Source: Methanohalobium sp. (GTDB taxonomy: Archaea > Halobacteriota > Methanosarcinia > Methanosarcinales > Methanosarcinaceae). From it: a DNA stretch of 64,000 nucleotides. The position numbers and the translations under genes are program-made. Positions within the stretch are counted from its first letter, which is position 1; the number at the start of each line of letters is the position of its first letter. Location: NCBI RefSeq assembly GCF_018609725.1, contig NZ_JAHENT010000045.1:33049-97048 (forward strand). The letters run 5' to 3'. The notes under the pieces were generated by a model. That model did no database searches. It was not told where the DNA came from and was given only the letters and a program-made list of their open reading frames with translations. Of the stretch, positions 1 to 64,000 are shown piece by piece.

Positions 1-1757
1 AGGAATGTTGCTCTTCCAGCTTTATACCGCTTTAAATATTCGATTGCTTCTGATGCATCTTCATCATTTTCAGTAACAACAGCCTGCATACGTCCACCTG
101 CAGCTATCTGCAGAGCGGTAGAATATTTTTCGTCTGCTTGCCCCAGTTCAGCAATAGTTCCATAGATTCCCTGAAGTTTCTTATTATCTTTTGCAGATAT
201 AACCGTATCAACCGCTTTTGAGTATTTGCTGTTTTCCTCTGCAGCACGGACTCGGGCTTCAACTTGTGCATATTCCTGCTGATGTTTGCGGAGTTCTTCT
301 TCATGTTCATTCAATATTTCTTTAAGCTGGGAGCGGTTGCTTTCAAGGTCATCGAGGTCTTTGTTCAGTGACTCGATTTTTTCGTTCAGTTTATCAATTT
401 CATGTTGAACAGAGCGGGTATCGCTATCTGAAGATTCGATTTTTTCTTTAGCATCTTGTATTTCGTTTTCTATATCCCTTTTTTCTGCGGATTTACGTCT
501 TACTGCATCAAGCAAGCGGTTTTCTTCACGAATCAGTTCACTTTTTTCATTCTTAATCTGTTCACGTTCATTTTTGAGTTCAGACAGATTGTCCCGGGTT
601 TCGGCAAATTTGGCATCAACATCATTGATTTTGCTCTGCAGAAGTTTCAGTTCGTTTTTACGTTCGTTGAGTTCAGAATTGATACTTTCTTTGCGTATTT
701 CTTCATCATTGATTTTTGATTCAAGTTCTTCAACCTTGGATTTGGCTTCATCGATATCTACAAGAGTTTTACGTCGTCGGGTATCTATGTCCTGTATTTC
801 GTTTTCAGCAATTTCAATACTGCCATTACACCTTGAAATCTCTCCCCTTATCTCTTCAATATCCTTTTTTATCTGGATTTGTTCCTTTTCACCCATATTC
901 TGGATTTGGTTTGTAAGGTCAGAGAGGGTTTTTTCAAGTTCTTGCAGTTGTGCATTTTTTTCATCCAGTAATTTTTGTAGTTCTTCTACTGAATTCTTCT
1001 TGGATTCAATATCACTGTTTACAGATTCAAGCTCTTTTTTTGCGTCCTTTAATTTTGAAAGGATAACAAAACCTTCATACTTTCCTTTTTCCTGTTTCAA
1101 TGATTGGTATTTAAGTGCCTGGTCCCGTTCATCCTTGAGTTTATCAAGCTGGCTGTTAACTTCTTCGATTATAATGTCTACTCTTTCAATGTGTTCTCGT
1201 ACGGTTTCAAGTTCATTCATCGCTCTTTCTTTTTTGTTGTCAAATTCGGATACACCTGCGATTTCATCGATGATTTTTCTCCTTTCTACAGGGGTCATGG
1301 TTATAATCTGGGTGACATCCCCCTGCATGACAACATTGTATCCTTCGGGTGTAACTTTTGCTTTGGCGAGATAATTATGAATGTCTTTCAAACTTACAGA
1401 TTTTCCGTTAAAATAAAAATAGCTGTAATACCCACTTTCAGTTTCCTTTATTTTTCGCGTAATCTCAACTTCATCAGCTTCCACAGGCATTTCATTGTCA
1501 GAGTTGTCAAAACGGATTTTAACCTGTGCGTACTGTGGCTTATTACTGGAATCGGGATTATAAATTAGGTCTGTAAGTTTTTCAGCACGCATAGTTCTTG
1601 AATTGGACAGACCCAGTGCGAATAGGATACCATCAATTATGTTTGATTTACCACTTCCATTTGGTCCGGATATGGTTGTAAAATCGTCAAAAAATGGTAT
1701 CTTTACCTTTTTACCAAAGGATTTGAAATTCAGGAATTCAATTTCCTTTATGTACAC
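1..1757 (-). CDS. smc: Chromosome segregation protein SMC, N-terminal half (cut by window edge)
   Basis: ABC-type ATPase that forms the archaeal condensin-like ring for chromosome compaction and segregation. The frame is open from a GTG start at 1757 to the window edge, about 585 codons, or half of a normal SMC of about 1170 residues. The N-terminus reads MYIKEIEFLNFKSFG with Walker A SGPNGSGKS at about residues 30-38, followed by a long coiled coil. The last visible stretch is the hinge (GIYGTIAELGQADEKY, then AAGGRMQAVV and KAGRATF). A GAGG Shine-Dalgarno lies 6 nt before the GTG. The gene sits 18 bp downstream of the coiled-coil protein gene and is probably cotranscribed with it. The ORF track lists only shadows here because the frame has no stop in the window. 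The C-terminal coiled coil, signature and Walker B lie outside. Confidence 0.96.
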   Translation of the reverse strand, partial: MYIKEIEFLNFKSFGKKVKIPFFDDFTTISGPNGSGKSNIIDGILFALGLSNSRTMRAEKLTDLIYNPDSSNKPQYAQVKIRFDNSDNEMPVEADEVEITRKIKETESGYYSYFYFNGKSVSLKDIHNYLAKAKVTPEGYNVVMQGDVTQIITMTPVERRKIIDEIAGVSEFDNKKERAMNELETVREHIERVDIIIEEVNSQLDKLKDERDQALKYQSLKQEKGKYEGFVILSKLKDAKKELESVNSDIESKKNSVEELQKLLDEKNAQLQELEKTLSDLTNQIQNMGEKEQIQIKKDIEEIRGEISRCNGSIEIAENEIQDIDTRRRKTLVDIDEAKSKVEELESKINDEEIRKESINSELNERKNELKLLQSKINDVDAKFAETRDNLSELKNEREQIKNEKSELIREENRLLDAVRRKSAEKRDIENEIQDAKEKIESSDSDTRSVQHEIDKLNEKIESLNKDLDDLESNRSQLKEILNEHEEELRKHQQEYAQVEARVRAAEENSKYSKAVDTVISAKDNKKLQGIYGTIAELGQADEKYSTALQIAAGGRMQAVVTENDEDASEAIEYLKRYKAGRATF

Positions 1758-1775
1758 GTGCAACCTCTTTAAAAA

Positions 1776-2585
1776 TTATTTGTCATTAGTGATAATTTCA
1801 GCATCTTCATCTTCTCGATGTTCAACTTTTTCTTCAGGTTCGGGTTTATGAGTAGATGAATCATCTCCATCGGCAACAATATATTCATTACTTTTTCTTT
1901 TCGGTCTTCCTTTTTTTGATGAACCCTTTTCTCCACTCTCAGCAATTATATATTCAGAACTGTTCTCCATAGAGGGCTTTTTTTTGTGGTTTTTCTCTCC
2001 ACTTTCAGCAATTATATATTCGGGTTCTACAGAAACGTTGTTTTCACTTTCACCTTGTTGCTCTTGAAGTTGTATAGTATCGATTTCCTGTATTTGTGTA
2101 TAACTACCAGAAGCATTTTCATCAACGTTCTGGTCATTTTTTCCTGTAAATTTTTTTGTATATTCTGATATTTTTGACCCTGATGTATCGCCTGAAAAGT
2201 TTGCATAGCCGCTATCAATATTGTTAGAATCAAGGGATTTTGTATTTGAAGAATTACCAGATTTATATCCATTTGAGGTTGATGTTTGGGATTGATTTTC
2301 GAGGTTTTTAAGAATTGATTTTTGGTCCAGCAATTCTTCCATCATGCCTTCAAGTGTTTTTCCAAGTTCCTTGACCTTATCTTCAAGATTGCCCACACGT
2401 TTTTCCATTTCTTCTACATCTTCTGTTGAGCCGTTATTTTCAAGGTTGTTAATATCAAGTTCCTGATGAATTTCCTCGATGATTGAATCTTTGAGTGAAT
2501 CTTTTATTTTTTTGATTTCCTGCTCTTTTTCAGCGACCTGTTTTTCAAGTCTTTCAATAACAAAATCCCTGTTTTCATTGCCCAT
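1776..2585 (-). CDS. Coiled-coil/disordered protein with EYIIAESGEK repeats, upstream of smc
   Basis: A 269-residue protein that I do not recognise as a named family. Residues 1 to about 110 are charged heptad-rich coiled coil, the middle is Ser/Asn/Gly-rich and probably disordered, and the C-terminal third carries a motif three times: EYIIAESGEK (about residue 188), EYIIAESGEK again, then the variant EYIVADGDD. Short Lys-rich linkers separate the copies, and the tail is acidic. A TATA-like stretch (TTTATATATTTAATC, about 2620-2635) suggests its own promoter. The gene ends 18 bp before smc, so a role with SMC, perhaps as an adaptor with repeated docking peptides, is an inference from position. 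Confidence 0.85.
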   Translation of the reverse strand: MGNENRDFVIERLEKQVAEKEQEIKKIKDSLKDSIIEEIHQELDINNLENNGSTEDVEEMEKRVGNLEDKVKELGKTLEGMMEELLDQKSILKNLENQSQTSTSNGYKSGNSSNTKSLDSNNIDSGYANFSGDTSGSKISEYTKKFTGKNDQNVDENASGSYTQIQEIDTIQLQEQQGESENNVSVEPEYIIAESGEKNHKKKPSMENSSEYIIAESGEKGSSKKGRPKRKSNEYIVADGDDSSTHKPEPEEKVEHREDEDAEIITNDK

Positions 2586-2687
2586 ATTTTATGTTACCTC
2601 GTAAATTCATTCATCCCTCAAATTTTATATATTTAATCTTATAAGATTTTTATGTACGTAGAGATGTGATATAAGTTGTGGTTGTTT

Positions 2688-5354
2688 TTATTTTGCAGAT
2701 ATCATGGATGTATTTGTAACAGAGTCTTTTTCCACTTGATATACATAATCAGCAGAATCGATTAAACTTTCGTCATGGGATACTATCAGAATCTGTCCTA
2801 CTCCGGAATCCCTCATCATATCAATAAGTTTTATAAGCTGATGGATATGTCCTCTGTCAAGGAAAACAGTCGGCTCATCAAGTATTAGTGGGGGTAATTC
2901 TGAACTGCTGGAACTGTTGCTGACGCCATATGATAAAAGCCTGTATATAGCACATCTAAGAACCAGATTGAATATTGCTCGTTCTCCACCGCTTAATAGT
3001 TTGGGGTCGAGCGGGGTGCCGTCTTTTTCATAAATAGTGAAATTATAATCTGAATCGAGCCGTATATGTGAGTAAGCATTGTTGGAATACATGAAAGTGA
3101 ATATTTCATTTATCAATGAATCCAGAGCTTTTATATTTTTTTCGCGGAGATTGGCACGGATACGCATATACATATTTTCAAGAGATTCAGCATCTTCATA
3201 GACACTATTAAGATAATTCTTCTTATTCTCCAGATATTGTAAATCTTTGTGCAGGTTGTTCAGGCGGTTAATTTCGTTTTCCAGTCGACCGGCTTCTTTG
3301 AGGACGCTGTCTTTATCCTGGTATAATTTATCAATTTCGTTTGTAATGTTTTGATGGGCGCTTTCATATTGTTTGAGTGTTTTTCTCAAAACATCTATGT
3401 CAACATCACCCATTTTATCTTTTATTTCTTTTAACCGCTCTCTGCGTTCTGTAATTTGGCTGTCAAGTAGAGATGTATTATCTTGATTGCTTTTTATCTT
3501 GTATTCCAGCTGGTTTATATCGCTCTGGATTTTTTCGTATTCGTTGAGGTTGTTTCGGATATTTTTAACAATATCAAGGCTATTTAGGACTTTCTGATGT
3601 TCTTTTTCTGCAGTCTCTTCTTTTTGTTTCAAGGTTGATATTTCTTTGTTAAGTTCATCGATTAATCTGTTGACTTCCTTTTTGCGGTTTTCAAGTTCAT
3701 TGATACTTTCCTTTTCCTCTTCTATGTTGTTGTTATAATCTTCAATCTGTTTTTTTAGCGACTCGATTTTGTTCTGGATTATCTGTATCTCATTTTGGCT
3801 GTCGTTGATAGTTTTACTGTATTTTCTGGCGGTTTTTACTTTTTCCAGTCTTTCCTGTACACTTTTTAAATCTTCTCTGGTTTTTGATAGCTGTTCCTCG
3901 AGCGATTTTTTCTGTTTTCCATCCTCTGATGTAGATTCTTCTATGCTGGAATTTTTCAAATCCTGTCCGCAGGTAGGGCATTTACCCTTTTCGAGCAATT
4001 TTTTATGTTCATTTAAACGTTTGTCCACTTCTGATATTGAGGTCTGGAGTTCACGTTCCTTGCCATGAAGGTCTTTTTGCTGGTCGTTTAAAAGCTCCAT
4101 TGCGTCATCGATGTTGTCCAGTTTATCCTCGGTAAATCCAAGAGATTTTGCGTTTTCAAGTGCAGTGTTTTTCTTGTTTTCCCATTCATTCATGGAAATT
4201 TCAAGATTTTCGATTTCTTTTTGAACCGATTCTATGGATTCTTTCTTTTTCTGGATATTTTTATGGCTTTCAGTAATCTGTTTATCGATATCTTTTAAGG
4301 TATCATTCTTGAGTTTCAGTTCATTTTCTTTGATAGCCCGGTTATTGGATACAGTATTCAGATTTTCTCTTACAACCCGTTCTTCTTCTTCCTTTTTATA
4401 TACAGTGTTTTCAATGTCATCAATATTGAAATCGATTTGGTTTTCAAGTTCTGAATTTTTATCTTGAAGTTGTTTTAAATACTGGCGTTTTTTACTGATA
4501 TCTGCTTTTATATCCTCGATGTCCTTATACAGCTGAGTTTTTTTGTTGTTGAAATCTTGGATTTTTTCGTTTATCGATTTCTTTTTCTCTTCCAGTTCTG
4601 AATAAGTAGTAATACTGTTATTAAGTTCATCGATTTTGGATTTGGCGCTATCTTTTTTCTGGTTTAGTTCATCGATTTTGGATTGTATATTTTTGGATTT
4701 TTCTCTGAGTTTGTTCAGGTTTTCATAGGGGTTTTCATTTTTAATCTTGTCAATTTCAGATTCTGTGTTTTTGATTCGATTATCTACATCTCTAAAATGC
4801 CGTTTTACACCTTTTTTAGCATTGCTGGCTCGTTCTCGATAATCTTCCAGTTTTCCAATTTGTAATAGGTCATCGATCATATTCTGGCGTTCTTTAGGGG
4901 TTGCATTAATGAGTATATCGATTTCACCCTGCCTTATGTACACACAATTTCTGTACGCTTCTTCATCCATGTTGAGTAATTTGCAAACAGCATCATAAGT
5001 CTGGGTAGCTTGGTCTACCACTATATTACCATTGGATTTAAATATGGATTTAGAATTGTAAGCCCTATCATTTTTAGTATCGTATCTGAAACCCTGCTCG
5101 ATTATGTATTCATTTTCATTTTGTTCCAGTTCCAGATATATACTGGCTTTTGAAGCACCCTTGCGTATCATATCTGCCAGAACATATTCTTTTGAAAGTG
5201 TCCTGCTCCCAAAAAGCCCGGTAAAAAAAGCCTCAAGTAGACTGGATTTTCCACTCCCGTTAGCACCGGATACTACGGATACACCATTATTGAATGAAAG
5301 GTCGAGATTTTCATAACTTCTAATGTTTTCGACATATAAACGTTTGAGTTTCAT
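2688..5354 (-). CDS. rad50: DNA double-strand break repair ATPase Rad50
   Basis: ATPase subunit of the Mre11-Rad50 complex that tethers and processes DNA ends. Its 888 residues have the full Rad50 plan: Walker A SGANGSGKSS at about residue 30, Q-loop region (CVYIRQGEIDIL), two long coiled coils flanking a zinc hook CPTCGQDL (cysteines at about 459 and 462), ABC signature LSGGERAIFNLVLR near 790, Walker B PPLILDEPTVFLD and the switch His in VSHDE. The ATG overlaps the mre11 stop by 4 nt (ATGA), so the two are translationally coupled. Nothing in the protein looks damaged. Confidence 0.97.
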   Translation of the reverse strand: MKLKRLYVENIRSYENLDLSFNNGVSVVSGANGSGKSSLLEAFFTGLFGSRTLSKEYVLADMIRKGASKASIYLELEQNENEYIIEQGFRYDTKNDRAYNSKSIFKSNGNIVVDQATQTYDAVCKLLNMDEEAYRNCVYIRQGEIDILINATPKERQNMIDDLLQIGKLEDYRERASNAKKGVKRHFRDVDNRIKNTESEIDKIKNENPYENLNKLREKSKNIQSKIDELNQKKDSAKSKIDELNNSITTYSELEEKKKSINEKIQDFNNKKTQLYKDIEDIKADISKKRQYLKQLQDKNSELENQIDFNIDDIENTVYKKEEEERVVRENLNTVSNNRAIKENELKLKNDTLKDIDKQITESHKNIQKKKESIESVQKEIENLEISMNEWENKKNTALENAKSLGFTEDKLDNIDDAMELLNDQQKDLHGKERELQTSISEVDKRLNEHKKLLEKGKCPTCGQDLKNSSIEESTSEDGKQKKSLEEQLSKTREDLKSVQERLEKVKTARKYSKTINDSQNEIQIIQNKIESLKKQIEDYNNNIEEEKESINELENRKKEVNRLIDELNKEISTLKQKEETAEKEHQKVLNSLDIVKNIRNNLNEYEKIQSDINQLEYKIKSNQDNTSLLDSQITERRERLKEIKDKMGDVDIDVLRKTLKQYESAHQNITNEIDKLYQDKDSVLKEAGRLENEINRLNNLHKDLQYLENKKNYLNSVYEDAESLENMYMRIRANLREKNIKALDSLINEIFTFMYSNNAYSHIRLDSDYNFTIYEKDGTPLDPKLLSGGERAIFNLVLRCAIYRLLSYGVSNSSSSSELPPLILDEPTVFLDRGHIHQLIKLIDMMRDSGVGQILIVSHDESLIDSADYVYQVEKDSVTNTSMISAK

Positions 5355-6841
5355 AGATAATCTCCAAGATTGTGCTGTTTGGGTGCGGATTTTTTATGTG
5401 TTGCTTTTTTCTTTTGATGTTGTTTATTATCTGTTCTGTCTTCCACCCAGTTATAACCATAATTCTCTGGTACATTCTCAGGTTTGTTTTTTGTATTATC
5501 TTTTATTTTGTCTGCAGGTTGTTTTTTATTGTAGTTTTCAGATGATTCGATTGTTACTGATGTCTGTTCATTTTCAGATTCATTTTTTTTATCGGTTATT
5601 GTTCCTGTTTCTATAGGATTATCTTTATTATCTTGACAGTCTTTACTGTAATCCTTACTGGATTCATTTTGTTTCTGGGTTTCAGTATTAGGAGATGGAA
5701 CAGGTTTTGTAAAATCTATGTCTTCAAGCAGCTTTTCCATCTCGTCATCAATTTTTGAATCTATGTTACTTTTAACAACTTTCATGTCCCGTACAATTTC
5801 ATCTACCAGTAATCCGCCTTTAGTAAGGTTTATATGTTTGAGTTCTTCCCTGACAGCTTCGTCAGGGTCTGAAAATGAAACATCCATTGATACGTCATCC
5901 AGTTCATCGTTGCCGGTCCTCAAATCCCTTATTCTTGGGACAAGAGCACCCTGGTTTAACAGATAATCTTCTATTTCACTGTATGATATTGTGATGTTTG
6001 GGTCACCGGAAATTTCTACAATGGTAACACTATTTTCGATATTGTGTTCTTTAACAGTATTGAAAATATCATCATATGCATTATCTTTGTCTTTTATCGT
6101 AACAGGTATAAATTCAAAATCACGGGTAGGGAGATTACGTCTGCTGATATCTATGCCTGAATCGTTTATTGTAACAATATTGTAGGAGCGTGTTTCACGC
6201 TCTGATGAACTGGTACGTTCGGTACTTCCGCAGTATGTGACCCATGTATTATTGACGTCTATCTTTTCATGTTTATGATAATCACCAAGCAGAATGGCAT
6301 GTACATCAAATGGAGTGTATTCAATCACCTCTTCACAATCCCATTCTCCAAAGGCGAATGGTTTCATGAGCTGATGCATTACAAGAAGGTTATATTGTGA
6401 ATTATCGGAATAATTATTAAAAACAGAATAATCGAAGTAGGGAATTTTTGATTTTGGAACACTATCGATTCCAAAGATACTAACCTCATCTATTCTATAA
6501 GGTTCGTACTCGAGCCTTACGGCAATGCCCATTTTTTCAAAAAGGTCAAGCCATTGAGTGTGCTGTTTACTTTCATGGTTACCCACAATAGCCAGAAATG
6601 GGATATTTGATGATTTCAAATGTGAAATAATTCTCATAGTTTCCAGTATATCTTCAAGTGTTGGGTTTCTTGAATCAAAAAGATCTCCTGCATGTACAAC
6701 AGCGTCAACCTGCATTTCAATAGCGTCGTTTATAACAGTGGAAAAAGCATCAAGAAAATCCTGTCGGCGAGATTCGCTCTGATATTGGCGGTAGCCTATA
6801 TGTGTATCAGCAGTGTGGAGTAATTTTATTTCACGTCCCAT
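5351..6841 (-). CDS. mre11: DNA double-strand break repair nuclease Mre11
   Basis: Mn-dependent exo/endonuclease partner of Rad50. Phosphoesterase motifs are all visible: HTADTHIG near residue 8, HAGDLFDSRNP near 46, GNHE near 86, MHQLM near 153 and GDYHKHE near 185. The core ends near residue 330. The remaining 160 residues are polar and probably disordered, ending in a Lys-rich stretch and the tail HNLGDYL. Core archaeal Mre11 proteins are usually shorter, so the extension is notable. It is the first gene of the mre11-rad50 pair. The nurA-herA genes that often accompany this pair in archaea lie about 54 kb away, at 59-62 kb. Confidence 0.96.
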   Translation of the reverse strand: MGREIKLLHTADTHIGYRQYQSESRRQDFLDAFSTVINDAIEMQVDAVVHAGDLFDSRNPTLEDILETMRIISHLKSSNIPFLAIVGNHESKQHTQWLDLFEKMGIAVRLEYEPYRIDEVSIFGIDSVPKSKIPYFDYSVFNNYSDNSQYNLLVMHQLMKPFAFGEWDCEEVIEYTPFDVHAILLGDYHKHEKIDVNNTWVTYCGSTERTSSSERETRSYNIVTINDSGIDISRRNLPTRDFEFIPVTIKDKDNAYDDIFNTVKEHNIENSVTIVEISGDPNITISYSEIEDYLLNQGALVPRIRDLRTGNDELDDVSMDVSFSDPDEAVREELKHINLTKGGLLVDEIVRDMKVVKSNIDSKIDDEMEKLLEDIDFTKPVPSPNTETQKQNESSKDYSKDCQDNKDNPIETGTITDKKNESENEQTSVTIESSENYNKKQPADKIKDNTKNKPENVPENYGYNWVEDRTDNKQHQKKKATHKKSAPKQHNLGDYL

Positions 6842-6928
6842 GTTTGATTCTATAGGAATCTCAACACTTTTAAGGTTGATGTATTTTTTCCATTGTTTTA
6901 CAATAAATTTTAAATGACGAACGTAATA

Positions 6929-7654
6929 TTATCCAGATTTTGATTCCAGCAGACTTTTGTATCTTGGATACCAGTCTTCAAAATCCATAACGTAATTGAC
7001 TCCACAGATTTTGTTTATATTCCTCTCGTCAAGGAGCTGTTTGAGATGATGCCCACCTTTTACAGTCCTTGTTTGAGGTCCAAACGGGTTAAATATCATT
7101 CTGTTGTTTCTAAAAAGAACATAATCACAGATAAATGCAACATCTTTAAAAAAATAGCATGTAAATCCCGGAGTATGCCCGTCAATATGAACGGCTTCTA
7201 TCCCATCTTTTATAAAACTGGTTTGGAACGTATTGTCAAAACTAAATCCTCTGCATAATTTGAAATCAGAATCTGATTGATGAATAGATACTTTTGATGA
7301 AAAATATTTTCTGTATAGATTGGATGCACCAAGAAAATGGAAATGTGTGAATATGATTTCATCCATTGGTTTTATACTGGTGTCAAAACTTGACGGGCAG
7401 TCTATCTGGTAGGTTTTGTTGTCTTTATTAATCTGATATGAAGCGTGTTCGATACCCAGTTTTGGAACAGAACTTAACCTGGTAACAGAATCTATTACAG
7501 GTGTCTCTTGTACATCATAATCTCTTGAACATTTTTCTGCGGTTATGAATTTGTCTTTGGGAGCATTGCAGAAAGGACACCTTTCAGGTAAATATCCAAC
7601 CATGTTGTAACTGCATACAGTACATACGTATTGATCTTTAAGGTTTATTGTCAA
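6929..7654 (-). CDS. Rubredoxin-like zinc ribbon fused to a degenerate metallo-beta-lactamase fold
   Basis: A 241-residue protein. Residues 10-29 hold two CxxC knuckles (CTVC and CPFCNAPKDKF) typical of rubredoxin or rubrerythrin-type ribbons that bind one Fe or Zn. The rest looks like a metallo-beta-lactamase fold: THFHFLGA where HxHxDH is expected, HIDGHTPGF for GHTPGH, and FICDYVLF for the Asp strand. Several canonical metal ligands are changed, so hydrolase or diiron chemistry is uncertain. Translation probably starts at TTG 7654: a TGA lies directly upstream in frame, and GAGGAGAT is well placed. It may be a redox or oxygen-stress protein related to flavodiiron systems, but that is inference. 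Confidence 0.8.
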   Translation of the reverse strand: MTINLKDQYVCTVCSYNMVGYLPERCPFCNAPKDKFITAEKCSRDYDVQETPVIDSVTRLSSVPKLGIEHASYQINKDNKTYQIDCPSSFDTSIKPMDEIIFTHFHFLGASNLYRKYFSSKVSIHQSDSDFKLCRGFSFDNTFQTSFIKDGIEAVHIDGHTPGFTCYFFKDVAFICDYVLFRNNRMIFNPFGPQTRTVKGGHHLKQLLDERNINKICGVNYVMDFEDWYPRYKSLLESKSG

Positions 7655-7725
7655 TCACATCTCCTCTAATGGAAAAACAGTTTATTAATTGGTAAAGATT
7701 ATAAAATGAAAAGGAAAACTGGAAA

Positions 7726-7932
7726 TTAATCCTCTCTTTCCAACTGCTGTATTATATCGTTTACTGTTAGTTCACCTTTTGCAACTCTTTTTATCATTGG
7801 ATATATAAATGAACAATCTTCCATAGCGTTCCAGCGTGCTTCCCCTACTCTTCTAACTACTTCATTAAGGATTTTTTCACATTCCTGACAGTATTTACTG
7901 TCACTTTCAACTCCGCAAATTTGGCAGTTCAT
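7726..7932 (-). CDS. Small zinc-ribbon protein
   Basis: A 68-residue protein beginning MNCQICGVESDSKYCQECE, which gives two CxxC pairs spaced like a zinc ribbon, followed by an amphipathic, probably helical stretch (VRRVGEARWNAMEDC, then ELTVNDIIQQLERED). I do not recognise a named family. Small proteins of this kind are common in methanogens and may bind nucleic acid or a protein partner. A good Shine-Dalgarno (AGGAGGAGT) precedes the ATG, which supports a real gene. It stands alone between the MBL-like gene and hemD on the same strand. Confidence 0.75.
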   Translation of the reverse strand: MNCQICGVESDSKYCQECEKILNEVVRRVGEARWNAMEDCSFIYPMIKRVAKGELTVNDIIQQLERED

Positions 7933-8039
7933 ACGACTCCTCCTTTAATAGGTTAGAGTGTACTAATATTTAAATAAATTGTGTTTAGTTGTTTACCCTA
8001 CTAAGAATGTCGAAACTTGGCCAAGAACTTTGTATAATT

Positions 8040-8759
8040 TTATTCTAAATCTTTAAGCAAAAGAGCACATGAATCAAGAGTACCTGAGCCTACAAGAGTG
8101 GGTGTTATACCGTGATTTTCCATACTTTCTGCTGTTTTTGGTCCAATCGCCACTGTGATGATATCTTTGACGTCAGAATTTGTAAGTTTTGAAGCCAGAA
8201 AGGATTTTGTGCTTGTAAACACAACACCTCTAATTTTTTTATCCACTATGTAATCTTTCAATTCATTAGGGGTTTCTATGAGTTCATAACAGAACCCTTC
8301 AATAACAGTTGCTCCCATTGACTGCAGAGATTGTTTAAGCCCTGAATCAGGTGTATTTGCTCTGGAGATGCCGACAGTTTTGCCTGGTACCTTTTCACCA
8401 AGATGTGTTGTAAAATATTCAGAATAGTATGAATCTAGTACTTCTGTTTGGTATCCATACTGGTTTATCTTTTCTGCTGTTTTGGGACCCACACTGATTA
8501 CTTTGGTTCTATCGGGAATTTCTGTAGTCCACTTGAAAAATTTGATAACACCAAGTGTACTTGTAAAAATGAGAAAATCTATACACCGCGATTCCAACTT
8601 TTTTATAAGAGTTTGCATAGATGATTTATCAGAAGGCTCACGTGATTGTATGGTGGGTATTAGAATTGCATCAAGTCCATACTTTTTGAAAAGATTGTAT
8701 GTTCCATCATCTTTTTCATGTAAACGTGTTACAGCAACCTTCATAATTTCATAGGTCAT
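8040..8759 (-). CDS. hemD: Uroporphyrinogen-III synthase
   Basis: Converts hydroxymethylbilane to uroporphyrinogen III, the branch point to sirohaem, cobalamin, haem and coenzyme F430. Its 239 residues show the two-domain HemD layout with low-identity landmarks: VAVTRL at the start, DFLIFTSTLGVIKFF, ISVGPKTAEKI, then GVVFTSTKSFLA and VAIGPKTAESMENHGITP. The first ATG overlaps the stop of the preceding small Cys-rich gene by 4 nt, so the two are coupled. In a methanogen the product feeds F430 for methyl-CoM reductase and corrinoids for methyl transfer. Confidence 0.93.
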   Translation of the reverse strand: MTYEIMKVAVTRLHEKDDGTYNLFKKYGLDAILIPTIQSREPSDKSSMQTLIKKLESRCIDFLIFTSTLGVIKFFKWTTEIPDRTKVISVGPKTAEKINQYGYQTEVLDSYYSEYFTTHLGEKVPGKTVGISRANTPDSGLKQSLQSMGATVIEGFCYELIETPNELKDYIVDKKIRGVVFTSTKSFLASKLTNSDVKDIITVAIGPKTAESMENHGITPTLVGSGTLDSCALLLKDLE

Positions 8760-8962
8760 TCTTCATCTTCAATAGGTAGCTTTTCATCAGGTTTAACTCC
8801 ATAATATTCAGCTCTTGCTTGACCGAAAGGACACCCTTTATCTCCAAAAATTTTTAATTCCAGATTCTGTATGGTCTTACAGATTTTATTTCCTGATCTT
8901 GCACCTTTGCAGATGATGCAGTACTTTTCACAAAAAATAGGTGGATTTTTTTTATCAGCCAA
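8756..8962 (-). CDS. Small Cys-rich protein coupled to hemD
   Basis: A 68-residue protein with five cysteines arranged CEKYCIICKG, then KICK, then GCPFGQAR. The spacing could hold a zinc or Fe-S site. The C-terminus is acidic (KLPIEDEE). Family unknown to me. The Shine-Dalgarno AAGGAGG lies just before the ATG, and the stop overlaps hemD by 4 nt, so the protein is made together with uroporphyrinogen-III synthase. A role in tetrapyrrole synthesis is possible from context only. Confidence 0.75.
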   Translation of the reverse strand: MADKKNPPIFCEKYCIICKGARSGNKICKTIQNLELKIFGDKGCPFGQARAEYYGVKPDEKLPIEDEE

Positions 8963-9088
8963 TATAAAACCTCCTTTTGATTAGCCCCACTTTTATAAAG
9001 ATAATGAGTTACTATATTTTAATATTTGTCTTAATATTTCAAAAAATTTTTTGGAGCATTTTTTATATATAAAATTTTAACAGTTCAT

Positions 9089-9607
9089 TTAGTCCATGTC
9101 GGTTCTTGAAACATTTTTTAATCGTGTGATGCCATCTATTTCATCGATAATGTCTGCTACAGCATCAGGTACAAGGTGTCTCCAGTCATTATCCTCAATC
9201 ATCTTTTTCCGAATTCTTGTGCCTGAATATTGTTCTCTCTGGTACATGGGTGACTGTTTTACAGGTATTCCTGCCTCTTCAAACAGTTGTATTACCAGTG
9301 GATTGTTTGAATAGACCACATCAAATAAAGGAGTCCTTGAAAGTACATGAGATACCCATAATGAGTTTTGCTGGATGTCTTCGATAGGAAGAGCATAATT
9401 TGGAATTTTTTCCTTTTCAAGAGCATTACGAATCATCATCACTCTTTCACCGGCTGTGAAAGGATCAGATGGACTATGACTTTTCTGGGCACTACCTATT
9501 CCTATAACTACTTCATCGACTTCATCGGCGATTCGGTTGATAATAGAATTATGCCCCAGATGGTAGGGCTGGAATCGTCCGATATAAAATGCTCTTTTCC
9601 TGTGCAT
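9089..9607 (-). CDS. nadM: Nicotinamide-nucleotide adenylyltransferase
   Basis: Transfers AMP from ATP to NMN to make NAD. At 172 residues it has the length of archaeal NadM. The nucleotidyltransferase signature GRFQPYHLGHNS sits near residue 10 with the (H/T)xGH motif, and the second motif YSGTRIRKKM near residue 128 corresponds to the ISxTxxR loop. It lies 21 bp downstream of fpoF on the same strand, possibly as the last gene of a mer-fpoF-nadM unit. Confidence 0.95.
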   Translation of the reverse strand: MHRKRAFYIGRFQPYHLGHNSIINRIADEVDEVVIGIGSAQKSHSPSDPFTAGERVMMIRNALEKEKIPNYALPIEDIQQNSLWVSHVLSRTPLFDVVYSNNPLVIQLFEEAGIPVKQSPMYQREQYSGTRIRKKMIEDNDWRHLVPDAVADIIDEIDGITRLKNVSRTDMD

Positions 9608-9628
9608 AGTTGAGATTTGTAAAATAAG

Positions 9629-10654
9629 TTATTTTATTCCACCTGCTTCAAATGAGAATTTTTCACAGGCTTCCAGATAATGTGGTTCATTTTTCTCGTG
9701 TTTCATATTGAGCAGTTTTTTGATAAGGTCCATTCCAGGTTCTGGGTTCTCCATCATCTCCAGGTCTTTGCTGGCTTTTTTGAAGTACTTTTCTCCTATA
9801 TCGGTGCGTATAAGTACACTATTCCAGCCATCAGGGGCACCTACTGAACCTATGGATATGTCTGCATGGACTGCGGTATAGTCACAGCAGTTATGACACG
9901 GGTTTCTGGCGTATTCTGCTACAGTAGGGATTTTTACACTGTGTCCTTCACCGTCTTTTGTATATGCCCAGAATTTTCCTTTGGCAAAGTCCATTTTAAC
10001 GACTTGTTCTATATCAAGCCCAAGAACCTTTGGTATTATATCATTTAACATGGTTTCATGATGGAAACTTTCCATACAGAACAATCCTATTATGACGGCG
10101 ATTTTATCGTTTATGTTTTCAAATATCAGACGAGCACCATGAGCCTGACAGGGTACACCTACAACAGCAATCCTGTCATAGTCTTTAAATGGTTCTCTAA
10201 GGGCAGAAATTACTGAATCATAGGTATATTTTGTACCTGCGGTTTGATCTACCTGTGATGGTTCTGTCATTAACACCAGTTCGGTTTCCCAGTTTTCATT
10301 TCTGGTTATGCCTACAACACAATCAATTTCACCCTTGTCCAGCAGGGATTTTAATATAGCAGATGTGACTCCACCGTCCTGCCCAGGTATGCTACTTCTG
10401 GCTCCGAAGAACTGCTTGACATTGTACAGTTCATCTTCTACATATCCGTGAATCACCGGGCATACATTACCACAAGCGTAACAATCTTCACATACCGAAG
10501 GTGCAGCTCCTTTTTCATACAGTTCCAGATTATTCGGGTCACGTATCTGTGCTTTTTTATCAATTGTTATAGCCCCGACGGGGCATACGGCAGCGCATGC
10601 CCCACAGGCTGTACATACATCGTTTTCAATAACATCCAATATTTTTGGGTGCAA
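9629..10654 (-). CDS. fpoF: F420H2 dehydrogenase input subunit FpoF (FrhB family)
   Basis: Oxidises F420H2 and passes electrons via FAD and Fe-S clusters to the membrane Fpo complex, the proton-pumping entry to the methanophenazine respiratory chain. The 341-residue protein begins with two 4Fe-4S motifs (CTACGACAAVCP near residue 13 and CEDCYACGNVCP near residue 55), followed by the FrhB-type F420-binding region (SSIPGQDGGVTSA, GVPCQAHG, CHNCCDYTA). Translation starts at TTG 10654, directly after the mer TGA, with GGAGG inside the last mer codons. Mer makes or uses F420H2 and FpoF oxidises it, so the pair is functionally coherent. A free F420-dependent ferredoxin reductase role is also possible for this family. 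Confidence 0.93.
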   Translation of the reverse strand: MHPKILDVIENDVCTACGACAAVCPVGAITIDKKAQIRDPNNLELYEKGAAPSVCEDCYACGNVCPVIHGYVEDELYNVKQFFGARSSIPGQDGGVTSAILKSLLDKGEIDCVVGITRNENWETELVLMTEPSQVDQTAGTKYTYDSVISALREPFKDYDRIAVVGVPCQAHGARLIFENINDKIAVIIGLFCMESFHHETMLNDIIPKVLGLDIEQVVKMDFAKGKFWAYTKDGEGHSVKIPTVAEYARNPCHNCCDYTAVHADISIGSVGAPDGWNSVLIRTDIGEKYFKKASKDLEMMENPEPGMDLIKKLLNMKHEKNEPHYLEACEKFSFEAGGIK

Positions 10655-11692
<1,038 letters not shown>

Positions 11693-11890
11693 TTATATCT
11701 TTATTGGTTTTACTATTTTCCTATAATCTGTTTTCTAATTAATAAATACAACCCTTATTATAATACGTACTGTATATAAAAAGTCTTTTAGTAATTAAAT
11801 CAATTATATATGAATGATATGGTTATAGTATACTTTATAAGTAAAAAATATAAGAATTGATAACATAAAATATAATCAATTATATTCATC

Positions 11891-12319
11891 ATGGAGATTG
11901 TTATGGTAAAAAGAACCGAAACGATACACCTAAATTATGATAAAAACCTTAGCTGGTTGTGTCATATTTCCAAGAACTTATACAACCAGGCAAACTTCAT
12001 AGTTAAGCAATCTCTAAATGATGAAGGTGATTGGATAAGATACGAAGAACTAAATAAACAGTTAAAAGGTACTGAAAATTATTCTATTTTACCCAAACAA
12101 ACAGCACAACAGACACTAAAAATGATGGATAAAAACTGGAAATCTTTCTTCCAATCAATTAAAGACTGGAAGAAGAACCCAGAAAATTACTATTCAAAAC
12201 CCAACCCACCAAAATATAAAAAGAAAAATGGCGAAAATATTCTCACTTTCACGAACCAACAGTGTGTTACTAAGTTTATCAATTACAATAACGTTCTAAT
12301 ATCGTCTATTTGTTATTAA
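11891..12319 (+). pseudogene. Truncated TnpB (IS200/IS605 family), N-terminal fragment
   Basis: A 142-codon frame matching the N-terminal domain of TnpB RNA-guided nucleases: the opening MVKRTETIHLNYDKN, then LYNQANF and LPKQTAQQTLKMMDKNWKSFF, then the proline-lysine stretch PNPPKYKKK and NILTFTNQQC. After that the sequence degenerates and stops, with the whole RuvC nuclease half missing. It differs from the TnpB at 21.4-22.7 kb, so it comes from a different element. A perfect hairpin follows 10 nt after the stop. No tnpA is nearby. Confidence 0.85.
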
Positions 12320-12328
12320 ATACTTTCA

Positions 12329-12346
12329 GTTCGTATAAATACGAAC
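12329..12346 (+). repeat. Perfect hairpin downstream of the TnpB relic
   Basis: GTTCGTAT-AA-ATACGAAC is an 8-bp perfect inverted repeat starting 10 nt after the truncated tnpB stop. It could be the right-end subterminal palindrome of the old element, left behind after an internal deletion, or a simple terminator. Confidence 0.5.
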
Positions 12347-12477
12347 AAATCTGTTTTATCATTAGATTTTTATCTAATAATAATCAGGATAGAGGTTTAT
12401 ATAGAAATAAAACGATAACTGGTTTAAAGTTAATATATTATTGCTGTTTAGTACAGCCGGAATTTAATTTCTATTCA

Positions 12478-12488
12478 TTTATATAAAA
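12478..12488 (+). promoter_or_regulatory. TATA box of lysS
   Basis: TTTATATAAAA is centred about 27 nt before the lysS ATG, the distance expected for a transcript that begins at or next to the start codon. No Shine-Dalgarno is evident, so the mRNA may be leaderless. Confidence 0.55.
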
Positions 12489-12509
12489 GTGTAAAATCGG
12501 TGAAACAAT

Positions 12510-14102
12510 ATGGCAGATATCAAACACTGGGCAGATGTTGCAGCAGATAAAGCAATGGAACACGGACAAAAACATCTTGTTGCAACTGGTATAACTCCTT
12601 CTGGTCACATACATATAGGCAACATGAGAGAAGTAGTAACCGCCGATGCAGTCTACAGAGCATTGCTTGATAGAGATCAAAATGCTGAACTCATCTATAT
12701 CGCAGATACCTATGACCCATTAAGGAAGGTATATCCCTTCCTCCCTGACAGCTATTCAGAACACATAGGTAAACCACTATCAGAAATTCCCTGTCCGTGT
12801 GGAAACTGTGAAAATTACGTACAGCATTTTTTAACCCCTTTCCTTGAATCTCTTAGCAAGATGGGAATTCATCCAAAAGTGTACAAAGGGGATGAACTGT
12901 ATAAAAGTGGCGCATATACTGATGCAATAAAAACTGCTCTTTTAAACAGGGATAAAATATCAAGAATCATAGAAGAAGAAACCGGAAAAGACCCTGATCC
13001 TGAATGGAGCCCGTTCAACCCTATATGCAACGTTTGTGGCAGGATAAACACCACCAAAGTAGTCGATTACGATATTGAAAACGAAACCGTTGATTTTGTC
13101 TGTTCCTATGGTCACTCTGGAACTGTTTCAATGACCGGTGGGGGTAAACTTAGCTGGCGTGTGGACTGGCCTGCAAGATGGCAAATACTTGGTGTCACGG
13201 TTGAACCCTTTGGAAAAGACCATGCTTCAAGAGGAGGCTCATATGATACCGGTGAACGGATAGCAAAAGAAATCTATGGATATGAACCCCCCTATCCTGT
13301 AGTTTATGAATGGATTATGCTCGGTAAACAGGGCGCCATGTCTTCATCAAGTGGTGTAGTAGTAACGATTTCAGATATGCTTAAAGTTGTACCTCCTGAA
13401 GTATTGAGATACCTGATAATCAAAACTAAACCGGAAAAACATATTTCATTCGACCCAGGCATGCCTTTGCTAACACTTGTTGATGAATTTGAACGTTTAA
13501 AATCCAGTGATGACATTGATGAAGCTAACAAAAAAGTACTTGAACTTTCACATGCTTCTGGTATCTGCCATACAGACATCCCATTCAAACACATGGTAAC
13601 AGTATATCAAGTTGCTAGAGGCGATTTTGACCAGATAATTCAGATTTTAAAAAGAGCCGGATATGATACAGAGAATGAAAAATGTATACGTGAGCTTGTC
13701 AGCAATGTAGAAAACTGGCTTGAGATGTATGCACCGGATTTTGTTAAATTCAGTGTCAAAGAAAAATTACCCGAGAAAGCAGCAAACCTTTCAGATGAAC
13801 AAAAAGCGTTTCTTGGTGCTCTTGCTGAAGTTATCGAAGAAAGCGGTTACCTAAGCGGTGAAGAATATCATAATATGGTTTATCAGGCAAAGGAGAGAGG
13901 TTCAAAAATACATACAAAAATGGCTGATATTCTCGGCATTAACCCAGATGAACTGGAACCTAATCCCAAAAACCTGTTTAAAGCCATCTACATTACAATA
14001 CTTGGGCAAAAATCAGGTCCAAAAGCTGGTTGGTTCCTTTCTTCATTTGATAAGGATTTCCTTATTGAAAGATTCAAAGAGGCTTCAACATACAGTCCCT
14101 AA
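12510..14102 (+). CDS. lysS: Lysyl-tRNA synthetase, class I
   Basis: Charges tRNA-Lys. The 530-residue class I archaeal enzyme has a Rossmann-fold HIGH motif in PSGHIHIGN near residue 31, a KMSKS-equivalent loop QGAMSSSSG near 272, and a zinc-type region (CPCGNCENY and CNVCGRINT). It is unrelated to the bacterial class II LysRS. Met 1 follows a well placed TATA box. A cognate tRNA-Lys(CTT) gene lies in the same window near 59.1 kb. The methyltransferase gene follows after 3 nt. Confidence 0.97.
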
Positions 14103-14105
14103 TTT

Positions 14106-14768
14106 ATGATTACCGAAATTGAAAAGAAAAACTTAAAATCCCTATATCTGGCATGGGAACAGGAATATTCCCATGTCAAATGGGGTGGTTCAAGGTCTAT
14201 AGAGATGGTGAGTTCCAGAATTTCACCGGGACATAAGATACTGGATGCAGGGTGTGGAAACGGTCGACATCTTCACCCTCTGTCAAAAATTTATCATGTT
14301 ACAGGGATTGATATATCTCCATCCGCACTCAAAAATTCAAAACTCCACCTTGAAAAAAACAATTGTTTTGCACATCACAGTGTTTCTACTGTAACCCATC
14401 TACCCTTTTCTAACAACATATTTGATGGTGTAGTTTCACTGGGTGTATTGCAGCATTTTTATGAACATGAAAGGGAATTGACAATATCCGAATTTTCCAG
14501 AGTCCTTACTTCTGGCGGTATTTTGGTTCTGGAAGTTTTCGGGGTGGATGATATGAGGAATGGTAAGGGTGATGATGTAGAAGAGGAGAATACATTCCTT
14601 CGAAACGGTGGAATCATCTATCACTATTTTACAGATAAAGAAATAGAATCAGTTCTGAAAAAATACAATTTCCAGATAACCGATATAACGAATATAAAAA
14701 CCGAAAAAAGGTTTAATGGTGACACCTACACCAGACACCATATACGTGCAGTTGCACAAATGTTTTAA
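14106..14768 (+). CDS. Class I SAM-dependent methyltransferase
   Basis: A 220-residue Rossmann-fold methyltransferase. Motif I ILDAGCGNGRHLHPL lies near residue 43, the acidic end of strand 2 is in VTGIDISPSAL, and motif IV is FDGVVSLGVLQHF. The substrate cannot be told from sequence. The family resembles UbiE/COQ5-type small-molecule or RNA methyltransferases. It starts 3 nt after lysS and probably shares its transcript, and it overlaps the convergent BofA-like gene by 4 nt at its 3' end. Confidence 0.88.
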   Translation: MITEIEKKNLKSLYLAWEQEYSHVKWGGSRSIEMVSSRISPGHKILDAGCGNGRHLHPLSKIYHVTGIDISPSALKNSKLHLEKNNCFAHHSVSTVTHLPFSNNIFDGVVSLGVLQHFYEHERELTISEFSRVLTSGGILVLEVFGVDDMRNGKGDDVEEENTFLRNGGIIYHYFTDKEIESVLKKYNFQITDITNIKTEKRFNGDTYTRHHIRAVAQMF

Positions 14769-15022
14769 AACGCTATTCCAAGATAATTCAACAGGATTAT
14801 TAGCAATGCTCCAAAGACACCGCCTATTGCACATATGAGGAATACAATCCAGGAATAGGCAATACCTAATCCAAAGACGATATTAGCACCAATAAGAACG
14901 ACAAGTCCCATTACAGTATTTATGATGAGCTTTTTTACAGATTTTAGTAATATATACAATACTACTGCTGCTATTATTGCTATTACTATAACCGATAATT
15001 CTGGTGTTGGTATTATAGGCAT
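14765..15022 (-). CDS. BofA-like small membrane protein
   Basis: An 85-residue hydrophobic protein with three predicted membrane helices (SVIVIAIIAAVVLYILL, LIINTVMGLVVLIGANIVF, WIVFLICAIGGVFGALLIILL). It resembles the pro-sigmaK processing inhibitor BofA family, which in Bacillus inhibits an intramembrane protease. Archaea have no sigma K, so any role here must differ. I use ATG 15022 rather than the TTG at 15037 because AAAGGGAT precedes the ATG. A TATA-like TTTATATAAA lies at 15051-15060. Confidence 0.75.
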   Translation of the reverse strand: MPIIPTPELSVIVIAIIAAVVLYILLKSVKKLIINTVMGLVVLIGANIVFGLGIAYSWIVFLICAIGGVFGALLIILLNYLGIAF

Positions 15023-15062
15023 ACTTATCCCTTTCAAAAGAGGTATTAGGTTTATATAAAAA

Positions 15063-15506
15063 TTACTGAGATGACAAATTTTCCTCTGATGTTATCGATG
15101 TTATTGAATTTTGTATTATTTTGTTCAGTTCATCAGTATTCAAATATTGAGCAACTATCAGTTTATCATAGGTATTTCCGAGAACCATGGAAGACACATT
15201 TGATCCTGATTTATACAGACAAATAACGGGCAAATTTTTGGATATTGCATAACAAATTTCATAACCAACACCTATAGACGGGACACTGACTTCAGCTATA
15301 AGAAGGTCACTTTTATCGATTAAACCAGCGTCCCTATTATAAACTTCCTGTTCACTCATTTCGGATTCGGTATCTTCCAGATTGGAATCCACCACATACC
15401 AGCTCATTACTCTAAACCCATTGTTGTACAAAAAATTGCAAATATGATTGTAGACAGGGAGCATATCCCGTCCTCCACGTATAGAACCTGAGAAGAATAC
15501 CTTCAT
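15063..15506 (-). CDS. Nucleoside 2-deoxyribosyltransferase-like / deoxynucleotide N-hydrolase-like protein
   Basis: A 147-residue protein of the nucleoside 2-deoxyribosyltransferase/Rcl (DNPH1) superfamily. It opens MKVFFSGSIRGGRDM, has a central DKSDLLIAEVSVPSIGVGYEI with the Asp-x(n)-Glu arrangement typical of the active site, and then PVICLYKSGSNVSSM. Such proteins cleave the glycosidic bond of deoxynucleoside monophosphates. Its ATG overlaps the stop of the U32 gene by 4 nt, so it is coupled to that gene. Confidence 0.82.
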   Translation of the reverse strand: MKVFFSGSIRGGRDMLPVYNHICNFLYNNGFRVMSWYVVDSNLEDTESEMSEQEVYNRDAGLIDKSDLLIAEVSVPSIGVGYEICYAISKNLPVICLYKSGSNVSSMVLGNTYDKLIVAQYLNTDELNKIIQNSITSITSEENLSSQ

Positions 15507-17956
15507 AATACACCTCTATAATAATGACCTGTTGTATGTCCTTTTAAAATATCTGTACACCCTGTATCAGATGTTGTACTATCATTTACTGCTTTTTTGT
15601 ACGTTTTTGTCAGTTTATCAACATAAGAGGGTTTATACGTCCCTGCATTAATCCTTATACTGGAAACGTCCGATTTTAGGATGTCATCAATATTGTCAAG
15701 CATGCATATATCCCTTGAGTTGTAAATATGTGTCCTGCAGTTTTCATCCATCTCCAACGGGAAACTATATCCCTTTTCATCAACAATCTCATATTCTGCG
15801 TTCCTGCAGGGATATCCACAAGATTTTTTGTTGCCAAATATACCACCAATAAAACAGTATTCAGACACCATTACTTCCAATGGTCCATGGACAATACATT
15901 CTGCCTGCCCTTTAGATGAAACTGGTTTTATCTGGTCAATTGTAAATTCAGGAGATAACACAACTTTTTCAGCACCGCATTTGAACATGAAATCAAAGGA
16001 TATTTTATTGAAAATATTCAGCGAAGCATTCACTATTACAGGCAAACCCATACTTTTTGCTACCCTTAAAACGCCAAGATTTGATACCAAGACTCCATCA
16101 AAATTATTACTTTTCGCACGGTCAAGCGCCTTTTTTATATCATCCATCTCATTATCAGTTGTTATTCTGGGAGTATTAAGATAAATCCTGCATCCAGAAT
16201 TATGAGCAGTTTCCACCAGTTTTCCAAAATCATTGTTTATAACCTCAGAATTTTGGTATTTTAAATACTCGAAATAGATTAAATCAGCTCCACCTGAAAC
16301 AGCAGATTCCAACTGTTTTGTTGATACCACATTCACTGCAATTTGTGGAGAGGAACTTCTGGGGGTTATAAAATCCGAGTTCAAATACATCCTGTAGGAT
16401 TCATCCCCCTGTTTTTGGGAACGTCTCCATTTTTCTGTTCGCTTTTTTTTAAGTCGAGTTATAGCCTTGTTTTTTATACTGTTTAGCTGGCTGATTGGTA
16501 TGAATATTTTATTGTCTGAATGGATGGTTATTTCTGAAGGGTCAAATGCGGTATTTCTCATCTTTGAAATCTGTTTTTCAACCTGTTTTTTTGAGGTTGG
16601 TTTACTTAATGCGTTTTCGACCACATAATCAGAAACTACTGAAACATTATTTGTTCCATCACTTATCTGGAGTTCCAGATTTGAACCAGAGAAAGCTTTT
16701 AAAATTATAGAAACCGGTATCTTTCTATTAGGGATAGAAGAAGTAAAGGTATTCTCAAGGGTTTCATTGAGATGTTTATCAAAGGTTTTGTAAACCCTGC
16801 TCCTTGGTTTTACTCTGTGTTTAAAGGGTATTTCTACTATAGAACCTGAATCTGCACTATTGATTTTCTTTCCTTTTTTATATATACCGGTTACAGTATC
16901 TCCTGTATCTTTTTCCCCTTCTATTCCTATTCCATCACCGATGTTTAATGTGTCTGAAAGTTTTATCTGCAAGGTTTTATGTTTGCGATTATATACAATC
17001 ACATCACCTACCGGAAGTCCCCGATTGTATGGACGAATAGGGTTGATGAGATTTACAGTTTTGTTAAGAAGATAAGCTGTTGTAAAATCCCTGTTAAAAA
17101 GCTGTCCAAGTTGTTTTAATTCATCATCGGAAACGTAATAACCTGATGGGTTATCTATATATCGGTCTATCAATTTTCTGTATATGGACACCACACCTGC
17201 CACATATTCAGGACGTTTCATACGTCCTTCTATCTTGAACGCATCTACTTCGGTGTTGATAAGTTCAGGCAGTATTTTTGCGGTGTTTAAATCCTTCGGG
17301 CTTAGAAGATATTTCCCACTGGTTTCAACTTTTTTCCCATTTTTACACAGATTGTATTCTTTACGGCACGGCTGGGCACAAAATCCCCGATTACCACTGC
17401 GACCGCCTATCATACTGCTAAAAAGACACTGTCCAGAATAGGATATACATAAAGCTCCGTGAACAAAGGTTTCTATACCTATACCTGTGTTTTTTTTAAT
17501 GTATTCTAATTCTTCAAGACTGTGTTCTCTTGCCAGTATAACTCTCCCTACACCCATATCTTCAAGAAAACGAACTGATTCAAGGTTGTGTACTGTCATC
17601 TGGGTGCTTGCATGCACTGGAAGTTCAGGGACAAGATTTCTTGCAAGTGTAATTAAACCCAAATCCTGCAATATCACTGCATCTGCTCCTATATCATGAA
17701 GATAATATAAAAGGTTGACAGCATCTTCAAGTTCACTATCTTTTACAAGCACATTGAATGTAACATATACCCTTACACCTTTTAAATGGGCGTAATCAAC
17801 CGCTTCTACAAGTTCATCCAGTGAGAAATTATTTGCATAACCTCTGGCACTGAAGTTTTTCATCCCCAGATATACTGCATTTGCTCCATTTTCCACTGCT
17901 GCTGTAAGAGAGGTCATATCACCTGCTGGTGCCGTCAATTCAGGTTTTTTCAACAT
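15503..17956 (-). CDS. U32 family protein with an internal duplication
   Basis: An 817-residue member of the peptidase U32 family, now associated with rRNA and tRNA base hydroxylation (RlhA/TrhP) and with ubiquinone hydroxylation rather than proteolysis. The first half has the classic barrel start (KPELTAPAGDMTSLTAAVENGA) and the Cys cluster CISYSGQC...GFCAQPC near residues 168-195. The second half repeats a degenerate barrel with CIVHGPLE...YCFIGG...SCGYPC near 695-725, each probably binding one Fe-S cluster. It carries a DUF3656-like middle region. RNA modification is the likeliest role. TTTTATATAAAA at about 17982 is centred 31 nt before the ATG. Confidence 0.88.
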   Translation of the reverse strand: MLKKPELTAPAGDMTSLTAAVENGANAVYLGMKNFSARGYANNFSLDELVEAVDYAHLKGVRVYVTFNVLVKDSELEDAVNLLYYLHDIGADAVILQDLGLITLARNLVPELPVHASTQMTVHNLESVRFLEDMGVGRVILAREHSLEELEYIKKNTGIGIETFVHGALCISYSGQCLFSSMIGGRSGNRGFCAQPCRKEYNLCKNGKKVETSGKYLLSPKDLNTAKILPELINTEVDAFKIEGRMKRPEYVAGVVSIYRKLIDRYIDNPSGYYVSDDELKQLGQLFNRDFTTAYLLNKTVNLINPIRPYNRGLPVGDVIVYNRKHKTLQIKLSDTLNIGDGIGIEGEKDTGDTVTGIYKKGKKINSADSGSIVEIPFKHRVKPRSRVYKTFDKHLNETLENTFTSSIPNRKIPVSIILKAFSGSNLELQISDGTNNVSVVSDYVVENALSKPTSKKQVEKQISKMRNTAFDPSEITIHSDNKIFIPISQLNSIKNKAITRLKKKRTEKWRRSQKQGDESYRMYLNSDFITPRSSSPQIAVNVVSTKQLESAVSGGADLIYFEYLKYQNSEVINNDFGKLVETAHNSGCRIYLNTPRITTDNEMDDIKKALDRAKSNNFDGVLVSNLGVLRVAKSMGLPVIVNASLNIFNKISFDFMFKCGAEKVVLSPEFTIDQIKPVSSKGQAECIVHGPLEVMVSEYCFIGGIFGNKKSCGYPCRNAEYEIVDEKGYSFPLEMDENCRTHIYNSRDICMLDNIDDILKSDVSSIRINAGTYKPSYVDKLTKTYKKAVNDSTTSDTGCTDILKGHTTGHYYRGVL

Positions 17957-17981
17957 ATTAACACCAATAAAACAGGAGGTT

Positions 17982-17992
17982 TTTATATAAAA
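17982..17992 (-). promoter_or_regulatory. TATA box of the U32 gene
   Basis: TTTTATATAAA on the minus strand is centred 31 nt upstream of ATG 17956. It implies a 5' leader of only a few nucleotides. Confidence 0.5.
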
Positions 17993-18016
17993 TATCGGTT
18001 GTCTGGTTGAACTCTA

Positions 18017-18268
18017 TTATCGTTTTATCAGATAAAGCCTTATTATATACAGACTGATTCCAAGAACAACCAGATTAAAAATAGCCTTAAACACCGGAAT
18101 ATATCTGGTTTTAAACCACATCCCGATTATATCATCTATTAAGAAATAAGTCTGGAAGAGTGCCAGAACCATAAATCCCATTGCAAGGGCAAATACACCT
18201 TTTTTAAAGTAATCTTCCATTACTACGGTTCTGGACTGCGAATTATTAGTTGTGTCTGTATTGTTCAA
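18017..18268 (-). CDS. Small two-helix membrane protein
   Basis: An 83-residue protein with a polar N-terminus (about 25 residues) and two predicted membrane helices (GVFALAMGFMVLALFQTYFLI and VFKAIFNLVVLGISLYIIRLYLI), ending in KR. Family not recognised. It starts with an ATGA overlap of 4 nt with the lipoprotein gene and is very likely a partner of that cell-surface protein. Confidence 0.75.
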   Translation of the reverse strand: MNNTDTTNNSQSRTVVMEDYFKKGVFALAMGFMVLALFQTYFLIDDIIGMWFKTRYIPVFKAIFNLVVLGISLYIIRLYLIKR

Positions 18269-19215
18269 TTCAACTTCCTCTTCAGGATTAATACCATTGC
18301 AAAGATAGCAGCTATACCCGGAAGGACTTTGAATCCTGATGTCTCTCCTTCTTCTGGTTCCGTTCTTGATCGAGTATCACTTACAAAGTCACTGGTCTCA
18401 ATATCTTTTGTTTCAGTACGGGTATCCTTGTCTATTTCTTTTTCGGGTTCAAGCTGTACATAATCCACACCTCTGTTGACTATGGTATTATTGCTCCATA
18501 GCAATATTTCAACACGATAGTTGTAATTATCCGGTACTTCAAGGTCGATGCTTTTTATTACAGTATTTTCAGGTTGGATAAAAGCTGTACTTGTCCATTC
18601 TTTATCGGCTATCAAACCGGAATCAACCTGTCGTGCCTTTACAAGTATGCGATAATTACTGCTTGTACTGCGACCTTCATTTGTAAGGTAGATATCATTC
18701 TGGATTAATGCTCTACCATCTTCAACTCTTTTAACTATGAAATCAATTTCACCAATTTCGATTCCGGTTTTTAAAACGTCAGCCTGTAAATTTTCCAGAT
18801 TATGTATTTTTATTTGACCGGTGCTTTCTTGTTTATCATTTTCAAAAACAGTGGCTGTTATTCTGTAATCACCTTTTTTTGGAAGCTCCATCGACTGTAT
18901 TACACGATGAGTCTTCCCACTTTCCACAACACCAATATCTTTTAGCTTTTCTGTTTCCAATAAACCGGTGTTTTCATTATATGCTTTCAACAGAAGTGAT
19001 GTGTTATTATCAGAATTTGCACCGTGATTTTCGATATAGGTAGTCACATTAATATCAACATAGGATATCTGCACTTCATCTGCAGAAATATCCATGTTTG
19101 TTACTCTCAAACGGCTTGGTTCTGCTGTTTCCTCAACACAACCACTAAATGCTATGAAAATAACTACAGCCACAATTGCTGCGATTATTCTGTAAGAATT
19201 TAAAGTTCCCCCCAT
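18265..19215 (-). CDS. Surface lipoprotein-like protein with C-terminal anchor (DUF7490-like)
   Basis: A 316-residue secreted protein. The N-terminal hydrophobic signal ends in a lipobox-like AFSGC near residue 26. Two beta-rich CARDB-like repeats follow (INVTTYIENHGANSDNNTSLLLK near 53 and NDIYLTNEGRSTSSNYRILVK near 177), consistent with a DUF7490-type ectodomain. A Thr/Glu-rich linker then leads to a C-terminal helix LPGIAAIFAMVLILKRK, which resembles the anchor end of PGF-CTERM proteins. The role is unknown, and surface adhesion or envelope structure is a guess. It is cotranscribed with the small membrane protein downstream. Confidence 0.75.
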   Translation of the reverse strand: MGGTLNSYRIIAAIVAVVIFIAFSGCVEETAEPSRLRVTNMDISADEVQISYVDINVTTYIENHGANSDNNTSLLLKAYNENTGLLETEKLKDIGVVESGKTHRVIQSMELPKKGDYRITATVFENDKQESTGQIKIHNLENLQADVLKTGIEIGEIDFIVKRVEDGRALIQNDIYLTNEGRSTSSNYRILVKARQVDSGLIADKEWTSTAFIQPENTVIKSIDLEVPDNYNYRVEILLWSNNTIVNRGVDYVQLEPEKEIDKDTRTETKDIETSDFVSDTRSRTEPEEGETSGFKVLPGIAAIFAMVLILKRKLN

Positions 19216-19291
19216 AAATCGCTACCCTTAGAAAATAAATTCCCAGGGTATTTATAAGTTTTTAATTCGATTCTTGATAATAAAAAAGGGT

Positions 19292-20113
19292 TTAAATACG
19301 GATGGGGAGGTCATGGTTTTTTAAATATTCCTTTACACCAGGTACTGTATACTCACCGAAATGGAATATACTTGCAGCAAGCGCCGCATCCGCTTTTCCA
19401 CTGGTGAACCCTTCATACATGTGTTGAGGGTTACCTGCACCCCCTGAAGCTATTATAGGTACTTCAACAGATTCAGAAACCGCCCTTGTTACAGGTACAT
19501 CGAATCCATCATATGTGCCGTCTCTGTCCATACTTGTGAGCATTATCTCACCTGAACCAAGTTCTACAACCTTCTTTGCCCATTGAACAGCATCTATACC
19601 TGTGGGTTTACGACCTCCATATATAACTACTTCATACCATGCAGGCGTTCCATCTTCAAGGGTCAGAATTGTCTTGTCAGAATTATCTGCTACATTAGTA
19701 TTACGTTTACAATCGATTGCAGTTACTATACACTGTGAACCGAAAATGTCAGACGTTTCTTTAATAAGATTTGGATTCTTTACAGCCGATGTATTTATTG
19801 ATACTTTGTCCGCTCCTGCACGAAGAATCTGTCGTACATCTTCTACTGAACCAACACCACCACCTACTGTAAGAGGTATAAAGACTTCATCTGCTGTCCT
19901 TTCAATGACATCTATCATGGTGGTTCTGCCTTCATGGGACGCTGTGATATCCAGAAATACTATTTCATCCGCACCCTGTTCATTATAAAGTTTTGCAAAT
20001 TCTACAGGGTCACCTGCATGTCGGAGGTTAAAAAATTCTACCCCTTTTACAACAGTTCCTCCTTCGCTATCAAGGGTTACGTCAAGACAAGGAATTATTC
20101 TTTTTGTAAGCAT
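19292..20113 (-). CDS. hisF: Imidazole glycerol phosphate synthase, cyclase subunit HisF
   Basis: Histidine biosynthesis: with HisH it converts PRFAR and glutamine-derived ammonia to IGP and AICAR. The 273-residue TIM barrel begins [15 protein letters not shown] (catalytic Asp11) and has the second catalytic Asp in TAIDCKRN near residue 138, phosphate loops [12 protein letters not shown] and [17 protein letters not shown], and the barrel end [16 protein letters not shown]. No other his gene is adjacent, so the pathway is scattered. Confidence 0.97.
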
Positions 20114-20166
20114 GGATGAATGTTTATGAATATATCCCTATATTAATAGGTAATGCTAGACAATAT

Positions 20167-20874
20167 TTAGACAAGGAGTACCGCAATAACTCCTGCAAGA
20201 AAAATACCATCAAATGTTCCTGCTCCCCCTATACTGGCTACAGGGGCTCCAATGTCTCTGATTTTATCCAGATTGAATATATCCGCCCCTATAAGAGTGC
20301 CCAGTGTTCCTCCTGTGTAGGCTATAACAAAGATGAGGTCATGTGGTACTGAAAATACTGATACGATTAGTATAGCGCTCAGAGCAGCGGCAATCGGTGA
20401 AACCAGAACTGGTGTTACAATTCCAACCCCTTTGACAGGTTTTGATATTGAATAAGTCACAACCGAAACGAGTAAAATTCCAGCAATCGAATAAAAAAAT
20501 GCCCCAGGGAATTTCAACAGTAAATACAGGGATACAAGTCCGGGTATAACTGCACCACCCAGATTGACTGCAATAGTTGTCTGTTTTTGAACTGCTTTTT
20601 TGAAAGGAAGTTTATAAACCATACCCATAAAACGTACAGATTCTCTTTCTACAACTGGCTTACTGGATTTGAGTTTTTTAACCGGTATGTTAACATGGCT
20701 ACCAAAAAGGGATAAAATCAGTAGCAAAAAAGCATCATACCAAGCAAAACCAATTTTTGTAAAGGCGGTACTTACAAGGCTGAAAAAAAGAATCCCTACA
20801 ATAACTGATAAAACAATTAGCAGTAGAAACATGAAAACAATACTGAAAGGATTGTAAAATACACGTGAAACCAT
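20167..20874 (-). CDS. DUF1614 family membrane protein
   Basis: A 235-residue integral membrane protein with about six to seven hydrophobic helices. DUF1614 landmarks are the Gly-rich region AVNLGGAVIPGLVSLYLLL, SKPVKGVGIVTPVLVSPIAAALSAIL, and the end AYTGGTLGTLIGADIFNL...GGAGTFDGIFLAG. The function of the family is unknown. Conserved polar residues within helices suggest a transporter or membrane enzyme. The Shine-Dalgarno AAGGAG precedes the ATG. It lies between hisF and the DUF151 gene on the same strand. Confidence 0.82.
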   Translation of the reverse strand: MVSRVFYNPFSIVFMFLLLIVLSVIVGILFFSLVSTAFTKIGFAWYDAFLLLILSLFGSHVNIPVKKLKSSKPVVERESVRFMGMVYKLPFKKAVQKQTTIAVNLGGAVIPGLVSLYLLLKFPGAFFYSIAGILLVSVVTYSISKPVKGVGIVTPVLVSPIAAALSAILIVSVFSVPHDLIFVIAYTGGTLGTLIGADIFNLDKIRDIGAPVASIGGAGTFDGIFLAGVIAVLLV

Positions 20875-20904
20875 TGTTAACTCCTTTCAGATTCGAGTAT
20901 AATT

Positions 20905-21360
20905 TTAAAAGGTGTCAAGGGATTCTATATCCTGCAGACTATCTTTGTCTATAGCAACCGATTCAAATATATCTTCTTTAACATATATTGATGCCTCGGA
21001 CCTGAGAGCAAGTGCGATACAATCGCTGGGCCTTGCATCTATGTCCATTGAAAGCCCGTCTCTGTTAATCACCAGTCTGGCATAATAGGTATTTTCAATT
21101 TTATCATCAATAAATATGTTTACAACATCCGTTTCAAGCCTATCGAGGATAGATATCATAAGGTCATGGGTCATCGGTCTTGGCATGGTTTCCTGATTTA
21201 ATACCATGTTAATTGATAACGCTTCGGGATGACCTATATAAATAGGCATGATGCGCCCTGTGCTGTCTTCAAGCAAAACTGTTGGTGCACCAAACCCCTC
21301 TCTGACCCTGACAACATACACTCCCTTTACACTGACTTGTAGCATATCATCCTCAGTCAT
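20905..21360 (-). CDS. DUF151 bifunctional nuclease-family protein
   Basis: A 151-residue DUF151 protein, the family named after plant and mycobacterial bifunctional nucleases. Landmarks are VKGVYVVRVREGFGAPTVLLEDSTGRIMPIYIGHPEA, RPMTHDLMISILDRL and the motif IDARPSDCIALALRSEASIYV. The archaeal function is not established. The start could be ATG 21360 or ATG 21345; the second has GAGGATG close before it. The IS200/IS605 right end lies only about 45 bp upstream, so the native promoter may have been displaced by the insertion. Confidence 0.88.
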   Translation of the reverse strand: MTEDDMLQVSVKGVYVVRVREGFGAPTVLLEDSTGRIMPIYIGHPEALSINMVLNQETMPRPMTHDLMISILDRLETDVVNIFIDDKIENTYYARLVINRDGLSMDIDARPSDCIALALRSEASIYVKEDIFESVAIDKDSLQDIESLDTF

Positions 21361-21405
21361 ACATAATAATAATCATGCCTGTTATTAATATCTTATTGAA
21401 CTACA

Positions 21406-21421
21406 CCACGCTTACGCATGG
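21406..21421 (-). ncRNA. Right-end hairpin / likely 3' end of the TnpB guide (omega) RNA
   Basis: CCATGC-GTAA-GCGTGG on the minus strand is a 6-bp stem (one T-G wobble) with a GTAA tetraloop of the GNRA type. It overlaps the tnpB stop codon. In this family the guide RNA runs through the tnpB 3' end into the right end, so this is probably both the transposition hairpin and the guide scaffold. The guide would read the flank beyond 21406 toward DUF151. Confidence 0.5.
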
Positions 21422-22692
21422 AGATTTCTACGAGTGTTTATTTCATCCATTGGATGTATTTTATAAACATCGAATGTCAATAAACCTGTTTGTCGTAGAT
21501 TATAGGCGAATCGCCTGTAGCCTGTCCAAATGGCATTCTGTGATAGGTAACGGACCATGATATTTATTGCACTGTTTCTATCTCTATCGATCTCATTACC
21601 ACAATCACATGATAGGTTACGTTTGTAGAGAGGCATATCGTGTACCTTACCGCAAACGTAACAGATTTTTGAAGTGTAACTTTCATCAATTTTTGTTAAT
21701 TGTTTACCTAAAAATTCTGATTTGTAGGTCAAAAATTCGATGAAACGTGATATGTATCCGTTGTTCTGTGTGGAACGGTTCAAGGATTTCTGTCGGGATT
21801 TTGGTAGCTTTTTGGAGTTTATCATGTCCTTGACATCTAGATCTCCCACAATTATAGTGTTTGATCTGGTATTCTCGACCATTTTCCTGGATAATTTGTG
21901 CTGCCAATCTTTAATCTGATTATTTTTCTTTTTAGTCATCACTCGTATCGCATCATTTATCCTGAACCATCTGCGGCTGTATTTTTTGCAGTGGTCTCTC
22001 CTTGATTTTGCATGGTTTATCTTTTTGTCCCAATATTTGTCAAACCGTGGGTTTGTGATTTCAAGGATTTTTCCATCAGTGTTTACAGCAGTGATGGTTT
22101 TTGTAATACCTAGATCAATTGCTTGATATTTTTCATTGTCTTTGTAATTCGTTTGCGGAAATGTTTCATAAACTACCGATACGAAGAAGTCACCTTTGCC
22201 TTTGTATGGCTCGGAATTGAAGATTTCGGCGTGTTTTAAATTATAATTTTCGAGTTGTTGTGGAATATTAAAAGAAAGAGATGTCTTATTATATCTATGG
22301 CTGAATGTTATTTTTCCATTTTCTATTTTGAATCCACTCTGGTTATATAGAATAGTTAAAAAATACACACTTTTCTTGAATCTGGGTGGTTTTGCATTCT
22401 TATCACCATTTTTTCTTAATCAAAAAAATGATTTGTAGTTTGCATCCAATTTTTGCAGTACACCCTGAAAGGTCTTGGAATAAAGTGAATATAGAGATGG
22501 ATATTGTTCTTTTAATATCGCAAGATTGTCCTGTTGATGGCTATATTTTATATTCTTACGTTCACGCTTCCATACTTCTTTCCTTTCAGACAACGATAAT
22601 TTGTAAATCAAGGTGTATTGTTTTGGTAGGTTCCAGAGTACATCCAATTGTTCATTGGTCGGTTTTATCTTATATTTCTTTGTCAGAAGCAC
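21412..22692 (-). pseudogene. tnpB: tnpB, RNA-guided nuclease gene split by an in-frame TGA
   Basis: Two ORF-track entries (22420-22692 and 21412-22368) are in the same frame, separated only by TGA at 22420-22422. The join reads LDANYKSFF-stop-LRKNGDKNAK, as in intact TnpB proteins. Together they form about 426 codons with an N-terminal helical domain, RuvC-I AIDLGITKT, IIVGDLDV at RuvC-II (Gly where Glu is common), a Glu in KIDESYTSK that may be the relocated catalytic Glu, a zinc finger CYVCG...CDCG, and RuvC-III DRDRNSAINI. A single base change such as TCA to TGA would explain the break. A sequencing error or recoding cannot be excluded. Confidence 0.85.
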
Positions 22693-23098
22693 TTTTTACA
22701 CCTTGATTATCTATATAGCTTTTAAGAACATCTAGCGTAACCTGACCTGTTGTTGCCAGAAAGTAAGACCTTGACCAGAAGGCATCTTTACCTAATATCT
22801 CTTTTACTTCTGGGTAGTTCCTGCGTATTTCTCTTGATGTTAAGCTTTTTATTGAATTGATATATTTTGGAATATCGAGTGATGGATTAGATTTGAAAAT
22901 CATATGGAAATGGTCTTCATCACATTCGATGTTCAAAACATCAACATCAAAGGTTTGGATGATTTCATTTATTTTTCTTTTCAGTAAGTCTATAACATCT
23001 GGGTTTTTCAAAGCGTTCCTTCTGCATTTTACACATTGTACAAAATGATAATTTAGTGAATATACAGAATGACTACTTTTATCTAAATTATAGTTCAT
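22670..23098 (-). CDS. tnpA: IS200/IS605 transposase TnpA (Y1 HUH)
   Basis: A 142-residue single-strand transposase. The HUH motif is HFHMIF near residue 63, and the catalytic Tyr lies in LKSYIDNQG near residue 128. SLNYHFVQCVKCRRNAL is the usual N-terminal strand. Length and motifs are complete, so this copy could be active and could mobilise related elements that lack tnpA. It overlaps the tnpB start by 23 nt. Confidence 0.95.
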   Translation of the reverse strand: MNYNLDKSSHSVYSLNYHFVQCVKCRRNALKNPDVIDLLKRKINEIIQTFDVDVLNIECDEDHFHMIFKSNPSLDIPKYINSIKSLTSREIRRNYPEVKEILGKDAFWSRSYFLATTGQVTLDVLKSYIDNQGVKSASDKEI

Positions 23099-23182
23099 AG
23101 TTACATAATATTTAACATAACTGTAACTATAAAAAATTGTTTTGTGATTAATTATGTGACAATATCTATAGAAGTCTTTTAA

Positions 23183-23204
23183 TCCCCTACCTTTTGGAAG
23201 GGGA
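23183..23204 (-). repeat. IS left-end subterminal hairpin
   Basis: On the plus strand TCCCCTACC-TTTT-GGAAGGGGA forms an 11-position stem with one A-A mismatch and a TTTT loop, 3 nt from the pcm stop codon. Position and shape fit the left-end hairpin recognised by TnpA. It may also act as the pcm terminator. Confidence 0.6.
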
Positions 23205-23206
23205 CT

Positions 23207-23857
23207 TCACGACTTCATGTTAAAACCGTATTTCCCGGTGAGTGGTACAAACATTACACCACCTTCTTCATTTTTACTGATAGAGCCGTCAAGCTCCTTT
23301 TTTATCTGATAGAGGTCCTGGAAATAGAAACCCACCGGTATAACCAGTATCCCTTCAGGCTTTAATTGATTCAATAAACTGTCAGGAACATCTGGTGCTC
23401 CTGCTGTTACAAGTATCCGGTCATAGGGTGCATATTCCGGATATCCTTCAGAGCCGTCACCATGGATTACCGTCACATTACTGTATCCTGCATTTTTAAG
23501 ATTGTTTCTGGAAAAATTAACTAGTTCCTCGGTGCACTCTATCGAATATACATGTCCTGATTCACCTACAAGTTCTGATATTACAGCTGCATGGTAACCA
23601 GAACCAGTTCCCACTTCAAGAACAACATGCCCCTCATTTAAATCAAGTAAATCACACATCATTGCTACCATATGAGGAGCAGAAATCGTTTGATTTTGCC
23701 CTATCATTATAGGGGCATCCACATAAGCATCTATTAGTGAATCTGATGGAACAAAAAAGTGTCTCGGGACACGATACATAGCATCCAGTATTTCCTGGCT
23801 CAGACCTTGATATTTAAGAGAGTCTATAAGCCTTAACCTTTCCTCTTTATACTCCAT
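23207..23857 (-). CDS. pcm: Protein-L-isoaspartate O-methyltransferase
   Basis: Repairs isoaspartyl residues in aged proteins using SAM. Its 216 residues show the family pattern: [14 protein letters not shown] near 25, [16 protein letters not shown], motif [19 protein letters not shown] near 80, SIECTEELV, and VIHGDGSEG. Its ATG lies inside the 3' end of the HVO_0476-type gene (25-nt overlap), so the two are coupled. The IS200/IS605 left end begins 3 nt after its stop. Confidence 0.95.
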
Positions 23858-24474
23858 GCAGTTCTACCCCGATGTTTTTCTCTAAAAATTTCCTGTGCGA
23901 AAAGACGTTTAATGTATTTTGCTTCCACAACATCTCCATCTTTAATCCTGAATCCATTGTTTCTGATTTTTATTCTTGTTATTACAAAGGAAATATCATC
24001 GAAATTGTATTTTTCACCCACAACAAATTCATAACCACCTGATACTCTTTTGGTTATAGAATATGTTTTCTGGTCGGAATGAAGTGCAATTTTTACATCG
24101 ACTTCATCTATAGCCCTTCCCCAAACTGAGTCAATATAATCTACCTCTGCTGAATCCACACGTTTTCCTTGTGACTCAATAGAAGTTACAATTATAGGAT
24201 ACACTTCTTCTGAAACCCCATCATCAACCACTATTTCATCATCTACTTCTACCAGTTCACCTTTATACATCAGGCTTGTATGAGTAAAAGTTTTTTCGCC
24301 TTTACTTATTACCGTTTTTATATAAACGGGTTTTTCCTTTTCGATTCTTGGTGAATGTATCTCTTCGCATTCCTTGCATTTTACAAGGATATTCTGACCG
24401 GATTTTAAAACTTCATGTAAAACAGGTATATCTGGTGAACATGATGGACATTCAACTTCAATTTCATCATTCAT
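23833..24474 (-). CDS. HVO_0476-family zinc-finger protein
   Basis: A 213-residue euryarchaeal protein with an N-terminal zinc ribbon (CPSC near residue 9 and CKEC near residue 33), then repeated beta-rich segments with VDDEIVVDD and [17 protein letters not shown] near the C-terminus. It matches what I know as the HVO_0476 zinc-finger family, of unknown function. The 25-nt overlap with pcm, an arrangement I recall from other euryarchaea, suggests a link to protein repair or translation quality. Confidence 0.8.
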
Positions 24475-24604
24475 AATATAACTCTCCTTTATCCAGACCT
24501 AAATTATAATTGAACTACAGCAATCAATTATTTAAAGTGATAATTGTTTATAAAAATAAATAACCAGAACGGTTATAAATGATTGTTTAAACAAATAGCA
24601 AACG

Positions 24605-25480
24605 TTATTTTTTACCTGATGCATGAGAAGCTATAAATTCACGCATCAATTTTGCACCAAGTATAGCGGTTTGACCTGTATCATAGTCCGGAACTATTTC
24701 CATTAAATCAAATCCAATTGACATTGGTGCCAGTGCATGTATAATATGCCTGACATCAAAAGGATCTAAGCCGAATGGTTCAGGAGTTCCGGTTGCAGGT
24801 GTATGGGTAGAATCAACTGCATCCATATCCAGTGAGAGATATATGGATTTACTATTTAGATATTCTACAATTTCAGATATTACAGTATATATTCCCTGTC
24901 TTCTTATATCTTCAGGAGTGTAGAATTTTATATTGTTATCCCTTGCAAATTCCCATTCTTCTCTGGTGCCACTGCGTACCCCAAGTAATACATAATTGCT
25001 GCTGATATCGTCTGTAATATGTCTGGAAACCGATGCATGACTGTGTTTTACACCATCAAACTCTTCACGAAGGTCAAAATGTGCATCCAGTACAACAACA
25101 CCGAAATCATCACCTGCATTTTCTTTGCACGCTTTGACACACGGATAAGTCAGGGAATGCTCTCCACCGACCATCAACGGTATTTTATAATTCCTTAACA
25201 ATGAATCCACTTCATTATAAAGTTCTCTGAGTGTATCATCAACTGATACAAAGGTTTCAAGATTTCCAGCATCATGGATATTTAAATCCACAAAATCAAT
25301 ATCAAAATAAGAATTATAGCTTTCAAAATTTGATGATGCTGTGCGAACGGAATCAGGTGCCCAGCGACTACCTGCACGATAAGATGAAGTTCCATCAAAT
25401 GGAACTCCAAATATTACATATCTGGCAGATTCATAATCCGCCAGTGCATCCATTATACCCGGCTGGTAAAACATATACAT
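24605..25480 (-). CDS. speB: Agmatinase / agmatine ureohydrolase family
   Basis: Ureohydrolase that splits agmatine to putrescine and urea. The 291 residues contain the dimanganese ligands in order: GGEHSLTYP (His, near 105), LDAHFDLREE (Asp-His-Asp, near 130) and SLDMDAVDSTHTPATGTPEP (Asp-x-Asp, near 216), plus MEIVPDYD. Several Met codons at the start (MYMFYQPGIMDALADYE) leave the exact N-terminus open. It lies 21 bp downstream of the aIF5A gene on the same strand. aIF5A is modified on Lys from polyamine precursors, so the pairing is meaningful. Confidence 0.93.
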   Translation of the reverse strand: MYMFYQPGIMDALADYESARYVIFGVPFDGTSSYRAGSRWAPDSVRTASSNFESYNSYFDIDFVDLNIHDAGNLETFVSVDDTLRELYNEVDSLLRNYKIPLMVGGEHSLTYPCVKACKENAGDDFGVVVLDAHFDLREEFDGVKHSHASVSRHITDDISSNYVLLGVRSGTREEWEFARDNNIKFYTPEDIRRQGIYTVISEIVEYLNSKSIYLSLDMDAVDSTHTPATGTPEPFGLDPFDVRHIIHALAPMSIGFDLMEIVPDYDTGQTAILGAKLMREFIASHASGKK

Positions 25481-25501
25481 TTATTTATTTTTTGTAAGTA
25501 G

Positions 25502-25888
25502 TTATGTTCTCATTTCTATCTTTTTATTACCCATCGCTGTAATATAGGTGATTTCTTCACCTTCTTTTACATTATCTTTATATTCTTCAGGAACAGGAAG
25601 TTCAAAAGTTGAATAATCATCCATATCCATTAATTGAGCAACGCTTCCATCAAAGGACAAAACCTGTGCACTTTTACGCTCTACAACCGGTGTATAAATT
25701 TTTGATGATACTGAGCTTACTATAGAGCGTTTTTGACCATCAAAAATCCCTATGGCATCAATTCTTGCTTTTGCAGACCCATGTTTACCGGGTTTTGATT
25801 TAGAAATGCTTTTTATTAGACAGGGTTCGTCGTCTATTACTACATATCTTCCTTCTTTGAGTTCTTTAACTGTTATCTGTTCTTTCAT
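25502..25888 (-). CDS. eif5a: Translation factor aIF5A (hypusine-containing)
   Basis: Elongation and termination factor that rescues ribosomes at difficult peptide bonds. The 128 residues begin MKEQITVKELKEGRYVVIDD and have the hypusination loop SKPGKHGSAKARID with the target Lys at residue 35, followed by an OB-fold C-domain (YITAMGNKKIEM). A strong AAGGAGG precedes the ATG. The agmatinase gene follows. Confidence 0.97.
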   Translation of the reverse strand: MKEQITVKELKEGRYVVIDDEPCLIKSISKSKPGKHGSAKARIDAIGIFDGQKRSIVSSVSSKIYTPVVERKSAQVLSFDGSVAQLMDMDDYSTFELPVPEEYKDNVKEGEEITYITAMGNKKIEMRT

Positions 25889-26091
25889 TTATATAATCCT
25901 CCTTGTAACAAATTAACTTTACAAATGTTTGTCGTGACCTACGCTTATAATGAAGCTATTCCATATATCAAGTTATCGAATAAGAACAAATCATGTTTGG
26001 TATTTGACCTTTATAAACCGATTCATCGTTATTTATTACAGATGTAATGCACAATTTAATACATATATTTTTATTTTAAAGATGATACATT

Positions 26092-27807
26092 TTAAACAAC
26101 TGACCAATCAATACCAAGTTCATCCAGTTTATTAGATTCTGGAACACCTTTTTTATTCCATCCACGGAAATGATAATAATCTGAAACCGCCTTTTTAAAT
26201 TCGTTTTTATCAATACCATCATCATCAAAAAAACGTTCAGGGAGTTTATCATCAGAGACTGTGAAACCTGACCTGTTATTGAATAGCCGTTCAAGGTTCC
26301 ATGTACGCTCCCCTGAACGCAATAAATCCTCTGGTGTGTAGTAAACACCTGTGACAGAACTTAGCATCGATGCCATTATAGTTTCATCAAGTGCAAACAT
26401 CGAATAATTACAAAGAGATAATGAATCGATTGCAGCTATAAGATTCTGGAAATACTGCAAAAGTCCGGCTTTACCACTAAAAGTCTGTCTGTCCAGAAGT
26501 TTTGGTTTGCCCAGTACCTCTGGAGCTATCATATAGGAATCTCTATAACATCCACCATGATTGGATGTAGCATATCCAAGAGCCTGTCCCTGTATTCCAC
26601 GTGGGTCATATCCTGGTAATTCAAGGGATTTTACACTCATACTCAAATCATTACCTCTTGCATTCATGAAAGATGATGAACCGTTACAGAGTTTACTTTT
26701 ACCTTCTCCTATATCCTCTATTATCTGTAAAAGGTTTTCAGAGCCAATATTCTTGGATGTCAGTTCCAGATATGATGCTATTGTAGAACCACATGATACA
26801 GAATCAATACTATAGTCTCTACAAAGGTCACAAGCTTTTATAATAGTGTCAAAATCATTGTTACCCACAGCAGGACCAAATGCCCATATGGTATCATAAT
26901 CCGGTATTAGCCTGTTATCTTTTGTTTGGAATTTACACGCTATAGGACAACCCGAACAACCAGGTAGTTTTTCAGTGTCATAATTGTTTTTGATGTATTC
27001 TGCAGAAAGCAAATTTATACCGCCAAATGAAGAATATCTGAAATTATATGCTGGAAGTACATTCATATAATTCATAAGAGCCATAAAAGCAGATGTCCCA
27101 TAGACTTTCAAACCCTTTGATACCAAAGGATTTGCATCAAGCAACTGTCCAGCATGGGTCACCGTTTTTCCAAATTCAGTTTCATCAAAGATGTATGGTT
27201 TATTGTTCCCTTTTACCACTATAGCTTTAAGGTTCTTAGAACCTGCTATTGCTCCAAGTCCCCCTCGCTCTGATGAATACAGATAGTCATTTACTATATT
27301 TGCCAGCAGTATCTGGTTTTCACCCGATTTGCCTATACATGCAACTTTTCCCCCATCATGCAGAATATCAGTTGTTTCAACTGTATTTTTGTTCCACAGG
27401 TGTGTGGCGGATTTTAATTCTACATAATTATCTTCGATTTGCAGGTAAACCGGTGATTTGGCTTTCCCTTTGATAACAAGCGCATCAATACCTGCACGTT
27501 TCAATTCTTTTCCAAAAAATCCGCCGGTTTCTGCACTAAAAATTGTATTTGTTAGAGGGGATTTGGATGTTATAGAACACATTCCAGTGAACGGGGTATC
27601 TGTTCCTGCAAGGGGTGATGTTGTTACAATAAGTGGATTATCGGGATTTAGTGGGTCTACACGAGGCGAACATAAATCACAAAGTATCCTGACACCAAGC
27701 CCGCGTCCTCCTATATAAGCACAGAGCTTTTTTTCATCAGTAGTGGTTTCTGTTACTGTACTGCTGCTGAGGTCAACTGTAATTGTCTTTCCCATCCATC
27801 CATACAT
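26092..27807 (-). CDS. aor: Tungsten-containing aldehyde:ferredoxin oxidoreductase
   Basis: Oxidises aldehydes to acids with reduction of ferredoxin, using a tungsten bis-pterin cofactor. The 571 residues have the AOR plan: an N-terminal beta domain (GGRGLGVRIL, TSPLAGTDTPFTGM), a 4Fe-4S motif CSGCPIACKF near residue 283, YDTIWAFGPAVGN, LPGYDPRGIQGQALGYATSNHGGCYRD, and the last cluster Cys in LSLCNYSMF near 466. It stands alone with no cofactor genes nearby. The substrate is unknown; scavenging of 2-oxoacid-derived aldehydes alongside the pyruvate oxidoreductase is plausible. Confidence 0.93.
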   Translation of the reverse strand: MYGWMGKTITVDLSSSTVTETTTDEKKLCAYIGGRGLGVRILCDLCSPRVDPLNPDNPLIVTTSPLAGTDTPFTGMCSITSKSPLTNTIFSAETGGFFGKELKRAGIDALVIKGKAKSPVYLQIEDNYVELKSATHLWNKNTVETTDILHDGGKVACIGKSGENQILLANIVNDYLYSSERGGLGAIAGSKNLKAIVVKGNNKPYIFDETEFGKTVTHAGQLLDANPLVSKGLKVYGTSAFMALMNYMNVLPAYNFRYSSFGGINLLSAEYIKNNYDTEKLPGCSGCPIACKFQTKDNRLIPDYDTIWAFGPAVGNNDFDTIIKACDLCRDYSIDSVSCGSTIASYLELTSKNIGSENLLQIIEDIGEGKSKLCNGSSSFMNARGNDLSMSVKSLELPGYDPRGIQGQALGYATSNHGGCYRDSYMIAPEVLGKPKLLDRQTFSGKAGLLQYFQNLIAAIDSLSLCNYSMFALDETIMASMLSSVTGVYYTPEDLLRSGERTWNLERLFNNRSGFTVSDDKLPERFFDDDGIDKNEFKKAVSDYYHFRGWNKKGVPESNKLDELGIDWSVV

Positions 27808-27924
27808 ATTGATTTATCCCGCATTTTATAACTGTAATAAACTATTATGAGTGAAATTTAAGATTAAAATTTTAAATTCTGGATAATAATAAATACACTA
27901 TTAAATTTGAATGTTTCCAGATGG

Positions 27925-27936
27925 TTTATATAAAAA
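27925..27936 (+). promoter_or_regulatory. TATA box of the antiporter gene
   Basis: TTTATATAAAAA is centred 22 nt before ATG 27952 and only 10 nt before GTG 27940. This favours ATG 27952 as the start of a leaderless message. Confidence 0.5.
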
Positions 27937-27951
27937 TAGGTGCGAAGAGAT

Positions 27952-29157
27952 ATGGTTGCTGTCTATATACTGCTTGTAGGTGCTATCGTAGTTTTTGCAA
28001 TGATTCTTCGTTCTGGTATGAAAGAAATAGGGATTCCGTCAATGATTGGTTTTTTTATGCTGGGTTTTTTGGTTCGTTTTATGGATAATCAGTGGAATCT
28101 GATTTCTGAACAGGGTTTCCAGATTTTTGATTTTCTGGCAGAACTTGGTATAATAGTTTTACTGTTTCGTGTGGGGCTTGAAAGCAAAGTCACCAAATTG
28201 ATAAGATGGTTACCTACTGCAAGTAAAATCTGGATTGGTGGTGTATTTTTTAGTGGTTTGCTCGGTTTTTTAGCCTCTTACTATATACTGGGATGGGAAC
28301 TTGTACAAAGTCTATTTGTTTCAGTGGCAATGACTGCAACAAGTGTAGGAGTTACGGTGAGCATATGGCAGGAAGCCAATCTATTATACACACATCATGG
28401 TGAAATATTACTGGATGTAGCAGAACTGGATGATATATCTGGTGTTATACTTATGGCTTTATTGTTTGCTGTCGCACCGGTCCTTAAAAGTGGAAATATT
28501 GCTGCAACTCTGCCCATATTGCCAGAAATACTTGGATTATTCATTCTGAAATTAATTGCATTTATTGCATTCTGTATTTTCTTTTCGCGCTATCTGGAAG
28601 CCCATATAACAGAATTTCTTGAAAGAATTCAGGTTGGAAATGGCACATTGCTGGTTATTCTGGGTATTGGTATGGTCGTTGCCGCTACTGCTGAAATGCT
28701 CGGTTTTTCAGTGGCAATAGGTGCTTTTTTTGCAGGTCTTATTTTCAGCCGAGATCCGGATTCAGTAAAATTTGACGGTTCATTCGAACCTTTATATGAC
28801 CTGTTCATGCCTTTTTTCTTTGTCGGAATCGGATTAAAAATCAATCCAGAAATTATTACAGGTTCCCTTGTTCCAGTTGTTATACTGATTCTGGTAGCAT
28901 TTGCAGGTAAATTAATAGGACATGGTAGTATTGCATATTTTGTTACCGGTTCATCGGGTGCACTCATATTCGGAACCAGTATGATACCAAGAGCAGAAAT
29001 TGCTCTTATCATCATGCAGAAAGGATTATCCCTTGGTGACTGGGCAGTAACACCGCAAATATTTGCCAATATGGTTATAGTGTCGGCAGTAACTTCACTA
29101 ACAATCCCCCTGATATTGCGTCCTGTGCTAAACCGACAATCTCAACAACTTACATAA
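27952..29157 (+). CDS. Cation:proton antiporter (CPA2/Kef-NapA type)
   Basis: A 401-residue membrane antiporter with about 12 helices and no C-terminal nucleotide-binding domain. Landmarks are GIPSMIGFFMLGFLVRF, VLLFRVGLESKVTKL, SVAMTATSVGVTVSIW, the acidic pair in AELDDISGVILMAL (two Asp as in electrogenic Na/H exchangers), GFSVAIGAFFAGLIFSRD and FGTSMIPRAEIALIIMQKGL. It probably exports Na or K in exchange for protons. The ORF-track GTG start is replaced by ATG 27952 on the basis of the TATA position. Confidence 0.88.
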   Translation: MVAVYILLVGAIVVFAMILRSGMKEIGIPSMIGFFMLGFLVRFMDNQWNLISEQGFQIFDFLAELGIIVLLFRVGLESKVTKLIRWLPTASKIWIGGVFFSGLLGFLASYYILGWELVQSLFVSVAMTATSVGVTVSIWQEANLLYTHHGEILLDVAELDDISGVILMALLFAVAPVLKSGNIAATLPILPEILGLFILKLIAFIAFCIFFSRYLEAHITEFLERIQVGNGTLLVILGIGMVVAATAEMLGFSVAIGAFFAGLIFSRDPDSVKFDGSFEPLYDLFMPFFFVGIGLKINPEIITGSLVPVVILILVAFAGKLIGHGSIAYFVTGSSGALIFGTSMIPRAEIALIIMQKGLSLGDWAVTPQIFANMVIVSAVTSLTIPLILRPVLNRQSQQLT

Positions 29158-29267
29158 ATTGTTTACCGGTGTAGATAATATAAAAATAATCTTTTTCATA
29201 CCAACCTATAAATATCATTATACTTACTTTTTTATTGGTTAAAACTAATAGGGGGAGACTTAAAAAT

Positions 29268-29498
29268 ATGGCAGATAAAACAAATAAAGTTCCAGAAAAT
29301 ATAGAAGGATCATACTATGTCGATGAAGATTGTACCGCATGCGGGCTTTGTGTCGATACAGATCCCGATCATTTTGCAATGAATGATGATGAATCCTACG
29401 CCTATGTATACAAACAGCCAGAAACCGATGACGAAATAGATGCCTGTGAGGAAGCACTGGAAGCATGTCCCGTTGAAGCTATCGGAAATGATGGTTAA
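29268..29498 (+). CDS. Ferredoxin, single [4Fe-4S]
   Basis: A 76-residue electron carrier with CTACGLC followed far downstream by ACPVEAI, giving four cysteine ligands for one cubane. An extra Cys (DACEEALEACP) could form the disulfide known from some single-cluster ferredoxins. The protein is strongly acidic. The start is moved from 29235 to ATG 29268 because GGGGGAGA lies 9 nt before it and the family begins there. The promoter region has CCTATAAATATC near 29205. It may serve as acceptor for the pyruvate or aldehyde oxidoreductases in this window. Confidence 0.92.
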   Translation: MADKTNKVPENIEGSYYVDEDCTACGLCVDTDPDHFAMNDDESYAYVYKQPETDDEIDACEEALEACPVEAIGNDG

Positions 29499-29503
29499 AT
29501 TTT

Positions 29504-29884
29504 CTAAGTTTTATTTTTTTTATAATTTTTTTCAATTTCTATAAGTTTTTTCTTCTCTTCAAGTTTTTGTGGGTTAAAACCGCCACCAAATCCTCCAAGA
29601 CCACTTTTTGATACAACCCTGTGGCACGGAATTACTATAGGATAAGGATTTTTAGATAATGCATTCCCTACTGCCTGTGATGCCCCCGGTTTTTTTATCC
29701 TTTTAGCAAGTTCCGAGTAGGTAATCGTTTCTCCATAGGGTATTTTCCGGGTTTCATTGAGAACCATTTGTTCAAATTCTGTAAGATAAGATAAATCAAG
29801 TTCATATTCTGAAAAATCCCTTTTTCTGCCGCTTATGTATTTTAAAAAATCCTGGCAGAGTAAATCAATTCTTACCGAATTCAT
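29504..29884 (-). CDS. ogt: Methylated-DNA--protein-cysteine methyltransferase
   Basis: Suicide repair protein that removes alkyl groups from O6-methylguanine. The 126 residues have the helix-turn-helix region (YGETITYSELAKRI, SQAVGNALSKNP) and the active-site PCHRVV with Cys near residue 90, then GLGGFGGGFNPQKL. It ends in TAG at 29504-29506, the only TAG stop I found among the genes here; readthrough would add two further residues after position 127 before TAA. Its start overlaps the matrixin gene by 20 nt. Confidence 0.94.
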   Translation of the reverse strand: MNSVRIDLLCQDFLKYISGRKRDFSEYELDLSYLTEFEQMVLNETRKIPYGETITYSELAKRIKKPGASQAVGNALSKNPYPIVIPCHRVVSKSGLGGFGGGFNPQKLEEKKKLIEIEKNYKKNKT

Positions 29885-30587
29885 CTATATCCCAGTCATC
29901 AAAGACTTCTTTTTCAATGGATTCTCTTGTCTTTTTATGACGTTTCCAGCTTATTCCAAGAAATAAAAGAACCGCCATTACAGCTCCAGAAATAATAAAA
30001 AGGTACGGACGGGTTTTTTCAAGTAACAATGGATTAATGTTATCCCTCATTTCATATTCTGGATACATTATGTCATTTTTGTCGTCGCTGTGACCAAGGC
30101 CAAGTGCATGTCCAAACTCATGTTTGGCTATTGCATACATATTGGCATCCCCATATTGCTGCCATGAATACCCCTGATAATTCCCCACTTCAAGTACGAT
30201 GTCAGCACGCACATATTTTCCATCCACAACATAGGGTCTGCAGTATCCTGCAACTCCGTCAGGTGCTTTTTCTACCTCTTCAAGATTTTCAACCCACCTT
30301 ACGTTAATGTCGGCTTCTTCACTGGATTCTACAAATTTAAAAGCGGGGTCAAAATCCAAGTGACCGTTTCCGCCCTCATCCCAGTATTCTACTGCTTTTT
30401 CTATCTGCTTATAATATGTAGGGCTATAATGTTCAGGAACATTTTCATCATTAATATATACTGTTATAGGTGAGTGGTCCCAAGGGTTATCAGATATGCC
30501 GGGGCTGTTATCTCCACCAGCAGAAACTGGAAGTATGATAGTAAACAATATCAGAACCGTTGCCAGAATAAGTATTAACTTTTCCAT
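29865..30587 (-). CDS. Membrane-anchored matrixin-type zinc metalloprotease
   Basis: A 240-residue secreted protein with an N-terminal signal (LILILATVLILFTIILPVSAGG), a matrix-metalloprotease-like domain with the long zinc motif HEFGHALGLGHSD near residue 160, and a downstream Met (NDIMYPEYEM) matching the Met-turn. A C-terminal helix near 198-216 anchors it to the membrane, with a charged cytoplasmic tail. No prodomain is obvious. It probably cuts surface or imported proteins. It overlaps ogt by 20 nt although the two roles look unrelated. Confidence 0.9.
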   Translation of the reverse strand: MEKLILILATVLILFTIILPVSAGGDNSPGISDNPWDHSPITVYINDENVPEHYSPTYYKQIEKAVEYWDEGGNGHLDFDPAFKFVESSEEADINVRWVENLEEVEKAPDGVAGYCRPYVVDGKYVRADIVLEVGNYQGYSWQQYGDANMYAIAKHEFGHALGLGHSDDKNDIMYPEYEMRDNINPLLLEKTRPYLFIISGAVMAVLLFLGISWKRHKKTRESIEKEVFDDWDIDEFGKN

Positions 30588-31046
30588 ATGTTGATATTCC
30601 TATATATTCACCTATACATAAATCAATTGGGAGTTTTTAAAAGGTATCCATGTACAAATTTTAGATTTCATGAACACAGGGAATATAATTTGAAAATTAT
30701 TAATATCTACTTTATATATGATATAAAAACATAACCAATACCTAATTTTATGAACATAAATACAATTTTTATAAACATTAAATTTATCTATATGTACACG
30801 TATATAGATTAATGTATCAGCACTATACGATTAAAAAGTACCCAACTGGTACATCATCGTTAGTGTTGGATGGTCTATAGGTCTATAACTACTCGAACTT
30901 GGCTGAATTAGGAGCTAACAGTTTCCTAATTCATATCCCTTACTATTCTACTTCTGATGAGTTTTGTAGATTGATAATTTTATATAAATGGTAGAACGAC
31001 AGGTTTTTTATTATAAACCATTTAAAAGTGATTCTATCCGTTTATC
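30588..31046. other. 459-bp intergenic region with a long perfect inverted repeat
   Basis: No convincing gene. The first part is AT-rich. Between 30904 and 30933 lies TGAATTAGGA, a 10-nt loop, and TCCTAATTCA, a perfect 10-bp stem in sequence of more balanced composition (about 30840-30960) than its surroundings. That block may be the remains of an insertion-element end or a structured RNA. The TATA-like TTTTATTATAAACC near 31010 probably serves the HAD gene. Confidence 0.5.
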
Positions 31047-31850
31047 ATGAAAAAAGAAAAAGCAGTAGTATTTGATAGTGCCGGTACACTTTTGCAGATG
31101 TACCGTGTCGGCAAAAACCCCGAATCAGGACAAATTTTTGATAATATTGAGAGCACTTCAGTGGTTGCAAAATATCCGAATAGGGCACTTGTTGTAATTA
31201 ACACCGAATTACAAACAATTGCAGAAGCCAATTCAGAAACCAGACTAATTGATTTTATACATGAAAACAATGTTGATATGGACATAAGCTGTTCCAGCAG
31301 TCATTTTAAAAAAAATCAGGTATTTGACATAATCAAAAAAAATGACGTTATAGTAGGAGATATACACGACGTTATCTGTGCTGTTAGAAGGGGTTGCCCT
31401 CCTGACCTGTTTTATCTGGCAGCAGGTGTGATAATTGACGCTGGAATTGATACAGTACTTTGTGTTTTAAGTACAGGTGGATGGTTATATCCCAATACAT
31501 CCATTACAATAAGAAAACTACAAGACATGAACATAGATGTCTATATTGCGTCAGGTGACAGTACAAAAAACCTGAAAAAACTTGCACAATCCATAAATGT
31601 TCCAATTGAGGGGGTTTTTGGTATTGCCAATGCCCATGATAAAGAAAGAATTATACATGATTTAAAAAACAAATACAATACTGTAGCTATGGTAGGTGAT
31701 GGAATGAATGATATATTTGCACTAAAAGCTGCAGACATGGGCATCTTAACCGTTCAGCAGGGAGATAACCGATCTGACAAACTCCGAAATTCAGCAAATA
31801 CAATTATAACTGACATTATAGAAGTAGTAGATGTTATAAATCAGATATAA
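31047..31850 (+). CDS. HAD-superfamily hydrolase of P-type-ATPase-like class
   Basis: A 267-residue soluble HAD protein. Motif I reads VVFDSAGTLL: the nucleophile Asp is present but the usual second Asp of DxDGT is Ala, as in P-type ATPase domains rather than ordinary phosphatases. Motif II is in YIASGDSTKN, the Lys in AHDKERI, and motif IV GDGMNDIFALKAADMG. It resembles the soluble P-type-like phosphatases of methanogens. It lies about 200 bp upstream of the AtwA-marker operon on the same strand, so a role linked to that cluster is possible but unproven. Confidence 0.85.
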   Translation: MKKEKAVVFDSAGTLLQMYRVGKNPESGQIFDNIESTSVVAKYPNRALVVINTELQTIAEANSETRLIDFIHENNVDMDISCSSSHFKKNQVFDIIKKNDVIVGDIHDVICAVRRGCPPDLFYLAAGVIIDAGIDTVLCVLSTGGWLYPNTSITIRKLQDMNIDVYIASGDSTKNLKKLAQSINVPIEGVFGIANAHDKERIIHDLKNKYNTVAMVGDGMNDIFALKAADMGILTVQQGDNRSDKLRNSANTIITDIIEVVDVINQI

Positions 31851-32047
31851 TAATAAACGGTTTCCTGATTTGGTTTTTAAAGTTAACAGCGATATACATA
31901 TGCGATATGTTTATGTAGTGCTTGATATAATGGATGAATATAATTAATCAAAATATATGTGTTTGTACGTAGTGGATTATTCGTGGTTTTGTAACAAATA
32001 AGAATAACCAATATTAAAATCATTTATTTAACCGGTGGAGGAATAAA

Positions 32048-33646
32048 ATGACATTATTCATCGAAATTAAAAATTTGACCGTGGAGTTTGACGGTACCAG
32101 AGTCCTGAAAAACATTAACCTGAATATCAATGAAGGAGAGGTCGTTGGTATACTGGGAAGAAGTGGTGCTGGTAAGACCGTGCTCATGCATGTTTTACGC
32201 GGTGTTGAAGAATACAAAAATGCTTCTGGAGAAGTTATTTACCACCTTGTAAGGTGCAGTAAATGTGGATATATTGAGCCACCGAGCAAAGTTGGTGAAG
32301 AATGTAAAGAATGTGGAGAGGAATTACAGTCATATGAAGTTGACCTCCTCAAACTCCCTTCCAATGACACAAACCGAAGAAACATTGTAAAACGCATTGC
32401 TATAATGCTTCAGCGTACTTTTGCACTTTATGGTGATGATAGGGTTATTGACAATGTCATAAGTTCACTCAAAGAAATAGGATACAAAGGGAAAGACGCA
32501 CTGTCAAAAGCTATGGAACTTCTTGATGAAGTGGAAATGTCACACCGGATGATGCACGTAGCCCGTGATTTAAGTGGTGGAGAAAAACAGCGTGTCGTTC
32601 TTGCAAGACAGCTGGTTCGAAATCCCATGATGCTTATTGCTGATGAACCTACTGGTACACTTGACCCAAAAACTGCCAGAATAGTACATGATGTTATTTC
32701 AGATGCTGTTAATAGTTACAACATGACAATGACCATTACTTCACACTGGCCCGATGTAATAAAACAAATGGCTGATAAAGCAATTATTCTGGACAAAGGT
32801 GAAATTGTAAATGAAGGCAACCCCGGTGAAATGGCTGATGAATTTACAAATCTTGCCTGCAGTATAGAAAAAGAATGTAAAAGAGAAATAGGAGATAAAA
32901 TTTTACAGGTTCAAAACCTGTCCAAAAAATATGTTTCTGTCACAAGAGGTGTGATTTATGCTGTAAATGATGTATCCTTTGATGTGTACGAAGGTGAAAT
33001 TTTTGGCATAGCCGGTGTCAGTGGCGCTGGTAAAACTACAACCTCACAGATACTTATAGGAAATGTCCAGCCTACAAAAGGCAATATAGAAGTAAGAGTT
33101 GGTGATGATTGGGTCGATATGACCGTGCCGGGTGCGGAAAATAGAGGACATGCAACCCAGTACATGGGAATTCTTCATCAGGAATATGGATTATATACTA
33201 ACAGGACCGTTATTGATAACCTTACCGAATCAATAGGAATCGACCTACCCTACGAACTTGCTGTTAAAAAAGCAATTAGTACACTAACAACCACTGGTTT
33301 TACTGAAGATGAAGCTAAATCCCTGTTGCATAAGATGGCTGAAGAGTTAAGTGAAGGTGAACGCCACAGAGTTGCACTTGCACAGGTGCTTATGAAAGAA
33401 CCAAACATTGTCATAATGGACGAACCTACCGGTACAATGGACCCTGTGACCAAAAAAGATGTAACAAAGTCGATATTAAAAACAAGAGATGAAATGGGTG
33501 ATACGTTCATAATTGTCTCACATGATATGGACTTTCTGGTTGATGTATGTGATAGAGTTGCTCTAATGCAGGAATCCAGAATAATGGACATCGGTGAACC
33601 CGAGAATGTACTGGCTCCATTACTTGAAGCCGAAAAGCAAATCTGA
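32048..33646 (+). CDS. atwA: Methyl-coenzyme M reductase system component A2 (AtwA)
   Basis: ATP-binding protein needed for reductive activation of the Ni centre of methyl-CoM reductase. The 532 residues form two ABC domains: Walker A GRSGAGKT near residue 38 with signature LSGGEKQR, and Walker A GVSGAGKT near 324 with signature LSEGERHR. A zinc-ribbon insert CSKC...CKEC sits after the first Walker A, as in the family. GGTGGAGG precedes the ATG. It is the first gene of the marker operon that runs to 39033. Confidence 0.97.
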   Translation: MTLFIEIKNLTVEFDGTRVLKNINLNINEGEVVGILGRSGAGKTVLMHVLRGVEEYKNASGEVIYHLVRCSKCGYIEPPSKVGEECKECGEELQSYEVDLLKLPSNDTNRRNIVKRIAIMLQRTFALYGDDRVIDNVISSLKEIGYKGKDALSKAMELLDEVEMSHRMMHVARDLSGGEKQRVVLARQLVRNPMMLIADEPTGTLDPKTARIVHDVISDAVNSYNMTMTITSHWPDVIKQMADKAIILDKGEIVNEGNPGEMADEFTNLACSIEKECKREIGDKILQVQNLSKKYVSVTRGVIYAVNDVSFDVYEGEIFGIAGVSGAGKTTTSQILIGNVQPTKGNIEVRVGDDWVDMTVPGAENRGHATQYMGILHQEYGLYTNRTVIDNLTESIGIDLPYELAVKKAISTLTTTGFTEDEAKSLLHKMAEELSEGERHRVALAQVLMKEPNIVIMDEPTGTMDPVTKKDVTKSILKTRDEMGDTFIIVSHDMDFLVDVCDRVALMQESRIMDIGEPENVLAPLLEAEKQI

Positions 33647-33676
33647 TTTTTAAGGGAACTTTTTAAATCCGATGAG

Positions 33677-35302
33677 GTGGTGGTTGATGTTATAAAGAAC
33701 AATAATTTTTTAGCCAATAACTGCTTTATGAGGGGACAGGAGGCTTTTGACACGGATAACGAAATAGAAGTTGAAGTTGATGGTCAAAAAATAACCTTAT
33801 CAGAAGAATCAACACTTGAAGATGCCCTGAAAAAAGCCGATGTTACCTACAAAGAAGGAGCTTCAATTGGCATATTTGAAGAGAAAAAAAGTCAGGGTAG
33901 AGAGGAAACAAATAAATACAAAATAACGACATCCAAGGGTGAATTCCAGATAGAACTATATGATAATGAAACCGAATCAAAAAAACGCTGGATCGAGAAC
34001 TATATAAATTTTGATAACTTAAAAGTTGGATGGGAAAATAATGACGCACTGGCATTTGGTTCATTCAAAAGTAATATCAGCCCTGTTTTTGATTCCTACA
34101 AGTTTGAAGAATTTGACGTAGTATTCGGCACAGGAGGATTTGACCCCGACAAATCATTTATAATTATAATTAAAGAACCTCACATAGCCAAATATGGTAA
34201 CCCAGAAGATGGAAGTTTTGCTCATGTTATAAGTGGAAAGAAGATCGTTTCAAATCTGGAACAATCCGATACAATCAAAAATATAGAACCTGTTATAGAA
34301 TGGGAAGAAACAGGAGAAGGCTACACTACAAATGACCTTTCTACCAAAGTTTCTGACGGAAACAAAATATATACTCATTTTGAAGTGGAAATTGATCCTG
34401 CCGCTCCTGAAGGTGCTGAAAGTTTTTTTGCACTTGTAAAAGATGGCACATTCAAAATCGATTTTGAAGCAAGTTCATTCATAGCGGATGACTCGCTGAA
34501 AGGCGAAATGTCAAAATATGAGAATTTTGAACCAAGACAAACTGGAGCAGTATCTATCAGAACTGCGGGTTATAATACCGGGCGTACATATATATCAAGA
34601 AAAGACCGGCCATCAAGTATTGCACATTCAGTTATTGGATATGTTACAAAAGGTATTGAATTGATAAAAATGGCTAAACAGGAAGATGTACTCTCGGTTG
34701 CTACAATACCAAACCAGATTATGTTGCTTGGGAAAAGTTTTAAAGAAGCCGAATCAAGGCTGGAAAACCTCGACATTAAACTTACAAGACAAAATCATAC
34801 CGAAGATGATGCTGTTATCGTCAGCCAGAACCCTGAAAACACTATTGATATTTTCAATCAGGGTGAAGTCGAAGCTTATGGCGTTCCTGAATCACACCTT
34901 GTAAAAATCGAATTATTCAATGAATCAGCACCTAAAACAGTAGATTTTTTTAGACATGCTGCAAGGCTTCAATTTAAAAATGTAGGATATCTATCAGTGT
35001 ATTTCACCTATGAAAATACCTATCTTTTCAAAGCTGAACTGGAAGCTGAAAAATATAAAGAAATAATGCCAGAAAATACTCCTGAAAATAAAGTTAATGC
35101 AGGAGATATCGGAATTACAAACCAAGCTGCGAAAAGAATGGGCTACATCGGTGTTAAAACTGAAGACGATGATATGTTCGGTCCTACAGGTGAGAAATTT
35201 TCCAGCACTAATATAATTGGAAGGGTTCTGGACATTGAAAAATTAAAAAACCTGAAAGATGGGGACATCATGTATATAATTGAATACTCTGTAAGGGGTT
35301 AA
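33677..35302 (+). CDS. Methanogenesis marker protein 3
   Basis: A 541-residue protein found only in methanogens and relatives (marker 3 family). It begins with a ubiquitin-like segment (EVEVDGQKITLSEESTLEDAL), followed by regions resembling cyclophilin-like folds, such as EFQIELYDNETE and VKIELFNESAPKTVDFFRHAARL. It is linked to the methyl-CoM reductase activation machinery by conserved context with AtwA. The GTG start at 33677 is weak because GAGG overlaps it; ATG 33728 is an alternative. A second AGGAGG lies just inside the frame without an in-frame start after it. Confidence 0.9.
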   Translation: MVVDVIKNNNFLANNCFMRGQEAFDTDNEIEVEVDGQKITLSEESTLEDALKKADVTYKEGASIGIFEEKKSQGREETNKYKITTSKGEFQIELYDNETESKKRWIENYINFDNLKVGWENNDALAFGSFKSNISPVFDSYKFEEFDVVFGTGGFDPDKSFIIIIKEPHIAKYGNPEDGSFAHVISGKKIVSNLEQSDTIKNIEPVIEWEETGEGYTTNDLSTKVSDGNKIYTHFEVEIDPAAPEGAESFFALVKDGTFKIDFEASSFIADDSLKGEMSKYENFEPRQTGAVSIRTAGYNTGRTYISRKDRPSSIAHSVIGYVTKGIELIKMAKQEDVLSVATIPNQIMLLGKSFKEAESRLENLDIKLTRQNHTEDDAVIVSQNPENTIDIFNQGEVEAYGVPESHLVKIELFNESAPKTVDFFRHAARLQFKNVGYLSVYFTYENTYLFKAELEAEKYKEIMPENTPENKVNAGDIGITNQAAKRMGYIGVKTEDDDMFGPTGEKFSSTNIIGRVLDIEKLKNLKDGDIMYIIEYSVRG

Positions 35303-35303
35303 A

Positions 35304-35762
35304 ATGCCAGAAAACAATACAGACAATAATAATCACCAGGATACTATCACAAAACTTGTAGTCATTGACTCTGACTGGGTGCTCCCCTCTGATGCTGCAA
35401 TGAAAATATATGAATCCGAAACCGAGGTAACTGTCAAAGAAACCTGCTTTGGACTTATGGTTAATGGACCGACTGAAGCTGTTAACCGGGCTGTTGAAGA
35501 TGTTGTTTCTATGGACAGAAACCATATTTTTGTTAAACAAAGAGGTTTTCCACCTGGTGATGAAAGAAGATGTCGTGCAGTGCGGGGTGGAGGTCCAAGA
35601 CCCGGTTACTATTTCCTCAGAGAAGAGGTTAACATGTTGCCAACTATCGGGAAAGCGCTTGATGATTATGATAAAGGTGTTTCAGTTAAAGAAACTAAGA
35701 AATCCAAAAAACTGAAAACTTCCAAATTAAAAGACATTATTGAATCAAATGTAGAGGAGTGA
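35304..35762 (+). CDS. Methanogenesis marker protein 6
   Basis: A 152-residue member of the marker 6 family. The recognisable core is LVVIDSDWVLPSDAAMKIYES, TCFGLMVNGP and RGFPPGDERRCRAVRGGGPRPGYY. It has no enzyme motif that I recognise. It starts 1 nt after the marker 3 stop and is followed by marker 5 after 4 nt, so it is made as part of the same polycistron. Confidence 0.92.
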   Translation: MPENNTDNNNHQDTITKLVVIDSDWVLPSDAAMKIYESETEVTVKETCFGLMVNGPTEAVNRAVEDVVSMDRNHIFVKQRGFPPGDERRCRAVRGGGPRPGYYFLREEVNMLPTIGKALDDYDKGVSVKETKKSKKLKTSKLKDIIESNVEE

Positions 35763-35766
35763 AATT

Positions 35767-36240
35767 TTGGCTAAAGTATTCATCTATCCCACAAACAGCC
35801 TTATTCTGTATGACCTTGTAGAAAGATTTGGTCATGAACCCCTTGCCATGATGGGAAGAGTCCATGAAAAAATAACCACGCCAGGTATTGATTCTCCACC
35901 CATAAATATTAATCCAGAAGATCCAAAATACGGACTGAAGTATGCTGCGGTAGAAGTTCCCTCAGGTGTCAGAGGTAGACTGGCAATGGCGGGTCCCCTT
36001 ATAGAGAAAGCAGAAGCTGCCATAATAGTAAATGATTCTGCAATAAGTTTTGGTTGTATGGGCTGTGCACGAACTAATGAAATGGTCAAATACATGGCAA
36101 GACAAAAAGACATCCCTATATTGGAACTTGAATACCCCAACACCGAGGAAGAAGGAAAGGAATTCGTTTACAAAATAGCCGATTTTTTAAAATCACTTCC
36201 CGGTGCTAAAGAAAATAACCGTGAGGGAGAAAACGAATGA
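35767..36240 (+). CDS. Methanogenesis marker protein 5
   Basis: A 157-residue marker 5 protein starting at TTG ([25 protein letters not shown]) with GAGGAG before it. A CxxC pair in [19 protein letters not shown] could bind a metal or Fe-S centre. The gene overlaps marker 15 by 4 nt. In Mcr activation it may help build or hold the electron-transfer clusters, which is inference from the operon. Confidence 0.92.
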
Positions 36241-37493
36241 GCAGAGATGAGGATGTGGAAGATAAGGTCACAATTGCTCTTATTGCATGCGGTCCCGAAT
36301 ATTCAGGAGTGCAATCCGAAATAGAATCCGCTGTTGAATCATTAAACGCCAAACTTGTATATCCTGAAATGGATGTTTCTGAGCTGGATACAATCGGAAG
36401 AGATTTCGGGTTGGAGGTAGCAAGTGCTGACCTGAAACTTTTAATGGCTCGTGCAAAAGCCATTGTAGAGGGTAGAGCCAAAGTTGATGCTGTTTTTGTT
36501 GCCTCCTGTTTTAGATGTGCTGAAGGTGCACTTGTCAGAAATGAAGTTAGAAGATATATTCATCAAAATACCAGCATCCCGGTTATCAGTTATTCATTCA
36601 CTGAACGTACAACCGCATCAACACTGCTAACCCGTCTTGAAGCCCTGACAACTGTTGCAAGGAGAAGACATCTGCTTGCAAGAGAAAAACAAAAAGGTCT
36701 AACAGCCGGTATAGACTCTGGTTCAACAACTACAAAAGCTGTTGTTATGAGAGACAACCAGGTCATCGGACATGGATGGGTTCCGACTATAAAAGTCATT
36801 GAAAGCGCTGAAGAAGCATATAAAAAGGCTCTGGATGAAGCTGGTGTAAACAGAGAAGATATTCAGGCTATAGGAACTACCGGTTATGGTAGATTTCTAG
36901 TAGGGAAAAAATACGATGCCCAACTTAGCCAGGAAGAAATTACTGTTAATTCAAAAGGCGCAGTCTATCTTGCCAACAAACAGAAGGGAAGTGCAACTGT
37001 TATCGACATTGGTGGGATGGATAACAAAGCTATAACTGTTGAAGACGGTATTCCGGGTATGTTTAGTATGGGTGGTGTCTGTGCCGGTGCATCAGGCCGT
37101 TTTCTTGAAATGACCGCTAAAAGGCTTGGTGTTGATATTACTGAACTTGGGTCGCTTGCCGTAAAAGGTATAGAGAACAATATAGAGATGAACAGTTACT
37201 GTATTGTTTTTGGTATCCAGTCTCTTGTAAATTCACTTGCTAAAGGTGCATCCCCTGAAGATGTTGCTGCGGCCGCATGTTACAGTGTCATAGAACAGAT
37301 ATTCGAGCAACAATTACAGGAAGTTGACATTAGAGAACCGGTTATACTGGTTGGTGGGTCGTCACTTATTGATGGTATACCAAGGACTCTGGAGAAATTC
37401 CTTAAAGTAGAGGTGATTGTACCTCCTGATTCTCAATATATCGGAGCTGTAGGTGCTTCAATGCTTTCATCCGGTTATATAAAGGAGGAGTGA
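36237..37493 (+). CDS. Methanogenesis marker protein 15 (BcrAD/HgdC-like ATPase)
   Basis: A 418-residue protein. The C-terminal 260 residues are an ASKHA-fold ATPase like the activator of 2-hydroxyacyl-CoA dehydratases: phosphate loop [14 protein letters not shown] near 162, [10 protein letters not shown], the bridging-cluster Cys in [14 protein letters not shown], a second Cys in [13 protein letters not shown], and [13 protein letters not shown]. The N-terminal 150 residues contain [11 protein letters not shown]. Such proteins use ATP to drive low-potential electron transfer, which fits activation of the Ni(I) enzyme methyl-CoM reductase. Confidence 0.94.
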
Positions 37494-37494
37494 G

Positions 37495-38094
37495 ATGGAA
37501 CCTCTTGAAACATTTTTAGTGGAAGCCCCCCTACAGTCCGAGTCTGAACAGTACAGACAAATCCTGAAAGATGTTATATCGGACATGGTGCTTGCCCAGT
37601 CCATCGGAAGGATTAAAGTCGTCATAAGACCCGAAGAATCACTTTTTCAGATGGCAATGGTTTTAAGAGGAGGACTTTCTCCTGTAAAAACAAGTGATTT
37701 TGCAGATGTTAATGTTGGCGAATTCGGAAAAAATGAAGTGGTCATCAAAATAAATAATGAAAAATATCTATCCCAATTGCTCAAGATACTCTGGGATAAA
37801 TATGGACGTTTGAATGTAAGACAACCAGAACGTAAAACCGTAGCTGTCAAAACTGAAAACCCCATGGATAAAATATCAAATATTGAAAATATTATTGTTG
37901 ATGACCCGAGAAACACTCTTAAAAAAAGGGTTGTGGACATGGCTGTAAGAGTCGCACCTGAAGGTTTCAGGGTGAGATATCATTCCCTTAAAGGTGATAA
38001 TTTTATTTTTGTAGCATCCGAAGATGCAATGAAACAGGAATGGATTGAAGAGGCTCATCAGATGCTGGATGAGCTTACAGACAAGGAGGATTAA
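37495..38094 (+). CDS. Methanogenesis marker protein 17
   Basis: A 199-residue marker 17 (DUF2099-type) protein. Landmarks are LEAFF-like ETFLVEAPLQSESEQY, DMVLAQSIGRIKVVIRPEESLFQMA and VDMAVRVAPEGFRVRYHSL. AAGGAGGAG precedes the ATG, which lies 1 nt after the marker 15 stop. The family is reported as part of the Mcr activation complex. No catalytic motif is obvious. Confidence 0.9.
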   Translation: MEPLETFLVEAPLQSESEQYRQILKDVISDMVLAQSIGRIKVVIRPEESLFQMAMVLRGGLSPVKTSDFADVNVGEFGKNEVVIKINNEKYLSQLLKILWDKYGRLNVRQPERKTVAVKTENPMDKISNIENIIVDDPRNTLKKRVVDMAVRVAPEGFRVRYHSLKGDNFIFVASEDAMKQEWIEEAHQMLDELTDKED

Positions 38095-38097
38095 TAA

Positions 38098-39033
38098 ATG
38101 GGTGTTGTTCTTGAACCCTATATATATGAAGGCGGAATGTACAAACATGGATTAATTCTGGAACTTCTGGAAGACCTTGGAGGATATCTGGTTCAGAAAA
38201 CACCTGCCGGATCAGAAGTTACACTGGTTATGCTTATTCCAAAAGAGGATGTCCATCTTGTGCAGGACCTTGCCAAAAAATTACTCGGTACACTAACCAA
38301 AGCTCCGCTTACAGGTACTGAAATCGCTGTTGTGTCACCTACTCTTGCATCTCATCATCTCCCCCATTCAGCATGTGATGTCGCAGAATATCTTCGGCGA
38401 GGGGGTTCAAATACCAATATGATAGGACTTGCCAGAGGTATGGGGAGAAAGGTTTCATTATCTGAAGATTATGAAAGAAAACTTATCAATGAACATGATG
38501 TTGCTGTATTTTCATTCGGGGTTTTTAGTGACTGTATAATTAATAAAAAGCCAAAACTATTCAAAGGTATAAAAGTACCAATTGTAGCAACAGGAGGTCC
38601 TGAACTCAATACTGAAGATGTCCCCGGTGCTGACATGTATGTGGGAGGTATTGGAAGGATAGCCCACCGCATGCGAAAAGAAGGAGAACTTAATTCACTG
38701 GATGTTTTGAACGAAAAAGTAGGAGAAATGATTGAGAATAAACGCGAAAAACTTGCAAAAGATCCATTGGCAGTAATTCCAGCACGTGTAATGCAGGAAA
38801 TAGAAAGGCAGATTTCAGATATCCAGAATGTACTATCTCCTGCACCTATAACTCTACAACTGGATGGGCTCAGAATAAAACTACCATATGAGGATTATCA
38901 TAAAAATATAGAAAACCTTGAATTTGATGAGGGAGTCGTCCTTTCAGAAATAGCCGATGTAATGCCTTCAAAGATGAAAAACTATATACTGGTGAAAATA
39001 AAACCAGAGTCGGAAGTAGGATACTCTATATAA
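38098..39033 (+). CDS. Methanogenesis marker protein 7
   Basis: A 311-residue marker 7 protein, last gene of the operon. Recognisable segments are EPYIYEGGMYKHGLILELLEDLGGY, SPTLASHHLPHSACDVAEYLRRGGSNTNMIGLARG, and VPIVATGGPELNTEDVPGADMYVGG with IAHRMRKEGELN. AAGGAGG precedes the ATG. It belongs with marker 17 and McrC in the activation complex as I recall it. The mcr operon itself is not in the window. Confidence 0.92.
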   Translation: MGVVLEPYIYEGGMYKHGLILELLEDLGGYLVQKTPAGSEVTLVMLIPKEDVHLVQDLAKKLLGTLTKAPLTGTEIAVVSPTLASHHLPHSACDVAEYLRRGGSNTNMIGLARGMGRKVSLSEDYERKLINEHDVAVFSFGVFSDCIINKKPKLFKGIKVPIVATGGPELNTEDVPGADMYVGGIGRIAHRMRKEGELNSLDVLNEKVGEMIENKREKLAKDPLAVIPARVMQEIERQISDIQNVLSPAPITLQLDGLRIKLPYEDYHKNIENLEFDEGVVLSEIADVMPSKMKNYILVKIKPESEVGYSI

Positions 39034-39101
39034 TTTTATTTTTATGGGTATTTATATATTAATTGACCCGTCTCAACAATTTCTTTACTGGAGATTGAAT
39101 T

Positions 39102-39590
39102 ATGGAATTTGAAAAAATAAAAGAGGTTTTGGATAAAGAACCAGATGATGCTGTATCCGAACTCTTGGACGATATCAAAGAACATTATGGAGAAGTACCC
39201 TATATACTGGATTTCATGAAAGATATGCCTGAACTATTTGTCCCAAAAGTGATGTATGACAACTCCATAATGAGAGAGTTCAAACGGATGGACCCTGAAA
39301 CAGTTGAATTGATATCCATAGGTGTATCATCAGCTCTAAGATGTGAACACTGTATGAAGATGCATATAAGAGTTGCAAAGCGGCTGGGTCTGTCAAAAGA
39401 AGAAATCTTTGATGCTATTATGATTGGTGGTACACTATCCAATGCATCTGTACTTGCTGAAGGTACCCGAGCACTTGATTCAGAACTTGGTGAAGATGAT
39501 AAAGACAAACAAGAAACCGGATGCCAAAAAGGAGATGTTTGCGATTTAACCGGTAATAACGATGATAATTCAAAAGATCGGTACTCCTGA
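39102..39590 (+). CDS. Carboxymuconolactone decarboxylase/AhpD-like protein
   Basis: A 162-residue CMD-family protein. The AhpD-like core has EFKRMDPETVELISIGVSSALRCEHCMKMHIRVAKRLG with the redox CxxC and a following His, then EIFDAIMIGGTLSNASVLAEGTRAL. These proteins act as disulfide reductases or peroxidase partners. The C-terminal 30 residues are acidic with two further cysteines. It lies 69 bp after the marker operon but has its own leader, and its 3' end overlaps the convergent presenilin-like gene by 21 nt. Confidence 0.9.
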   Translation: MEFEKIKEVLDKEPDDAVSELLDDIKEHYGEVPYILDFMKDMPELFVPKVMYDNSIMREFKRMDPETVELISIGVSSALRCEHCMKMHIRVAKRLGLSKEEIFDAIMIGGTLSNASVLAEGTRALDSELGEDDKDKQETGCQKGDVCDLTGNNDDNSKDRYS

Positions 39591-40469
39591 TAATAGCACA
39601 CCTACAAAATAACCTAGAATTACACCACTATTTAGAAAAGGCAAACCTGCCTGAGGTTTCCCTTTCATAATAAAAACCGACAGTGCAAAGAATCCGATGA
39701 CTGTACCTATCACTCCGCCAAGTGCAGGATAAGATATTATTCCTGAATGTTCAATAAATACATTAGCAGAAACCACAAGTATTGTCGGCATTACCGCATC
39801 TCCAAGACCCATGAAAAATGCATCACGTTCTTTATCATCGTTATTGAAACTTTCTTCTCTGAAAGAATAATCAAGCCTTTTAGGAATTACAAACAAGATA
39901 GGTAATTTTAAATCCATTACTCCTTCTGCCAGAGAAACCATATGCTTGGTTTTATACACCGAAATTGCATCGTATACAGCAAGTATTACCAGTAATATAA
40001 TTGCAGGCATTATAGCAAGAGATATTCCAAATATAGAACTGGCCGCAGCCCCGATAATAATACCCACTATGTCTATAATATACCACTCAGGGAATTTATA
40101 AAGTATTCCTGTCATTCCGATCGCAGATATTAATGATACAGACATTCCAAGAGTTGGAGCTATATTAAACATTGACGTAAACGCAAAAAGACCGTAATAA
40201 AGTGTTGATGCCACAGCAAAAAGGATAAAAAGCTGTATTATCCATTGCTGGTCTCTTTTTATCGCCAGAAGAAGAATCAAAGTAAAGACTATAATAATTC
40301 CGATATAATAAAAGGAGTTGAAAGCGGATTCCGGATTTTCAAAAGCACGCATATTATTAACTTCCATAGGCATAGCCAATGTCAGTGCCAGAATCTGTAC
40401 AAGTAACAATATACCAGCCATTATAAGTAGTGGTGAATACTCTTTAAACTTGGAATCTTTAGAACTCAA
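39570..40469 (-). CDS. Presenilin/SPP-like intramembrane aspartyl protease
   Basis: A 299-residue membrane protein with about nine helices, of the archaeal presenilin-homologue (A22/DUF1119) family. The two catalytic Asp lie in LAVYDAISVYKTKHMV (YD motif, near 152) and FFMGLGDAVMPTIL (GxGD motif, near 216). The third motif near the C-terminus reads QAGLPFLNSGVILGYF, where PAL is degenerate. It cleaves helices of membrane proteins. The substrate is unknown, though the anchored surface proteins in this window are conceivable clients. Confidence 0.92.
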   Translation of the reverse strand: MSSKDSKFKEYSPLLIMAGILLLVQILALTLAMPMEVNNMRAFENPESAFNSFYYIGIIIVFTLILLLAIKRDQQWIIQLFILFAVASTLYYGLFAFTSMFNIAPTLGMSVSLISAIGMTGILYKFPEWYIIDIVGIIIGAAASSIFGISLAIMPAIILLVILAVYDAISVYKTKHMVSLAEGVMDLKLPILFVIPKRLDYSFREESFNNDDKERDAFFMGLGDAVMPTILVVSANVFIEHSGIISYPALGGVIGTVIGFFALSVFIMKGKPQAGLPFLNSGVILGYFVGVLLSGVPIF

Positions 40470-40641
40470 ATAACTTCAACCCTTTGTAATTTTATGAAGT
40501 AAATAAGCTGATTTCCCAAGAGTATTTGCCCCATATTTAATACTATGCCTGGGTTACATAACAGAAATTATATAAATTATCTACTCAATAGTTTTTAAAA
40601 CAGAAATAAATAACTGACTTAGGTTAAAAGAGTGAAAAACA

Positions 40642-40965
40642 ATGGAAACACGGGATATAGTCTTTTCAGTTATTATGGTAATATCCGCCTTCATACTGAC
40701 ATATCAGTGGCTTGGAAGGTTTGGTGAAAGTTCAAAGAACCCCCTGATAATATTTGCAGCCATCGTAATGGTCGGTTCACTGGCTGTACTGATACTATCC
40801 ATAATAACCCGGCTTCGAAATATTGAGCAGATGATGGAAGCAAAGGAGCGTTCATTGCGTATAAACATACAGAGTGTAGAAGACAATCTGGACAAGAGGA
40901 TTGGTGATGTTCAAAACTCTGTAAACAACGCTATGGATGAGCTTAATCGGAAAAAGTATCGCTAA
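40642..40965 (+). CDS. Small membrane protein with C-terminal coiled coil
   Basis: A 107-residue protein with two predicted helices (IVFSVIMVISAFILTYQWL and PLIIFAAIVMVGSLAVLILSII) and a charged coiled-coil tail (MEAKERSLRINIQSVEDNLDKRI). Family unknown to me. The tail could mediate oligomerisation. Its 3' end overlaps the convergent neighbour by 23 nt. Confidence 0.72.
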   Translation: METRDIVFSVIMVISAFILTYQWLGRFGESSKNPLIIFAAIVMVGSLAVLILSIITRLRNIEQMMEAKERSLRINIQSVEDNLDKRIGDVQNSVNNAMDELNRKKYR

Positions 40966-41281
40966 ATGACCCAGAAATCATATCTTCCACATTTTTCATA
41001 GTATTTCTGGCATCTTCTACACCTGATGTCCTCCTGATATCTATTTTACCGCTTTTATAAAGTATAATGGTCTTGTCCATAAAATCAAACCTTGCCACCC
41101 CTAGTTTTTCAGAACAGCTCAACTGTGATATTGAGCCCGAGTTAAGGTATTGCTGTAATATCTGGCATAAAATATCCATTGATATATTTTTGCCAAATCT
41201 TGATTGGGCTATATATTTGCTGGGGTCATCAACACACGGCTGGGTCAGGTCAACGCTGTAATCAGATGTTTCTACACTCAT
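40943..41281 (-). CDS. Conserved archaeal protein with a TBP-repeat-like strand motif
   Basis: A 112-residue protein with no family name I can give. The segment FDFMDKTIILYKSGKIDIRR...VEDARNTMKNVEDMI resembles one half-repeat of the TATA-binding protein fold (strand-SGK-strand-helix). There is one such unit at most, so it is not TBP. Cys residues occur near 16, 39 and 56. A DNA-binding or protein-binding role is only a guess. Confidence 0.7.
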   Translation of the reverse strand: MSVETSDYSVDLTQPCVDDPSKYIAQSRFGKNISMDILCQILQQYLNSGSISQLSCSEKLGVARFDFMDKTIILYKSGKIDIRRTSGVEDARNTMKNVEDMISGSFSDTFSD

Positions 41282-41370
41282 ATATCACTGATTGATTGAG
41301 TTTCTAATAGATAGTTATTGTTACATGTTAATCAATAATTAAATAAAAAGAGATTCAATAAAGGTAAATC

Positions 41371-42387
41371 ATGGGCGTTGATATAGGAGATCTTTTACAC
41401 AAAAAAGAGGTTGAAATACCCAACCTTTCAAACAAAACTGTTGCAATAGACGCATACAATACTCTGTATCAGTTTCTAAGTATTATACGGCAGCGTGATG
41501 GCACTCCACTGCAGGATTCAAAAGGTAGAACGACATCTCACTTATCAGGTATTTTGTACCGAATTACAAATTTGGTAGAAGAAGATATCAAACCTGTTTT
41601 TGTTTTTGACGGAAAACCTCCTGATTTTAAAACAGAAACTCTTGAAAAGCGTAAGCAATCACGCGAAAACGCAAACCAGAAATGGAATGAGGCAAAGAAG
41701 AAAGGACTGACAGAAGAAGCCTATAAATATGCACAGGGTTCTGCCAGAATAGATGATCAAATCCTTGATGATGCTAAATATCTGCTTGACTCTATGGGTA
41801 TTCCGTACCTTCAATCTCCTTCTGAAGGTGAAGCACAGGCGGCTCACATGGTTCAAAAAGGTGATGCGGATTATGTGGGGTCTCAAGACTATGATGCGCT
41901 TCTATTCGGTGCTCCCCATGTTATCAGAAACCTTACAATAACAGGAAAACGGAAAATTCCCGGTAAAAATACATACATTGAATTAAAACCCGAAACTATT
42001 GACATGGAAGAAAATCTGGAATCTTTGGGGGTTACACATTCCAAACTTATTGACATTGCCCTATGTGTAGGTACAGATTACAATAAAGGTCTGGAAAAAA
42101 TCGGTCCGAAAAGAGCTCTTAAACTGGTAAAAGCACACGATGATATTAAATCAATACTTAATGAAACCGGGCAAAAGATAGAGAATGTTGATAAGATTAA
42201 AGATTTTTTTATGAACCCAGAGGTCACCGATGATTACCAGCTTAAGTGGAATAGACCGGACAAAGATAAAATAATACAGTTCCTTTGTGAAGAACATGAT
42301 TTTTCAGAAGAACGTGTGGCAAAAGCATGCGACCGTCTTGATTCGAAACTTGGTTCTCATCAGAAGACACTTGATCAGTGGTTTTGA
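41371..42387 (+). CDS. fen: Flap endonuclease 1
   Basis: Structure-specific nuclease that removes 5' flaps in Okazaki fragment maturation and repair. The 338 residues contain the acidic active-site segments [43 protein letters not shown] and [17 protein letters not shown] (helix-hairpin-helix). The C-terminal PCNA-binding motif QKTLDQWF is intact. The gene is convergent with gpmI, with a hairpin between them. Confidence 0.97.
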
Positions 42388-42402
42388 TTAATTTAGTAGG
42401 GG

Positions 42403-43977
42403 TTAATCCCTGCACTTGGTTAGCAGGGATTCACCTGTCATTTCTCTGGGTTTTTTAATACCCAGAAGTTCCAGTATTGTAGGTGCTATATCACACAGAC
42501 AACCACCAGAAAGTTCACAATCACTATTATCATCAATGTATATGCACTGAACAGGATTGGAAGTATGTGCAGTATGTATTTTGGAGCCATCGTCATACTC
42601 CTGCATCTGCTCAGCATTACCGTGGTCTCCGGTTATAAAAGCTCTTCCGCCTGAATGTTTGAGGGTTTCGATTACTCTACCCACACAATCATCAACCGCT
42701 TCTACAGCAATTACAGTTGCATCAAAATCACCTGTATGACCTACCATATCCATGTTTGCATAATTTACTATAAGCACATCATAATCACCCGAATTTATTC
42801 TTTGAACAAGGTCGTCTGTGACCTCATAAGCACTCATTTCCGGTTTTAGATCATAGGTTGCTACTTTTGGTGAAGAAATGAGGCACCGATGTTCCCCTTC
42901 AAACTGAGTTTCAATACCTCCGTTTAAAAAGAATGTGACATGTGCATATTTTTCGGTTTCTGCTGTTCGAAGCTGAGTTAAATTGTTTTCACTTAAAACC
43001 TTGCCAAGTGTATTTTCAATGGTTTCTGGTGGATAGGCTATAGGAACATCAAGAGTCTTGTCATACTCTGTCATGCATACAAAATATATATCTGGATGTT
43101 TCTGTCTCTCAAACCCATCAAAATCATCCTGTACAAACGAATATGTTAACTGTCTGGCACGGTCAGGTCTGAAATTGAAAAATATTACTGAATCGTTATC
43201 ATCGATAGTAACTGTAGGGTTTCCGTTATCATCGGTTATAACTGTCGGTTTAACGAATTCATCGGTTTCTCCTCTATCATAACTTTCCCTGACAGCAGTA
43301 ACAGCATCTTTTGCATAAAGTCCATCACCCATTGTAAGTGCATCATAGGCAAGCTTTGTACGGTCCCATCTTTTATCCCTGTCCATTGCATAGTATCGAC
43401 CTAAAACCGTTGCAATTTTGGCATTACCCTTCTCCTGTAAAAATGGCTCGTTCTTTCGGATATCATCAAGACCCGCGTATGGAGATACATCACGACCGTC
43501 CAGAAACGCATGAATGTAGATTTCATCAACACCTTTATCCGCACACATTTTTACAAGTGCATGGACATGATCCATATGACTGTGAACTCCACCATAGGAA
43601 AACAAACCCATCAGATGGATTTTAGAATTGTTCTGTTTGACATTTTCTATTGCATCTGTTAATACTTTGTTTTCATAAATTTCAGAAATCTCAATTGATT
43701 TGTTAATCCTTGTAAAATCCTGATATACCACTCTCCCAGCTCCGATGTTGAGATGACCTACTTCCGAATTTCCCATCTGACCTTCCGGCAACCCCACTGC
43801 CTCACCAGATGCCTGTAAAATAGTTGAGGGATGATTATTCAGTAAATTGTCAAGGTTGGGAGTTTTTGCTGCAAATACAGCATTACCTTCTTTTCTGGGA
43901 AGATATCCCCATCCATCCAGTATCATCAACAAAACCGGATGTTTACCACTGATTTTTGTTCCTTTATCCTCTGTCAT
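42403..43977 (-). CDS. gpmI: 2,3-bisphosphoglycerate-independent phosphoglycerate mutase
   Basis: Interconverts 3- and 2-phosphoglycerate in glycolysis and gluconeogenesis. It has 524 residues from ATG 43977. The ORF-track start (TTG 44040) would add 21 unusual residues, and [25 protein letters not shown] fits the family better. Alkaline-phosphatase-type motifs are [18 protein letters not shown] with the phosphoryl Ser, [31 protein letters not shown] and [12 protein letters not shown]. The last codons and the stop form one arm of a hairpin shared with the convergent fen gene. Confidence 0.95.
42405..42431. terminator. Hairpin between convergent fen and gpmI
   Basis: AATCCCTGC, a 9-nt loop and GCAGGGATT form a perfect 9-bp stem spanning the last codons and stop of gpmI, 17 nt beyond the fen stop. 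It is placed to end both transcripts or protect their 3' ends. Confidence 0.5.
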
Positions 43978-44106
43978 ATAACACTGATTGTTTTGATTGG
44001 TCTTAAATGCGTTGTTTTTAACGGCTTTAAAAATGTACAATAAACAGGCAACAATGTCGGTTTTTGATGGATAAATCTAAATAAGGTTTAAACCATATTA
44101 ACAAAT

Positions 44107-45201
44107 ATGAAAACATCCGTTCAGATAGGCTATGTTATGGGTATACCTATTCGGTTACATATTTCATTTCTGTTGATATTACCATTATTTGCAACCGTAT
44201 TTTCAATTGCTCCTGAACCGTTCGGATATAGAAATGTGGAACCTCCTGTACAATATGTACTCGGTTTTATAACAGCCATACTTCTATTTACTTCTGTTGT
44301 ACTTCATGAACTTGGACATTCATTTTTTGCAAAAAAATTCGGTGTCAAAATCAGCAATATAACCCTACATCTGTTCGGTGGAGTCTCATCAATGGAAGAA
44401 ATACCAAGAGACCCCAGTGAAGAAGGGAAAATGGCATTTGCAGGACCTCTTGTTAGTTTCATCATCGGTGGAACTTTGTTACTGTTAAATTTTGGACTGT
44501 CATCCCTACTACCAGACTTTTCAGAAGGATTCCCATACCGTGTCTTTTTCATTATAGGTTCAATAAATATCGTTTTGGGAATGTTTAACCTAATACCGGC
44601 ATTCCCCATGGACGGCGGACGTATCTTAAGATCATGGTTTGCAAGAAGGATGTCCTATATAAGAGCAACACAAAGAGCTGCATCAGTTGGTAAATTTTTT
44701 GCAGTTTTTATGGGACTGATAGGTCTGCTGATAAACCCCTGGCTTATATTGATTGCATTTTTTATATATATAGGTGCTTCACAGGAAGCCCAATCAACAA
44801 CTGTTTCTGTCACATTGGAAAAATACACCGTGAAAGATATAATGACCACCGATGTAGAAACGGTTACTCCATCGATGAGTATACAGGAACTGCTTGATTT
44901 CATGTTTGAAAAAAAACATATGGGCTATCCTGTAATGGAAGGAAATAATTTAAAAGGTGTTGTTTCATTTACAGATGTGCGTAAAGTAATGCCTGAAGAA
45001 CGGTCTGCAATGCATGTTTCCGATATTTTGACAAAGGATATCATATCAACAACATCGGATACAAATGCATCTGATGCTTTTAGACAGGTATCAAACAACA
45101 ATGTAGGTAGACTTCTGGTTATTGATAACGGTGAACTAAAAGGCATAGTATCAAGAACAGACCTTATAAGAACACTGAGATTCATGGAAGAAGCTTCCTG
45201 A
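44107..45201 (+). CDS. Site-2 protease family metalloprotease with CBS domains
   Basis: A 364-residue intramembrane zinc protease of the M50/SpoIVFB-like CBS class. HELGH lies near residue 67 within LHELGHSFFAKKFG, and the third ligand Asp in FNLIPAFPMDGGRILRSWF near 165. Helices occupy the first 230 residues. Two CBS domains follow (VKDIMTTDVETVTP, then VSDILTKDIISTTSD), which usually sense adenylates. The substrate is not identifiable. It is divergent from gpmI. Confidence 0.94.
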   Translation: MKTSVQIGYVMGIPIRLHISFLLILPLFATVFSIAPEPFGYRNVEPPVQYVLGFITAILLFTSVVLHELGHSFFAKKFGVKISNITLHLFGGVSSMEEIPRDPSEEGKMAFAGPLVSFIIGGTLLLLNFGLSSLLPDFSEGFPYRVFFIIGSINIVLGMFNLIPAFPMDGGRILRSWFARRMSYIRATQRAASVGKFFAVFMGLIGLLINPWLILIAFFIYIGASQEAQSTTVSVTLEKYTVKDIMTTDVETVTPSMSIQELLDFMFEKKHMGYPVMEGNNLKGVVSFTDVRKVMPEERSAMHVSDILTKDIISTTSDTNASDAFRQVSNNNVGRLLVIDNGELKGIVSRTDLIRTLRFMEEAS

Positions 45202-45257
45202 TTTATTATACGATACCATTATTAATTTTGATAGTAGTCTTCAAAGGCGAGAATAGA

Positions 45258-46646
45258 ATGGATGAAGAAATAAATTCAGAAAATAAAATCAACAATTCAC
45301 AACCAGATTATACAATGTATAAATATCATACTACATCCCAGTCTTCAAGCATTGTTAAAGAAGAGGATGTAACTGAAAACAAAGATATGGGAGATGAAAA
45401 CCATAATACTTCTGCCCCAGAAGACTCCAGCAAACCAACACAGATAAAAATTATCGGTACAGCACATGTATCACAAAAAAGTATTGACGAAGTTGTTGAT
45501 TCTATAAAGCAAGAGAAACCCGATATAGTCGCAGTAGAACTTTGCAGAAGCCGATACGAAGGGTTAAAAGGTGAAGATAAATCCAATGAAGAGGTTTCTA
45601 TAAAACAACTGATAGGTGAAGGTAAAATCTATTTCTTTCTGATGCAATGGCTACTTGCCTACATGCAGAAGAAAATCGGGAAAGAAATGGGTGTTAAACC
45701 CGGTTCTGAAATGATTAGTGCTATTGATGCAGCCGAAGAAATCGGTGCGGATATAGCCCTTGTTGACAGGGACATCCAGATCACCCTTCGTCGGTTCTGG
45801 AACAAAATGGGGTTCTTTGAAAAAATAAAGATGATAGGATCTCTTGTAGGTGGAATTGTTGGTGTTGGCGGAAAACAGATGCAAAATGTGGACATGGACA
45901 ACATCACCAATCAGGATGTAGTCACAATGCTTGTAGAAGAGTTGCGAAAAATTGCACCTACAGCTGCAGAAGTCCTTATAGATGAGCGGGATGCCTATAT
46001 TGCAGGCAGTCTTGTTAATGTTGCAGCAAACGCAGGTACTGGTAAAAAAATCATATCTGTGGTAGGTGCAGGGCACAAATCAGGTATCCAGAAGTATCTT
46101 TCACAGCCAGATACAATTCCATCTCTTAATGAACTGAATACCCTTCCAAAAAAAAGAAAATTTAGTATAACAAAAGCTTTTGGATTTGCAATTGTTGGTC
46201 TTGCTATTGCTACATTTTTGCTTATTATCCTGTCAGGAACACCTCTTGAGCTATTACTGATGGCTTTTGGTGGGTGGTTCCTGATAAACGGGACCCTGAG
46301 TGCCGGTGGTACATTTATCGCCCGAGGACATCCCTATTCAGTCTTTACTGCGTTTTCTACTGCATGGCTCACATCCCTTAACCCAATGATGGCAGCAGGA
46401 TGGTTTGCAGGACTGATGGAAGCAAAACAGCGAAAACCCAGAAAACAGGATTTCAAGACAATAACCCAGATGGAAACAAAAGAACAAATGTTTAACAATA
46501 GACTTTTCAAGGTTGTTCTTGTAGCCGCACTTACCAATATCGGCAGTATGATAGGTACATTTCTGGGTGTATATGTGATGCTCCAGATTACAGGCATTGA
46601 CCCAACAGAAGTAATCCATACTGGGCTGCGTAATATCGGGCTTTAA
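45258..46646 (+). CDS. TraB/PrgY family membrane protein
   Basis: A 462-residue member of the TraB/PrgY family related to enterococcal pheromone-shutdown proteins and Tiki-like metalloproteases. Conserved motifs are IGTAHVSQKSIDEV near 75, DIALVDRDIQITLRR, LIDERDAYIAGSL and VVGAGHKSGI. Four C-terminal helices follow (FAIVGLAIATFLLIIL; LLLMAFGGWFLING; FTAFSTAWLTSLNPMM; VVLVAALTNIGSMIGTFLG). The N-terminal 60 residues are acidic and disordered. ATG 45258 is preferred to 45228 because the extra residues are not family-like. The role in archaea is unknown. Confidence 0.9.
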   Translation: MDEEINSENKINNSQPDYTMYKYHTTSQSSSIVKEEDVTENKDMGDENHNTSAPEDSSKPTQIKIIGTAHVSQKSIDEVVDSIKQEKPDIVAVELCRSRYEGLKGEDKSNEEVSIKQLIGEGKIYFFLMQWLLAYMQKKIGKEMGVKPGSEMISAIDAAEEIGADIALVDRDIQITLRRFWNKMGFFEKIKMIGSLVGGIVGVGGKQMQNVDMDNITNQDVVTMLVEELRKIAPTAAEVLIDERDAYIAGSLVNVAANAGTGKKIISVVGAGHKSGIQKYLSQPDTIPSLNELNTLPKKRKFSITKAFGFAIVGLAIATFLLIILSGTPLELLLMAFGGWFLINGTLSAGGTFIARGHPYSVFTAFSTAWLTSLNPMMAAGWFAGLMEAKQRKPRKQDFKTITQMETKEQMFNNRLFKVVLVAALTNIGSMIGTFLGVYVMLQITGIDPTEVIHTGLRNIGL

Positions 46647-46663
46647 AAATAAAAAAGAGTTAA

Positions 46664-46682
46664 GTGGTTAAGTTTTAACCAC
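46664..46682. terminator. Hairpin between convergent traB-like and ftr genes
   Basis: GTGGTTAA-GTT-TTAACCAC is an 8-bp perfect stem midway between the two convergent stop codons (46646 and 46690). Probably a shared transcript-ending structure. Confidence 0.5.
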
Positions 46683-46689
46683 CTATTAC

Positions 46690-47586
46690 TTATTTTAAGA
46701 TTTCTTTCAGGTAGAACTGGTGAGGTCCAAGGTCTCCACCGTAGTTTCCAGCACTGATTTTCTTAATTCCCGGTAATGTTACTGCCGCTTTGACACCTGT
46801 TTCTATGGCTTCACTGACAACATCAGTATCCAGTCCATTAATTACAATTTCGTACACAGCATTGACATCTTCAGGTATCATGCTGCTTTCTACTTTGTCT
46901 TTGATTGACGGGCAGTATTTTTCATTGGCAGTTGCTTTCAGGAATGTGTATTTGTTTGCACCGGGTTTGGAACCACTTGCAACTATACCACCAGGGAATG
47001 GTGTAATTGTTCCTTCTATTTTATTTATTGCTTCAACTGCTGATTGTGCTGCGTTAAGTGCAGACATCTGTGAATCTCCGAAGATGAAGAAATTACCACC
47101 CGCTACACCTTCAACTGCTCCTATGGACTCTTCTATAAGAAAATCACCTTCCATTATAGGTATGCTGTACATCTTTCTATCAAGTATCTGGGTTTCGGAT
47201 TCCATTCCATCCCCAAAGAACTTGAGTTTATAACCGGTGTCGAATTGTTTTTTAGCTTCAGGGAGACCATTAAAAACCGCTGTTGTGGGTGCAGTCAGAA
47301 CACATTGTCCAAGACGCTTGAGTACCTGATCTTCCAAGTCTTTATAACTGAAATTGCATATCTGGATATAATATCCTGGTCTGCCGTCAGGTGTTTCGTT
47401 CCAGTTTGCAAACCTCTCAATTCCTGCCTCTGCAGGACACATGATAACCGATGTCCCAAATCCTGTAGCTTCCTGTGCAGCAACCTTTGCCCAGTATTTA
47501 GTTGCGGCTGTTATCAATATTCTACTAACTTTTATAGGAAACGCTTCTGCGAATGTTTCTTCTACTTCTACTCCATTAACTTCCAT
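46690..47586 (-). CDS. ftr: Formylmethanofuran:tetrahydromethanopterin formyltransferase
   Basis: Transfers the formyl group between methanofuran and H4MPT (or H4SPT), second step of CO2 reduction and, run in reverse, part of methyl oxidation. The 298 residues match Ftr: EVEETFAEAFPIKVSRILITAATKYWAKVAAQEATGFGTSVIMCPAEAG, NETPDGRPGYYIQI, IEGTITPFPGGIVASGSKPG and the end GNYGGDLGPHQFYLKEIL. AAGGGGTG precedes the ATG. It is monocistronic between the traB-like gene and the copper ATPase. Confidence 0.97.
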   Translation of the reverse strand: MEVNGVEVEETFAEAFPIKVSRILITAATKYWAKVAAQEATGFGTSVIMCPAEAGIERFANWNETPDGRPGYYIQICNFSYKDLEDQVLKRLGQCVLTAPTTAVFNGLPEAKKQFDTGYKLKFFGDGMESETQILDRKMYSIPIMEGDFLIEESIGAVEGVAGGNFFIFGDSQMSALNAAQSAVEAINKIEGTITPFPGGIVASGSKPGANKYTFLKATANEKYCPSIKDKVESSMIPEDVNAVYEIVINGLDTDVVSEAIETGVKAAVTLPGIKKISAGNYGGDLGPHQFYLKEILK

Positions 47587-47687
47587 AAAAACACCCCTTA
47601 TATAGTACTATATTCTGGTATTGTATTTACATTATGTGTTACCTTACATATACTCTTCGAAATTTACCTAATTCAATGCTCTGTATA

Positions 47688-49676
47688 TCAAAAGTCAGGA
47701 TTTAAAGATAAAAATCTTGCATTTACTGCCACAATCACAGTGCTAAGCGACATAAGAATTGCGCCAGCAGCAGGAGACAGCAGAATTCCCTGATTGTATA
47801 ATATGCCTGCTGCAAGAGGGATTGCAACTGCGTTGTATCCTGTCGCCCAGAAAAGGTTCTGTATCATTTTTTTGTACGTAGCTCTGGACAATCCCAATAT
47901 GGACACCGCATCCATTGGATTACTCTTTACAAGGATGATATCTGCGGTTTCAACGGCTACATCTGTACCTGCACCTATGGCAATTCCCACATCAGCCTGT
48001 GCAAGCGCAGGAGCATCATTAACACCGTCACCCGTCATGGCTACGATATATCCTCTGGACTGGATTTCCTTGACCTTTTTTGACTTGTCCTGTGGAAGTA
48101 CTTCAGAAAAATGTTCATCAAGACCTACTTCATTAGCCACCCAGCTGGCGACCTGTTCATTATCACCGGTGAGCATCATGCACCTGATACCCATACTTTT
48201 AATTTTTGAAACCGCTTCTTTTGATTCCGGTCTGATAATATCGGCAAGAGCTATCGCACCTGTTAATTCATCGTCCAGCAGGACATATACCACTGTTTTG
48301 CCCTGACTTCTCAATTTAGCTATATGTTTACTTTCAGGAATAGTTATACCGTTCTCATCCAGATATCCCGGGCTTACAACTTTAACATTTCTGCCTTCAA
48401 TTTTACCTTCAGCACCTTTACCTGGTATTGATTGGAAGTTTTCTACATAAAAATACTCATCAGATGATGATACTATACCTTTTGCTATCGGATGTTCAGA
48501 ATTGGATTCCAATGAAGCGGCGTATTTAAGAATCTGATTCTCATCCAAATCATTTGTAAAGGGTATTGTATCAGTAACTCCGAATTCACCCTTTGTAAGA
48601 GTTCCTGTTTTATCAAAAAGAATGGAATTGATGTTACGTGCATTTTCAAAGGCGGAACGGTCTCTTATTAATAATCCGTTTTTTGCACCAAGTGTGGATG
48701 AAATAGACACCACCAGTGGAATAGCAAGTCCCAGTGCATGAGGACAGGTTATCACCATTACAGTAACCGAACGTTCAAGTGAAAAAGCAAGGTCTGTGTT
48801 CATTACAATAATCCATAACGCGAAAGTTATAGCCCCTCCACTGAGTGCTATTATTGTCAGCCAGAGTGCAGCCTGGTTTGCAAGGTTTTGGGTTCTGGAT
48901 TTGCTTTCCTGGGCTTCCTGTACAAGGTTAATCAACTGTGAAAGGAAGGAATCTTCTCCTGTCTTTTTAACCTCTACTTTAAGTGAGGCTTCCCCGTTTA
49001 TAGAACCACCTATTACCTCATCACCTACACTTTTTGAAACGGGTCTGGACTCTCCAGTGAGCATGGATTCATCAAGAGAGGATTCACCTTCTACAATGTC
49101 TCCATCAGCAGGTATTTTTTCACCCGGTTTTACAAGTACTATATCTCCTTCCTGAATCTCTGTTAATGATACATCTTCCACACCACCATCTGATTTGACT
49201 CTGTGAGCTTCAGAAGGCATAAGTTTAACCAGTTCTTCCATTGAACGGGATGCACTGAGAACAGATTTCATTTCAATCCAGTGACCCAGAAGCATTACAT
49301 CTATAAGTGATGCCAGTTCCCAGAAAAAGAACTTACCTTCCAGTCCAAAAACCACTGCACTGCTGTAGGCATAGGCAACCGTTATAGCCACCGCTATCAG
49401 CGTCATCATCCCAGGCTCTTTTTTATTCAGTTCATCTGCTATTCCTTTTAAAAAAGGGTAACCACCGTAAAAGAACACCACAGTTGACAGAACAAAGAGC
49501 AGGTACTGGTCACCTGTAAACCCTATATTAATACCCAGAAATTGCTGGATTAAAGGAGATAACAAAAAAATGGGGATGGTAAGGATGGTAGAAATGATAA
49601 ACCTTTTTTTAAAATCCTCCATCATCATTGCATGATGGTTCTGATGAGCCCCATGATGCATCTTTTCATCATCCAT
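47688..49676 (-). CDS. copB: CopB-type heavy-metal (copper) translocating P-type ATPase
   Basis: A 662-residue P1B ATPase. The N-terminus is His/Met-rich ([14 protein letters not shown]) instead of a CxxC domain, and the intramembrane motif is [10 protein letters not shown], the CPH signature of the CopB (P1B-3) subgroup that exports copper or silver. It also has phosphorylation site [15 protein letters not shown] locus SEHPIAKG, hinge [10 protein letters not shown] and TM8 MSLSTVIVA. It starts 17 nt after the cooS-family gene, so the two are likely one transcript. Copper export would protect Fe-S enzymes. Confidence 0.94.
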
Positions 49677-49693
49677 ATTTTCATCCTTTCTAT

Positions 49694-51598
49694 TTAAATA
49701 CCAAGTTTTTTACGATTGTTTTCAATATGTTCAAGCATCGAATTTACAGCTTTTGTTGTATCTGTCTCTACATCTACCATTCCACCGGTTATATCCTTAC
49801 TCTCTTCTGTCAGGAGTTTAACAAGTCCTGGTGCTCCTGTAATAGTGGGTACAGGATTCACATGGGTGTATAAACCAAGAGCCACCGAATACATGGCATC
49901 AATTGTAGCTTTTTGTTCCATATATTCGGGAGCAGTGGCAACTACTGGAAGGTCAGGCATGGCTACATCACCAAGTGCTCCGGAAATTATACCCAGCAGG
50001 TCACCCAATCGTCCAGTATCCGTACATGTACCATAACTCAATACAGGCGGTATGTTCAATTTTTCACATAACTTTTTAAGTCCGAGACCTGCAAATTTTT
50101 GTGCATCTGTACTGCAGAGACCTCCTACTTGCATTGCTCCGTTACCACAGCCCATTGAAAGAACAAGCACATCATTTTTGATTAATTCTTTAGCAACATC
50201 TATACTGTGCATATCATGACCGTAATCTCTCAGTGTTGTACAGGATACAAGACCTGCAACTCCCCTGATAGTCCCATCCTTAATAGCATCCAGCAAGGGC
50301 TCAACACTTCCTCCAAGTGTATCTAAAATACTTTCTGTAGAAAAGCCTACTACTGCTTCATTCATCGGCAAATCGGTTATAGGCTTAGTATTTTCCCTGC
50401 GGTTTTTGAAGTTGTCAACTGCCATCTGTAAAAGCTGGTTAGCCTGGTTTTCAGCCTCTTCAGGAATATAATTAATACGTTCATTAATACCTTCAAATGA
50501 TACCAAATCACTTACCGGTACAAGTCTTACATTGTATTTTTCCGCATATTTTGGGTCTATTGGCATGGAACAGTTCATGTCGGATACAAACACATCAACA
50601 CTGCCAGTTGCAAGAACTGCTTCCTGCATAATCCAGTTACCAGTAAACCCATAGAATACATCATCCATGTCCCATCTCTGAATCATTTCCTGACCGGTTT
50701 CAATATTGGCAATGATTCTTAAACCTTTAGCACCAACTTCTTTTGCTTTATCCTGCCATTCTTGTTTTCTTGCCTGTTGTACCAGTGCAAATCCGAGGAA
50801 CGGTTCATGTCCGTTGGGCAAGACATTTACGTAATCAGGATCAAGAACGCCAAGGTCAACACGCATGTTGTGAGGTTTTGGAACACCATATATAACATCC
50901 TGACAGTATTCATTGACGATTTGGCTCTGATAAGCCATTGCAAGTCCGAGTTTCATCGCTTTAAAAGTAAGACTTTCATAATCTCCATCCACATTTGTAA
51001 GGCATGAACTGGTTGCCCTCATCATCTCACTGTGGATACCGTCAGGATATATTCCCAATATATCCCACGTATCCTGACGCTCTTTTGGGGAAAGTTTTTC
51101 CACTATCTTGCTGGGTTTTCCATATTCCCTGTTGAAATCGGACTCTACAAAATCACAGAGGTTAATTGCGATATCACTTGTTGAACCCGATGTATCAACA
51201 CCCAATCTTTCAGCAAATGTTTTCAGTTTCTCAGGTTCTTTAATTTCAAACGGTGTTTTACCCAGTGCCGTTGATCTTAATGTTTTGATTGTTTGTTCGG
51301 TATGATACTGATAGGTGGATGCCCCCATGACATTCCTTAACAACATCATCCGCATTGCCATTCCGTCTGCTGTTATCCCACAAACTCCTCTTTTATCCTT
51401 GGATGCGTCTGCACGGCACGGGCCATTTGAACATAGGTCACATCTTATTCCTTTCTGGCAGAATGGACATCTTCTATCAGGGTCTCCTCCCATCCCCTGT
51501 GCTTCATATCTGTCCCAGATATTGTCCATACCATCTTCTTTTATTCTGTTATATACTTTTAATACCGAATCATGATAAGAAATTCTGTCTTTTTCCAT
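49694..51598 (-). CDS. cooS: CooS-family protein with a changed C-cluster ligand (deviant CODH-like)
   Basis: A 634-residue member of the Ni,Fe carbon-monoxide dehydrogenase catalytic subunit family. D/B-cluster cysteines are in [18 protein letters not shown] (CxxC-type D-cluster) and GVCG. C-cluster equivalents remain in NGHEP (His), DMNC, LVSC, MGCGNG and GTC. However, where CODHs have GICCTGNE, this protein reads ANIETGQE, so the unique-iron Cys ligand becomes Glu300 and its neighbour Ile299. The His-rich proton path is also reduced (TYQYHTEQ). By comparison with CooS-V of Carboxydothermus it may carry an Fe-S-O hybrid cluster and lack CO activity. No cooF or cooC is adjacent; copB follows. 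Confidence 0.9.
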
Positions 51599-51834
51599 AA
51601 AACCCCCTCTTGATTATAACCTGGGTTAAGGACACCATCAACAAAAAATTTTCATGTTGACGATGTTAACTCCCCTCTAAATAATGTATTAGCTGAGTTA
51701 ATATAGTTTTTTATCATTCAAATATCCCTGTTAGTATGAAACCTATCTTAGTCAGGGTCATCTATATAATAGATACTTTAAGGTTTTCTGGAGAACGTTT
51801 TTTCTATTGGATAACTAAAGTATTACAACAAGAT

Positions 51835-52473
51835 TTAAACACTGCTGGATGGACAAAGTGTATTTACTACACAATTTTCACATTCAGGATTTTTCGCATG
51901 ACATATTTTGCGCCCGTGATGGATTAATGTCAGTGAGAACGCATCCCAGTCTTTTTTATCTGCAAGTTTCATTAAATCCTGTTCGATTTTTTCTGGTGTT
52001 TTATTTTGAGTTAAACCAAGCCTTTGAGACAGACGTTTTACATGAGTATCAACAGCAATTCCTTCGTACACACCAAAACCCCTTGACAGTATGATGTTGG
52101 CAGTTTTCCTTCCGACACCCGGAAGTTCCAGCATATCATTCATATTGTCAGGTACTTTTGAGTCAAAAAGGGATTTAATCATCTGGGCGCATTTTTTGAT
52201 ATTTTTGGCTTTGTTCTTATAAAATCCGGTAGAATAGATATCTTTTTCCAGTTCTTTTATATCGGCTTCTGCAAGGTCATTCACATAAGGATACTTTTTA
52301 AACAAATGCTCTGTTACCCTATTTACCTGTGTGTCCGTTGCCTGTGCTGAAAGTATAGTTGCTATTAATAACTGAAAAGGATTATTGAAACGTAATGCAG
52401 GCTCAGTATTGGGATATTCCTTCTGTAGCAATGACCATATTTTTTCAAAGTTATTAGTATTATCCTCTGGCAT
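51835..52473 (-). CDS. nth: Endonuclease III
   Basis: DNA glycosylase/AP lyase that removes oxidised pyrimidines. The 212 residues have the helix-hairpin-helix ELPGVGRKTANIIL near 118 with the catalytic Lys, the catalytic Asp in AVDTHVKRLSQRLG near 143, and the 4Fe-4S motif CHAKNPECENCVVNTLC (C-x6-C-x2-C-x5-C). A 236-bp region lies between this gene's 3' end and the upstream end of cooS, with no gene in it. Confidence 0.97.
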   Translation of the reverse strand: MPEDNTNNFEKIWSLLQKEYPNTEPALRFNNPFQLLIATILSAQATDTQVNRVTEHLFKKYPYVNDLAEADIKELEKDIYSTGFYKNKAKNIKKCAQMIKSLFDSKVPDNMNDMLELPGVGRKTANIILSRGFGVYEGIAVDTHVKRLSQRLGLTQNKTPEKIEQDLMKLADKKDWDAFSLTLIHHGRKICHAKNPECENCVVNTLCPSSSV

Positions 52474-52510
52474 AATTTAACCAAGTTTGGAAAAGAAAAA
52501 AGAATTTGGG

Positions 52511-53389
52511 TTATTGCAACCCAAAATGTTTGATATTGAAATTGGCAGTTTCCTGAATCTTTTTAATTTCTTCATCTCCACCTTCTTTGGTGAAAAGATG
52601 TTTGAATCTGCGCTGTAGTTTCAAATATTCTTCTACAGGTTTTGGGTTTTTGACCTTTCTAACTTGGGTTATCTCACCGTTTTCCATCTCGTACATAGGC
52701 CAGAGTGCTGTCTGTACTGCCAGTTTACCGACTTCTACCGTCTTTGAAGTGTCAAACCCCCAACCTGTTGTACATGGTGCATGTGCATGTATATAAGTCG
52801 GCCCTTCAATATCAGCTGCCTTTTTGGCTTTTTTCATCAAATCCTTGGGATAAGCAAGTGATGCTGTTGCTACATAAGGTGAACCGTGTGCCGCCATTAT
52901 CTCGGGCATATTCTTTTTCGGGAGTTCGTTTCCGAAGGATTCCTTGCCCGCCGGGCTGGTAGTGGTTGATGCATCATAGGGTGTTGCTCCACTTCGCTGT
53001 ACACCTGTATTCATGTAAGCTTCATTATCCATACAAATATAGGTAATATCATGCCCTCGTTCGAATGCACCAGAGATTGAACGCATACCTATATCTACAG
53101 TACCTCCATCTCCTGCTATAACCACGAATTTTGTATCATCATCCTTGTTCATGGCTTTCCAAGCTGATTCAATACCTGATGCTACAGCGCCTGCATTTTC
53201 AAAGAGGGAGTGTATCCACGGTACGTTCCATGACGAATCAGGGTAAGGAGTGGTCATCACCTCAAGACAACCTGTAGGGGTGGACACTATACAATTTTCA
53301 CCGATTCCTCTCAGTACAAATTTTGAAATCATTGCATCACAGCAACCAGGACATCCACTGTGTCCTGAACAGAACAAACTTTCTTTCAT
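52511..53389 (-). CDS. porB: Pyruvate:ferredoxin oxidoreductase, beta subunit
   Basis: Carries thiamine diphosphate and a 4Fe-4S cluster. The 292 residues have CSGHSGCPGCCDAM at the start, the ThDP motif VIAGDGGTVDIGMRSISGAFERGHDITYICMDNEAYMNTG near 90-130, and a further Cys in HAPCTTGWGF. With the other subunits it makes acetyl-CoA reversibly from or to pyruvate using ferredoxin, the link between C1 metabolism and biosynthesis. The 4-nt overlap with porA shows coupling. Confidence 0.97.
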   Translation of the reverse strand: MKESLFCSGHSGCPGCCDAMISKFVLRGIGENCIVSTPTGCLEVMTTPYPDSSWNVPWIHSLFENAGAVASGIESAWKAMNKDDDTKFVVIAGDGGTVDIGMRSISGAFERGHDITYICMDNEAYMNTGVQRSGATPYDASTTTSPAGKESFGNELPKKNMPEIMAAHGSPYVATASLAYPKDLMKKAKKAADIEGPTYIHAHAPCTTGWGFDTSKTVEVGKLAVQTALWPMYEMENGEITQVRKVKNPKPVEEYLKLQRRFKHLFTKEGGDEEIKKIQETANFNIKHFGLQ

Positions 53390-54600
53390 ATCAAATCCTC
53401 CCTTAGGTCAGTAAACTGACTTTCAGTAGAAATACCTGAATTTATTACTTCTTTTGCCTCGTCAACTATATTTTCGATAGTATCTTCGGGTATATCTCGC
53501 CCACCAAGACCAATCATATATCCTATTACAGGCACGTTAATATCAGAGTTGTACATACATGCCTTGGTTTCTGTACAGAGTGCTCCTTCATTAACACCGG
53601 GTGAAATGTTTTTATCAAGTGTTATAACAACACTGGAATCTTTTACTACTTCTTTTATAGCATCCTTCGGGAAAGGTCTTAATGCTCTTACTTTCAATAA
53701 TCCTACTTTCACGCCATTTTCACGGAGGTTGTCGATTACATCCCTGATTGTACCTATTATAGAACCTTTTGCCATTATTATGATGTCAGCATCATCTGTT
53801 TTATATTCGTCAATAAGACCTCCGTAATACCTGCCAAATACATCATAAAAATCATCTGCAGCTTTTTCTATTTTGTCAAGTGCTGCTGACATTGCCTGTT
53901 CCTGAGCATATCTGAACTCGGTATAGCTTGCAGGTGGTGCAAAAGCACCAAATGTTTTCGGATCTTTCGGGTCAAGTTTGTATTTAGGATCAAACGGCAG
54001 GAGATAGTCATCTATCAGGTCTTCTTCAAGCAAAACCACCGGTTCATATACGTGAGAGAGAAGGAAACCGTCCATGCAGACCATTACAGGAAGCATCACA
54101 TCAGGGTCTTCCCCTACTTTATAAGCCTGTGCTACCATATCTGCCGCTTCCTGAACATCTTCAGCATAAAGCTGTATCCATCCAGAATCCCTTTCTGATA
54201 CAGAATCCTGCTGGTCATTCCAAATATTAATAGGTGCACTCAATGCACGGTTTACCACTGTAACCACAATCGGCAACCTCATACCTGAGGCATTGAACAG
54301 TACCTCATGCATGAGTGCAAGACCTTGGGATGTTGTTGATGAATAAGTTCTTGCACCTGTAGCAGATGAACCTACAAGAGTTGATAATGCAGAAAATTCT
54401 GATTCTACATTGATATAATCACAGTTTTCTATTTCTCCATCTGCTATAAACTGTGAAAGTTCCTCTACAATATGGGTCTGTGGAGTTATCGGGTAAGCTG
54501 ATATCACGTTGGGTTTACATACTTTGGTTGCATGTGCAACCGCGTATGACCCTTCTACAACTGTCATCATATCTTTTGTGATGTTTCGAAGTTCAACCAT
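53386..54600 (-). CDS. porA: Pyruvate:ferredoxin oxidoreductase, alpha subunit
   Basis: A 404-residue subunit with the pyrimidine-binding domain. Landmarks are EGSYAVAHATKVCKPNVISAYPITPQTHIVEELS, YINVESEFSALSTLVGSSATGARTYSSTTSQGLALMHEVLF, RALSAPINIWNDQQDSVSERDSGW and GSIIGTIRDVIDNLRENG. It directly abuts porD (stop at 54601) and overlaps porB by 4 nt in the porC-D-A-B operon. Confidence 0.97.
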   Translation of the reverse strand: MVELRNITKDMMTVVEGSYAVAHATKVCKPNVISAYPITPQTHIVEELSQFIADGEIENCDYINVESEFSALSTLVGSSATGARTYSSTTSQGLALMHEVLFNASGMRLPIVVTVVNRALSAPINIWNDQQDSVSERDSGWIQLYAEDVQEAADMVAQAYKVGEDPDVMLPVMVCMDGFLLSHVYEPVVLLEEDLIDDYLLPFDPKYKLDPKDPKTFGAFAPPASYTEFRYAQEQAMSAALDKIEKAADDFYDVFGRYYGGLIDEYKTDDADIIIMAKGSIIGTIRDVIDNLRENGVKVGLLKVRALRPFPKDAIKEVVKDSSVVITLDKNISPGVNEGALCTETKACMYNSDINVPVIGYMIGLGGRDIPEDTIENIVDEAKEVINSGISTESQFTDLREDLI

Positions 54601-54861
54601 TTATTTCTCCTCCAAAACCATCTCAATTGCTGAAACCGGACATTCGTTTGCACAGACTCCGCACCCTTTGCAGTAATCATAATTATATTCAAAAAATCCA
54701 TCTTCTCTGGGATCAATCGCTTCATCTGGACATAAAAGTTCGCAGAGCTTACATTTGATACATTTATCATATAGGAAAACTGGTTTATAGTTTCTCCAAC
54801 CGCCTGTTTTGTTATTTTTAGTAGTGCCGGGTTCACAGACACCGCCTGCAGAAATTGTCAT
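54601..54861 (-). CDS. porD: Pyruvate:ferredoxin oxidoreductase, delta (ferredoxin-like) subunit
   Basis: An 86-residue 2[4Fe-4S] protein. Clusters are CIKCKLCELLCPDEAI and CKGCGVCANECPVSAI, and the N-terminal TTKNNKTGGWRNYKPV is typical of PorD. It transfers electrons from the ThDP subunit to external ferredoxin. The start overlaps the porC stop by one base. The second ORF-track entry at 54567-54842 is a frame shadow. Confidence 0.96.
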   Translation of the reverse strand: MTISAGGVCEPGTTKNNKTGGWRNYKPVFLYDKCIKCKLCELLCPDEAIDPREDGFFEYNYDYCKGCGVCANECPVSAIEMVLEEK

Positions 54862-55409
54862 TATTTATTGCCCTCCCTTATCATATCGTAGGCTTTCTGT
54901 ACTGCTTCAGCGTTCTTGTCCCCTATCTTTCCAGGGAATCTCTCTTTAACAGCTTCTTTAATTGATTCAGGGTTTATTTCATCAGTTGCTCCTGCAAAAG
55001 CCCCCAGAAGTATTGTATTTACAATCGGACGACCGATGACATCCAGTGCGATTTTTGTAGCATCGACTGTCATTATTTTGGCATCTGTATCAAGATTGAA
55101 ATCTTCAGGGTTAAAATCGCTGTTTATTATTACAATTCCGTTTTCATCCATACCATGTGCAACATCGACTATGTCGATAAGCGTAGGGTCCTGGACTATA
55201 ACATAATCCGGTTCATATATCTGGCTTCTCAATCTTATGGGTTTATCCCCAATTCTGGTAAACGCCTGTACTGGTGCACCTCTACGCTCTACTCCAAAAG
55301 ATGGAAACGCCTGGCTAAATTTACCATCACTGAAAGCTGCTATTGCAAGCAATTCAGCAGCAGTAACGGATCCTTGTCCTCCTCGGCCGTGTACTCGTAT
55401 CTCTTTCAT
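54861..55409 (-). CDS. porC: Pyruvate:ferredoxin oxidoreductase, gamma subunit
   Basis: A 182-residue first gene of the operon. It starts [26 protein letters not shown], with [19 protein letters not shown] and the [14 protein letters not shown] region that distinguish the gamma domain. A 275-bp AT-rich region upstream separates it from the AAA ATPase gene and should contain the operon promoter; I see no clear operator. Confidence 0.96.
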
Positions 55410-55684
55410 TTATATTCTCCATTACCATGTGTGGAAATAGTAGATAATTTTGATATTGCAGGCAAATATTAATATATAAATACTATTTTTGCCTCATAAC
55501 CGATTAATATTTAAAATCACTACTTTTAACATTGTTAATTCCTATATTAATTAAGAATGTTGCCATAATTGCAATGTTTAATTGTGTAAAATCATATTTA
55601 ATCTTTTGGTGGATAATAAAAGGTAACGCTAAATAACACGATTAAAAAATAAAGTTAATTAGTATTTTTGATACAGGAAATTAT

Positions 55685-57118
55685 TCAGATATATCCAGGT
55701 ATGTGTCCTGGGGTCCCAAATGCCCTCAGGTTTTCCAGATTTTTTTGATACTCTTCAATAGCATTCAAAATATCCTGAGTGGTAATGGGTTCTGCGAGGT
55801 TTTTTACCTCATTTTTGGTAGGTTTTTCTGAAAGCTTGTCTCTAAGTGTACTTATCTTTTTCTTTATACACAGGTCAACTACACCCTTAACATCTGCACC
55901 ACTGAAACCCTCGCTTTTTGATGCTATCTTTTCAAAATCTATATTTTTCTCTGGTTTTTTACCTTCCAGATGGATGCTGTAGATTTGTTTTAAAGCTTCC
56001 ATATCAGGCAGTGGGACACGTACCTTTTTATCGAACCTTCCAGGACGCATAAACGCACTGTCAATACTTTCAGGTCTGTTTGTCGCCCCCATTAATATGA
56101 CATCATCAGAACTTTTTATACCATCCATTTCATCCAGCAGGGTTGATACTATCCTCTGTGTTGCCTCATGCGAACCTTCTCTTGCAGGTGTTATGGAATC
56201 GATTTCATCTATAAACAATATTGTATGAGGTCTTGACCTTGCTACTTCAAACATTTCTTTGATGTTTTGCTCGGCTTCACCATACCATTTGGATACTATA
56301 TCAGAACCATGCACATGAATAAAAGGCGTTTCAAGTTCTGTAGCAACTGCCTTTGCAAGTAGGGTTTTACCAGTACCCGGTGAACCATAAAGCAGTATCC
56401 CATGAGGATGTTCAGCCTGGTATTCCTCAAATACATAGGGATACTTGATACCATAGGCTACCATATCCAGCTCCTTTTTGGCTTCTTCACACCCACCGAT
56501 ATCATCAAACTTGACATTTAGCTGTTCAGGTGATATGGTTTCAAATTTTTCAGATTCACTTCCTTTTTCTTCAGCCATTCTGTCATTAGATTCGTTGTAA
56601 TAATAGGTTCTAAGTGTTGGTTGCGGTTTGAGGCTAAAATCAATATATTCCTCGGATACATCATAGACTGTATTAATGTAATCCTCAAGTATTTCAAAAA
56701 ACGGTGGGATATTATCCTTCAGCATTTCAAGATTGAGATTGTTTGTAGTTGAAAGATAGGCTGAACGTTTTATATCTGTAAGAAAAGAAAGAGTGTACAA
56801 GTTGGAACCGTAAAACAGTTTGTAATCCTTGTCAAAACCAGTTATACTGTATTTTTCCTGATAATTTTCCAGAAAACTTTGCCATATTTTTTCAGATTCT
56901 GTATCCCCTCCAAGGTCTATTCGTGTCCCTATTGAATACAGGGTATCTGTTTCTTGATGAGGTATTATATCTACTGATGATATATGATCCACTCCATAAT
57001 CCTCTCTCATGTTAAGGGAAGATGTAAGTCTTACTGGTTCTTTTTTTGTCAATGAATTAAAAATAACTCGGTAATCTTTGTTAGTAAAATCTTCAAGATT
57101 TACCTTAAAATCTGCCAT
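55685..57118 (-). CDS. AAA ATPase with an unfamiliar N-terminal domain
   Basis: A 477-residue protein. Residues about 200-440 are one AAA module of the Cdc48/PAN class: Walker A GSPGTGKTLLAKAVA near 247, pore-loop-like KWYGEAEQN, Walker B TILFIDEIDSI, sensor GATNRPESIDSAFMRPGRFD with Arg fingers, and sensor-2 region GFSGADVKGV. The first 195 residues are an alpha/beta region I do not recognise; it lacks the OB and coiled-coil signatures of PAN. The C-terminus ends GHIPGYI, not the HbYX of proteasome activators. It probably unfolds or remodels a specific substrate bound by the N-domain. Confidence 0.85.
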   Translation of the reverse strand: MADFKVNLEDFTNKDYRVIFNSLTKKEPVRLTSSLNMREDYGVDHISSVDIIPHQETDTLYSIGTRIDLGGDTESEKIWQSFLENYQEKYSITGFDKDYKLFYGSNLYTLSFLTDIKRSAYLSTTNNLNLEMLKDNIPPFFEILEDYINTVYDVSEEYIDFSLKPQPTLRTYYYNESNDRMAEEKGSESEKFETISPEQLNVKFDDIGGCEEAKKELDMVAYGIKYPYVFEEYQAEHPHGILLYGSPGTGKTLLAKAVATELETPFIHVHGSDIVSKWYGEAEQNIKEMFEVARSRPHTILFIDEIDSITPAREGSHEATQRIVSTLLDEMDGIKSSDDVILMGATNRPESIDSAFMRPGRFDKKVRVPLPDMEALKQIYSIHLEGKKPEKNIDFEKIASKSEGFSGADVKGVVDLCIKKKISTLRDKLSEKPTKNEVKNLAEPITTQDILNAIEEYQKNLENLRAFGTPGHIPGYI

Positions 57119-57221
57119 AATTAAATGTTGTATTTTTAAACTTATAAACCTTCTGCCCGGTATTTATTTTTATTATAAGTACAATTTTTAACGCAGAAAT
57201 ATATTTATAAACCTCTCATAT

Positions 57222-57269
57222 TCGTTCTGTTAAATCCAAATACCTATAACATTTATTTGTTCAGAACGA
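57222..57269. promoter_or_regulatory. Inverted repeat in the divergent promoter of the AAA and UPF0200 genes
   Basis: TCGTTCTG at 57222-57229 and CAGAACGA at 57262-57269 are perfect 8-bp inverted arms 32 bp apart. The right arm ends just before the CATATATAAAA box (about 57276-57287) of the plus-strand gene, a fitting place for a repressor or activator. Confidence 0.35.
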
Positions 57270-57305
57270 TTATATCATATATAAAAAACAATACAGGATA
57301 CAATC

Positions 57306-58289
57306 ATGAAAATTATAGCTTTTGTAGGAATGCCAGCGTCTGGAAAATCTGAAGCATCATCTGTTGTGGAAAAACTGGGTATTAAGGTCGTCAACATGGG
57401 TGATGTCATCAGAGAAGAAGTAGAAAGAATGTCATTGGAACCAACTGATGCTAATATCGGTGGTGTTGCCAACCAGCTTAGAAACGAAGAGGGATTTGAT
57501 GTAGTTGCAAAAAGAAGTGTTCCAAAAATAATGAAACTCTCTGAAGACCTGATAGCTATTGATGGTATCCGCGGGATTGCTGAAGTTGAAAGGTTTAAAA
57601 AAGAGTTTGGTGAGAAATTTACACTGGTATCTATTGATTCACCTCTTGAAATACGTTTTAAACGCGTTCAAAAACGCAAACGAAGCGATGATATGGCTGA
57701 TATTAATGAATTAAAAGAACGGGATGAAAGAGAACTCAGATGGGGGATGGACAAAGCAATGGAAATTGCAGATATTGTTATAGAAAATACAGGTACACTT
57801 GATGAGTTCAGAAATAAAATAGAATCCCTTGTAGAATATCTCATGGTCGAGGTGGAAGTCTCTGCGGTTGTCAATCCTACTGAAAATGAGAATTATGTAG
57901 CAAATACCATAAAAAACATTTTTGGTGACATCGAACTTGAAACACTGGACACCGCACAGCAGCACAAAAAACGGTTATCAGGTACTGGTGATGTTGAAAC
58001 TCTGAAAAATCTGCATGAAATGTTTAGAAAAGAAAAAATACTGGATACAGGAAGAATGCAACTGGAAGAAGGGCTTTCAATCGATGGTTTATACACTCAT
58101 TTTATTATTAACAAACAGGTGGCATCAGTAGGCAGGATGAACTTTCCGGCAGATGAGGAACCATTGGGATCTATACATGTTACCATTACCACCAGTTCAA
58201 AAGATGAAATGGAGAATATCTTTGACTGGTTGACACCCCCTACTGAAGAGGGAAAACCCAAATTTGAAATGGAAATAAGGCAATTCTAA
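57306..58289 (+). CDS. UPF0200/UPF0201 fusion: AAA-type nucleoside kinase-like plus RNA-binding-like domain
   Basis: A 327-residue two-domain protein. Residues 1 to about 180 are a P-loop kinase-like unit related to dephospho-CoA kinase (GMPASGKSEASSV near 8, VNMGDVIREEVERM, and KRVQKRKRSDD as lid). Residues about 185-327 match UPF0201, an RNA-binding-like fold (VEVSAVVNPTENENYVANTIKNIFGD...LSIDGLYTHFIINKQVASVGRMNF). Archaea encode these separately or fused, and the function is unknown. A TATA box centred about 25 nt before the ATG points to a leaderless transcript. Confidence 0.88.
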   Translation: MKIIAFVGMPASGKSEASSVVEKLGIKVVNMGDVIREEVERMSLEPTDANIGGVANQLRNEEGFDVVAKRSVPKIMKLSEDLIAIDGIRGIAEVERFKKEFGEKFTLVSIDSPLEIRFKRVQKRKRSDDMADINELKERDERELRWGMDKAMEIADIVIENTGTLDEFRNKIESLVEYLMVEVEVSAVVNPTENENYVANTIKNIFGDIELETLDTAQQHKKRLSGTGDVETLKNLHEMFRKEKILDTGRMQLEEGLSIDGLYTHFIINKQVASVGRMNFPADEEPLGSIHVTITTSSKDEMENIFDWLTPPTEEGKPKFEMEIRQF

Positions 58290-58292
58290 ATT

Positions 58293-59066
58293 ATGAACAT
58301 CAAAAGACTTAGTTTTTCATCCCATTCAGTAGTCGATAATCCATTCAACTGGGTTTATGGACTGGAAGATTATGGATATACCGGATGGGAAATTGTACAG
58401 GAAGGTTCCCAGAAATTGGATAATGATTCACTAAAAAATGTCAGAGAACTGCATGAGACCACTAATCTGGATATAACCATTCACCTTCCATTTTCAGACC
58501 TGAACCTTTCCAGTTTAAATCCCGGAATACATAGAGAAGTTCTGAACCAGATGAGATATAATCTGGAAATTGCATCCGAATTTGCAGACCTTGCAGTCAT
58601 TCATCCGGGATATAAGTCCCCTCATGGTGCACAGGTTCCGGAAAAAGCCTGGAATAAAACTGTCGAATCTCTGCAAAAAATCTGTGATTATGCTGATGAC
58701 TACAATATGCAGATTGCAGTTGAAAATATGCCAAACATTCCTCATATATTTGGTAAAGAGCCCCAGGAAATGATAGATATCATAAAATCGGTAAACAAAG
58801 ATAATCTGGGTATTACCTTTGATATTGGGCATGCAAACACATTGAGCATGGTGGATGATTTTTTGAATGAATGTAAAAACTGGATTACACATATCCACAT
58901 CCATGATAATAACGGTAAAAAAGACGAACATCTACCAGTAGGTTCTGGTGATATCAACTGGAAAAAGGTATTAGAGAATTTATCGAATTATAAAGGAAGA
59001 TATGTTACAGAATTAAGAACTCTTGAAGATGGAAAAAAGAGTTTGGAAAACATTAAAAGTATTTAA
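58293..59066 (+). CDS. Sugar phosphate isomerase/epimerase (AP endonuclease 2-like TIM barrel)
   Basis: A 257-residue xylose-isomerase-like TIM barrel protein. Metal-binding segments are TIHLPFSDLNLSS, LAVIHPGYKSPHG, IAVENMPNIPHIFG (Glu), ITFDIGHANTLS (Asp, His), ITHIHIHDNNGKKDEHLPVGSGDINW and a final Glu in YVTELR. Substrates in this family range from sugars and inosose to abasic DNA, and none can be assigned. It starts 3 nt after the UPF0200/0201 gene and shares its transcript. Confidence 0.9.
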   Translation: MNIKRLSFSSHSVVDNPFNWVYGLEDYGYTGWEIVQEGSQKLDNDSLKNVRELHETTNLDITIHLPFSDLNLSSLNPGIHREVLNQMRYNLEIASEFADLAVIHPGYKSPHGAQVPEKAWNKTVESLQKICDYADDYNMQIAVENMPNIPHIFGKEPQEMIDIIKSVNKDNLGITFDIGHANTLSMVDDFLNECKNWITHIHIHDNNGKKDEHLPVGSGDINWKKVLENLSNYKGRYVTELRTLEDGKKSLENIKSI

Positions 59067-59091
59067 CTTGTTTATTTTAAAAAAATACCAG

Positions 59092-59165
59092 CGGGCCGGA
59101 AGGGATTTGAACCCTTGACCTATAGATTAAGAGTCTATCGCTCTGCCTGACTAAGCTACCGGCCC
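59092..59165 (-). tRNA. trnK-CTT: tRNA-Lys (anticodon CTT)
   Basis: A 74-nt cloverleaf on the minus strand. The acceptor stem GGGCCGG pairs with CCGGCCC, the discriminator is G, and the D arm is GCTT...GAGC. The anticodon stem ATAGA/TCTAT carries loop CTCTTAA with anticodon CTT, and the T arm is AAGGG-TTCAAAT-CCCTT. No CCA is encoded and no intron is seen. The cognate class I LysRS lies at 12.5 kb. Confidence 0.97.
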
Positions 59166-59202
59166 ATAATCGGCAAAGCCGGTGTTTATATCGTATTGTG
59201 GT

Positions 59203-59210
59203 TATATATA
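59203..59210 (-). promoter_or_regulatory. TATA box of tRNA-Lys
   Basis: TATATAAC on the minus strand lies about 40 nt before the mature 5' end, giving an expected leader of about 15 nt. A small hairpin CCGGC-TTT-GCCG sits in that leader. Confidence 0.5.
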
Positions 59211-59231
59211 CATTTCGGATGGTAAATTTAT

Positions 59232-61046
59232 TTAGTGCTTAACCACACACTTTGATAACCCAATAATCTCTACTATATCACTGTTATCCGGACTGTAGAC
59301 TATCATCTGGCCCTTTTTAAGATAGGGGATTCGTTTTTCATATTCATTGGGCACGTTTAAAGCGTTGATAGCATTGTCATTTGTCAGGTTGAGTATTATT
59401 CTGGTGTTTATCTGTTTGAACACCGTATCATCTATATCCTGTGGATCCTGAGTAATCAGGAACAATCCAAGTCCTTCCTTCCTACCCTGACGTGCAGCAT
59501 CTGCAAATTTTGAAATGATTCGCCTTGAGTGTTCACCTGATGCCTTTGCGAGATAGCGGTGTGCTTCATCCAGTCCAAGAACTATAGGAGTTTTCCTTAC
59601 AGCCTCATCTCCCGAGGTGCTTAATTTATTATCCACAATTGTGGTCATAAGGGTTAGTACAATCAGGTCGCGTATAAGTGGTGAATTGATGTATTCTGTA
59701 GGAAACACACTAACCTGACCGGGTTTGAAAACCTCATCAAGGATATCAGTGATAGGTCGAGCATCCTGATCAAATACTTTTTCAAAAGCCCGGTTTTTAA
59801 CTCTTCTTACAATCCCATCGTATGAGGATTCATGGATTTTACCGCTATCTACATAAGTTGACCTTGTTGCCTCGTCTTCAATATAATCAAGGAATCCGCG
59901 GTAGGTATGTTCACCACTCTTTTTGAAATAATCCTCAAGAAGAATATCAAGAGCAAGATACTGGAGTTCAGTAAGACCTGCCGCTGCAATAAGCCATGAA
60001 TTGTTTTTCACAAGTTCAAAGGGGATGGTAAATTCTACCTGCTGGGCTCTGGATTTGCCATTGTACGAGTATCCATCCACTTTTGCAACAAAAGTTCTTG
60101 TATTAGACCATGAACCATATTCAACATTTTCAGAATTGAAACTGTATTCATCCTGTGTATTTATTTCCGGATTTTCCTCATACACCTGGGAATATTCATC
60201 CTGTGGGTCCATTATTACAACACAGGGGTTTTTCCACCTGTTCTCATCACTTCGCAGAACATATCGATTATCATCGCTCAGGAATTGGCGAAGAATGTTT
60301 TTTGTCATAAAAGTCTTACCTGTTCCTGTACTTCCACAGACAAGCATATGCCTAAAAATAAGTGGATCTCCCATGGAATAATCATTTCTAAGGTAATAAG
60401 GTACAGTAGGTGGTTCAGCTCTGGTTTTTACAAGTTCCCCTCCTACACTAAGATGTCCCAAGAATATACCCTCTTTCGGAATATTTAATCCGGTCTGGAT
60501 TTTGATTTTATCATCAACAGGAAGAATTGAGGTGTTGGGTTTGGGAATCCTGTCACTCATACGGCGTGTAAGCTGTTCACCATTTCCTCCGGGTTCATTG
60601 TACAGTATACATATAGGGTCAAGAAATGCCAGAAATTTGTAATCCTCTTCATCTGTAGTGTTGGATTTTAACATTCTTCGGGAATGTATCTCTGTTGCAT
60701 CATCAACTTCAAATTCCTGGATATAGCGCAACTTCCATATTCTTGCAAAAAGATCTTCATCCCCATAGGGCACAAGGACATAGGTTCCAAGACGTACATC
60801 CTGCCTTCTGGTTGTTGTTATATACCCTGTAAGAGTTGCATCAGATTCAGTAATTTCCACTGGCTCTATACCAGTTGTTACAATACCATAAGCGTGGTCT
60901 GTATCATTAGTATCTACATCTGGTACTTTATATTCCTCAAAATCAAAATCATCGGATTGCTGCGTTTCTTTATTATCGGTCTCATTTTCTTCTTCAGAAT
61001 CAAATTGTTCTGATGAGAAAGAAAGGATATCCCTGTCTTCAGACAT
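59232..61046 (-). CDS. herA: HerA-type DNA translocase/helicase
   Basis: A hexameric FtsK/HerA ATPase that works with NurA in DNA end resection. From ATG 61046 (MSEDRDILSFSS) it has 604 residues; the ORF-track start at 61094 would lie further inside nurA. An N-terminal HAS-barrel-like region (YGIVTTGIEPVEI...GTYVLVPYG) precedes Walker A LVCGSTGTGKTFMTKN near 250, Walker B in TPIVLGLDEAHRYLA near 495, and the RQGRKEGLGLFLITQDPQDID sensor region. ATGTCTGA provides an 8-nt overlap with nurA. Confidence 0.92.
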   Translation of the reverse strand: MSEDRDILSFSSEQFDSEEENETDNKETQQSDDFDFEEYKVPDVDTNDTDHAYGIVTTGIEPVEITESDATLTGYITTTRRQDVRLGTYVLVPYGDEDLFARIWKLRYIQEFEVDDATEIHSRRMLKSNTTDEEDYKFLAFLDPICILYNEPGGNGEQLTRRMSDRIPKPNTSILPVDDKIKIQTGLNIPKEGIFLGHLSVGGELVKTRAEPPTVPYYLRNDYSMGDPLIFRHMLVCGSTGTGKTFMTKNILRQFLSDDNRYVLRSDENRWKNPCVVIMDPQDEYSQVYEENPEINTQDEYSFNSENVEYGSWSNTRTFVAKVDGYSYNGKSRAQQVEFTIPFELVKNNSWLIAAAGLTELQYLALDILLEDYFKKSGEHTYRGFLDYIEDEATRSTYVDSGKIHESSYDGIVRRVKNRAFEKVFDQDARPITDILDEVFKPGQVSVFPTEYINSPLIRDLIVLTLMTTIVDNKLSTSGDEAVRKTPIVLGLDEAHRYLAKASGEHSRRIISKFADAARQGRKEGLGLFLITQDPQDIDDTVFKQINTRIILNLTNDNAINALNVPNEYEKRIPYLKKGQMIVYSPDNSDIVEIIGLSKCVVKH

Positions 61047-62292
61047 CGGTTTCACTCCAGCGTATATCGTTATATGAGGTGTCAATTCCAGCATTGAACT
61101 GTTGTTTTATATATTCACGTTCAGATTTGCGTATTTTTGCTATTGAATCAGCCTTGGATAATGTTTTGGGTATTCCGTTTATAGAAATATCATAGAGGAC
61201 TTTTCGTTTTATCATGTCTCTTATATTTGCATTTTTGGTAAGTCCATACGGCGATTCAATTTTGAAGATGACATCCATCCAGGGTACATATACCATAAAA
61301 AAGGTTAATGAATAATCATCTGCAGGATATTCATGTTCAAGTGTATCCTCTACCAAAGGAGATGTTGTGTTAAGCATTCGCTCGTAGAATTTGTTGGGTT
61401 GAATGAACCAGTTAGTATAGGTAATATTTTTATTTTCATCTGCCTCATCATTTTTTAATGAAAGAAGGTTTTTGAAAAACTGGGCATCCATCGTCCAAGG
61501 AATACCCCTTATACCGTTTTGTTTCATCGCCTGAATAACCTGAACGTCCTCTGGATTTTTAACAAATCCAATCAGTGGTTTCTGTTTTTTTATATGTTCG
61601 TCCATTATGTCAATATAATTTTGAAGTATAGTCTTTGTATGCGGATCATATTGAATCTGGATATCTTCGGATTCCACTACCATCCAGTACATAAGTCGTT
61701 TTGGATAGACTGGACCATCCATTATCAATACACCATTATCATCCAGCCCATCAAGCATCCAGTTTATATGTTCAGATTCTGCCAGATAGAGTGCTATATC
61801 ATGTACCATACGACCAATTCTTTTGTTCAAAAGCCCCGGCTGGATACGTATGATATTTTTACGCCCTGAACCACCATCAAATTCCTCCCATCCCTGTGTA
61901 GTTTTTATGGTTACAGTTTCACTGGGATTATAGGTAGCGGCTACAATTGTACGTTTCATATGTAAATCAAGATTAGTAGGTGTAGATGCCAGTGCACAAT
62001 GACAGAAATCTACAAATAGTCCGCTATCAAATGGAATTGGATTGGTACTGCCGCTGTCACATGCATAGGTTATATTAAATGGATCACTGGATTGAGCTAT
62101 GGACTCCACATTGACTTTACCACGGTACAGTTTTTCCATTGATTTGAGTACTATATTGCCTTTATATTTTAATTCCTGAAGATAACTAAAAATATCGGTT
62201 GTTATTTCGGATTCATCTTCATCTTCTAAAGAAACATCAATATTAGATGCAATCTGGGATATCTCTTTTATATGAACTGGTTCTAAGGTCAT
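61039..62292 (-). CDS. nurA: NurA-domain 5'-3' nuclease
   Basis: A 417-residue nuclease partner of HerA. NurA landmarks are TYACDSGSTNPIPFDSGLFVDFCHCAL near 75 (first active-site Asp), WMLDGLDDNGVLIMDGPVYP (second acidic site near 195), KPLIGFVKNPEDVQVI, and GLTKNANIRDMIKRKVLYDIS near the end. Together HerA-NurA would make 3' overhangs after Mre11-Rad50 processing. The family is usually somewhat shorter. A gene-free 294-bp AT-rich stretch separates it from the symporter. Confidence 0.9.
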   Translation of the reverse strand: MTLEPVHIKEISQIASNIDVSLEDEDESEITTDIFSYLQELKYKGNIVLKSMEKLYRGKVNVESIAQSSDPFNITYACDSGSTNPIPFDSGLFVDFCHCALASTPTNLDLHMKRTIVAATYNPSETVTIKTTQGWEEFDGGSGRKNIIRIQPGLLNKRIGRMVHDIALYLAESEHINWMLDGLDDNGVLIMDGPVYPKRLMYWMVVESEDIQIQYDPHTKTILQNYIDIMDEHIKKQKPLIGFVKNPEDVQVIQAMKQNGIRGIPWTMDAQFFKNLLSLKNDEADENKNITYTNWFIQPNKFYERMLNTTSPLVEDTLEHEYPADDYSLTFFMVYVPWMDVIFKIESPYGLTKNANIRDMIKRKVLYDISINGIPKTLSKADSIAKIRKSEREYIKQQFNAGIDTSYNDIRWSETDV

Positions 62293-62586
62293 GGTTTATA
62301 ATTGGGATTAATGGATTTAATATATAAATAACTGTAACTTTTATTTTTATAATTCTTTCTATTGATAATAATCAGTATTATTTGTTTTCAATACCAGTCA
62401 TATATCCAAAGGATAATTACCCCACCAGTTGTATATTATCCAGCCTGATTAAAAAGTTAAATTAAAAAATGTAAATTATATTTTTAAAACTGCTTATATA
62501 AGAAAACCTATATCTACAAATTTAGAGGTTATATCTCAAAATTTAAATATTTTTACAATATGCACAAAAAGCATCGAGGTTTTCAT
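62293..62586. other. 294-bp intergenic region between divergent nurA and symporter genes
   Basis: AT-rich with no supportable gene. CTTATATAAG near 62492-62501 is a likely TATA box for the symporter, giving a leader of roughly 65 nt. I see no strong inverted repeat. Confidence 0.4.
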
Positions 62587-64000
62587 TATGGAAAGCTATC
62601 AAACATTTCTTATTATGCTTGCTGTTTATCTGGCAGCACTTGTATCGATAGGATGGTATTTTACAAAAAGACAAAAGTCCATAACGGATTTCTGGCTTGC
62701 CGGCAGAAACATAGGGTCAATAGGAGTAGGATTTTCTGCTGCTGCATCATGGCTCACAGCTGGAGCTTTACTTTCTGTTATAGGACTTTATCTGTTAAAT
62801 GGTATGGGTTCGATATGGGGATTTGTTGTACCCAATATCCTCGCTCTTTTAATAATTGCAATCCTTGTCAGCAGAATCAAACATCTTCCCGCCATTACCC
62901 AACCGGAACTGCTTGAACAACGATACAGCAGTGCTATACGTGCCCCTGTGGCTGTCATTATTACAATTGTAATGATTCTTTTTGCAGTTGCTGACATCAA
63001 AGGGTTTGCCCTTGTTCTGGAAGTTTTCTTTGGTTTAAGCCCTATTTATGCAGCCGCCATTGTCGCAATTGCTGTATCAATATATGTCACCCTCGGTGGG
63101 CTTTCTGCTGTTGTATGGACAGATGTCCTTCAGTTTACATTTCTATCACTATTTGTTATATCCATGGCTATTGTCACCGTCGGAGCTGCCAGTTCAGGTG
63201 CATTTGAAGCATCTTCTGCAATGACAGTATCAGACGTCTTTGGTAATGTTAATTCATCCTGGTGGAATCCTTTCTCTGTGGGTATACCATTTGCACTTAT
63301 ATTCCTGATTGCAATAATACCCGGATGGATAACCGAACAGGATCCATGGCAGAGAGTCTGGGCTGCAAAAGATAGGAAATCAGCAAGGTTTGGAATGACA
63401 CTTGGAGCGTTCCTTATTACTGTTGTATTTGCTGCCTGTGCCGTTATCGCACTGGGGCTGAATTCACTCTATCCAGGAATTGATGCAGCCGGTTTTCCTG
63501 CAGGAATGGCAAGAGCAGAAACCGCTCTTTTGCAGTTTATAAACAGTTCATTTTCAACTTTTGTAGTTGGGCTCAGTGCAATAGGGCTTGCTGCCGCTGC
63601 CATGTCATGTACCGATACCTTTGCAACCTCTGGGGCTTCCTGTGTATCCCGCGATATTTACCAGAGATTTATAAAACCCGATGCAACAATGAAACAGATG
63701 CGTGTTGTTAACAGAATAAGTGTACTGTTTATTGTTGCATCTGCAACTATAATATCGTTTTATATTACAAGTATCCTTGATGCTATACATATTGCAACAT
63801 ATATCGCAAGCGCATCCTATTTCTTCCCGTTAATGGGAGGAATTTACTGGAAAAGAGCAACAAAAGAAGGTGCTATTGCAGGTCTCATTGTGGGAGCTAT
63901 AGCCCAGATTACACTCACTGTGATAGACCTTGCAAACACTGGTTCTATGGCTCAGCCGTATCTTCAAACCATACATCCGATTCTTAGAAGCCATGGTGTA
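62587..64000 (+). CDS. Sodium:solute symporter (SSS family), C-terminus outside window
   Basis: 471 codons are visible from ATG 62587 (MESYQTFLIMLAVYLAALVSIGWYF), preceded by GAGG, with no stop before the window edge. The SSS fold has 13 or more helices: KSITDFWLAGRNIGSIGVGFSAAASWLTAGALL near 30-60, the Na2-site region, YVTLGGLSAVVWTDVLQF near 165, GWITEQDPWQRVWAAKD near 255, and AAAAMSCTDTFATSGASCVSRDIYQ near 340 with the Na-binding Ser/Thr. It resembles the proline (PutP)/uncharacterised archaeal branch. The substrate is unknown; uptake of an osmolyte or amino acid is likely. Confidence 0.93.

Follow-up and report, generated by a model that had tools for sequence, protein, structure and literature searches.

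We analysed a 64,000-nucleotide stretch of a methanogen genome (the window) and found that one of its genes encodes a protein that is probably (about 75%) an orthologue of CooS-V in structural group D-1. It would thus be a low-potential Fe-S-O hybrid-cluster reductase for nitrosative or oxidative stress, and not a CO dehydrogenase (CODH). The core of this claim was reported earlier for the group as a whole (PMC6344411; PMC9311411), to which the window protein is an added member; since it carries every testable sequence feature of D-1, both the active-site Glu and the inference 'not a CODH' were already in the literature (2019, 2022). New here are the gene-context data and a revised assignment for one of the 'cooS' genes linked to nar in Methanoperedens-like genomes. 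The features of the window are listed in Table 1.

Table 1. Coordinates of the D-1 gene, its active-site codons and the neighbouring genes in the window.
Feature	Position	Strand	Evidence
CooS-V-type (structural group D-1) gene, 634 aa	49694..51598	minus	TIGR01702, PF03063, PDB match 7b7q
N-terminal cluster motifs: bridging C44, C47; B-cluster C53, C56, C61, C73	51380..51469	minus	alignment
His264 = His259 of CooS-V, a hybrid-cluster ligand there	50807..50809	minus	alignment
Glu300, codon GAA, replaces the C-cluster Cys (Cys295 of CODH-II); = Glu295 of CooS-V	50699..50701	minus	alignment
Cys343 = Cys338 of CooS-V; Asn342 = Asn337 just before	50570..50572	minus	alignment
Cys453 = Cys449 of CooS-V	50240..50242	minus	alignment
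Cys484 = Cys480 of CooS-V	50147..50149	minus	alignment
Cys525 = Cys521 of CooS-V (forms a persulfide in CooS-V)	50024..50026	minus	alignment
Glu561 = Glu556 of CooS-V, counterpart of HCP Glu494; Ser/His in the compared CODHs	49916..49918	minus	alignment
CopB-type heavy-metal P-type ATPase, CPH motif, His-rich N-terminus	47688..49676	minus	TIGR01511, 629.8 bits
ftr, formylmethanofuran--tetrahydromethanopterin formyltransferase	46690..47586	minus	TIGR03119/NF002554

The gene and its genome

The open reading frame runs from ATG to TAA with no internal stops. It is intact, and its strand, absent from the original prediction, is minus. In profile searches the protein scored 743.9 bits against TIGR01702 (cut-off 478) and 473 bits against PF03063. 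As the equivalog score exceeds the cut-off, automatic annotation names the protein a CODH catalytic subunit.

The source genome belongs to the Methanosarcinaceae and comprises 2.09 Mb in 161 contigs. It also carries a CdhA-like gene on contig C132, and fragments of a further PF03063 gene lie at a contig end. The sister genome G103, the only other one of the genus, has a chromosome of 2,242,317 bases and carries a 97% identical copy. Between the two copies dN/dS was 0.094, counted with the in-frame TAG codon of the sister copy omitted. This TAG is codon 86 of the G103 gene (L088, G103:C1:1841650-1843551), where the window has TTG (Leu86), and may represent pyrrolysine, a recent nonsense change or a sequencing error. 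Both genomes encode a pyrrolysyl-tRNA synthetase, so the codon may be read through.

Active-site residues and group membership

We aligned the window protein with the CooS-V crystal sequence and three CODHs (6elq CODH-IV, 6t7j and 6b6v from D. vulgaris). The Cys pair in the CCTGNE motif of the three CODHs is replaced in IETGQE, and Glu300 aligns on the ligand Cys. The alignment, proposed earlier as a check, therefore places Glu and not Cys at the ligand position of the unique iron, within the ANIETGQE motif singled out by the original prediction. The remaining C-cluster ligands are conserved as claimed: His264 (NGHEP), Cys343 (DMNC), Cys453 (LVSC), Cys484 (MGCG) and Cys525 (GTC). The proposed reduction of the His proton path holds only in part, as the equivalent of His93 is Tyr96 but the next His (His99) is retained. 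Beyond these claims, Glu561, where the three CODHs have Ser or His, and Asn342, where they have Gln, are the CooS-V residues, and the subunit-bridging cluster motif Cys44-x2-Cys47 is CooS-V-like. The catalytic Lys is conserved as Lys563 (Lys558 in CooS-V). All hybrid-cluster residues of CooS-V are identical in the window protein, and these near-identical ligands strongly argue that it would hold a hybrid cluster. Every one of the 142 homologues sampled at about 50% identity or more has Glu at position 300, and the residue is invariant across a 67-sequence alignment, so its presence is not due to chance.

Structural group D-1 was defined by Inoue's ligand row, including a Glu two residues before the Lys (PMC6344411). 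The window protein has every testable sequence feature of this group, the CooS-V subclade. It shares the H-E-C-C-C-C row, with Glu300 where CODHs have the first C-cluster Cys (Cys295) and the other ligands (H, C, C, C, C) in place, and the type III bridging cluster, recognised by the extra Cys at CooS-V position 41. It also shares Tyr96 in place of the acid-base His, Lys563, and Glu561 two residues upstream of this Lys. In a quick ML tree with some long branches it grouped with CooS-V, apart from the Cys-bearing CODHs (SH-aLRT 100). The difference from the published group lies in the partners, which are a COG1063 dehydrogenase and HypAB there and other genes here. By the same alignment, two features of an active Ni,Fe-CODH are missing, namely a Cys that binds the unique iron and the acid-base His93. 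Through the conserved CooS-V ligands, the protein also has the residue set of the hybrid cluster in hybrid cluster protein (HCP), with the HCP equivalence taken from PMC6344411.

Fold and closest structures

The best PDB sequence match was CooS-V (7b7q, 683.8 bits), with 396.6 bits for the best true CODH, and identity over the whole length was 50.6% to CooS-V versus 32-36% to the three CODHs. An AlphaFold2 model built from the 67-sequence alignment reached a pLDDT of 87.6 and a pTM of 0.91; the single-sequence model reached a pLDDT of only 35.8. The model, likewise a check named beforehand, has the CODH/CooS-V fold. Its top PDB matches were CooS-V entries (7b9a/7b7q, TM 0.95, 50% identity), and those to CODHs were lower (TM 0.90-0.92, 29-34% identity), a likeness that is one of fold and sequence.

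With CooS-V of C. hydrogenoformans (PDB 7b7q, 7b7t, 7b95, 7b97 and 7b9a) the window protein shares the ligands, the Glu for Cys295, Glu556, Asn337, the C38/C41-type bridging cluster and the fold. It differs in that its gene probably forms a unit with just one other gene, for a CopB ATPase, and that its host is a methanogen also carrying HCP. The Ni,Fe-CODHs (CODH-II, CODH-IV and D. vulgaris CODH) are alike in fold, B-cluster motif, catalytic Lys and five of six C-cluster ligand positions, but the window protein lacks Cys295 and His93, and beside the cluster Gln is changed to Asn and Ser/His to Glu. With CooS-V as the closest structure by both sequence and fold, and with first- and second-shell residues shared, the comparison argues for the hybrid-cluster oxidoreductase that had been predicted.

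Distribution

We fetched 80 loci whose proteins are 71-79% identical to the window protein. The archaeal hosts are Methanolobus, Methanomethylovorans, Asgard archaea, Bathyarchaeota, Thermoplasmata, Methanofastidiosum and ANME-1; the others are WOR-3, Chloroflexi, Actinomycetota and deltaproteobacterial MAGs. Within the window's order, 83 of the 186 sampled genomes carry a copy of at least about 50% identity. By parsimony on the quick ML tree one Cys/Glu change suffices, and the Glu of all 142 relatives derives from a single Cys-to-Glu change.

Relation to HCP

The HCP profiles TIGR01703 and NF003658 gave no match to the window protein. The source genome encodes its own HCP on contig C23, which scored 766 bits against TIGR01703, and the role of the D-1 protein therefore need not equal that of HCP. 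Both belong to superfamily PF03063 and have equivalent hybrid-cluster residues, and related ferredoxins and small cupins lie beside some members of both; the window protein differs in its CODH-like length and architecture and in its low sequence similarity to HCP.

No TIGR01703 HCP was found in the 26 D-1 genomes examined by way of loci L022-L084, which lie outside the window's order except possibly a few; this may reflect replacement or plain lineage absence. In the window's own family, 40 genomes had both D-1 and HCP, 10 only D-1, 48 only HCP and 14 neither (Fisher p 0.82). Replacement of HCP by D-1 is thus unsupported in this family, where the two co-occur without exclusion.

HCP operons with the ferredoxin FrdX have been described (PMC1274295), and hcp and a neighbouring cupin are induced by NO (PMC5701242). 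Ferredoxins of the same family as those at D-1 loci (37-39% identity) lie beside hcp on a Roseburia plasmid (hcp - Crp/Fnr - ferredoxin) and in a relative (L169). A small cupin adjoins HCP in 16 of 30 HCP loci examined, and these cupins are only distantly similar to those of D-1 loci. On contig C23 of the source genome (L001, 3-1972), HCP (hydroxylamine reductase, 563 aa) is likewise followed by a small cupin.

Gene neighbourhoods

The CopB-type ATPase begins 17 nt past the stop codon of the D-1 gene on the same strand, and the two genes are probably co-transcribed. In 13 loci from Methanohalobium, Methanolobus and Methanomethylovorans, a CopB homologue is the next same-strand gene, no more than 300 nt away. 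Among the loci compared, it is missing next to the D-1 gene in Methanosarcina, at several Methanolobus loci and at almost all others, which makes the pairing lineage-specific, and we rejected a copper link as the general function. The ftr gene lies near the D-1 gene in several relatives and often follows CopB where cooS and copB are paired. In the window's lineage neither an FrdX-like ferredoxin nor a cupin adjoins the D-1 gene; the CopB ATPase is found there.

In other lineages, a ferredoxin-like protein (~260 aa, two [4Fe-4S] motifs, conserved C-terminal part) is encoded near the D-1 gene in 25 loci, in 14 of which the gene for this FrdX-like ferredoxin shares its strand and is at most 300 nt away. 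A Poisson estimate for this adjacency, which assumed gene and copy numbers and treated kin loci as independent, is only indicative. One ferredoxin search, across the class of a deltaproteobacterial genome and run without a positive control, gave no match. A small cupin is directly beside the D-1 gene in 8 loci. In Lokiarchaeota the D-1 gene has a divergently oriented rubredoxin reductase gene as neighbour and, in several loci, a flavodiiron protein within ~3.5 kb; at another locus (L226) rubrerythrin and a flavodiiron protein precede it. In three Methanoperedens-like loci (L220, L222 and L224) it occurs with a ferredoxin, an Lrp/AsnC-type regulator, a multihaem cytochrome and narG/narH-like genes. 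The pattern comes for the most part from uncultured archaea and candidate phyla, and this context of related genomes fits the role in nitrogen-oxide or redox stress that the original prediction had proposed.

Proposed function and alternatives

CooS-V has an Fe-S-O hybrid cluster without Ni and neither oxidises CO nor reduces CO2 (PMC9311411, Jeoung). It reduces hydroxylamine slowly, with a kcat of 0.13 per s and a kcat/KM far below that of HCPs, NO reductase activity was not detected, and it is probably a reductase at more negative potentials than HCP (PMC9311411). The original prediction had given the cluster, the missing CO oxidation and the slow hydroxylamine turnover correctly. Judging from the CooS-V structures, the site of the window protein would hold a [4Fe-3S-nO] hybrid cluster that is free of nickel and becomes open to substrate on reduction; its electrons would arrive by way of the [2Fe-2S] cluster between the subunits and the [4Fe-4S] B cluster. 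The protein may then act as a reductase of low potential and clear small oxidised N or O species such as NO, hydroxylamine, peroxide or similar; gene context and the channel gating of CooS-V give this proposal moderate support. As the context in related genomes suggests, it would be fed by ferredoxin and work alongside the separate HCP of the same genome. The very low hydroxylamine activity and undetected NO reduction of CooS-V (PMC9311411) count against this reading, as does the lack of a ferredoxin or cupin gene next to the D-1 gene in the window's own lineage.

It is very unlikely that the protein is a functional Ni,Fe-CODH with Glu300 standing in for the Cys that binds the unique iron. The appeal of this reading comes from the conserved fold, ligand positions and catalytic Lys, from the TIGR01702 name, and from a passage of PMC6344411 citing M. 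acetivorans genetics (Rother 2007), which hints that D-1 CODHs may join in CO oxidation. However, CooS-V has the same residues and lacks both Ni and CO activity, and the C295E and C295A variants of CODH-II are Ni-deficient and CO-inactive (PMC9311411). His93 is also replaced by Tyr96, and Glu561 and Asn342 are hybrid-cluster residues. Knockout of the D-1 gene cooS2 in C. autoethanogenum had little effect on CO (PMC4895105), and the cooS of A. fulgidus, placed in clade D by PMC13056359, showed no major CO role (PMC4543118). We therefore find a strong case that the window protein would be without CO chemistry; the earlier objection to the CODH label is upheld by the shared CooS-V residues, even though TIGR01702 would still give that name. 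It is also hardly credible that the gene is in decay and without a function today, as the TAG in the closely similar G103 gene might suggest, given the low dN/dS, the intact ligands, the wide conservation and the possible read-through.

The hybrid cluster could instead serve mainly in a redox or NO sensor or a regulatory protein and not in a bulk reductase. CooS-V turns over very slowly and its cluster rearranges under redox control (PMC9311411), which would suit such a role, regulatory or redox-sensing functions have been proposed for clade D (PMC13056359), and the AsnC/Lrp-type regulator adjoins the D-1 gene in Methanoperedens-like genomes. We consider this unlikely all the same, as no signalling domain or partner is evident and the recurrent partners are electron carriers and reductases. 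A specific role in copper or metal stress of methylotrophic methanogens, as partner of the CopB-type ATPase, is quite improbable: the short gap, shared strand and 13 paired loci speak for it, but the pairing is lineage-specific and we know of no copper chemistry of hybrid clusters. Within our preferred reading of a stress reductase, the probable co-transcription with a copper-type exporter suggests use of the protein, in the window's lineage, under stress that damages Fe-S proteins, and there a copper link is weakly indicated.

Wider meaning

We tentatively suggest, with some doubt, that D-1 may be a second, convergent hybrid-cluster system that shares accessories with HCP (FrdX-like ferredoxin, small cupin), has flavodiiron and nar neighbours, acts as a stress reductase and includes one nar 'cooS' of Methanoperedens-like genomes. 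If this is true, many Asgard, WOR-3, Chloroflexi and methanogenic lineages would have D-1 as their reductase against nitrosative and oxidative stress, and of the two nar-cluster 'cooS' genes in Methanoperedens-like genomes one would encode this reductase and not a CO oxidiser. The group is widespread, both in the order and across many uncultured phyla, and since TIGR01702 confers the CODH name, surveys of CO metabolism count proteins that are very probably unable to oxidise CO. A survey of clade D in 2026 found no clear neighbour pattern (PMC13056359); the pattern found here supplies testable partners and conditions.

Further observations at related loci

In the narGH-like cluster of L220 and L222 (family f5, G044 and G071), two cooS-like genes lie a few kb apart, one of the Glu type (a predicted non-CODH) and one of the Cys type with Glu556/Asn337, and a DUF2114 protein is encoded inside the cluster. 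At L224 only a Glu-type cooS was seen by the nar genes. The nar cluster of BLZ2 has two cooS copies with narGH (PMC13079737), and from the matching gene content the Methanoperedens-like genomes described here likely correspond to it. Two Methanoperedens-like genomes of family f5 carry a sister type (L125 and L126) of 41% identity, with Cys295 together with Glu556 and Asn337. This type looks like an evolutionary intermediate, its deep placement being uncertain from long branches. At Methanosarcina-type loci (L129, L137, L138 and L151-L160), one to three paralogues of ~420 aa are encoded upstream of the D-1 gene on the opposite strand; by eye, they look LarA/DUF2088-like.
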